In this document: one piece after another, positions 1 through 34,084 of the stretch
How positions within the stretch are numbered: the stretch's first letter is position 1
Layout of the letters: the number at the start of each line of letters is the position of its first letter
NCBI GenBank assembly: GCA_016929295.1
Contig: JAFGJB010000281.1
Location: 1-34,084, forward strand
Direction of reading: 5' to 3'
From: Candidatus Zhuqueibacterota bacterium
Lineage (GTDB): Bacteria; Zhuqueibacterota; Zhuqueibacteria; Residuimicrobiales; Krinioviventaceae
DNA length: 34,084 nucleotides
Notes under the pieces: generated by a model
What the model was told of the DNA's origin: nothing
Databases searched by the model: none
The model's input: only the letters and a program-made list of their open reading frames with translations
Translations under genes and position numbers: made by a program

Positions 1-14
1 ACGGGAGATGTACA

Positions 15-80
15 CGGACATTCGTCCGAGTGGGATAAATATCCCGCTCTATTGTCCGCCCAGGACGGATGTCCTGGGCG
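15..80. repeat. Three tandem hairpins with 4-nt loops
   Basis: Three inverted repeats follow one another within 66 bases. The first is CGGAC-ATTC-GTCCG at 15-28. The second is GGGAT-AAAT-ATCCC at 32-45, extendable to a 9-bp stem (28-36 with 41-49) with one G-T pair. The third is a perfect 10-bp stem at 57-66 and 71-80 with loop GGAT. All have 4-base loops. No T-run follows any of them, so they do not look like intrinsic terminators. They could be a REP/BIME-like element or the structured 3' end of an upstream transcript. Confidence 0.6.
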
Positions 81-86
81 ATCGTG

Positions 87-290
87 AAAACCGCAGAGAC
101 CGCAAAGAAGCGCCGAGAAAATCAAAACGTGAAAACACAATAGACTAATTTTGGTTTTTATTGTGATACTTTGTGTCTTCCTGCTGGATTCCTCCTGTAG
201 GATTCAGTACATTGATATTTGTCGATCAAAAGAATATGAAAGAAGATCTTGCAATTTTTCTCTGCGTGGCTCTGCGCCCTCGGCGGTTTT
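87..290. repeat. Imperfect inverted repeat, ~36-bp arms
   Basis: The segment 87-122 (starting AAAACCGCAGAG) and the reverse complement of 255-290 (starting AAAACCGCCGAG) align without gaps at about 27 of 36 positions. The repeat unit is built on CGCAGAG-type words. The arms enclose about 130 bp of non-coding DNA. Words of this kind are widespread as degenerate intergenic repeats in bacterial genomes. Whether this is a decayed mobile element or a structured intergenic repeat cannot be told from one copy. Confidence 0.55.
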
Positions 291-365
291 GGCTTTTTGG
301 TTGTGGCCAAAGGCCGCGCCAAGATCTCCGTGTTGAATAATACAGGCAAAATTGAAGGCAACAAA

Positions 366-1625
366 ATGGCAACCAACTCTTCGCAACACGACACCTTTTT
401 TGACATTCACTGTCATGCTTTCAACATGGCGCACCCGGCCCTCTTTAGTTTTCTTGAAAATGTCCGCAAATCGGGCACTGGCGACATTTTGAAAGAGATG
501 ATTTCCATCACTGATTTTCTGCCGAGTCGTAGCCTGTCGATGACCCGTCGTCACGTTCTCAATTTGCTCGCGGTCATGGAGAATGATGTCGGCGGCATGT
601 TTCTCTTGCTCGAAGACGATCTCGCCGGCGCCTTTCGCAAAGACGGCGGGCCGCCGTTTTTGACGGATGTCTTGCGCATCGGCGAGCATGACTACGAACG
701 GATCATCCTGACGCCGCTGATCATGGATTTCAATACTCCCACGGTGAAGGCGGACGAGATCTATTATGACCGGCCGCCGGAAAAACCTTTGCAGAAGCAG
801 ATCAATGACACGCTCGATGGCATCCGCCATTATGTGCGAGAGCGGCCGCGAGGCAAACTGGAGATCTATCCTTTTCTCGGCATCAATCCCGCCAATTATT
901 CTCTGGATGAGGTGCGAAAACTGCTCAACGACTATTTGGGATTGCATTCTATCTCGCGGCATCTCTTCTACAAGGCATTTTCAGCCTTGAGTCAACTGGA
1001 CTTTGCGGAAAAGATCTCCGGCAAGGGCCTGTTTGCCGGCGTCAAACTCTATCCGCCTCTCGGATTCGATCCGTGGCCGGAAGGGCAACCTGAGGAGATG
1101 GCCAAAGTCCATTATCTCTATGACTTTTGCCAGAAAAAGTCGATTCCGATCACGACCCACTGCGATGATCAGGGCTATCGCACCATACCGCTGGCGCTCT
1201 CGCAGGAATGGACGTCGCCTCGCCATTGGCGCAAAGTGCTGCATCACTATCCGCAACTGAAAATCAATTTCGCCCATCTTGGCAGACAATATTTGCGAAA
1301 ATTCGGCAGCAGGCGGGACATGGAGTGGTTCAACGAGATCATCGATTTGTGCTGCGAATACGATCATGTGTACACAGATTTTTCGTTCACCGGCAGCAAT
1401 CCGGAATTTTACGATCATCTGGTGGCGACCATGAATGATATGCCGACGCCGCAACAAGATGTTTTGCAAAAAAAGATACTATTCGGCTCGGATTTTATGA
1501 TACACCTGCTGGATGTCGAATCGTATTATGACTATATCAAAATATTTCATGAATCCCAATTGTCAAGTGAACTGAAGCATCAGTTTTGTTCGATCAATCC
1601 GGCGCGATTTCTATTTCAAAAGTGA
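366..1625 (+). CDS. Amidohydrolase-family metal-dependent hydrolase
   Basis: A 419-residue protein with the layout of the amidohydrolase (TIM-barrel) superfamily, amidohydrolase_2-like. An N-terminal metal-binding H-C-H lies at residues 15-17 (DIHCHAF). A TTHCDDQG segment has His265, an NFAHLG segment has His304, and LFGSD near the C-terminus supplies Asp376. These match the expected HxH...H...H...D metal ligands. The substrate is unknown. The frame is open from 249, but ATG 366 is preferred because GAAGG lies at 354-358 and the upstream residues fall in the repeat region. There is no signal peptide, so it is probably cytoplasmic. It starts the long + strand operon, and aroQ follows after 10 bp. 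The family assignment is firm; a specific reaction is not claimed. Confidence 0.82.
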   Translation: MATNSSQHDTFFDIHCHAFNMAHPALFSFLENVRKSGTGDILKEMISITDFLPSRSLSMTRRHVLNLLAVMENDVGGMFLLLEDDLAGAFRKDGGPPFLTDVLRIGEHDYERIILTPLIMDFNTPTVKADEIYYDRPPEKPLQKQINDTLDGIRHYVRERPRGKLEIYPFLGINPANYSLDEVRKLLNDYLGLHSISRHLFYKAFSALSQLDFAEKISGKGLFAGVKLYPPLGFDPWPEGQPEEMAKVHYLYDFCQKKSIPITTHCDDQGYRTIPLALSQEWTSPRHWRKVLHHYPQLKINFAHLGRQYLRKFGSRRDMEWFNEIIDLCCEYDHVYTDFSFTGSNPEFYDHLVATMNDMPTPQQDVLQKKILFGSDFMIHLLDVESYYDYIKIFHESQLSSELKHQFCSINPARFLFQK

Positions 1626-1635
1626 AAGGTGATAC

Positions 1636-2091
1636 ATGCTCAGAATCCTTGTCATTCATGGTCCCAATCTGAATTTGCTCGGCGAGCGCGAACCGGACGT
1701 TTACGGCACTCTGACGCTCGCAGACCTCAATGGCCAAATCGCCAGACTGGCGGAGAAACTGGCTGTGTCGGTTGAGTTTTTTCAGTCAAATCACGAAGGC
1801 GCCATCATTGACCACTTGCACGAAAATCGTAAAACCGCCGATGGCGTCGTCATCAATCCCGGCGCTTTGACCCACTATAGCTATGCGCTGCGCGATGCCA
1901 TTGCCGGCGTAGAATTGCCAACCGTGGAGGTGCACCTCTCGGATATTGACAGGCGCGAGCCATTTCGGCGCCATTCAGTCACCAAAGAAGTTTGCCTCGC
2001 GCAAATGTCCGGAAAGGGCGTGCACAGTTATCTGCAGGGATTGGAATTCCTGGTGACATATTTATCCCAATTACATATTGATTTTTCTTGA
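1636..2091 (+). CDS. aroQ: 3-dehydroquinate dehydratase, type II
   Basis: A 151-residue protein of the usual length for type II dehydroquinases. These are dodecameric cytoplasmic enzymes that dehydrate 3-dehydroquinate to 3-dehydroshikimate in the shikimate pathway. Visible landmarks are [11 protein letters not shown] at the N-terminus, catalytic Tyr23 (EPDVYG) with lid Arg18, the NPGALTHYS substrate loop (74-82) and catalytic His100 in EVHLSD. The usual EVHLSN-I-HARE stretch reads HLSDIDRRE here, a modest departure from the common consensus. AAAGGTGA at 1625-1632 is the ribosome binding site for ATG 1636. It is co-oriented and 10 bp from the preceding hydrolase gene. Confidence 0.95.
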
Positions 2092-2126
2092 GCAGAACGC
2101 TATATTGATTGGTTTGTGGAGATATC

Positions 2127-3839
2127 ATGAAGAATAATGAGGTAGCCGATATACTCGAAAAATTTGCCGACGTCCTCGAGTTCAAGGGCGACGTCGGATT
2201 CAAGATCAACGCCTATAGAAAGGCGGCGCGCGCCATTGTAGATCTTGGTGATGATATTGAAAAACTTTGGCGGGAAAATCGACTGGGGGACATACCGGGC
2301 GTCGGCAAAGCGCTGCAGGAAAAAATTGATCAATTTCTCCGCAGCGGTCGCATCCGTCAACTGGACGAGCATCTCGCCACAGTCCCCAGAGAGCTGTTTC
2401 AGCTTTTAGAAATCCAGAATTTTGGTCCAAAAACGGCAGCGCTCGCCTACAAGGAATTGGGCGTCGAGACAATAGAGGACTTGCAAACGGCGATCGACAA
2501 TGGCTCGCTGGCCTCCCTTCCAGGCATGGGCGCGAAAAAGGTCGCCAAAATCAGCAAAAGCCTCGAACTGCACGCGCGCGCTGAGAAAGAAATTTCCATT
2601 GGCATGGCAACCATCATCGTCGCCGAGCTGATGGATTATCTGCGCGAAAAGGCGGGTGATAAAGCGCAGAGAATGTCTGCGGCGGGTTCAGTGCGTCGTA
2701 ACAAAGAGACGGTCCACGATATCGATATACTTGTCGAGACAGATTATGGTGAAGAGGTGATCAAGCTCTTGACTGAATTTCCCCGGGTCACCCGCATCCT
2801 CGGCGCCGGCGCCACCAAGGGCAGCGTGTTGTTGGATGATCGTCACCAGATTGATCTGCGGGCCATCCAGTCGCAGAGCTATGGCGCTGCACAGCAATAT
2901 TTCACCGGCTCCCAGGCCCATAATGTCAAGCTGCGTGAAATGGCGAAAAAGGCGGGATACAAGATCAATGAGTGGGGCATATTCCGGGGAGATGAAAAGG
3001 TCGGCGGAGAAAACGAAGAGGATATCTACCGGATCATTGGCCTGCAATGGATGCCTCCTGAGTTGCGCGAGGACAGAGGGGAGATAGAGGCGGCGGCTGA
3101 GAATCGCATCCCTCGACTGGTCGCTCTTGAGGATATCCAGGCGGACCTGCACATGCACACAACCAAAAGCGATGGTCAGCATTCCCTCGAACATCTCGTT
3201 GAATATGTCCGGCAGCGCGGCTACCGTTACATGGCGGTATGCGATCATTCAAAAAGCGCTATTTATGCCAATGGCCAGAGTGAGCAGCGGCTGTTGCAGA
3301 CGATCGCCGATATTCGTTCCCTCAATGAAAAACTCGAAAACTTTACTGTCCTTGCCGGCATCGAGGTTGACATACTTGCCGATGGCTCGCTCGATTTCAG
3401 CGACGATATTTTGCGCCAACTCGATTTCGTCGTCGCCTCGATTCACAGCGCCTTTCAAACGGATCCGACGGATCGAACGATTGCGGCGATCGAGAATAAA
3501 TATGTCGATGTCATTGGTCATCCAACCGGTCGATTGATTTCGCGGCGGCAGGCATTTGAGCTCGATATGGATCGCGTCATCGCCGCGGCGTCAAAGACGG
3601 GCACAGCACTCGAAGTGAACTCTTTTTGGGATCGACTGGATCTCAATGATATCAATGTCCGTAAAGCAGTGAGCGGCGGTGTCAAGATTTCCATCAATAC
3701 AGATGCGCATCACGAAAAACATCTGCGCATGATGGCGCTGGGCGTCGGCACTGCACGACGCGGCTGGGCGCGCAAGGAAGACGTGATCAATACGTATTCG
3801 CTCGACCAGCTGCGCGCGTGGCAGAAGCGCCATCGTTAG
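2127..3839 (+). CDS. polX: DNA polymerase X with PHP domain
   Basis: A 570-residue family X DNA polymerase of the bacterial PolX type, expected to fill gaps in base-excision repair. The order is: N-terminal 8-kDa-like helical region with a helix-hairpin-helix at about 54-70 (DIPGVGKAL), a second HhH at 131-141 (LPGMGAKKVAK), and the nucleotidyltransferase centre GSVRR...HDIDILVE with Asp198 and Asp200 plus Asp243 in HQIDLR. A C-terminal PHP domain from about 338 has DLHMHTTKSDG, AVCDHS, VIGHPTGR and INTDAH, the metal-binding set for 3'-5' exonuclease activity in this family. ATG 2127 is chosen over the in-frame TTG at 2109 because GGAGA at 2118-2122 sits just upstream. The stop overlaps the next open frame. 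Confidence 0.94.
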   Translation: MKNNEVADILEKFADVLEFKGDVGFKINAYRKAARAIVDLGDDIEKLWRENRLGDIPGVGKALQEKIDQFLRSGRIRQLDEHLATVPRELFQLLEIQNFGPKTAALAYKELGVETIEDLQTAIDNGSLASLPGMGAKKVAKISKSLELHARAEKEISIGMATIIVAELMDYLREKAGDKAQRMSAAGSVRRNKETVHDIDILVETDYGEEVIKLLTEFPRVTRILGAGATKGSVLLDDRHQIDLRAIQSQSYGAAQQYFTGSQAHNVKLREMAKKAGYKINEWGIFRGDEKVGGENEEDIYRIIGLQWMPPELREDRGEIEAAAENRIPRLVALEDIQADLHMHTTKSDGQHSLEHLVEYVRQRGYRYMAVCDHSKSAIYANGQSEQRLLQTIADIRSLNEKLENFTVLAGIEVDILADGSLDFSDDILRQLDFVVASIHSAFQTDPTDRTIAAIENKYVDVIGHPTGRLISRRQAFELDMDRVIAAASKTGTALEVNSFWDRLDLNDINVRKAVSGGVKISINTDAHHEKHLRMMALGVGTARRGWARKEDVINTYSLDQLRAWQKRHR

Positions 3840-4636
3840 GTGTCGCCGACGGACAGGAGAAATCTCTGGCAGAAAACGGAAAACAATTGCGCGGCTATTT
3901 TGCCTCGACACGCACGCCGTTTTACGGCGTGTTTTTGACAGCGCCGCTGTTGCTGCTATACGAATTTTTTATTATATTTTTTCGTTATGACCAGGAAAAT
4001 TACACGCGCAATGCGGCGGATGTGTGGATCAAGTATTTTATTCAGCATTTTGGCGCCCATGGAACCTTTGCATTTGGACTGCTGATCCTGGTTTTTGTGG
4101 CGTTCGGCTTCATTTCGATGGTGCGCACAAAGCTGGACTTGAACTTGAAATATGCCCTCTATGCAATTTTCGAGAGCAGCGTTTATGCCTGGCTCCTCGC
4201 GTTCATCGCGTCGTGGTTGACATCATTCATTCTCATCCATCTGCGGATGGATGATCAAACACAGTTCAACCTGGTCCTGGCGCTTGGCGCCGGCGTTTAT
4301 GAGGAGCTGATTTTTCGCGCTATTGGCTATGGTCTCGTTCCCCATCTGTTGTCAGCTCTTTTCCGTCTGCCCGATATGTTGCGACGTGGCGCAAGCGAAC
4401 AGCGAAAATCGATAAACATGCACATCGGATTTGAATTGAAACTTTTTGCTGCCCTCATTTCGTCGATTTTATTCGCCTGGCTGCATAATGTCAGCTCTTT
4501 TTCGCTGGCCGATTATACGACGCTCTATCGCTTTTGCATGGGTTTGCTCTTTTGTCTCTTGTTTGAAATCCGCGGACTGGGTGTGACCGTATGGACGCAT
4601 AGCTTGTATGATGTTTTCGTATTCTTGTTGGCATGA
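3818..4636 (+). CDS. CPBP-family intramembrane metalloprotease
   Basis: A hydrophobic protein with about six membrane segments and the three CPBP (Rce1/CAAX-like) motifs: EELIFR at residues 162-167, FAWLHN with His223, and THSLYD with His261 and Asp265. The glutamate and histidines are the presumed active site inside the membrane. The substrate is unknown. The start is uncertain. GTG 3818 overlaps polX by 22 bp and lacks a ribosome binding site. An AGGAG at 3855-3859 instead points to a CTG at 3866 (residue 17), which would remove a non-conserved hydrophilic tail. A TTG at 3887 is a further option. The gene ends 7 bp before mltG. Confidence 0.85.
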   Translation: MAEAPSLGVADGQEKSLAENGKQLRGYFASTRTPFYGVFLTAPLLLLYEFFIIFFRYDQENYTRNAADVWIKYFIQHFGAHGTFAFGLLILVFVAFGFISMVRTKLDLNLKYALYAIFESSVYAWLLAFIASWLTSFILIHLRMDDQTQFNLVLALGAGVYEELIFRAIGYGLVPHLLSALFRLPDMLRRGASEQRKSINMHIGFELKLFAALISSILFAWLHNVSSFSLADYTTLYRFCMGLLFCLLFEIRGLGVTVWTHSLYDVFVFLLA

Positions 4637-4643
4637 GAAAAAG

Positions 4644-5702
4644 ATGAAAATGAACAGGCGCACATTCGTTCTCATTGCGGTCGGCTCGCTGCTGACGGTT
4701 CTGATCATCGGCTGCTTGCTGATCATCTATGTCCTGTATATACCGTTATCGCCGAAAAAGAGCGCCAGGGATGTCGATATCATTGTACGTTGGGGCGCAT
4801 CCCTGGGTGAAGTGGCCATCGAGCTGGAAGATAAGCAAGTCGTGCGCAGTCTCGACCAGTTCAAATTGACCGCTGAACTCTATAAAAAAACCGGCAAACT
4901 TCGAGTCGGGAAATTCACCCTCAAAGAGGGCATGTCGAACTATCGCGCTTTGATGGCGCTGGTCGAGGGGCCGCAGAGTTATATCAACTTCACCTTGCCG
5001 GATGGCTACGATTCCCGACGATTTGCTCGCATCATCGAGCATCATCTCGAGATCGATTCCACCGAGATCGTCACCCTGGTGTCCGATTCCATTTTCATTG
5101 GCGAGCTGGGCCTGGCGACACGTTCGCTGGAAGGTTATCTGTTTCCAGAAACTTACAGTTTCACCTATGGCGTCTCGGCGGAGCATGTGCTCACAGCGCT
5201 TGTCAGTCAATTTAAAAGAGTGGTCAATGACAGTCTGATGCAGAAAGCTGCCGAAAAGGGATGGTCATTGAACGACGTCCTCACCCTGGCATCCATCATT
5301 GAAGGAGAAGCCCTGGTCGATGGCGAGATGCCGATCATCTCGTCGGTCTATCACAATCGTCTGCGCATCGGCATGCCGTTGCAGGCAGATCCGACCATTC
5401 AGTACATCATCCCGGATGGACCGCGACGACTGCTGTATCGCGATCTCGACATCGATTCACCCTACAACACCTACAAATACCGCGGTCTGCCGCCCGGTCC
5501 GATCAACAATCCGGGCATCCATGCCATCAAAGCTGCTATTTTCCCGGCGGAATCAAACTATCTCTATTTTGTCGCAAACGGTGACGGCACCCACTCTTTC
5601 AGTGAAAATTATACCCAGCATTTGCGCGCTAAAGAGAGATTTGATGCCTATCGCCGGCAGGTGGTCAAAGAAGAACAGCAGAAAGTACGCGATGAGCAGT
5701 AA
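4644..5702 (+). CDS. mltG: Endolytic murein transglycosylase MltG (YceG-like)
   Basis: A 352-residue single-pass inner-membrane protein that cleaves nascent peptidoglycan strands and so sets glycan chain length. The membrane anchor is at about residues 8-34 (VLIAVGSLLTVLIIG...). A LysM-like and linker region follows, then the YceG domain, with SLEGYLFPETY at 161-171 and the catalytic glutamate E220 in LASIIEGEA, followed by VYHNRL and GMPLQADPTIQY. All family landmarks are present. The frame is open from ATG 4608, inside the CPBP gene. ATG 4644, just after the CPBP stop, is preferred because it gives the usual short basic N-terminus; ATG 4650 is also possible. The 3' end overlaps the helicase gene by 11 bp. 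Confidence 0.92.
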   Translation: MKMNRRTFVLIAVGSLLTVLIIGCLLIIYVLYIPLSPKKSARDVDIIVRWGASLGEVAIELEDKQVVRSLDQFKLTAELYKKTGKLRVGKFTLKEGMSNYRALMALVEGPQSYINFTLPDGYDSRRFARIIEHHLEIDSTEIVTLVSDSIFIGELGLATRSLEGYLFPETYSFTYGVSAEHVLTALVSQFKRVVNDSLMQKAAEKGWSLNDVLTLASIIEGEALVDGEMPIISSVYHNRLRIGMPLQADPTIQYIIPDGPRRLLYRDLDIDSPYNTYKYRGLPPGPINNPGIHAIKAAIFPAESNYLYFVANGDGTHSFSENYTQHLRAKERFDAYRRQVVKEEQQKVRDEQ

Positions 5703-7896
5703 AGCGAAACAATCATTTGATCGGCTATTGGGTGATCTCAATGAGGCGCAAAGGCAAGCTGTCACGCAACTCGACGGCCCCGTACTCATTCTCGCGGGCG
5801 CCGGCAGCGGCAAGACGCGTGTCTTGACCTATCGAATTGCCTACCTGATTGCCGGCGGCAAAGCGACGGCCAGAGATATCATTGCATTGACATTCACCAA
5901 TAAAGCGGCCGGTGAAATGCGAGAACGCGTCCATAAACTTGTTCCGGAATCGGTGGCGACCATGTGGGTAGGAACGTTCCATTCATTGTTCGCCAGAATT
6001 TTACGACGCGAAGCCGATCGAATCGGCTTTTCGCCCAATTTTACCATCTATGATGCGGATGACCAGGAAGCGCTGATCAAGACCATCCTGAATGAAAACG
6101 GCGTCTCCCTGCAAGTGCATTCGCCCAAATTGATCGCCTACACCATCAGTCGCGCTAAAAATGCCATGATCAGCCCGGAGGAGTTACAGCGCGAAGCTGA
6201 TAATCCGCTCAAACAGGTCGCCGCCACCGTCTATCATGAATACATGCGTCACTTGCGCCGGCTCAATGCCATGGATTTTGACGATCTGTTGGTCAAACCG
6301 ATTGAGCTCTTTGCCTTATATCCTCTGGTCAAGGAATACTACCAGGACCGATTTCGCTACATCATGGTGGATGAATATCAGGACACGAATCGCGCCCAAT
6401 ATCTGGTTCTGCGTGAATTGGCGGACAAATTCAAAAACATTTGCGTTGTCGGTGATGATGACCAATCGATCTATCGCTGGCGTGGCGCCGAGGTGCGCAA
6501 TATTCTGGAATTTGAGAGGGATTATCCGGCTTGCGCAAAATATCGTCTGGAGCAAAATTATCGCTCGACGCCGGCCATTCTCGGCCTGGCGCATTCGGTG
6601 GTGACAAAGAACAGAGAACGCCACGAAAAGAAATTATGGACTGAAAAGAAAAATGGCGAGCTCGTCTCTCTGGTGTCTGTTTACGATCAGCGCGAGGAAG
6701 CTCGCCTGATTGTGGAAAAGATCAGCGCCGAGTTTCGCAAGGGCGAACGAAAATTCGGCGATTTCGCCGTCCTCTATCGCATCAACGCTCAATCGCGTTC
6801 GCTTGAAGACGGCTTCCGGATCGAAGGTATTCCCTATATCATCGTCGGCGGCATTCGATTTTATGAACGCAAGGAAATTAAGGATGTGTTAGCGTATCTG
6901 CGGCTTTTGGTCAATCCCGCCGATACGATCAGCCTGAAACGCATCATCAACTATCCGGCCAGAGGCATTGGCGAAGCGACGATCGCCAAAATCGATGCCT
7001 ACGCTCGCGAGCAAAAGCTCTCTTTTCTGGCGACTCTCGACCATGTTGAAAAAATGAGCGGACTGCAAAAGCGGACGGCGGAGCGATTGATTCTTTTTGC
7101 CCGGCTAATCAGGAAATATCAGGCGCTGCAAAACCAGGTCTCGGCTGCGGAATTGGCCTCGACACTGGTGGAGGAGTTGGGCATTCTGCGGCAATTCAAG
7201 GAGGAAAATACCATCGATTCCGCGACGCGCGCCGAGAATGTCCGCGAGCTGCTGCAAGCGATTCATGAATTCTCCGCAGCCGGCGGCGAGGAGAACACGC
7301 TGGCCGCCTATCTGCAGCAGGTGTCGCTCATCACCGATCTGGATACGTGGGATGACCGGGCGAACGCCGTCACCCTCATGACCTTGCATGCGGCAAAAGG
7401 GCTGGAATTTCCGGTCGTTTTCATCGCGGGACTGGAGGAGGGTTTGTTCCCGCTATCGCGCAACATTGATGATCCGCGTGACCTGGAGGAGGAACGTCGT
7501 TTGTTTTATGTCGGCTCGACTCGCGCCAAGGATAAACTCTATCTTTTCTGGGCGAAGAATCGCCAGCGATTTGGCGAATCTCGCAGTTATAAATCACGTT
7601 TTCTCAAAGAAGTTGATATGAACTTTGTCACCACCGAGGAAAGCCCGACGATTGCGCGAGAAAGAAGAGGGCAGTCGCAAATCAGCTACAGCTACGACGC
7701 CATGCCGCATTACGAAGAAGAATCGCAGGAAACAGTCGAGTTCAATGTCGGCATGCGCGTTCGCCATCAAACGTTTGGCAAAGGCACCATCCTCAGCGTC
7801 GAGCCGTCAAGCGGCGGCGCCAAACTGGTGGTGAATTTTGACAGGGTCGGAAAAAAACGTCTTGTACTACCTTTTGCACAACTGGAGATATTGTGA
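5692..7896 (+). CDS. pcrA: UvrD/PcrA-type superfamily 1 DNA helicase
   Basis: A 734-residue ATP-dependent 3'-5' DNA helicase for excision repair and removal of recombination or transcription complexes. SF1A motifs appear in order: Walker A AGAGSGKT (35-42), ALTFTNKAAGEM, VDEYQDTN (Walker B), VVGDDDQSIYRWRGA, LEQNYRST, VTLMTLHAAKGLE and EERRLFYVGSTRA. The C-terminal 45 residues (VGMRVRHQTFGKGTI...) form the Tudor-like fold that contacts RNA polymerase in PcrA and UvrD. The start is ATG 5692, inside the last codons of mltG and in frame with the motifs. The open frame upstream to 5299 is a shadow of mltG. PcrA and UvrD cannot be separated by eye. Confidence 0.94.
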   Translation: MSSKAKQSFDRLLGDLNEAQRQAVTQLDGPVLILAGAGSGKTRVLTYRIAYLIAGGKATARDIIALTFTNKAAGEMRERVHKLVPESVATMWVGTFHSLFARILRREADRIGFSPNFTIYDADDQEALIKTILNENGVSLQVHSPKLIAYTISRAKNAMISPEELQREADNPLKQVAATVYHEYMRHLRRLNAMDFDDLLVKPIELFALYPLVKEYYQDRFRYIMVDEYQDTNRAQYLVLRELADKFKNICVVGDDDQSIYRWRGAEVRNILEFERDYPACAKYRLEQNYRSTPAILGLAHSVVTKNRERHEKKLWTEKKNGELVSLVSVYDQREEARLIVEKISAEFRKGERKFGDFAVLYRINAQSRSLEDGFRIEGIPYIIVGGIRFYERKEIKDVLAYLRLLVNPADTISLKRIINYPARGIGEATIAKIDAYAREQKLSFLATLDHVEKMSGLQKRTAERLILFARLIRKYQALQNQVSAAELASTLVEELGILRQFKEENTIDSATRAENVRELLQAIHEFSAAGGEENTLAAYLQQVSLITDLDTWDDRANAVTLMTLHAAKGLEFPVVFIAGLEEGLFPLSRNIDDPRDLEEERRLFYVGSTRAKDKLYLFWAKNRQRFGESRSYKSRFLKEVDMNFVTTEESPTIARERRGQSQISYSYDAMPHYEEESQETVEFNVGMRVRHQTFGKGTILSVEPSSGGAKLVVNFDRVGKKRLVLPFAQLEIL

Positions 7897-7897
7897 G

Positions 7898-10800
7898 ATG
7901 AATCAAAGAATAAAACATCTCTTGTCCATCGGACTTTTCGTGACATCTTTTGCCATGGCTCAGCAGACGCTGCAGGAAGATCAAGATTTTCGCTTTGCCA
8001 TCCAGCTGGAAAATAGAGGACTGTATGATATCGCCGCCCTGCAGTTCGAACGTTTTGCCGACACATACCCGACGAGCCCACAAGCGCCAACCGCCTTGCT
8101 GCAGGCCGGCGAAAACTATGAAAAGGCCGATAGCCTGGCACGAGCATCACGAGTCTATCTGGCAGTGCTGTTACAATATCCGCAATCCGCGATATTGGAC
8201 AAAGCGCAGTATAACCAGGGCAGACTACTGGCGAAGAATGGCGAACATCTGCAAGCGGCCATTGCCTACGATCGAATCAAGGTCTTGTCCCCCAGGAGCG
8301 CGCTCATCCCCGAGGCGCAAATCGCCGCCGCGCACTCTTTTTTGCTGGCCGGCGATTTGCAAAGGTCATATGACGCAGCGTTCTATATTCTTGAAAATCA
8401 CAGCACTCATCCGGCACGCTTGCGCGCGCATAAAACCATTGCCGACGTGCACGAGCACAGAGGTGACTATACCCTCGCACTCCAGTCTCTTGAACGTATC
8501 CTCAGCGACCGCGTTGAAGATGATCTGGCGGCAACGGCGTATATACAAAAGGCAGAGATCCTCAAAAAACTTGGACGATTTACTCAAGCTGACAGCGTAT
8601 TGAACAAACTGGTCGCGGGCAAATATGCCAGCCCGATTGTCTCAGGCGCAGCATTGACATTGGCGAGATCAATGCAGGAGCAGGGCCAATTTCGCGACGC
8701 AGCGACTGTGCTCAACAACGCATTGGCCAAGGTGACTGTCGATGATAAAAGCGATTTGTGGTTGACCCTCGGTGATAATTACTATCTTGAAGAAGATTTT
8801 AGCCAGGCGAAAAGCACCTATCTCAAAGTGGCGAATGCAGCGCAGACCAGCAGCGGCCTTTATTTATACCGCTTGGGAATGGTGGATAAAGCCCTGGGGG
8901 ATGTGCCATCCGCCTCGAGTCACTTTGAGCAGGTGCTGGATGATACGACTCTGCATGAAAAAATTCGCATTCATGCAGCCATCGAATATGCCGATCTCAT
9001 CGCGCGCTCGGGCCGCGCCGTCGAGGGGATTCGATACCTGCAAAACTGCGTCGCCACGGCAACGGAACAAGCTGACCGAAATGAATTGCTCCTCGCCATA
9101 GCCGGACTGCAGGAAACCTGTCTGCAGGATTTTGTCGGCGCACGGCAAAATTATCATGCCATCCTGGCGGGATCTCCAAAAAGCTCGATTGCGGATGATG
9201 CGCAATATTTCGCCGCTCGATCCTATGAATATGAAGGCAATCTGAAAAATGCCCTGGGAGAGTATTCCCGCTATCTGCAGTACTATCCGGGCGGCGATTT
9301 TCATTCAATCAGTCAGCAGAAAGTGGACATTTTTCGTTTGACCACTCCAGCGGAGTCGAAAACTCTGCAGCAAGCGGTGAACGAGATCGTGGCTCCCGTT
9401 TCTCGCGCCGGTGCGCTTCACACTCTCGCACACTATCAGATGCACTCTTTTTATGATTATGCCAGGGCACTGGAGCTGCTGGAAAGCGCCGAAAGAGAGA
9501 ATGCCGACGGGCTCAATCTGGAAAAAGTGTACTATGATAAAGGCTTTTGTCATTTTATCCTGCAGGGAAAGGCGTCCCTGGCTAAGCGCATGCAAGAGGC
9601 CGGTGAACATGCCGGTCAGTTGATGCGCCTTGCTGAGAGGATGGCGACAAATTACCCGCAGTCGAAATTAACAGATCAAGTTGAATATTGGGCCGCCCTG
9701 GCGAATTTGCCGACGCAGGAATCTGTGGCAGCGCGTTCTGAATTTCTCACCTCTTCCATCAACAAGATGAACAATGACAGCCTCAGGCAGCATCTGCAAT
9801 TGCGGTTAGTGGATGAAATCGTCGCGTCCTCGCGCGGCCAGGACGCTTCTCAGCTGGAGCAAGCCGGCAGGTCGCTCGATGCGATCATCTCGTCTAGCGC
9901 GTGCGAAAGAATTCAGGCAGAAGCGCTTTATAAACGAGCGCTTTTATTTTATCACACCGCAAAGTCAGATTCCTCGATCGCCCTGCTGAATCGGATGCTG
10001 CTGCTGCGCGATTCGACTCGACGCGTCGATGCTCTTTATCTGCTCGCCACGCTTTACGAGGAGAGAGGAAATGACAGCGATGCGCAACGACTCTATTACG
10101 AGGTCGCCGAACATTATTTCTACTCACCATCGGCGGCGAGAGCGGAGGTCAAGTTGATCTCTCTGATGCTCAGGCGGGGACAGGTCAAAGAGGCTGAGGC
10201 GCGGGTGCTGGCGAAAGAAAAAACCGGCGTTCCTCGCGAGCTGAAAATTTTCTACCCGGTCAAGGCGGATGACGAGGCATTGTGGCTGTGGACAGAGCTG
10301 ACGCGTCGTACGAAATCGCCACAGCAGGCCGTTGCCGCGCTGCAGCAGTATCTCGATCTCGGCAAAGATTCGCAGCACTATGCTGAGGCACTGTTTGCCA
10401 TTGGCGAGTTGGCTGATGAGATGAACAAGCAGGAGATGGCTCTCGGATATTTTCAGGAATGCGCCGCGATCGTTCCGGATGAGCCTCTTGGCCAAAAGGC
10501 GCGATTCAAAACGGCGCAGCTTTACTTTGATCGCGGACTCTATGAAGAGGCGGGTGAACGCTACGCCGACATACGCGACGACCTCTCAGGTGATGTGCGC
10601 AAGGAGGCATTTGTACAGCAGATTATCTGTCACTATCGACTGGGCAAGCTCGGGCGAGCAGAAGATTTGCTCAAACAATTTAAAAAAGAGTATGATGACC
10701 GCAACGCCGAAGCGAAATTCCTCTATGAAGAAGGAATGTTCTATATCAACAGCAAAGATTTCGCGAAAGCTGAAAAGTCGCTCAAAACATTGGCGAGTAG

Positions 10801-11554
10801 ATATGATGATGTTCCCCAGGGTGCTCGCGGTGATCTGGGCCTGGCGCGGTTGTACGTCGTGCAGACAAAGACCGAAGAGGCGCTCAAACGACTGACCGAG
10901 ATTCCGACAAAATACAAAGATCCGGAAATTGTCGCGACGGCTTTTTTAAATCTTGCTGATTTCTATTATGAGAATCGCGCGCTTGCGAATACAGTTGAGG
11001 CCGGCAAGCAGGTGCTGCAATTGACGAATGACCGTCTGATGCGCGGGCAAGCCCTCGATCTGCTCATCAATGCTCTCGATGATTTGGGAATGCGCGATCA
11101 AGCCATTGCCTATCAGCGCGAATACATTGAAACATATCCACATGCTTCTGATCTGCTGGATCGGCGAATCCGTATCGGTACATTTCTCTACTATTTGAAA
11201 GAGTACGATCGCGCCATCGTCCAGTTGAAGGAACTCAAACCACTGGCGCCGGCAAACGATGAAGCGCGCGTGCAATTCTGGATTGCCGAATCCTATGCTG
11301 CAGCCGGATTGACAGAACAAGCAATCATCGAATATCTCAAAGTGCGCTACCAATGCCAGCAACATCCGAAACTGCCGTTCGGCGTGACGGCACTGTACAA
11401 GGCGGGTGAAGGCTATCAAAAACTCGGCAATCTGCCAAAAGCAAAAGAGATGTATGAAACTGTTGTCCGCGAGCGTGGTGCAACGGATGATATCGGCCGT
11501 CATGCGAGCCGAAAATTGCAGGAGGTCGAAGCAGAGATGGGAAAACAGTTGTAA
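7898..11554 (+). CDS. Large secreted tetratricopeptide-repeat protein
   Basis: A 1218-residue protein with a Sec signal peptide (basic MNQRIKH, then hydrophobic LLSIGLFVTSFAMA, probable cleavage after AMA at about residue 20). It is followed almost entirely by TPR and TPR-like helical pairs, for example LENRGLYDIAALQFERFA and AREAF-like A/Y/L-rich units ending in YP. No enzymatic domain is visible. It is probably a periplasmic or outer-membrane-associated scaffold for protein interaction. ATG 7898 is used because TGGAG lies at 7883-7887 and it directly follows the helicase stop, leaving one base between them. nadC starts 2 bp after its stop, so the three genes are almost certainly co-transcribed. 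Its function is unknown. Parts resemble BamD/YbgF-type TPR arrays, but that does not assign a role. Confidence 0.85.
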   Translation: MNQRIKHLLSIGLFVTSFAMAQQTLQEDQDFRFAIQLENRGLYDIAALQFERFADTYPTSPQAPTALLQAGENYEKADSLARASRVYLAVLLQYPQSAILDKAQYNQGRLLAKNGEHLQAAIAYDRIKVLSPRSALIPEAQIAAAHSFLLAGDLQRSYDAAFYILENHSTHPARLRAHKTIADVHEHRGDYTLALQSLERILSDRVEDDLAATAYIQKAEILKKLGRFTQADSVLNKLVAGKYASPIVSGAALTLARSMQEQGQFRDAATVLNNALAKVTVDDKSDLWLTLGDNYYLEEDFSQAKSTYLKVANAAQTSSGLYLYRLGMVDKALGDVPSASSHFEQVLDDTTLHEKIRIHAAIEYADLIARSGRAVEGIRYLQNCVATATEQADRNELLLAIAGLQETCLQDFVGARQNYHAILAGSPKSSIADDAQYFAARSYEYEGNLKNALGEYSRYLQYYPGGDFHSISQQKVDIFRLTTPAESKTLQQAVNEIVAPVSRAGALHTLAHYQMHSFYDYARALELLESAERENADGLNLEKVYYDKGFCHFILQGKASLAKRMQEAGEHAGQLMRLAERMATNYPQSKLTDQVEYWAALANLPTQESVAARSEFLTSSINKMNNDSLRQHLQLRLVDEIVASSRGQDASQLEQAGRSLDAIISSSACERIQAEALYKRALLFYHTAKSDSSIALLNRMLLLRDSTRRVDALYLLATLYEERGNDSDAQRLYYEVAEHYFYSPSAARAEVKLISLMLRRGQVKEAEARVLAKEKTGVPRELKIFYPVKADDEALWLWTELTRRTKSPQQAVAALQQYLDLGKDSQHYAEALFAIGELADEMNKQEMALGYFQECAAIVPDEPLGQKARFKTAQLYFDRGLYEEAGERYADIRDDLSGDVRKEAFVQQIICHYRLGKLGRAEDLLKQFKKEYDDRNAEAKFLYEEGMFYINSKDFAKAEKSLKTLASRYDDVPQGARGDLGLARLYVVQTKTEEALKRLTEIPTKYKDPEIVATAFLNLADFYYENRALANTVEAGKQVLQLTNDRLMRGQALDLLINALDDLGMRDQAIAYQREYIETYPHASDLLDRRIRIGTFLYYLKEYDRAIVQLKELKPLAPANDEARVQFWIAESYAAAGLTEQAIIEYLKVRYQCQQHPKLPFGVTALYKAGEGYQKLGNLPKAKEMYETVVRERGATDDIGRHASRKLQEVEAEMGKQL

Positions 11555-11556
11555 AA

Positions 11557-12408
11557 ATGCAAGAGATGAAGCAGGCAGCGCGCCGACTTGTCGCCATTGC
11601 ACTTGCCGAAGACCTCGGCGATCGCGGTGATATCACGACGCTGGCGCTCGATGCTGGCCGTCAGCCGACCAACGCCGTCATCATCGCCAGGCAGGAGGGA
11701 GTTGTCTGCGGCCTGGATGTCGTGAAACTGGTCTTTGAGGAAATTGATCCCACCGTACTCATCGCGCCTGATGTCAAAGATGGTGATCTTGTCACCGGCC
11801 ACCAGCATCTTGTTGTTCTGTCCGGCTGCGCGCAAAGCATTCTCACTGCCGAGCGCACCTGTCTCAATTTCCTCGGACGCCTGTCGGGCATCGCCACGCT
11901 CACGCACGCCTTTGTCGATTCGGTCAGGGGCACAAAAGCACAGATACTGGATACAAGAAAGACGACGCCCGGCTGGCGGCTGTTGGAGAAATATGCGGTG
12001 CGATGCGGTGGCGGCGTCAATCATCGCGCCGGTCTATTCGAGATGTTTCTTATCAAGGAAAATCATATCGCCGCAGCGGGCGGCATGACGAATGCTGTCG
12101 ATCAATGCCGTCGTTATATGAAAGCGAAAAATATTCGGGTTGCGATCGAAGTGGAGACGCAAAATAGTGACGATGTGCGGGAGGCGCTTTTGCTGCGTGT
12201 CGATCGAATCATGCTCGATAACATGAGTCTGGCGGCGGTGCAAGAATGCGTCGCTATGGTGGACGGGCGAATTCCGCTGGAAGCATCGGGAAATGTGTCG
12301 CTTGCCACGGTTCGGGCGATCGCCGAGACCGGCGTTGATTTCATCTCCGTCGGCTCACTGACCCATTCGGCGACCGCACTCGATGTCAGCCTGCTTTTTC
12401 TCTCTTGA
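11557..12408 (+). CDS. nadC: Nicotinate-nucleotide pyrophosphorylase (carboxylating)
   Basis: A 283-residue quinolinate phosphoribosyltransferase. It converts quinolinate and PRPP to nicotinate mononucleotide in de novo NAD synthesis in the cytoplasm. Recognisable blocks are EDLGDRGDITT near the N-terminus, AERTCLNFLGRLSGIAT, LDTRKTTPGWR, the glycine-rich CGGGVNHRAGL, KENHI, IEVETQN, LDNMS, LEASGNV and ISVGSLTHS. The length matches the family. ATG 11557 lies 2 bp after the TPR stop. It is the last gene of the 366-12408 run. No nadA or nadB is present in the window. Confidence 0.96.
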   Translation: MQEMKQAARRLVAIALAEDLGDRGDITTLALDAGRQPTNAVIIARQEGVVCGLDVVKLVFEEIDPTVLIAPDVKDGDLVTGHQHLVVLSGCAQSILTAERTCLNFLGRLSGIATLTHAFVDSVRGTKAQILDTRKTTPGWRLLEKYAVRCGGGVNHRAGLFEMFLIKENHIAAAGGMTNAVDQCRRYMKAKNIRVAIEVETQNSDDVREALLLRVDRIMLDNMSLAAVQECVAMVDGRIPLEASGNVSLATVRAIAETGVDFISVGSLTHSATALDVSLLFLS

Positions 12409-12436
12409 CGTGGTCAAAATGTGCGCGAATACGCCA

Positions 12437-12468
12437 ATTTGACAGATAAGCCGGCGCAGATGTCAAAT
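12437..12468. promoter_or_regulatory. Perfect 8-bp dyad upstream of ClpX-like gene
   Basis: ATTTGACA at 12437-12444 and TGTCAAAT at 12461-12468 are perfect inverted repeats separated by 16 bases, so the half-sites are about two helical turns apart. The left arm contains a TTGACA that resembles a -35 element, but I see no good -10 at the matching distance. No T-run follows, which argues against a terminator. It lies alone in the 156-bp gap between nadC and the ATPase gene, so an operator is possible. The rest of the gap shows nothing I can name. Confidence 0.4.
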
Positions 12469-12564
12469 GGGGATTGTACACCGATCTTTTCCTCATCGAG
12501 AATCTTGTGGAATAGTTATTGCAATTCTGATTGTTGTGAATCGAAGGAATAGCATGAGGACAAT

Positions 12565-14094
12565 ATGAGTCAGATAGAAAATAGCAAATCTCCCAACCCC
12601 GATGATATACGAAACGACGTCTCTAATTTTCTACGCAACAAATACGGCGATCGTGTGATCATTCCGCCGGAAGCCGAACGAGTCGGCAATCCGCCGGCCG
12701 ACAAAAATAATGACGAAAAATCGCTGCCGAACATCCATTTTGATCTCAAGCCGACGGAACTGGAATCCTATCTCAATGAATATATCGTCGGCCAGCAGGA
12801 AGCGGTGGAGGTGTTAGCGACCAAAATCGCGACGCACTTTAATCGGATGAAATACGAAACGCGAAATAGTGATATGGAGGCGCTCGTCGGCAACATCAAG
12901 AGCAATGTCCTGATGATTGGCCCGACCGGTGTCGGCAAGACCTATCTGGTGAAATTGATTGCGAAGAAAATTGGCGTACCGTTTGTAAAGGGTGATGCGA
13001 CCAAGTTTAGCGAAACCGGCTACGTCGGCGGCGATGTGGATGATCTTGTGCGCAACCTGGTGCATGAAGCTAACGGCGATATTCGCCTCGCCGAATATGG
13101 CATTATTTATCTTGATGAAATTGACAAGATAGCGTCCTCGGGCAATGGTTTTGGACCGGACGTGTCGCGCAGCGGCGTCCAGCGCAACCTGCTCAAGCTC
13201 ATGGAAGAAGGTGAAGTTGATCTCAAGGTGCCGCATGATCTGGCTTCGCAGATGGAGGCCGCTATGCAGGCGCAACGCACTGGCAAGGTCGAGCGCAAAA
13301 AGATCAATACAAAGAATATCCTGTTCGTCACCAGTGGCGCCTTTTCCGGATTGACGGACATCATCCGAAAACGGCTGAATCAACAGCCAATGGGATTCAC
13401 GAACAAGGATGCGGATGTCCTGAAAATTCCGGATGAGAATATTTTCAAAATGGTTCGGTCCGAGGACTTGATCAAATTCGGCTTTGAAACAGAGTTTGTC
13501 GGCCGTCTTCCCGTGGTCGTCAGCCTGGATGGCCTGGATGTCGAAGGTCTCTATCAAATTCTCAAGAATCCAAACAGCACGGTCATTCTCGGCAAAAAGC
13601 GGGATTTCCGAGCCTACGGCATCGAGATCGACTTTGACGATGATGCCTTGCATCGGATCGCCGAGCTCGCCTTTGAAGAGCACACCGGCGCGCGCGGTCT
13701 GACAAGTGTGGTTGACCGACTGCTGCTCAAGTACGAAAAGCTGTTGCCGGATACGAACCTGGATCACATCGTCATCACTCGCGAGATTGTGGAAAATTCG
13801 ACCGCGGAACTGGAAAAAATATTGACGAATTACTATATCAAAAGCTTTCAAACGAGATTTCTCGTCCGCAACAATATTGTCATCACTTTTACGAAAGAAG
13901 CCATCCAGATGCTGCAGGATAAAGCGCGACAGCACGGACAGAATGTGGAGCAAGTGTGCAACGAATTGCTCGGCAACTATGAGTATGGCCTCAAATTGCT
14001 CAATTGGGACAAGTTCACGGTGGATGCGGACATTATCAAGAATCCCAAGGAACGGCTGGAAGAGTTGATCAAGAAATCATATGAAAAAAAGTAA
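12565..14094 (+). CDS. ClpX-like AAA+ ATPase, atypical architecture
   Basis: A 509-residue HslU/ClpX-class AAA+ protein. It has Walker A GPTGVGKT (119-126), pore loop GYVG (152-155), Walker B YLDEID (182-187), arginine-finger box EFVGRLP (310-316) and sensor-2 GARGL (375-379). Three things differ from standard ClpX. The N-terminal ~60 residues have no Cys4 zinc-binding domain. The ClpP-docking IGF loop reads MGF (276-278). A polar insertion (about 222-246) sits where the RKH loop lies in ClpX. After the AAA small domain there is a ~90-residue extension (437-502) that itself resembles a second small domain lacking sensor 2. No clpP is adjacent; uvrC follows after 19 bp. It is probably an unfoldase or remodeller, but protease partnership is unproven. 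Confidence 0.85.
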   Translation: MSQIENSKSPNPDDIRNDVSNFLRNKYGDRVIIPPEAERVGNPPADKNNDEKSLPNIHFDLKPTELESYLNEYIVGQQEAVEVLATKIATHFNRMKYETRNSDMEALVGNIKSNVLMIGPTGVGKTYLVKLIAKKIGVPFVKGDATKFSETGYVGGDVDDLVRNLVHEANGDIRLAEYGIIYLDEIDKIASSGNGFGPDVSRSGVQRNLLKLMEEGEVDLKVPHDLASQMEAAMQAQRTGKVERKKINTKNILFVTSGAFSGLTDIIRKRLNQQPMGFTNKDADVLKIPDENIFKMVRSEDLIKFGFETEFVGRLPVVVSLDGLDVEGLYQILKNPNSTVILGKKRDFRAYGIEIDFDDDALHRIAELAFEEHTGARGLTSVVDRLLLKYEKLLPDTNLDHIVITREIVENSTAELEKILTNYYIKSFQTRFLVRNNIVITFTKEAIQMLQDKARQHGQNVEQVCNELLGNYEYGLKLLNWDKFTVDADIIKNPKERLEELIKKSYEKK

Positions 14095-14113
14095 AGAGCG
14101 GACGGAATAATGG

Positions 14114-15973
14114 ATGCCTTTGATTTTGAAATCATTGCCTGACCATCTGCAGGAAAAACTCGACAACCTGTCCAGAGAGCCGGGGGTTTATCTCTATAAA
14201 GACAAGAACGGCAATATCATCTACATCGGCAAAGCCAAAGTGCTGCGCAATCGCGTGCGCTCCTATTTTCAACATCAGCGAACTGATTCGAAAACGATGC
14301 ATCTGCTGTCGCGCATCGACGATATTGAGACGATCATCACCGACACTGAGGTCGAGGCACTCATCCTCGAGGCAAATCTTGTCAAGGAGCACAAGCCGCG
14401 CTATAACATCAATCTCAAGGACGACAAGAGTTTTCCCTATCTGCGGGTGACGAATGAACCATATCCGCGAATTTTCCCGACGCGTAAAGTCATTCGTGAC
14501 GGGTCGCGATATTTTGGTCCCTATACGAATGTCATCGCCATGAAAGCTTTGTTGGCGACTATCAAAAAGATCTTTCCCGTTCGTTCCTGCAGCCTGCCTC
14601 TGAATGAAAAGACAATCGCCGCGCACAAATTTAAAGTCTGTTTGAATTATCATATTCACCGCTGTTCCGGACCATGCGAAGGTCATGTTTCGCAGGAAGA
14701 ATATCAGCAGACGATAGATTATATTGTTGAATTCATCCAGGGCAACACCGCCAGACTTGAACGCGATATAAAAGCGCGCATGTATGCACTGTCAGAGGAG
14801 CGTCGATTTGAGGAGGCGGCTCGACTGCGCGACCAGCTGCAGTCCATCACCATGTTTTCCGAGCGGCAAAAAGTTTTGGACAACAATCTGGCGGATCGAG
14901 ACATCATTGCCACAGCAGTCGATGAAGACGATGCGTGCTGCGTCGTATTGCGCGTGCGCGAGGGAAAGATCATCTCCAAAGATCATTTTTTCATGGAGCA
15001 CACGGAGGGCGAAAATGTTGCGGCCATCACCAAGGCCTTTTTGCAGCAGTTTTATTTAAAGGCAGAGGATGTGCCCGCTGAAGTTCTGGCATCCGGCCAT
15101 TTTGGCGACGACCATCTTTTTCTCGAAGAGTGGCTGTCGCAAAAGAATGCCCGACGCGTCAGGCTGCTGTTTCCGCAACGAGGAGAAAAGGAGAGGCTTT
15201 TGCAGATGTGCGTGCGCAATGCCAAACATCACCTCGATGAATTAAAGTTGAAAAAAATGCAGTCAAAAGAATATGTCGCCGGATCTGTCAGGGCGCTGCA
15301 AAAAGCTCTGCAACTCGATCATCCGCCGCAGCGAATTGAAGGATTTGACATCTCCAACATTCAAGGCACTGATCCGGTCGCTTCCATGGTCTGTTTCATC
15401 AATGGTCGAGCGGCAAAGGGTGAGTATCGTCGCTATAAAATCCGCATCAAACAATCACCCGACGATTTTGCCATGATGAACGAAGTGGTGAAGCGCCGTT
15501 ACGCGCGTCAGCTTCGGGAGAAAAAAACGCTGCCGGATCTGATTTTAATCGATGGCGGCAAAGGCCAGCTCAACGCGGCCTGCACAGCGTTAAGGGATCT
15601 TGGTTTGGACAATCAACCGGTCATTGCCCTGGCAAAACGACTCGATGAAATTTACCGGCCCGGGATTTCGGCGCCGCAAAATCTGCCGCGAGACTCCGCG
15701 GCACTGCGACTGCTGCAGCGCGTGCGCGATGAGTCGCACCGATTTGCCCTGACATTTCATCGTGCACGGCGAAAGCAGCGCACGCTGCTCTCCGATCTCG
15801 ATAGCATTCCCGGCATTGGCGTCAGACGCAAGTCAGATCTCCTGCGCCATTTTCAATCCATGGATAATATCAAGGCAGCTTCTGTCGACGAGCTGGCCAT
15901 CGGCAGCATCTCCGCGAGGTTGGCGGCGATCATTTACGCGCATCTGCACCGGGAAGAGAGCGAGGGGGCCTAA
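14114..15973 (+). CDS. uvrC: Excinuclease ABC subunit C
   Basis: A 619-residue UvrC, the subunit that makes both incisions around a lesion in nucleotide excision repair. The N-terminal GIY-YIG nuclease has PGVYLYKDKNGNIIYIGKA at about 23-42 with a following arginine (NRVRSYF). Then come CLNYHIHRCSGPCEG, the UVR motif that binds UvrB (EERRFEEAARLRDQL), the RNase H-like 5' nuclease (EGFDISNIQG, LILIDGGKGQL) and C-terminal helix-hairpin-helix repeats (SIPGIGVRRKSDLL). The start is ATG 14114; an ATG four bases upstream is out of frame and closes quickly. The stop overlaps the convergent lipoprotein gene. uvrA and uvrB are not in the window. Confidence 0.96.
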   Translation: MPLILKSLPDHLQEKLDNLSREPGVYLYKDKNGNIIYIGKAKVLRNRVRSYFQHQRTDSKTMHLLSRIDDIETIITDTEVEALILEANLVKEHKPRYNINLKDDKSFPYLRVTNEPYPRIFPTRKVIRDGSRYFGPYTNVIAMKALLATIKKIFPVRSCSLPLNEKTIAAHKFKVCLNYHIHRCSGPCEGHVSQEEYQQTIDYIVEFIQGNTARLERDIKARMYALSEERRFEEAARLRDQLQSITMFSERQKVLDNNLADRDIIATAVDEDDACCVVLRVREGKIISKDHFFMEHTEGENVAAITKAFLQQFYLKAEDVPAEVLASGHFGDDHLFLEEWLSQKNARRVRLLFPQRGEKERLLQMCVRNAKHHLDELKLKKMQSKEYVAGSVRALQKALQLDHPPQRIEGFDISNIQGTDPVASMVCFINGRAAKGEYRRYKIRIKQSPDDFAMMNEVVKRRYARQLREKKTLPDLILIDGGKGQLNAACTALRDLGLDNQPVIALAKRLDEIYRPGISAPQNLPRDSAALRLLQRVRDESHRFALTFHRARRKQRTLLSDLDSIPGIGVRRKSDLLRHFQSMDNIKAASVDELAIGSISARLAAIIYAHLHREESEGA

Positions 15974-16287
15974 TCAACCGAGCGAATGTGCAGCCTGGCG
16001 CGAAGAGAGTCATCAAATTGCTCAAAAGCCTGCAGGAAAATTTCCGGATGGCGTTCAAGATAGGCCAGGGTGGTGTCGAATTGTGCGGGGCTCATGTCGT
16101 GCAGTGCCAGCGCAGAATCCATCAGCGCGCTTTTGTCCATGAAAGGGGCGTGATCCGCCTGGTTGAGTTCAATGAATGTTTCATAGACCTGAAAAAACCG
16201 CGGAATGTCCGGTTTGACCGCCGGTTCTTTGCGTCTTGAACAGGAGAAAAAGATCAAGAGGGTGCATAAAACGGCTATTATCCTCAT
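15970..16287 (-). CDS. Small DUF4296-like lipoprotein
   Basis: A 105-residue protein on the minus strand. ATG 16287 is preceded by an AAAGGAG ribosome binding site (complement of 16293-16299), so the longer frame from 16311 is not needed. The N-terminus is a lipoprotein signal (MRIIAVLCTLLIFFSC, cysteine at residue 16), predicting a lipid-anchored envelope protein. The mature part is helical, with ...ALMDSALALHDMSPAQFDTTLAYLERHPEIF. Its short-helix arrangement resembles DUF4296 lipoproteins known from Bacteroidota and relatives; this is a by-eye resemblance. It is the only minus-strand gene in the window, and its last four bases overlap the end of uvrC. Function unknown. Confidence 0.75.
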   Translation of the reverse strand: MRIIAVLCTLLIFFSCSRRKEPAVKPDIPRFFQVYETFIELNQADHAPFMDKSALMDSALALHDMSPAQFDTTLAYLERHPEIFLQAFEQFDDSLRARLHIRSVD

Positions 16288-16422
16288 GAGTGCTCCTTTA
16301 TCAGGGATCAAACGTGTGGTGCGCTGTCATCTGCGTCATCCGTGCAGCTCTGAAATAGCTTGCTTTTATATGTTCATTTTTCTAATTTTGGTAGTCATTG
16401 ACGGATTATGAAAAGTTGTGCT

Positions 16423-16450
16423 TGCCGATTCCATCGGCTTTTTTTATGCT
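16423..16450 (+). promoter_or_regulatory. Possible radA promoter overlapping the terminator
   Basis: TTGCCG (16423-16428) and TATGCT (16445-16450) are 16 bases apart and could serve as -35 and -10 elements, placing a start about 14 bases before radA. An alternative -10 is TAATAT at 16450-16455. The two arms of the terminator hairpin lie inside the spacer. radA has no Shine-Dalgarno sequence (AATATTTTACT before the ATG), which fits a very short leader. Weak evidence. Confidence 0.35.
16424..16445 (+). terminator. Intrinsic terminator just upstream of radA
   Basis: The stem GCCGAT (16424-16429) and ATCGGC (16433-16438) is perfect, with loop TCC, and is followed by seven T residues (16439-16445). 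It ends 25 bp before the radA start codon. In the + direction the nearest upstream gene is uvrC, 450 bp away and across the antisense of the lipoprotein gene. It may therefore stop uvrC read-through or act as an attenuator of radA. Confidence 0.75.
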
Positions 16451-16470
16451 AATATAGTGAATATTTTACT

Positions 16471-18998
<2,528 letters not shown>

Positions 18999-19022
18999 TC
19001 AACCAAGCACAGGAGGAAACAC

Positions 19023-19376
19023 ATGTATTTCTTATTATCTGTTTTGGCGATGACAGGTCCATCAGGGGGGCAAGGGACGGGCAATCCTCTCGGCATGTTC
19101 ATGCCGCTCATTCTCATTTTTCTGATCATGTGGCTGTTGATTTTTCGTCCGCAAGCGCGAAAACAGAAGCAACATCAACGGATGGTACAGGACGTCCAGC
19201 CGGGTGACCGCGTATTGACGATCGGCGGTATGTATGGCGTCGTCAAGGGCTTTAAGAATGAGGACAAAGTGATCATCCTGGAGATAGATAAAAATGTCAA
19301 AATCGAGTTTCTGAAAAGCTCGATCGCGCAAAACCTGACCGCCGAGGAACGCATGCCGGTCGGGAAAAAGAGATGA
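19023..19376 (+). CDS. yajC: Preprotein translocase accessory subunit YajC
   Basis: A 117-residue small inner-membrane protein that associates with SecDF and the Sec translocon. A short N-terminal stretch rich in Gly precedes one membrane helix (about residues 23-41, PLGMFMPLILIFLIMWLLI). The typical cytoplasmic motif FRPQ-x-K-x-K-x-H follows, and a small globular domain with VQPGDRVLTIGGMYGVVKG. A strong AGGAGG-type ribosome binding site lies 6-7 bases before ATG 19023. The usual downstream secD and secF genes are absent here; the stop overlaps fmt instead (ATGA). Confidence 0.94.
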   Translation: MYFLLSVLAMTGPSGGQGTGNPLGMFMPLILIFLIMWLLIFRPQARKQKQHQRMVQDVQPGDRVLTIGGMYGVVKGFKNEDKVIILEIDKNVKIEFLKSSIAQNLTAEERMPVGKKR

Positions 19377-20302
19377 AGATTGTTTTCATGGGAACGCCCG
19401 AGTTTGCTGTTCCCAGTTTGAAAACACTTTGCCGCAGCGATCACACTGTCATGGGTGTGTTGACAGCTCCTGACAAGCCGGCGGGGCGCGGCAGAAAATT
19501 ATCCGCCTCCGCCGTGAAGAATTTTGCGATCGCACATGAGCTGCCGATTCTCCAGCCCGAGCGCATGAATGATGCCGATTTCCTGCGTGAATTACGATTG
19601 TGGCAGGCTGATCTGTTTGTCGTCGTCGCTTTCCGCATCCTGCCGGAGAGTGTTTTCAGCATACCGCCCAAAGGGACAATCAATCTGCACGCCTCCTTGT
19701 TGCCCAAATATCGCGGCGCCGCACCCATCAACTGGGCGCTGATAAATGGCGAAAAGGAATCCGGCGTGACGACCTTTTTTATCGATAAAAATATCGATAC
19801 GGGTGAAATACTGTTGCAGCGCTCGATGCCGCTGACGGCCGATATGACCGCCGGTGAGCTGCATGATGCGCTGTCGATTTCCGGCGCCGATCTGCTGTTA
19901 CAGACGATCGATGGGATTGCGGCAGGGACGCTGATGCCCAAAAAACAGCGCGGCACTGCGACATCTGCACCGAAACTCACCAAAGAGCTGCAGCAGATCA
20001 TCTGGTCAAAAAGCGCTCTCGCATGCCATAATCTGGTGCGCGGATTGTCACCTCATCCCGCCGGCTGTGCGCTCTTTCGCGGTACGCAGGTCAAGATACT
20101 ACGGACGCGCATCGGCGTCGCAACGATATCATCCGCTTCACCCGGCGAGATCGTCGCCGTCGGCAAAAATGGTCCCATTGATGTTCAAACGGGCGATGGC
20201 GTCCTCTCCATTTTGCAGCTCAAACCGGAGGGACGTGCGGCCATGAGCGCTGGCGAATTCATACGCGGTTCGCATGTTGTACTCGGTGAAAAGTTTGATT
20301 AA
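19373..20302 (+). CDS. fmt: Methionyl-tRNA formyltransferase
   Basis: A 309-residue enzyme that transfers a formyl group from 10-formyl-THF to Met-tRNAi, needed for initiation. The N-terminal Rossmann-like domain has FMGTPEFAVPSL and the catalytic NLHASLLPKYRGAAPI and DKNIDTGEILLQ segments. The C-terminal OB-like tRNA-binding domain includes LSPHPAGCALFRG. The length is as expected. ATG 19373 overlaps the yajC stop by 4 bp, indicating translational coupling. The common partner def (peptide deformylase) is not in the window; rsmB follows after 3 bp, which is a frequent arrangement. Confidence 0.96.
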   Translation: MKIVFMGTPEFAVPSLKTLCRSDHTVMGVLTAPDKPAGRGRKLSASAVKNFAIAHELPILQPERMNDADFLRELRLWQADLFVVVAFRILPESVFSIPPKGTINLHASLLPKYRGAAPINWALINGEKESGVTTFFIDKNIDTGEILLQRSMPLTADMTAGELHDALSISGADLLLQTIDGIAAGTLMPKKQRGTATSAPKLTKELQQIIWSKSALACHNLVRGLSPHPAGCALFRGTQVKILRTRIGVATISSASPGEIVAVGKNGPIDVQTGDGVLSILQLKPEGRAAMSAGEFIRGSHVVLGEKFD

Positions 20303-20305
20303 GGC

Positions 20306-21649
20306 ATGGCGACGGTGAAGAAAGAGTCTCCTCGCAGTGTGGTGCAGGCGGCGATATCGCGCATCGAAGGAGACAATGCCTACACGGATATTGTTCTTTC
20401 TCATTTATTGACACGCCATTCGTTGGCTGAGCGCGAGCGCGCCTTTGTGACGCAGGTTGTTCGCGGCGCCATCCGCTGGAAAAAACGATTTGACTGGATT
20501 ATTGATCACCTTTTTTTGGGCCAGCGTGATCAATTGCCGCGTCCTGTTCGCTGGCTGCTGTGGGGCGCTTTATATCAGCTGGAGTTCATGAAGGTGCCTT
20601 CCTATGCGGCCGTGAATGAGGCCGTTCATCTGGCGCGGATGCTGAAACTGCATCGCTGGGCCGGCCTCGTCAACGGCATCCTGCGGGCGTATGTGCGAAA
20701 ACCTGAGGCGATTGTCTTTCCGGATGCCAAAACCTCACCCGTCGAGCACCTGGCATTCAGCGAATCACATCCCGAATGGCTGGTAGACCAGTTGCTCAGC
20801 CAATTCGGTTTTGAGGAGACGCATGCAATCTGCCGGGCGAACAACCATCCACCGGATCTGATTTTGCGCGTCAATCGGCGAAAGATATCCGCGGATGACT
20901 TTGCAGAATGGCTGAAACAAAACGGCGTCGAGTTTCAGCTGTCACCGGTCGCGGGTTTTTACCGGATCAGATCGATAGATTATGCGTTTCGCAGTCGATT
21001 GCTGGCTGAAGGGATGGCGACGGTGCAGGATGATAGCGCGGGATTGATCGGATTGCTGGCAGATCCGCAGCGCGATCAGATTTTCGCCGACCTTTGTGCT
21101 GCACCTGGCGGAAAATCGACTCATGTTGCCGAGCTGATGGACGACCGGGGATTCATCGTCAGCGGTGATCTGAATCAATCGCGAGCAGCTTCAATAGATC
21201 GCGCCGCCCGGCGGCTCGGTCTGTCGTCCGTTCATCCGGTTGTCGCCGATGCGCGCCAATTTCCTCTGCGGCAAGCCGACATCGTGCTGCTCGATGCACC
21301 CTGTTCCGGATTGGGCGTCCTTCGCAAGAAACCGGATTTGCGCTGGAGGAAGAACGCGTCTGATTTGAGTCTACTTGCCGTGCTGCAACGGCAATTGATA
21401 CATCGCGCCGGCGAACTCGTCAAAGCGGGTGGCAGCCTCATTTATTCGACCTGCACCATCCCTCCAGCGGAGAATGAGATGATTGTCGATGAATTTCTCG
21501 GCAAGAATCCGCAGTTTGAAATCGTTCATGCAAAGACCTCGACTATCGCTGATGAATTCATCACCGAGAGAGGATTCATTCGGACATGGACGCACAAACA
21601 CGACATGGACGGGAGTTTTGCCGCGAAAATGATTAAGAGGAATTTTTAG
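20306..21649 (+). CDS. rsmB: 16S rRNA m5C967 methyltransferase RsmB
   Basis: A 447-residue Fmu/Sun/RsmB protein that methylates C967 of 16S rRNA using SAM. The N-terminal NusB-like RNA-binding domain covers about residues 1-150 (FVTQVVRGAIRWKKRFDWIID). The methyltransferase domain has the SAM loop DLCAAPGGKSTH, the catalytic cysteine of LDAPCSGLGVLRKKPD and the second cysteine in STCTIPPAENE. ATG 20306 lies 3 bp after fmt. The last base of its stop is the first base of the GTG start of the PASTA gene. Confidence 0.95.
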   Translation: MATVKKESPRSVVQAAISRIEGDNAYTDIVLSHLLTRHSLAERERAFVTQVVRGAIRWKKRFDWIIDHLFLGQRDQLPRPVRWLLWGALYQLEFMKVPSYAAVNEAVHLARMLKLHRWAGLVNGILRAYVRKPEAIVFPDAKTSPVEHLAFSESHPEWLVDQLLSQFGFEETHAICRANNHPPDLILRVNRRKISADDFAEWLKQNGVEFQLSPVAGFYRIRSIDYAFRSRLLAEGMATVQDDSAGLIGLLADPQRDQIFADLCAAPGGKSTHVAELMDDRGFIVSGDLNQSRAASIDRAARRLGLSSVHPVVADARQFPLRQADIVLLDAPCSGLGVLRKKPDLRWRKNASDLSLLAVLQRQLIHRAGELVKAGGSLIYSTCTIPPAENEMIVDEFLGKNPQFEIVHAKTSTIADEFITERGFIRTWTHKHDMDGSFAAKMIKRNF

Positions 21650-22413
21650 TGAAAGAAAAAAAGATGAGGTATAGTAAAAGTCTTTGGGGATCCATAGGGA
21701 TTATTTTAGCAATTCTGGCGGCTTTGTATTGTTTGCTGATATTTTTGATCATGCCCCTTTATACGCGCCATTGGCAACGGGTCCGCGTACCCGATGTGAC
21801 GAATCTCAGCGTCTCTGCGGCCGAGAAGATTTTGCGGCATAGCAAACTCGTGCCTGCGCGTGGAGATATCCGCTATGATGATGCAATCCCGGCCGGATAT
21901 ACGATTTTTCAGAATCCGGTTGCGAACAGTTATGTGAAGAAGGGGCGACGGATTTATCTCATTTCTTCAAAAGGTAAACGTCCCGTTCTCGTGCCCAATC
22001 TGGTTGGTACGAACCTGAGAGATGCGCAATTCAGCATCGTGCAAAATCAACTCACAATCGGGAAAATTTCATATGAATTTGATGGATACTACCCGGACGG
22101 AGTTGTCATGGCGCAAGGCGTCGCCCCCGAGACCGAGGTCATGGCCGGCAGCATGATCAACTTGACGGTGAGCATGGGAGAAACGGCGAGTGGACTGTTC
22201 GTGCCCGATTTATACGGTATGTCACTGGAAAAGGCCGAGCTCTATCTGCAAAAGTCACAATTGACAACAGGGCGTGTGAGTTATATCGAATCGACGACTT
22301 TGCCCAATCTTGTCGTCGATCAATCGCCGCCGGCCGGGCAGCGGGCAACCATAGGCGATACGATTCATGTCACGCTGAGTAAGCCGCTTAAAGGGGAGGA
22401 GATGCCATGGTGA
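21649..22413 (+). CDS. Membrane-anchored protein with three PASTA domains
   Basis: A 254-residue protein with a short basic N-terminus, one membrane helix at about residues 13-35 and then three PASTA domains facing the periplasm. They begin near VRVPDVTNLSVSAAEKIL, VLVPNLVGTNLRDAQ and LFVPDLYGMSLEKAE, each ending in a G-x-x-I/V-x-L-x-x-S pattern. PASTA domains bind peptidoglycan fragments or act as spacers in kinases and PBPs. Here there is no kinase or transpeptidase domain. GTG 21649 has GAGG at 21637-21640 upstream; ATG 21664 is an alternative. The 3' end overlaps rpe by 7 bp. Probably an envelope protein; its precise role is unknown. Confidence 0.88.
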   Translation: MKEKKMRYSKSLWGSIGIILAILAALYCLLIFLIMPLYTRHWQRVRVPDVTNLSVSAAEKILRHSKLVPARGDIRYDDAIPAGYTIFQNPVANSYVKKGRRIYLISSKGKRPVLVPNLVGTNLRDAQFSIVQNQLTIGKISYEFDGYYPDGVVMAQGVAPETEVMAGSMINLTVSMGETASGLFVPDLYGMSLEKAELYLQKSQLTTGRVSYIESTTLPNLVVDQSPPAGQRATIGDTIHVTLSKPLKGEEMPW

Positions 22414-23084
22414 AAATGGCGCCATCTGTCCTCAGCGCCGATTTTTCGCAACTTGCCGAGCAGATCAAAATTGTCGAGAGAGCCGGCGCGGATTGGATTC
22501 ATCTCGATATTATGGACGGCCATTATGTGCCGAATATCACATTCGGTCCTCTGGTCATCGCCGGAATTCGCAAGATCACTCACTTGACCCTGGATGCGCA
22601 CTTGATGATTGAAAATGCGGACGCTTACCTCGCCGCGTTTCAAGAGGCCGGCGTCAATCAGCTCACGGTGCACGTGGAGGCGTGTCCCCATTTATGGACG
22701 ACGATCGACAAGATCCACGATCTGCATCTCAGGGCAGGGATCACCCTCAATCCGGCGACGCCCATTTCTCTCATTGAGCCCATCCTGCATCGAGTCGAGC
22801 TGGTGTTGGTCATGACCGTGGAACCAGGATTCGGCGGGCAGCGCTTTATCGATGCGATGGTGGACAAAATCGCTGCACTGCATAAATTCAAACAAGAGCA
22901 CAAGCTGAGCTATGAGATTCAGGTCGATGGTGGTATTGACGAGACGACGGCGCCGTCCGTCGTCAGAGCCGGCGCGACGGTCCTTGTGGCGGGGAGCTCA
23001 ATATTTGGCGTAGCGGATATTGCCGCGGCTTTTCATCGCATCAAAACAGCGGCGGAGATGGCGAAAAATGGCGAGAGTCTTTGA
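22407..23084 (+). CDS. rpe: Ribulose-phosphate 3-epimerase
   Basis: A 225-residue TIM-barrel enzyme interconverting ribulose 5-phosphate and xylulose 5-phosphate in the pentose phosphate pathway. The family signature is complete: APSVLSADF with the metal-site residues of WIHLDIMDGHYVPN (His and Asp), DAHLMI, GITLNPATP, MTVEPGFGGQRF and QVDGGIDETTAP followed by AGSSIFG. A strong GGGGAGGA at 22393-22400 precedes ATG 22407, which lies inside the last codons of the PASTA gene. It is the last gene of the radA run; no clear terminator follows before the csp promoter. Confidence 0.97.
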   Translation: MVKMAPSVLSADFSQLAEQIKIVERAGADWIHLDIMDGHYVPNITFGPLVIAGIRKITHLTLDAHLMIENADAYLAAFQEAGVNQLTVHVEACPHLWTTIDKIHDLHLRAGITLNPATPISLIEPILHRVELVLVMTVEPGFGGQRFIDAMVDKIAALHKFKQEHKLSYEIQVDGGIDETTAPSVVRAGATVLVAGSSIFGVADIAAAFHRIKTAAEMAKNGESL

Positions 23085-23101
23085 GAAAAGCAAACTTGCG
23101 C

Positions 23102-23130
23102 TTGACAAATGTCGCCCATGTTTTTATATT
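23102..23130 (+). promoter_or_regulatory. Strong sigma70-type promoter of csp
   Basis: TTGACA (23102-23107) and TATATT (23125-23130) are separated by exactly 17 bases, a near-consensus housekeeping promoter. Transcription would begin near 23137, giving a leader of about 100 bases before the cold-shock gene. The same -10 hexamer and spacing recur upstream of the tRNA cluster (28674-28702). Confidence 0.8.
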
Positions 23131-23136
23131 AGCCGC

Positions 23137-23236
23137 GATTTGTAGTGGGAGTAGGAAGGCCGAGACCGACATTTAATGACAGCCAATCTACAAATCAGTC
23201 GGCCGGCCGTCCGGAAAACGCAGGAGGCTCATTGTC
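23137..23236 (+). promoter_or_regulatory. Structured 5' leader of the cold-shock gene
   Basis: GATTTGTAG (23137-23145) and CTACAAATC (23188-23196) form a perfect 9-bp stem at the predicted transcript start. An alternative pairing joins ATGACAGCC (23176-23184) with GGCT (23226-23229) and GTCAT (23234-23238), bulging CATT. That pairing would cover part of the AGGAGG ribosome binding site (23222-23227) and the start codon. The two pairings could compete. Long leaders that switch structure with temperature are known for cspA-type genes; applying this here is inference. Confidence 0.5.
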
Positions 23237-23437
23237 ATGCCCAGAGGGAAAGTGAAATGGTTCAATGACAGTAAAGGTTTCGGTTTCATTGAACAGGATG
23301 AGGGTGAAGACGTGTTTGTCCATTACTCTGTCATCGACATGGATGGTTTCAGAACGTTGGCGGAGGGCAGCCTTGTCGAGTTTGAGATGGTGAAAGGAGA
23401 CAAAGGATTACAAGCCACGCGAGTGACAGCGGCTTGA
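23237..23437 (+). CDS. Cold-shock domain protein (CspA family)
   Basis: A 66-residue single cold-shock domain that binds single-stranded RNA and DNA through an OB fold. [14 protein letters not shown] contains RNP1 (residues 13-20) and DVFVHYS contains RNP2 (26-30). The aromatic residues that stack on nucleobases are present (Trp8, Phe9, Phe15, Phe17, Phe27, His29). The length is typical. AGGAGG at 23222-23227 gives good spacing to ATG 23237. It is a monocistronic unit with its own promoter and terminator. Whether it is cold-induced cannot be read from the protein; the long structured leader suggests post-transcriptional control. Confidence 0.95.
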
Positions 23438-23466
23438 CATCTGGTGACAGTCCCGAGTGATCTCAG

Positions 23467-23497
23467 AAAACCCCGCTTATCACGTGGGGTTTTTGTT
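23467..23497 (+). terminator. Intrinsic terminator of csp
   Basis: AAAACCCC (23467-23474) pairs with GGGGTTTT (23486-23493), extended inward by G-T and C-G pairs, with loop TTATCAC, and runs into TTTTTGTTT. It lies 30 bp after the csp stop and closes the transcript. The remaining ~70 bases up to the next gene show no clear promoter. Confidence 0.85.
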
Positions 23498-23569
23498 TAA
23501 AACCGAATGATGAAACAATTAAAATCGATGTGACGTAACAGATTGGATGAGCAAGTCAACAGGAAGAAA

Positions 23570-24004
23570 ATGAAACGTACTTTCACCAAGAAGGATATCG
23601 ATATCATTGCCGAAACGCTGGGTGTGAAACCCAAGTTCAAAAACAATAATTATCGATTTGAGCTGATAAATTCTGGAAATCACAACAGATTATCTTTGGA
23701 GATTTACCCCGATATTCCCATCGGAGCCGGCAAAGGCAATTTGATCACCGTTTACGCCCCGTGTTCCCATCTTCAACTTCACTTTTGTACAGGATATGTT
23801 GTGAGTGAAATGCTTGGCGAAGTGACGTTCATTGGTGAATCGGGTGGTAAACTGTCCGGGCTCATCGTTGAGCGGGAAGCGGGTTGCAGCCTCTATGCAA
23901 ATGTCGAACGAGATATTTTGTCCGGAGATTTTACCACCCTGGGCCCGGAAATTATGCTGTCAGGCGTCGCCTTGTCTCTGGCAGAAGAGCTTTTCGAAAA
24001 ATGA
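23570..24004 (+). CDS. Hypothetical protein, unrecognised family
   Basis: A 144-residue protein I do not recognise. It starts with a basic segment (MKRTFTKKDID) and then a mixed alpha/beta sequence with no signal peptide or membrane helix, so it is probably cytoplasmic. Three cysteines are scattered and do not form a metal motif. ATG 23570 is preceded by AGGAAG at 23561-23566; the frame is also open from a TTG at 23543. The end overlaps an ATG (ATGA at 24001-24004) leading into the xerD region, so it is probably the first gene of the xerD-birA-coaX-rsgA run. Codon use resembles its neighbours, with no sign of recent transfer. Confidence 0.7.
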   Translation: MKRTFTKKDIDIIAETLGVKPKFKNNNYRFELINSGNHNRLSLEIYPDIPIGAGKGNLITVYAPCSHLQLHFCTGYVVSEMLGEVTFIGESGGKLSGLIVEREAGCSLYANVERDILSGDFTTLGPEIMLSGVALSLAEELFEK

Positions 24005-24020
24005 CCAGCCTCTCATACCG

Positions 24021-24947
24021 TTGAATCTCGCAGACTATATAAAGACTTTTATTGACTATTTACGCATCGAGCGGCAAGTGGCGGCTAACACTGTCGAAGC
24101 TTATCAGAGAGATCTGCTGCGCTATATAGCGTTCCTGCAAGAGCGCGCGATCGATGATTTCAGCAGCGTCTCCCATCGCGATATCTATGCTTTTCTGGAA
24201 ATGCTGCATGAGTTGACCCTGAGCGCCGCATCTGTTTCGCGGAATTTATCGGCGGTTCGGGCGCTACATCATTTTCTCATCGGCGAAAATGTGACATCGG
24301 TTGATCCGACGGAGAATATCGTCGTGCCAAAACCGTGGATGAAATTGCCCGAAATCCTGACGGCAAATGAGATGGCGCGCCTGCTTGTACAACCGGACAC
24401 AGCGACGGATACAGGAATACGCGACCGCGCATTGTTGGAAACTGCCTACGCGACAGGTGTTCGGGTGTCGGAACTCGTCAACATGAAAACCGCCGATATC
24501 TATTGGCAGGATGAATTCATCAGAGTGCTGGGAAAAGGCGATAAGGAGCGACTTGTTCCAGTTGGCGCTGCCGCGCTCAACTGGATCCGCGTCTACATGC
24601 GTGGGCCGCGGATCCATCTGGCTGCATTGGGATGTGGGGGCGATGTGCTATTTTTAAATCGCTTTGGCAAAAAGCTGAGCCGTCAGAGCGTATGGATCCA
24701 TCTGAAAAAGTATGCCCGACAGGCCGGCATTTACACGTTCATCAGTCCCCATACCATTCGGCACTCTTTCGCCACGCATCTGATCGAAGGAGGCGCTGAT
24801 CTGCGGGCAGTGCAGGAAATGCTGGGACATGCGGACATTATCACAACGCAAATCTATACGCATCTGGATCGGGACTATTTGAAACAGGTGCATCATCGTT
24901 TTCATCCCCTGGAAAGTGGACGTTTATGGAAAGCCCAAAATGAGTGA
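24021..24947 (+). CDS. xerD: Tyrosine recombinase XerD/XerC type
   Basis: A 308-residue tyrosine recombinase that resolves chromosome dimers at dif. The N-terminal SAM-like core-binding domain (about 5-90) has YLRIERQVAANTVEAYQRDL. The catalytic domain has Arg148 (ATGVRVSEL), Lys172 (LGKGDKERLVP), His244 and Arg247 (SPHTIRHSFATHL), His270 (MLGHADI) and nucleophile Tyr279 (TQIYTHL). All active-site residues are present. XerD versus XerC is not certain. No ATG is available in frame: the frame enters from inside the hypothetical gene, and TTG 24021 gives the normal length but has no ribosome binding site. A 7-codon ORF just upstream may couple it. The stop overlaps birA. Confidence 0.88.
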   Translation: MNLADYIKTFIDYLRIERQVAANTVEAYQRDLLRYIAFLQERAIDDFSSVSHRDIYAFLEMLHELTLSAASVSRNLSAVRALHHFLIGENVTSVDPTENIVVPKPWMKLPEILTANEMARLLVQPDTATDTGIRDRALLETAYATGVRVSELVNMKTADIYWQDEFIRVLGKGDKERLVPVGAAALNWIRVYMRGPRIHLAALGCGGDVLFLNRFGKKLSRQSVWIHLKKYARQAGIYTFISPHTIRHSFATHLIEGGADLRAVQEMLGHADIITTQIYTHLDRDYLKQVHHRFHPLESGRLWKAQNE

Positions 24948-25707
24948 ATTGATCATTGGCTCGCGCATCATTCGGCTGGAGCGGGTGGATTCGACGAACA
25001 ATTACGTGAAGCGAATGCTGCCGACGTTGCCCGATGGCGCCATTGTCATCGCCGACGAGCAAACCCATGGAAAGGGCAGAGGCGGGCATGAATGGATATC
25101 CTGTCCGGGAAAGGGATTGACATTTTCCGTTCGTTTGTCCGTCCCTGCCGATGATAGAGCTGTCCCTTTATTCAATCTCTTCCCGGCTGTCGCCATCGTT
25201 AATTGCCTCCGATCGCTGAAAATCGCCGCTCAAATAAAATGGCCCAATGACATCTTTATGAACGGCAGAAAACTCGGAGGAATTCTTGTTGAAACCGTCT
25301 CGACGTCTGTGAAAATAAATGTCATACTGGGTGTCGGCCTCAATGTGAACACTGAATTGAGCGACTTTCCCGTCCCGTTGCGCCACATTGCCGGATCGCT
25401 TAAAAGTATCAGCGGCCAGGAGTATAACATTAAAGTCATTTTTAAAAAGATGATCCAGTTTTTCAATCAACTGTACGATAAAGTTCAAACAGAGAATGGC
25501 TGGCGATCGCTGCGGCAAAAGTGGAATGACTATTGCTTGCACATCAATCGACCCATAAATGTCAGCCAAAAAAATGGCGTCACAACCGGTATATTCACCG
25601 GAGTTGATGAGTACGGTTTTGCAGTCATAAAAAGTAAAGGGCAGCAGTTCACGTTGCGGGATTGTGCGCATATTTCCTTGCGGGAGGACTATGATACTTG
25701 CAATTGA
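24940..25707 (+). CDS. birA: Biotin--[acetyl-CoA-carboxylase] ligase, catalytic only
   Basis: A 255-residue class I-type biotin protein ligase. It makes biotinyl-AMP and attaches biotin to the carboxylase carrier protein. Seen are VDSTNNY, the biotinyl-AMP loop HGKGRGGHEW (43-52), SCPGKGLTFS, KWPNDI (100-105), the GRKLGGILVE block with Lys111 and LGVGLNVN, then a small C-terminal SH3-like domain. The N-terminal helix-turn-helix of regulatory BirA is missing, so it should not repress biotin genes itself. The loop reads GKGRGGHEW rather than the common GRGRRGR-W. ATG 24940 overlaps xerD by 8 bp, and coaX begins 17 bp before its end. Confidence 0.94.
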   Translation: MSELIIGSRIIRLERVDSTNNYVKRMLPTLPDGAIVIADEQTHGKGRGGHEWISCPGKGLTFSVRLSVPADDRAVPLFNLFPAVAIVNCLRSLKIAAQIKWPNDIFMNGRKLGGILVETVSTSVKINVILGVGLNVNTELSDFPVPLRHIAGSLKSISGQEYNIKVIFKKMIQFFNQLYDKVQTENGWRSLRQKWNDYCLHINRPINVSQKNGVTTGIFTGVDEYGFAVIKSKGQQFTLRDCAHISLREDYDTCN

Positions 25708-26464
25708 TATTGGCAACACCCAGATCGCCGGCGGATTGTACATCAACAAGAATCTGGCAGCGCATTGGCGGCTCTCCAGCACCGCCGAGAGAACCGAAGA
25801 CGAGACCTGGATTTTAATGAAAGCCATTGTGCAGGCAAATGGTTTTGATATTGAAAAAACCGGCGGTGTCGCCATAACCTCGGTCGTGCCGGATATCACG
25901 CATACCTTTGAGAAAATGTCGAGCAAATACTTGCGCTGCGATCCCGTGATCGTTGATTCGACGCTGGACCTGGGGATTGAAATCAAGTATGATACGCCGC
26001 AGTCCGTCGGGGCGGATCGCCTGTGCAACGCTGTCGGTGGCTTTTTCAAGTATGGCGGGCCGCTGATCATCATTGATTTTGGCACGGCGACATCTTTTGA
26101 TGTCGTCTCGAATAGAGGAGAGTATCTTGGCGGCATGATTGCGCCCGGCATTGAAATGTCATCCATGGTTCTGCACCAGAGAGCAGCGAAATTACCGAGA
26201 GTCTACCTTTCGTTTCCGGACAAGGTGATCGGCAAAACCACCGAAACAAGCATGCAATCCGGCCTCATGTATGGCGCTGTAGAGATGATTGATGGCTTGA
26301 CCAAACGGATTAACGAGGAGCTGGGGTGCGAAGCAAGATGTATTGCCACCGGCGGACTGGCCCGACTTGTCTTAAACAAGCTGCGCAATGATTATACCCT
26401 GGATTCTTTTTTGACCCTCGACGGCTTGAGAATAATTTATGATCGGGTCAGAAAAGGTGCATGA
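25691..26464 (+). CDS. coaX: Type III pantothenate kinase
   Basis: A 257-residue ASKHA-fold kinase performing the first step of CoA synthesis. N-terminal AIDIGNTQIAGGLY binds ATP phosphate. YDTPQSVGADRL (100-111) carries the catalytic Asp109, then come IDFGTATSFDVV, GEYLGGMIAPGI and the ATGGLARL adenine-site loop. The length and motifs are canonical for CoaX. The GGGAGG at 25682-25687 selects ATG 25691 over the longer open frame from 25664, so it overlaps the birA end by 17 bp. birA-coaX neighbours are common in bacteria, linking biotin ligation and CoA synthesis to acetyl-CoA carboxylation. Confidence 0.96.
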   Translation: MILAIDIGNTQIAGGLYINKNLAAHWRLSSTAERTEDETWILMKAIVQANGFDIEKTGGVAITSVVPDITHTFEKMSSKYLRCDPVIVDSTLDLGIEIKYDTPQSVGADRLCNAVGGFFKYGGPLIIIDFGTATSFDVVSNRGEYLGGMIAPGIEMSSMVLHQRAAKLPRVYLSFPDKVIGKTTETSMQSGLMYGAVEMIDGLTKRINEELGCEARCIATGGLARLVLNKLRNDYTLDSFLTLDGLRIIYDRVRKGA

Positions 26465-26492
26465 ACGCTTGAAAATGAGATGAGGAGGAACG

Positions 26493-27584
26493 GTGACGCT
26501 AGCGGATTTGGGGTGGGACGATTATTTCAAGGCTCGCTTGAGCGAATTCAATGAATCCGATTTGATTTGTGCCCGCGTATCGATGCAACAGAAAAAGCAG
26601 TATCGCGTCCTGACCGAGTCGGGCGAATTTCCTGCGGTTATCGCGGGAAAACTCAGGCACGCGGCCGAATCCATGGCGGATTTCCCTGCTGTCGGCGACT
26701 GGGTGCTGGTGAACCTCAATTCCGACGAAGGCAAGGCCATCATTCATCATGTGTTGCCGCGCAGGACAAAGATATCTCGCGATACGACGACGCGCAAAGG
26801 ACGCCGGCCAATCGCCGATGAACAGGTGCTCGTCGCCAATATTGACACCATTTTCCTCGTCGCTGCTCTCAACGAAGAGCTGAATCTCAGACGAATTGAA
26901 CGCTATTTGACAGTGATTTGGGATAGCGGCGCAAAACCGGTTCTGTTGTTGAACAAATCCGATCTCTGTGAGGATATTGACGATCTCTTGCCGCAAATTG
27001 AAGAGGTGGCCATTGGAGTGGATGTTCACGTCTTGAGTGCAACGAACAATGAAGGCCTCGACGTCCTGCGGCGTTATCTCGACGCTGGAACGACCGTAGC
27101 CCTGCTCGGATCGTCCGGCGTGGGCAAGTCAACGATCATCAATAAAATCATTGGCAGGGAAAAGTTTAGCGTCGCACAAACCGGGGAGTATAAGGATAAA
27201 GGCAGGCATGCGACGACATTTCGCGAGATGGTCGTGCTCGAATCGGGCGGCATTCTCATCGACAATCCGGGCTTGCGATCCATACAGCTGTGGGACGGCG
27301 AAGAGGGCATGGCAAAATCTTTTGCAGATATTGAACAATTTGCCATCGACTGTCGTTTTAAGGATTGTCGGCACTTGAATGAACCCGGGTGCGCTGTTCG
27401 GCGGGCAGTTGCGTCGAGCGAACTGCCAGCGGAGCGATATGAGAGTTATCTCAAGCTGCAGAAGGAACTCGACTTTCGCGCCAGAAAAGAAAACTGGGCT
27501 GGTCGGCAAAATACGAAAAGACGGTGGAAATCGATTGCAAAGAGTGTGCGACGGATGAAAAATAGCCGGGATAAATTTCAGTGA
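26493..27584 (+). CDS. rsgA: Ribosome small-subunit GTPase RsgA
   Basis: A 363-residue circularly permuted GTPase that checks late 30S maturation. An N-terminal OB domain (about 30-110) is followed by the permuted G motifs: G4 NKSD (154-157), then G1 GSSGVGKST (206-214) and G3 DNPGLR (257-262). The zinc site uses Cys287, Cys292, His294 and Cys300 (CRFKDCRHLNEPGC). All RsgA hallmarks are intact. GTG 26493 is chosen because AGGAGG at 26483-26488 gives good spacing. It follows coaX by 28 bp. Its stop overlaps the next start (TGATG). Confidence 0.96.
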   Translation: MTLADLGWDDYFKARLSEFNESDLICARVSMQQKKQYRVLTESGEFPAVIAGKLRHAAESMADFPAVGDWVLVNLNSDEGKAIIHHVLPRRTKISRDTTTRKGRRPIADEQVLVANIDTIFLVAALNEELNLRRIERYLTVIWDSGAKPVLLLNKSDLCEDIDDLLPQIEEVAIGVDVHVLSATNNEGLDVLRRYLDAGTTVALLGSSGVGKSTIINKIIGREKFSVAQTGEYKDKGRHATTFREMVVLESGGILIDNPGLRSIQLWDGEEGMAKSFADIEQFAIDCRFKDCRHLNEPGCAVRRAVASSELPAERYESYLKLQKELDFRARKENWAGRQNTKRRWKSIAKSVRRMKNSRDKFQ

Positions 27585-28642
27585 TGAATGATGTGCTAAA
27601 AATGCCGCGTCTCTTTGTAGCACTGCTGTGGTTGCTGCACGTAACTCTTTCCGTCGCCGAGGTGACGCAATACTATGAAATGTGCGACGCCTCGGCAGCC
27701 TTGCCCGTGGATGAGGAGCATTTTATCATCGCCAATGACGAAGACAATCTGTTACGCATCTACCACTATAATGAAAAAATGCCGGTGCGAACATTCGATC
27801 TGTCGGCTTTTTTGGGGATAAAGCGCGGTGATAAAAGTCCCGAGTCCGACATCGAAGGTGCGGCGAAAATTGATGACTATAATTTTTTCATCACCTCGCA
27901 CGGCAGAGATAAAAAGGGACGTTTGCAGAAAAATCGACAGCAATTCTTTGCCGTCAAAATCGATCGTCAATCGCTGCAAATAAAACCCGTGGGCCGTCCC
28001 TATCAACATTTGCTGGATGAAATGGTGCGAATGGATCGGCTCAAAAAACTTGGCGTTTATGATTCATATCAGCCGAGCCAAAAAAAGAATACTGTTTTGG
28101 CGCCCAAGGAGCTTGGCGTCAATATTGAGGGCCTGGCTGCAGCGCCAGATCGCCGATCACTTTTAATCGGATTTCGCAATCCCGTTCCCGGTGGTGAGGC
28201 GCTGGTGATCGAATTGCTCAATCCCGTTGCCGTTGTGACCGAATCCGCATCGCCGCGATTCGGCGAGATTTATCTTCTCGATATGGATGATCGCGGGATT
28301 CGCAGCCTCGAATACGATCCTCAGCTCAACGACTATCTGGTCATCGGCGGAGCGCAAGACGATGAAATTGACGCCAAGTTGTATCTCTGGAATGCAAGAG
28401 CCCAGGGAGCGCCAGTAGAGATAGCGGAAGTGGATTTCCGCCGCTATGACAAACTAACGCCCGAGGCGATGTTTACAACTCACCAGAATCGTCTTCAAAT
28501 TTTTAGTGATGATGGTACTATAAAGCATATCGATGCGACGGGTGACAAGTGCGACTGCAAGCAATTGCCAAACGCCGAGATGAAAAATTTTCGCAGATTG
28601 CAGATCGAATGGCCGGCAGGCCGTTCAACGGCGCCCGATTAG
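27584..28642 (+). CDS. DUF3616-containing secreted protein
   Basis: A 352-residue protein with a signal peptide (LKMPRLFVALLWLLHVTLSVAE, cleavage near the SVA) and a beta-rich body. It has the landmarks of the DUF3616 family: DEEHFIIANDEDNLLRIY, ESDIEGAAKIDDYNFFITSHGRDKKG, NIEGLAAAPDRRSLLIGFRNP and DMDDRGIRSLEYDP. The family is secreted and of unknown biochemical role, often predicted as a beta-propeller-like fold. The start is ATG 27584, sharing a base with the rsgA stop (TGATG); ATG 27602 is possible and gives a cleaner signal peptide. It ends the xerD-rsgA run before the tRNA promoter. Confidence 0.82.
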   Translation: MNDVLKMPRLFVALLWLLHVTLSVAEVTQYYEMCDASAALPVDEEHFIIANDEDNLLRIYHYNEKMPVRTFDLSAFLGIKRGDKSPESDIEGAAKIDDYNFFITSHGRDKKGRLQKNRQQFFAVKIDRQSLQIKPVGRPYQHLLDEMVRMDRLKKLGVYDSYQPSQKKNTVLAPKELGVNIEGLAAAPDRRSLLIGFRNPVPGGEALVIELLNPVAVVTESASPRFGEIYLLDMDDRGIRSLEYDPQLNDYLVIGGAQDDEIDAKLYLWNARAQGAPVEIAEVDFRRYDKLTPEAMFTTHQNRLQIFSDDGTIKHIDATGDKCDCKQLPNAEMKNFRRLQIEWPAGRSTAPD

Positions 28643-28673
28643 CGAAAAACGACGGTTGTCTGTAAAAATTTTC

Positions 28674-28702
28674 TTGCATTGCTATGATGGAATTGCTATA
28701 TT
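28674..28702 (+). promoter_or_regulatory. Promoter of the tRNA cluster
   Basis: TTGCAT (28674-28679) and TATATT (28697-28702) are 17 bases apart. The predicted transcription start, near 28709, lies about 9 bases before tRNA-Gly. The -10 element and spacing match those of the csp promoter. Confidence 0.7.
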
Positions 28703-28717
28703 TCCTAACTCTCATAA

Positions 28718-28789
28718 GCGGGAGTAGTTCAGTGGTAGAACACAACCTTGCCAAGGTTGGGGTCGCGAGTTCGAATCTCGTCTCCCGCT
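28718..28789 (+). tRNA. tRNA-Gly (GCC)
   Basis: A 72-base gene. Acceptor GCGGGAG (28718-28724) pairs with CTCCCGC (28782-28788), the D-loop is AGTTCAGTGGTAGA-like, and anticodon GCC is at 28750-28752 in a TTGCCAA loop. The T-loop TTCGAAT is standard. The 3' CCA is not encoded. It is the first tRNA of the cluster. Confidence 0.97.
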
Positions 28790-28796
28790 CATAGCC

Positions 28797-28871
<75 letters not shown>

Positions 28872-28888
28872 CAGAGGAGCCGACCGTG

Positions 28889-28974
28889 GCCGGGGTGGCG
28901 AAATTGGTAGACGCAAGGGACTTAAAATCCCTCGGGCAGTTATGTCCGTGCCGGTTCGATTCCGGCCCTCGGCA
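28889..28974 (+). tRNA. tRNA-Leu (UAA)
   Basis: An 86-base class II tRNA with a long variable arm (CGGGCAGTTATGTCCG). Acceptor GCCGGGG (28889-28895) pairs with CCTCGGC (28967-28973) with one G-U, and discriminator A73 fits leucine. Anticodon TAA is at 28923-28925. CCA is not encoded. Confidence 0.96.
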
Positions 28975-29035
28975 CATTGGCGCGCGGACCAGTGGTCCAC
29001 AGACCGTTGGGCAGCGGAGGTTCTTTCACAGAAGC

Positions 29036-29065
29036 AGCGTGACCATCGTGGAACGCTTTTTTTTT
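29036..29065 (+). terminator. Terminator-like hairpin between tRNA-Leu and tRNA-Val
   Basis: AGCGT (29036-29040) pairs with ACGCT (29053-29057), with an inner CCA/TGG stem, and runs into nine T residues (29057-29065). It lies 62 bases after tRNA-Leu and 28 bases before tRNA-Val, so it probably ends the Gly-Cys-Leu transcript at least partly. The space before it has another small hairpin (GGACC-AGT-GGTCC at 28986-28998) and nothing else I can name. Confidence 0.6.
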
Positions 29066-29092
29066 GATCAATTACAAAGAGCAAGAATGCAC

Positions 29093-29166
29093 GGGCGGTT
29101 AGCTCAGTTGGTTAGAGTACTTGCTTGACATGCAAGGGGTCACCGGTTCAAATCCAGTACCGCCCA
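29093..29166 (+). tRNA. tRNA-Val (GAC)
   Basis: A 74-base gene. Acceptor GGGCGGT (29093-29099) pairs with ACCGCCC (29159-29165), discriminator A. The D-loop is AGCTCAGTTGGTTAGAG, the anticodon stem is CTTGC/GCAAG with GAC at 29127-29129, and the T-loop is TTCAAAT. CCA is not encoded. No convincing own promoter is seen between the upstream terminator and the gene. Confidence 0.97.
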
Positions 29167-29188
29167 CATCACCAGAAACCGAAACCAA

Positions 29189-29211
29189 GCCGCCTGTTGA
29201 AGGCGGTTTTT
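29189..29211 (+). terminator. Intrinsic terminator between tRNA-Val and thrS
   Basis: GCCGCC (29189-29194) pairs with GGCGGT (29202-29207), loop TGTTGAA, then TTTTT. Flanking AACCAA and TTTTGGTT can extend the stem. It ends 37 bases before the probable thrS start, leaving little room for a separate promoter. It may be an attenuator for thrS. Confidence 0.75.
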
Positions 29212-29247
29212 GGTTTACGGTGACGGCTCTTGGCGAAAGGTATAGAA

Positions 29248-31164
29248 TTGTCGGATATTCACATCACATTTCCGGATGGCAGTGTAAAAAAGTACGAGAC
29301 CGGCATTACCGGACAGGATGTTTTGCACGATCTCAATGGCCGGATTAAAAAGGAAGCGGTCGCCGTCAAGGTGGACGACAAGCTCTTTGATCTGCATCGC
29401 GCCCTGCCGAGCGGCAAAATCGAGTTCCTGACCTTCGATTCTCGCGAGGGCAAGGATGTCTTTTGGCACAGCTCGGCCCATATCATGGCCCATGCGGTGA
29501 AGAACGTTTTTCCCAAGGCAAAGCTCGCCTTTGGGCCGCCTGTCGAAGAGGGATTTTACTACGACATCGACGCCGGGCAAAGCATTGGCACCGATGACCT
29601 GGCAAAGATCGAAGAAGAGATGCAGGTGATCGTCAATGCCAATCGGCCATTTGAGCGCGACGAGCTGTCCGTCGACGAGGCGATCGCGATTTTTAAAGAA
29701 AAAAATGAGGACTTTAAAGTCGAGCAGATCGAACGCCTCGGAGAACCGCCCGCCATTTACCGGGAGGGTGATTTCATCGACTTGTGTCGCGGCCCGCATC
29801 TTCCATCCACCGGCTATGTCAAGCACTTCAAGCTGCTGACCATCGCCGGGGCCTATTGGCTGGGAGATGAAAAGAATCCAATGCTGCAACGGCTGTACGG
29901 CATCTCGTTTCCAAAGAAATCCCAGCTCGACGAGTTCGTCAACCGCCTGGAGGAAGCGAAAAAACGCGATCATCGCCGCCTGGGCCGCGAGCTCGACCTG
30001 TTCAGCATCCAGGACGACATCGGTCCCGGTTTGGTCCTGTGGCATCCGCAGGGCGCCTTCATCCGCCACAAAATCGAAGAATTCTGGCGCGAACGCCATC
30101 TCAAAACCGGCTATGAATTCGTCAATTCACCGCATATCGCGCGCAAAAGTCTGTGGAACACCAGCGGCCACCTCGAATTCTTCAGCGAGAATATGTACAG
30201 TTCCATGGAGGTGGATGAGCAGGAATACCTGGTCAAACCGATGAACTGTCCGTTTCATCTGTTAATCTATAAAAGCAGGACTCGCAGCTACCGCGATCTG
30301 CCCTATCGCTGGGCTGAATTGGGCACCGTCTATCGCTATGAGCGCTCCGGCGTCTTGCATGGCCTCATGCGAGTGCGCGGCTTCACCCAGGATGATGCAC
30401 ACATTTTTTGTCGACCCGATCAACTCGACGATGAGGTGGTCAAACTGATAGATTTTTCGACCGGCATGCTCAAAGCATTCGGATTTGACAATATAGATGT
30501 CTATCTTTCAACCCGTCCGGAAAAATATGTGGGAAGTCTGCCTAATTGGGAGCGCGCGACCGAAGCGTTGAAAAATGGCCTGGAAGAGATGGGCGTCCCC
30601 TATGCGGTTGATCCCGGCGAAGGGGTCTTTTACGGACCAAAAGTCGATATCAAGATCCGCGATTCCATCGGCCGTTCATGGCAGTGCTCAACCATTCAGG
30701 TCGATTTTAACGAGCCGGAAAGATTTGATATTTCATACATTGGTGCGGATGGCGAGAAACATCAACCCATCATGATTCATCGCGCCCTCCTCGGCTCACT
30801 CGAGCGCTTTTTTGGCGTGTTGATCGAACACTATGCCGGAGCATTTCCGTTGTGGCTGGCGCCCGTTCAGGTCAGTGTGATACCGATAACGGACGGTCAG
30901 CACGAGTATGCAAAAGCCGTGCACGCGCAGCTCATTGAAGCGGACATACGCGCTGAACTCGATGATCGCAATGAAAAAGTCGGTTATAAAATTCGCGAAG
31001 CAGAAACGCGCAAAATCCCCTACATGCTGATCATTGGACAAAAGGAGGTCGATCTGAAAACGGTCTCCCTGCGCAAACGCCATGAAGGCGATTTGGGATC
31101 GAGTAATTTGACGGAATTGATCGCATTGATCCAGGACCAGGTGAATGCGAAATCCTCGTCATAA
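29248..31164 (+). CDS. thrS: Threonyl-tRNA synthetase
   Basis: A 638-residue class II synthetase that charges tRNA-Thr and edits mischarged Ser-tRNA. The order is: N-terminal TGS domain (DIHITFPDGSVKKYETG), editing domain with HSSAH (His74, His78) and FGPPVEEGFYYDID, then the catalytic core with zinc-binding KPMNCPFH, RYERSGVLHGLMRVRGFTQDDAH and HRALLGSLERFFGVLIEH, and the C-terminal anticodon-binding domain (GYKIREAETRKIPYMLIIG). No ATG is available in frame near the TGS domain. TTG 29248 is preferred because AAAGG at 29235-29239 sits 8 bases upstream; TTG 29230 has no ribosome binding site. infC follows after 28 bp. Confidence 0.95.
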   Translation: MSDIHITFPDGSVKKYETGITGQDVLHDLNGRIKKEAVAVKVDDKLFDLHRALPSGKIEFLTFDSREGKDVFWHSSAHIMAHAVKNVFPKAKLAFGPPVEEGFYYDIDAGQSIGTDDLAKIEEEMQVIVNANRPFERDELSVDEAIAIFKEKNEDFKVEQIERLGEPPAIYREGDFIDLCRGPHLPSTGYVKHFKLLTIAGAYWLGDEKNPMLQRLYGISFPKKSQLDEFVNRLEEAKKRDHRRLGRELDLFSIQDDIGPGLVLWHPQGAFIRHKIEEFWRERHLKTGYEFVNSPHIARKSLWNTSGHLEFFSENMYSSMEVDEQEYLVKPMNCPFHLLIYKSRTRSYRDLPYRWAELGTVYRYERSGVLHGLMRVRGFTQDDAHIFCRPDQLDDEVVKLIDFSTGMLKAFGFDNIDVYLSTRPEKYVGSLPNWERATEALKNGLEEMGVPYAVDPGEGVFYGPKVDIKIRDSIGRSWQCSTIQVDFNEPERFDISYIGADGEKHQPIMIHRALLGSLERFFGVLIEHYAGAFPLWLAPVQVSVIPITDGQHEYAKAVHAQLIEADIRAELDDRNEKVGYKIREAETRKIPYMLIIGQKEVDLKTVSLRKRHEGDLGSSNLTELIALIQDQVNAKSSS

Positions 31165-31181
31165 ATGTTTTAGTCTCTTAT

Positions 31182-31187
31182 GGAGGT
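31182..31187 (+). promoter_or_regulatory. Ribosome binding site deciding the AUU start of infC
   Basis: GGAGGT lies 5 bases before ATT 31193. The next in-frame standard start, ATT/ATG region at 31247, would delete the conserved IF3 N-terminal segment and has no such site. Confidence 0.85.
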
Positions 31188-31192
31188 AACCT

Positions 31193-31702
31193 ATTAAGAA
31201 AAAAGAAGTTCGTATCAATGATGAAATTGATGCCCCGCAAGTCAGATTGATCGATGCAGACGGGCAGCAAATCGGTGTTGTGAGCTCCTCGGAAGCCATG
31301 ACCAGGGCGGAGGAGGCCGGTCTGGATCTGGTCGAGCTCTCGCCAAATGCAAAACCACCGGTGTGCAAGGTTATGGATTTTGGCAAATATAAATACGAGC
31401 TTGCCAAAAAGGAAAAAGAGAATCGTAAAAAGCAGCACGTCATCGTCACCAAAGAGGTTCGGTTCAGACCGAAAACAGATGAGCACGATTTTGAGTTCAA
31501 GGTGAGGCATGCGCGCAAGTTCCTCGAACAGGGAAACCGGGTCAAGGCGACCGTCATGTTTCGCGGCCGAGAGAACGCACATCGCGAATACGGACAGAGA
31601 ATTTTGGACAAATTTATAGAGGCAGTGGAGGATATCGCCAAGATTGAAAAGGATACGAAACTTGAAGGTGGTCAACTGGTGCTGTTTGTGACAAAAAAAT
31701 AA
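31193..31702 (+). CDS. infC: Translation initiation factor IF-3 (AUU start)
   Basis: A 169-residue IF3 that dissociates 70S ribosomes and proofreads the start codon. The start is ATT at 31193, giving MKKKEVRINDEIDAPQVRLI, the conserved N-terminus. Starting at the first ATG-like codon (31247) would lose 18 residues of it. The N domain (DLVELSPNAKPPVCKVMDFGKYKYE) and basic linker lead to the C domain with KEVRFRPKTDEHDFEFKV and MFRGRENAHREYG. The AUU start of infC is known in other bacteria and underlies autoregulation, because IF3 itself rejects non-canonical starts. It sits in the conserved thrS-infC-rpmI-rplT order. Confidence 0.96.
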   Translation: MKKKEVRINDEIDAPQVRLIDADGQQIGVVSSSEAMTRAEEAGLDLVELSPNAKPPVCKVMDFGKYKYELAKKEKENRKKQHVIVTKEVRFRPKTDEHDFEFKVRHARKFLEQGNRVKATVMFRGRENAHREYGQRILDKFIEAVEDIAKIEKDTKLEGGQLVLFVTKK

Positions 31703-31723
31703 CAGACGTGAGGTAATACGACA

Positions 31724-31918
31724 ATGCCCAAGATGAAATCGAATCGGGCTTCTTCCAAACGGTTCCGCAGAACCGGGAGTGGAAGAATCCGTAAAAATAA
31801 TGCCTTTGCACGCCATATTTTGACAAAGAAATCGCAAAAAAGAAAACGAAAATTGCGCAAGCCCGGCCTCGTCGCCGCAGCAGATGAGAAACGATTACGC
31901 CAACTCATCTCCCGCTAG
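31724..31918 (+). CDS. rpmI: 50S ribosomal protein L35
   Basis: A 64-residue, very basic ribosomal protein with the L35 signature [20 protein letters not shown] near the start and [17 protein letters not shown] in the middle. The length is as expected. GAGGT at 31710-31714 is upstream of ATG 31724. It lies between infC (21 bp) and rplT (36 bp), the usual order, and is likely under the same transcript and translational control. Confidence 0.97.
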
Positions 31919-31954
31919 ATCGGCTTGCGCAATGGATAATGTTTTGGAGGAGAT

Positions 31955-32305
31955 ATGCCCAGATCAAGCTCGTCGGTGCCGACACGGCAACGGCGTAATA
32001 AATATCTAAAGGCCGCCAAGGGTTATTGGGGCGGCAAAAGTCGCCTGTATAGATCCGCGAAAGAACAGGTCGAAAAGGGATTGCTCTATGCCTATCGCGA
32101 TCGTCGCACCCGACGTCGCGAGTTCCGCAGCCTGTGGATCGCCCGCATCAACGCGGCGGCGCGCATGTTCGATATGTCCTATTCACAATTAATCGACGGG
32201 ATGAATAAAAAAGGATTGGACATCAATCGCAAAATGCTTGCCGAGCTGGCTGTTCACGACATCAAAGCTTTTGAAGAGATTGTCAAAACGGTTCGTCTTT
32301 CATAA
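31955..32305 (+). CDS. rplT: 50S ribosomal protein L20
   Basis: A 116-residue protein with the L20 hallmarks AKGYWGGKSRLYRSAKEQV, AYRDRRTRRREFRSLWIARINAAAR and the C-terminal LAELAVHD block. L20 is an early assembly protein of the 50S subunit and in other bacteria represses its own operon. The N-terminus (MPRSSSSVPTRQRRNKYLK) is a little less basic than usual. GGAGGAG upstream of ATG 31955 is a strong ribosome binding site. It is the last gene before the strong terminator. Confidence 0.97.
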   Translation: MPRSSSSVPTRQRRNKYLKAAKGYWGGKSRLYRSAKEQVEKGLLYAYRDRRTRRREFRSLWIARINAAARMFDMSYSQLIDGMNKKGLDINRKMLAELAVHDIKAFEEIVKTVRLS

Positions 32306-32337
32306 CTATTTCTTCGTTCATGTTGAATGAGGACAGC

Positions 32338-32383
32338 AAAAGGAGATCCCTGAACCATACGATTCAGAAATCTCCTTTTTTTT
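32338..32383 (+). terminator. Intrinsic terminator after rplT
   Basis: AAAAGGAGAT (32338-32347) pairs with ATCTCCTTTT (32370-32379), with an inner CTGAA/TTCAG stem (32350-32354 and 32363-32367), and the T-run continues to 32383. It closes the thrS-infC-rpmI-rplT transcript. The sulfatase start lies only 38 bp further on. Confidence 0.88.
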
Positions 32384-32421
32384 ATCATATCAACGGAAAC
32401 CACATAGATCAGGAGGCTGCC

Positions 32422-34084
32422 ATGCTGCACACTCGCCGTCATTTTATGAAAACGGTGGTCGCCGGCGCTGCCGCGACCGTGGCGGGATCTCTCCAGCGAT
32501 GTACTCCCCTGAAAGAGCGCCCCAATATCCTGTGGATCACCAGCGAGGACAATAGTCCTTTTTTTGGCTGCTATGGCGATGAATTCGCCACCACACCCAA
32601 CTTTGACAAATTCGCTCAGCAAGGCGTCCTCTATGAAAACGCATTTGCGACCGCACCGGTCTGCGCTCCAGCTCGCTGCACGATCATCACCGGCGTCTAT
32701 CCGCCCTCCATGGGCACGCAGCACATGCGCAGCCGTTACCCGATTCCCGATTTCATCAAGCCCTATCCGTTCTATCTGCGCGAGGCCGGCTATTATTGCA
32801 CCAACAATGCCAAAACAGATTACAATTTCTTTGGAGAAGACGCATCCTATTGGGACGAGTGCGGGCGAGACGCTCACTATAAAAATCGCCCTCCGGATCA
32901 GCCGTTTTTTGCCATTTTTAATTATACGGTGAGTCACGAGAGTTCTGTGCATACCAGCATCCCGACGGAGCAATTGCGCCATGATCCGGGGTCGGCGCCG
33001 CTGCCGCCTTATCATCCCGATACGCCGGACGTTCGCCATGATTGGGCGCAGTACTATGACAAGGTGCAAGATCTGGACGCGCAGTTTGGCGAGCGCCTCA
33101 CAGAGCTCGAGGAGGCCAGACTCGCTGAAGATACAATCGTCATCTATTATGCCGATCACGGCGGCGTGCTCGCGCGCAGCAAGAGATACCTTTATGACAG
33201 CGGTTTGCATGTGCCGATGATCATTCGCTTTCCGAAAAAGTACCGTTCTCTGGCGCCAGGCAAAGCCGGTGCGCGCGTCGATCGACTGGTCACCTTTATC
33301 GATCTTCCCGCAACACTTTTGAGCCTGGCAGGCATAACCATTCCGCGCCATATGCAGGGCACAGCTTTTCTCGGCACGCACAAGGGTAGGCCAAGAAAAT
33401 ATGCGCACTCTTTCCGCGACCGCATGGATGAAAAGTATGATTTCAGTCGCACCATCCGCGACAAGCAGTTCCGTTATGTCCGTCATTTCAATCCGCAACG
33501 CATTTATGGGCAGTACCTCGAATACATGTGGCGCGCGCCCCTGACCCGGGCGTGGGAAAATGAATTCAAAGCAGGCCGCTGCGACGACATTCAGAGCGTC
33601 TTTTGGCGGCCAAAGCCGGCGGAAGAACTCTATGACAGCCGCAATGATCCGTGGGAGGTGAACAATCTGGCAGCTCTGCCGCAGTACCAGCAGCGACTCG
33701 CGCGCATGCGCGCCGACCTGCGTGATTGGTTGCTGGAGATCAGGGATTCCGGTTTTTTGCCCGAAGGCGCGCTGGCTGACATTGCCAAAAACGGCACGGT
33801 CTACGACTTTGTCCACTCTGCTGCCTACGAGCTGGAAAGAATCCTGCCGGTCGCGGAAATGGCCAGCGATTATAATGCCGCGCATCTGCCGGCCCTGCGC
33901 GAGGCCATGCGAGATGCCAATCCGACGATCCGCTTTTGGGGCGCGATGGGCTGCCTCGTGCTCGGCGACCAGGCGGGACCGGCCATCGACGATCTGTTCG
34001 TGCAGCTCAACGATCCGGATGGGGATGTCGTAGCTGTGGCCGCCGAAGCGGTGGTGAAATTGGGATTTCACAAAGAGGGGGTGG
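32422..34084 (+). CDS. Sulfatase with Tat signal, truncated by window end
   Basis: The frame is open from ATG 32422 (AGGAGG at 32411-32416) to the window edge, at least 554 residues. The N-terminus has a twin-arginine-like motif (TRRHFMK at 4-10) and a hydrophobic stretch, so export through Tat is likely. The type I sulfatase core has a metal site around SEDN (41-44), the formylglycine motif CAPAR at 81-85 (Cys81 is the residue oxidised by sulfatase-modifying enzyme), GVYPPSMGTQHMRS and YADHGGVL. After residue ~470 comes a leucine/alanine-rich region (ALREAMRDANPTIRFWGAMG) resembling HEAT repeats. Substrate unknown; such enzymes often cleave sulfated polysaccharides. No sulfatase-activating enzyme is in the window. 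Confidence 0.9.
   Translation, partial: MLHTRRHFMKTVVAGAAATVAGSLQRCTPLKERPNILWITSEDNSPFFGCYGDEFATTPNFDKFAQQGVLYENAFATAPVCAPARCTIITGVYPPSMGTQHMRSRYPIPDFIKPYPFYLREAGYYCTNNAKTDYNFFGEDASYWDECGRDAHYKNRPPDQPFFAIFNYTVSHESSVHTSIPTEQLRHDPGSAPLPPYHPDTPDVRHDWAQYYDKVQDLDAQFGERLTELEEARLAEDTIVIYYADHGGVLARSKRYLYDSGLHVPMIIRFPKKYRSLAPGKAGARVDRLVTFIDLPATLLSLAGITIPRHMQGTAFLGTHKGRPRKYAHSFRDRMDEKYDFSRTIRDKQFRYVRHFNPQRIYGQYLEYMWRAPLTRAWENEFKAGRCDDIQSVFWRPKPAEELYDSRNDPWEVNNLAALPQYQQRLARMRADLRDWLLEIRDSGFLPEGALADIAKNGTVYDFVHSAAYELERILPVAEMASDYNAAHLPALREAMRDANPTIRFWGAMGCLVLGDQAGPAIDDLFVQLNDPDGDVVAVAAEAVVKLGFHKEGV

Follow-up and report, generated by a model that had tools for sequence, protein, structure and literature searches.

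Among single-ring unfoldases ClpX is the textbook example, and its zinc domain and RKH loop are credited with the choice of clients. In the E. coli enzyme the RKH loops are located at and above the channel mouth, contact the substrate and control recognition as well as the rate of ATP hydrolysis (PMC7112951). The closest described protein to the one reported here, compared by its description only, is ClpX3 of Myxococcus xanthus (MXAN_2743), a third ClpX paralogue which carries neither an N-terminal zinc domain nor an RKH motif, is coded away from clpP, is 43.5% identical to E. coli ClpX and is required for the cells to grow normally when the temperature is raised; a second C-terminal small domain is unmentioned in the excerpted description (PMC11423568).

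The gene analysed in this study lies in a 34,084-nucleotide stretch of DNA (the window) from a bacterium of the KSB1 phylum, and its product belongs to a family that can be set against three groups of known proteins. With canonical ClpX (TIGR00382/NF003745; E. coli 6wrf and 8e91) it shares the AAA+ core (residues 62–415, 36–40% identity), the pore-1 GYVG motif, the xGF loop, the arginine finger and sensor 2, and ClpX also provides the best Foldseek matches. In contrast to ClpX, the family has no Cys4 zinc domain, carries a longer conserved segment in place of RKH and a second small domain, scores below the model cut-offs and forms a separate clade. HslU (TIGR00390) likewise has no zinc domain, and its KFxE-GYVG and GPDVSRxGVQR stretches recur in the family. 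However, the alignment reveals neither the I-domain nor the C-terminal tail of HslU, and the IGF loop, the extra small domain and the separate clade distinguish the family further. The ClpX homologues of phages and plasmid records share the ClpX core, mostly at 32–44% identity, but none in these collections covers 80% of the window protein, and the two longest-matching viral homologues end soon after one small domain; no second small domain was found on viral contigs. A mobile-element origin was considered and dismissed, as the full protein was found in no phage, plasmid or viral contig. The same applies to a defence system, for which PADLOC gave only weak generic AAA matches.

The ATPase core and its altered recognition elements

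The window protein is a complete ClpX-type ATPase subunit without zinc domain (Table 1). In the PDB it matches ClpX chains most closely (E 4e-69 over the core residues given above), and ClpX chains also rank first in Foldseek with a probability of 1.00 and TM values of 0.71–0.89 depending on the target, which corresponds to a ClpX/HslU-type AAA+ core fold. Walker A and B, sensor 1, arginine finger, sensor 2 and pore-1 loop are complete in all 50 family sequences, including R377 of the first small domain as the sensor-2 residue. Against the NCBIfam clpX models the protein attains 317 and 294 bits, under both equivalog cut-offs (359 and 371 bits), and among the NCBIfam models scanned none is specific for these proteins, the clpX models matching only below cut-off. 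The window's assembly (4.34 Mb) encodes HslU and, as revealed by a search for canonical clpX and clpP recommended in the preliminary description, a canonical zinc-type ClpX adjoining ClpP on another contig. The window gene thus encodes a ClpX that is additional to, and distinct from, the canonical one.

Table 1. Features of the ClpX-like gene and its product (nucleotide positions refer to the window).
Feature	Residues	Position	Strand	Remarks
ClpX-like AAA+ ATPase gene		12565..14094	+	ORF; 509 aa plus stop
N-terminal segment in place of Cys4 zinc domain	1-59	12565..12741	+	
Large AAA+ domain	60-319	12742..13521	+	
Walker A, GPTGVGKT	119-126	12919..12942	+	kept in 50/50 family members
Pore-1 loop, GYVG	152-155	13018..13029	+	50/50 family members
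Walker B, IIYLDE	180-185	13102..13119	+	50/50 family members
Family-specific segment, LKVPHDLASQMEAAMQAQRTGKVERKK	220-246	13222..13302	+	stands where ClpX has the RKH loop
xGF docking loop, MGF in the window protein	276-278	13390..13398	+	
Arginine finger in EFVGRLP	R314	13504..13506	+	50/50 family members
First small domain, sensor-2 R377 in TGARGL	320-414	13522..13806	+	Pfam ClpB_D2-small 347-388
Second, degenerate small domain and C-terminal helix	415-509	13807..14091	+	sensor-2 Arg absent

The missing Cys4 zinc finger, which the preliminary description had pointed out, proved to be a property of the whole family: the window protein and its 49 relatives (50/50) have not a single cysteine among their first 60 residues, and the zf-C4_ClpX profile finds no match in the window protein. 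In the AlphaFold model residues 12–30 form one predicted helix, which is followed by a low-confidence linker.

The polar insertion described earlier at about residues 222–246 is real as well: a stretch from about residue 220 to 246, longer by 11 residues, stands in place of the RKH loop. In the alignment, canonical ClpX proteins carry VPPxGGRKH after the pore-2 region, whereas the family reads KTPHDLA(A/S)Q(M/V)EAAMEAQRTGKVTRKK at this site. None of the 50 family members has RKH; it occurs in all 10 canonical ClpX proteins from the phylum. The replacement segment shows 93% mean column identity over the 50 sequences and retains its core motif in 49/50; in the same set the Walker A and pore-1 segments are 91–94% and the small domains 57–72% conserved. 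AlphaFold predicts a helix at residues 226–239 with low confidence (pLDDT about 55–60). The strong conservation of the segment implies a specific job, which we infer to be client choice.

The C-terminal extension

The 95-residue C-terminal extension is a degenerate duplicate of the AAA+ small domain, in agreement with the internal duplication suggested in the preliminary description. Profile–profile comparison (hhalign) of residues 430–496 with residues 345–414 yielded an E-value of 8e-10, and the same comparison based on 50 sequences scored 56.3 (E 3e-10), whereas the best of 100 column-shuffled profiles reached 20.8. The relationship between the two copies is also detectable within the spirochaete sequences alone (E 1e-7), and profiles from other parts of the protein produced no signal. 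Moreover, in some of the ORFs that it detects, the extension HMM matches the first small domain as well (E 5e-9 to 4e-7), and Pfam ClpB_D2-small recognizes the extension in 7 of 19 members with a best E-value of 0.001; the window extension as a single sequence gave nothing useful in Pfam. In the AlphaFold model of the whole protein, helices and strands run through the small-domain order two times in tandem (pLDDT about 90), and the extension folded alone reaches a pLDDT of 92.

Foldseek searches with the isolated extension rank ClpX first and HslU next at probabilities of 0.99–1.00, the similarity being modest (TM about 0.6, best E 0.02). The sequence-only profile match to the PDB weakened from E 0.005 to 0.037 after addition of the divergent spirochaete rows, despite which HslU and ClpX are its top matches. 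In profile comparison the second small domain matches the small domains of HslU with an E-value of 2.5e-7 and those of ClpX with 1.7e-4. The second copy has no TGARGL motif, so that the loss of the sensor-2 arginine noticed earlier is borne out, and a role in ATP hydrolysis is consequently not expected.

Family range and the ClpP question

Members of the family, at least 50 in number and of the same anatomy throughout, were found in the KSB1 phylum and in Spirochaetota. A search with an HMM of the C-terminal extension, as the preliminary description had proposed, detected the family in 27 of the 82 genomes of the window's phylum and in 45 of the 296 genomes sampled from Spirochaetota. These two phyla were the only ones sampled, and the range is thus a lower bound. 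All 29 spirochaete proteins read out comprise about 490–510 aa in the same layout. In core trees all family members group together with strong support and separately from canonical ClpX and HslU; the family does not fall inside ordinary ClpX, an outcome considered in the preliminary description, and the changes are common to its relatives. The root among the family, canonical ClpX and HslU is unreliable owing to the very long branch of the ClpB D2 outgroup. The spirochaete members form a supported subclade of their own within the family, which suggests an old family or at most one ancient transfer. A search of open-licence papers revealed no description of these proteins, although an earlier description elsewhere is possible, and we provisionally term this conserved ClpX-related family, for which no earlier description was found, ‘ClpX-S2’. 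Two orthologues are broken, those at L004 (1501–3027) by two in-frame stops and at L024 (6001–7529) by a frameshift, both attributable to sequencing error or decay. A spirochaete orthologue in G082 is split over L025 and L149 (residues 6–206 and 215–507), which fits an assembly break.

Most ClpX–ClpP contacts come from the IGF loops. In E. coli ClpX, the I268L exchange is damaging and V274A weakens binding to ClpP. The MGF sequence at residues 276–278, emphasized in the preliminary description as a deviation from IGF, is indeed present but represents ordinary variation rather than a special trait: the 50 family members contain 41 IGF, 6 VGF, 2 MGF and 1 LGF loops, xGF being universal, and canonical ClpX proteins of the window's phylum have V, Y, M, I, F or L at the first position. 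The xGF columns, with 94% mean identity, belong to the most conserved parts of the family, and the spacing from the docking loop to EDL has the canonical length (21 residues versus 20 in the same genome's own ClpX). ClpP is present in 82/82 genomes of the window's phylum. Among the spirochaete carriers it was detected in 34/37 and zinc-type ClpX in 33/37; three exceptions are without both genes, and a fourth has only a cut ClpP fragment, a pattern that assembly gaps would produce. The three carriers that match neither ClpP nor zinc-type ClpX are G203, G239 and G306; these absences are likely assembly gaps and, if real, would favour ClpP independence. An extra ClpP occurs in some carriers, but covariation with it was rejected as a clue since a single ClpP is found in the window's genome and in many others.

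Based on this analysis, we consider the family to be a paralogous branch of ClpX that feeds the ClpP of canonical ClpX and acts on different clients, a reading to which we assign a probability of roughly 0.6. The subunits would assemble into a hexameric ring, pull substrates through the pore and deliver them to the ClpP that they share with canonical ClpX. A different client set would follow from the loss of the two parts by which ClpX chooses clients, the zinc domain and the RKH loop, and from the new conserved loop predicted at the channel mouth. The second small domain would have an additional role outside catalysis, either in bracing the ring or in binding a partner or a client. Judged from the sequences, substrate handling is very probably changed and the family probably still depends on ClpP. 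The earlier inference of a ClpP-independent remodeller or an unfoldase with a changed partner thus stands with respect to altered substrate handling, whereas its claim of ClpP independence is unsupported in view of the conserved xGF columns, the canonical loop length and the occurrence of ClpP in every genome of the phylum. Three observations count against the proposed link to ClpP. The residue of the window protein that corresponds to I268 is M; the contact equivalent to V274 varies within the family (K, Q, D, E and others), such that the affinity to ClpP may possibly be altered; and no clpP neighbour was found at any family locus examined.

The lost V274-equivalent contact and the missing genomic link to clpP would suit a ClpP-independent remodeller, whose ring disassembles or refolds specific complexes. 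In such a protein the second small domain might face the protease side and prevent docking to ClpP or take its place; the added C-terminal domain is also compatible with this reading. A remodeller that never meets ClpP would, however, be expected to lose the xGF loop, and the conservation of this loop (IGF in most members, canonical length) makes such a function rather doubtful. The local HslU-like signatures, KFSE before GYVG and GPDVSRxGVQR in the pore-2 region, together with the stronger profile match of the second small domain to HslU than to ClpX, would be explained by an unfoldase serving another peptidase, HslV or an unknown one, with docking through the C-terminal domain. We regard this as quite improbable considering the lack of the HslU I-domain and C-terminal tail, the presence of the IGF loop and the separate HslU-type gene in the window's genome and most relatives. 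The coexistence of canonical ClpX in the same genome might finally permit drift in a redundant copy, the protein then being an ordinary ClpX with lineage-specific noise. Such noise is scarcely credible in the light of the common anatomy of 50 sequences from two phyla, the highly conserved replacement segment, the fully retained catalytic residues, the strongly supported separation from canonical ClpX in the tree and the scores below both equivalog cut-offs.

A tentative and more daring scenario is in our estimate about as doubtful as the remodeller: the family would represent a third major ClpX/HslU branch, distinct from ClpX as well as HslU, with twelve rather than six small domains per ring, the second set of which offers a new surface for docking clients or a non-ClpP partner, and the near-invariant loop at the channel mouth would read a degron of its own. 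The presence of canonical ClpX and ClpP in the window's genome and in nearly all carriers checked marks the family as a separate paralogue in which substrate recognition has been rebuilt and a domain has been added. In this natural and apparently old family the zinc domain and RKH loop are replaced and the motor and docking loop are kept, which allows one to test which parts encode client choice; the tandem second small domain offers a way to probe the role of small domains beyond ATPase coupling.

Gene neighbourhood

The window gene lies 19 bp upstream of uvrC, and the order nadC–gene–uvrC is kept over most of the window's order and in some of its class. Other families of the class and the Spirochaetota have not retained this setting, and operon context was rejected as a clue; among the loci compared no neighbour is common to both phyla. 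Without a shared neighbourhood, no functional partner can be read from the context. In one bacterial family of the class (L111 and L112, in G040 and G054) the gene stands outside the nadC–uvrC setting, with TPR, rimP and nusA genes coming after it at L112. At six spirochaete loci (L181, L185, L189, L191, L192 and L195) a conserved gene of about 140 aa with FEDKICFGCGPDNESGLRL is located directly upstream on the same strand.

The window also encodes, at 7838–11554, a 1238-aa TPR protein with several YbgF/BamD-like repeat stretches, which most of the order retains immediately upstream of nadC, at only 32–40% identity outside the genus. In G000 one full ClpB (C315) is accompanied by three ORFs below the ClpB cut-off (C246, C166 and C250); these sub-cut-off ORFs have lengths of 861, 738 and 1192 aa, the 1192-aa one matching more strongly to the second ATPase half.
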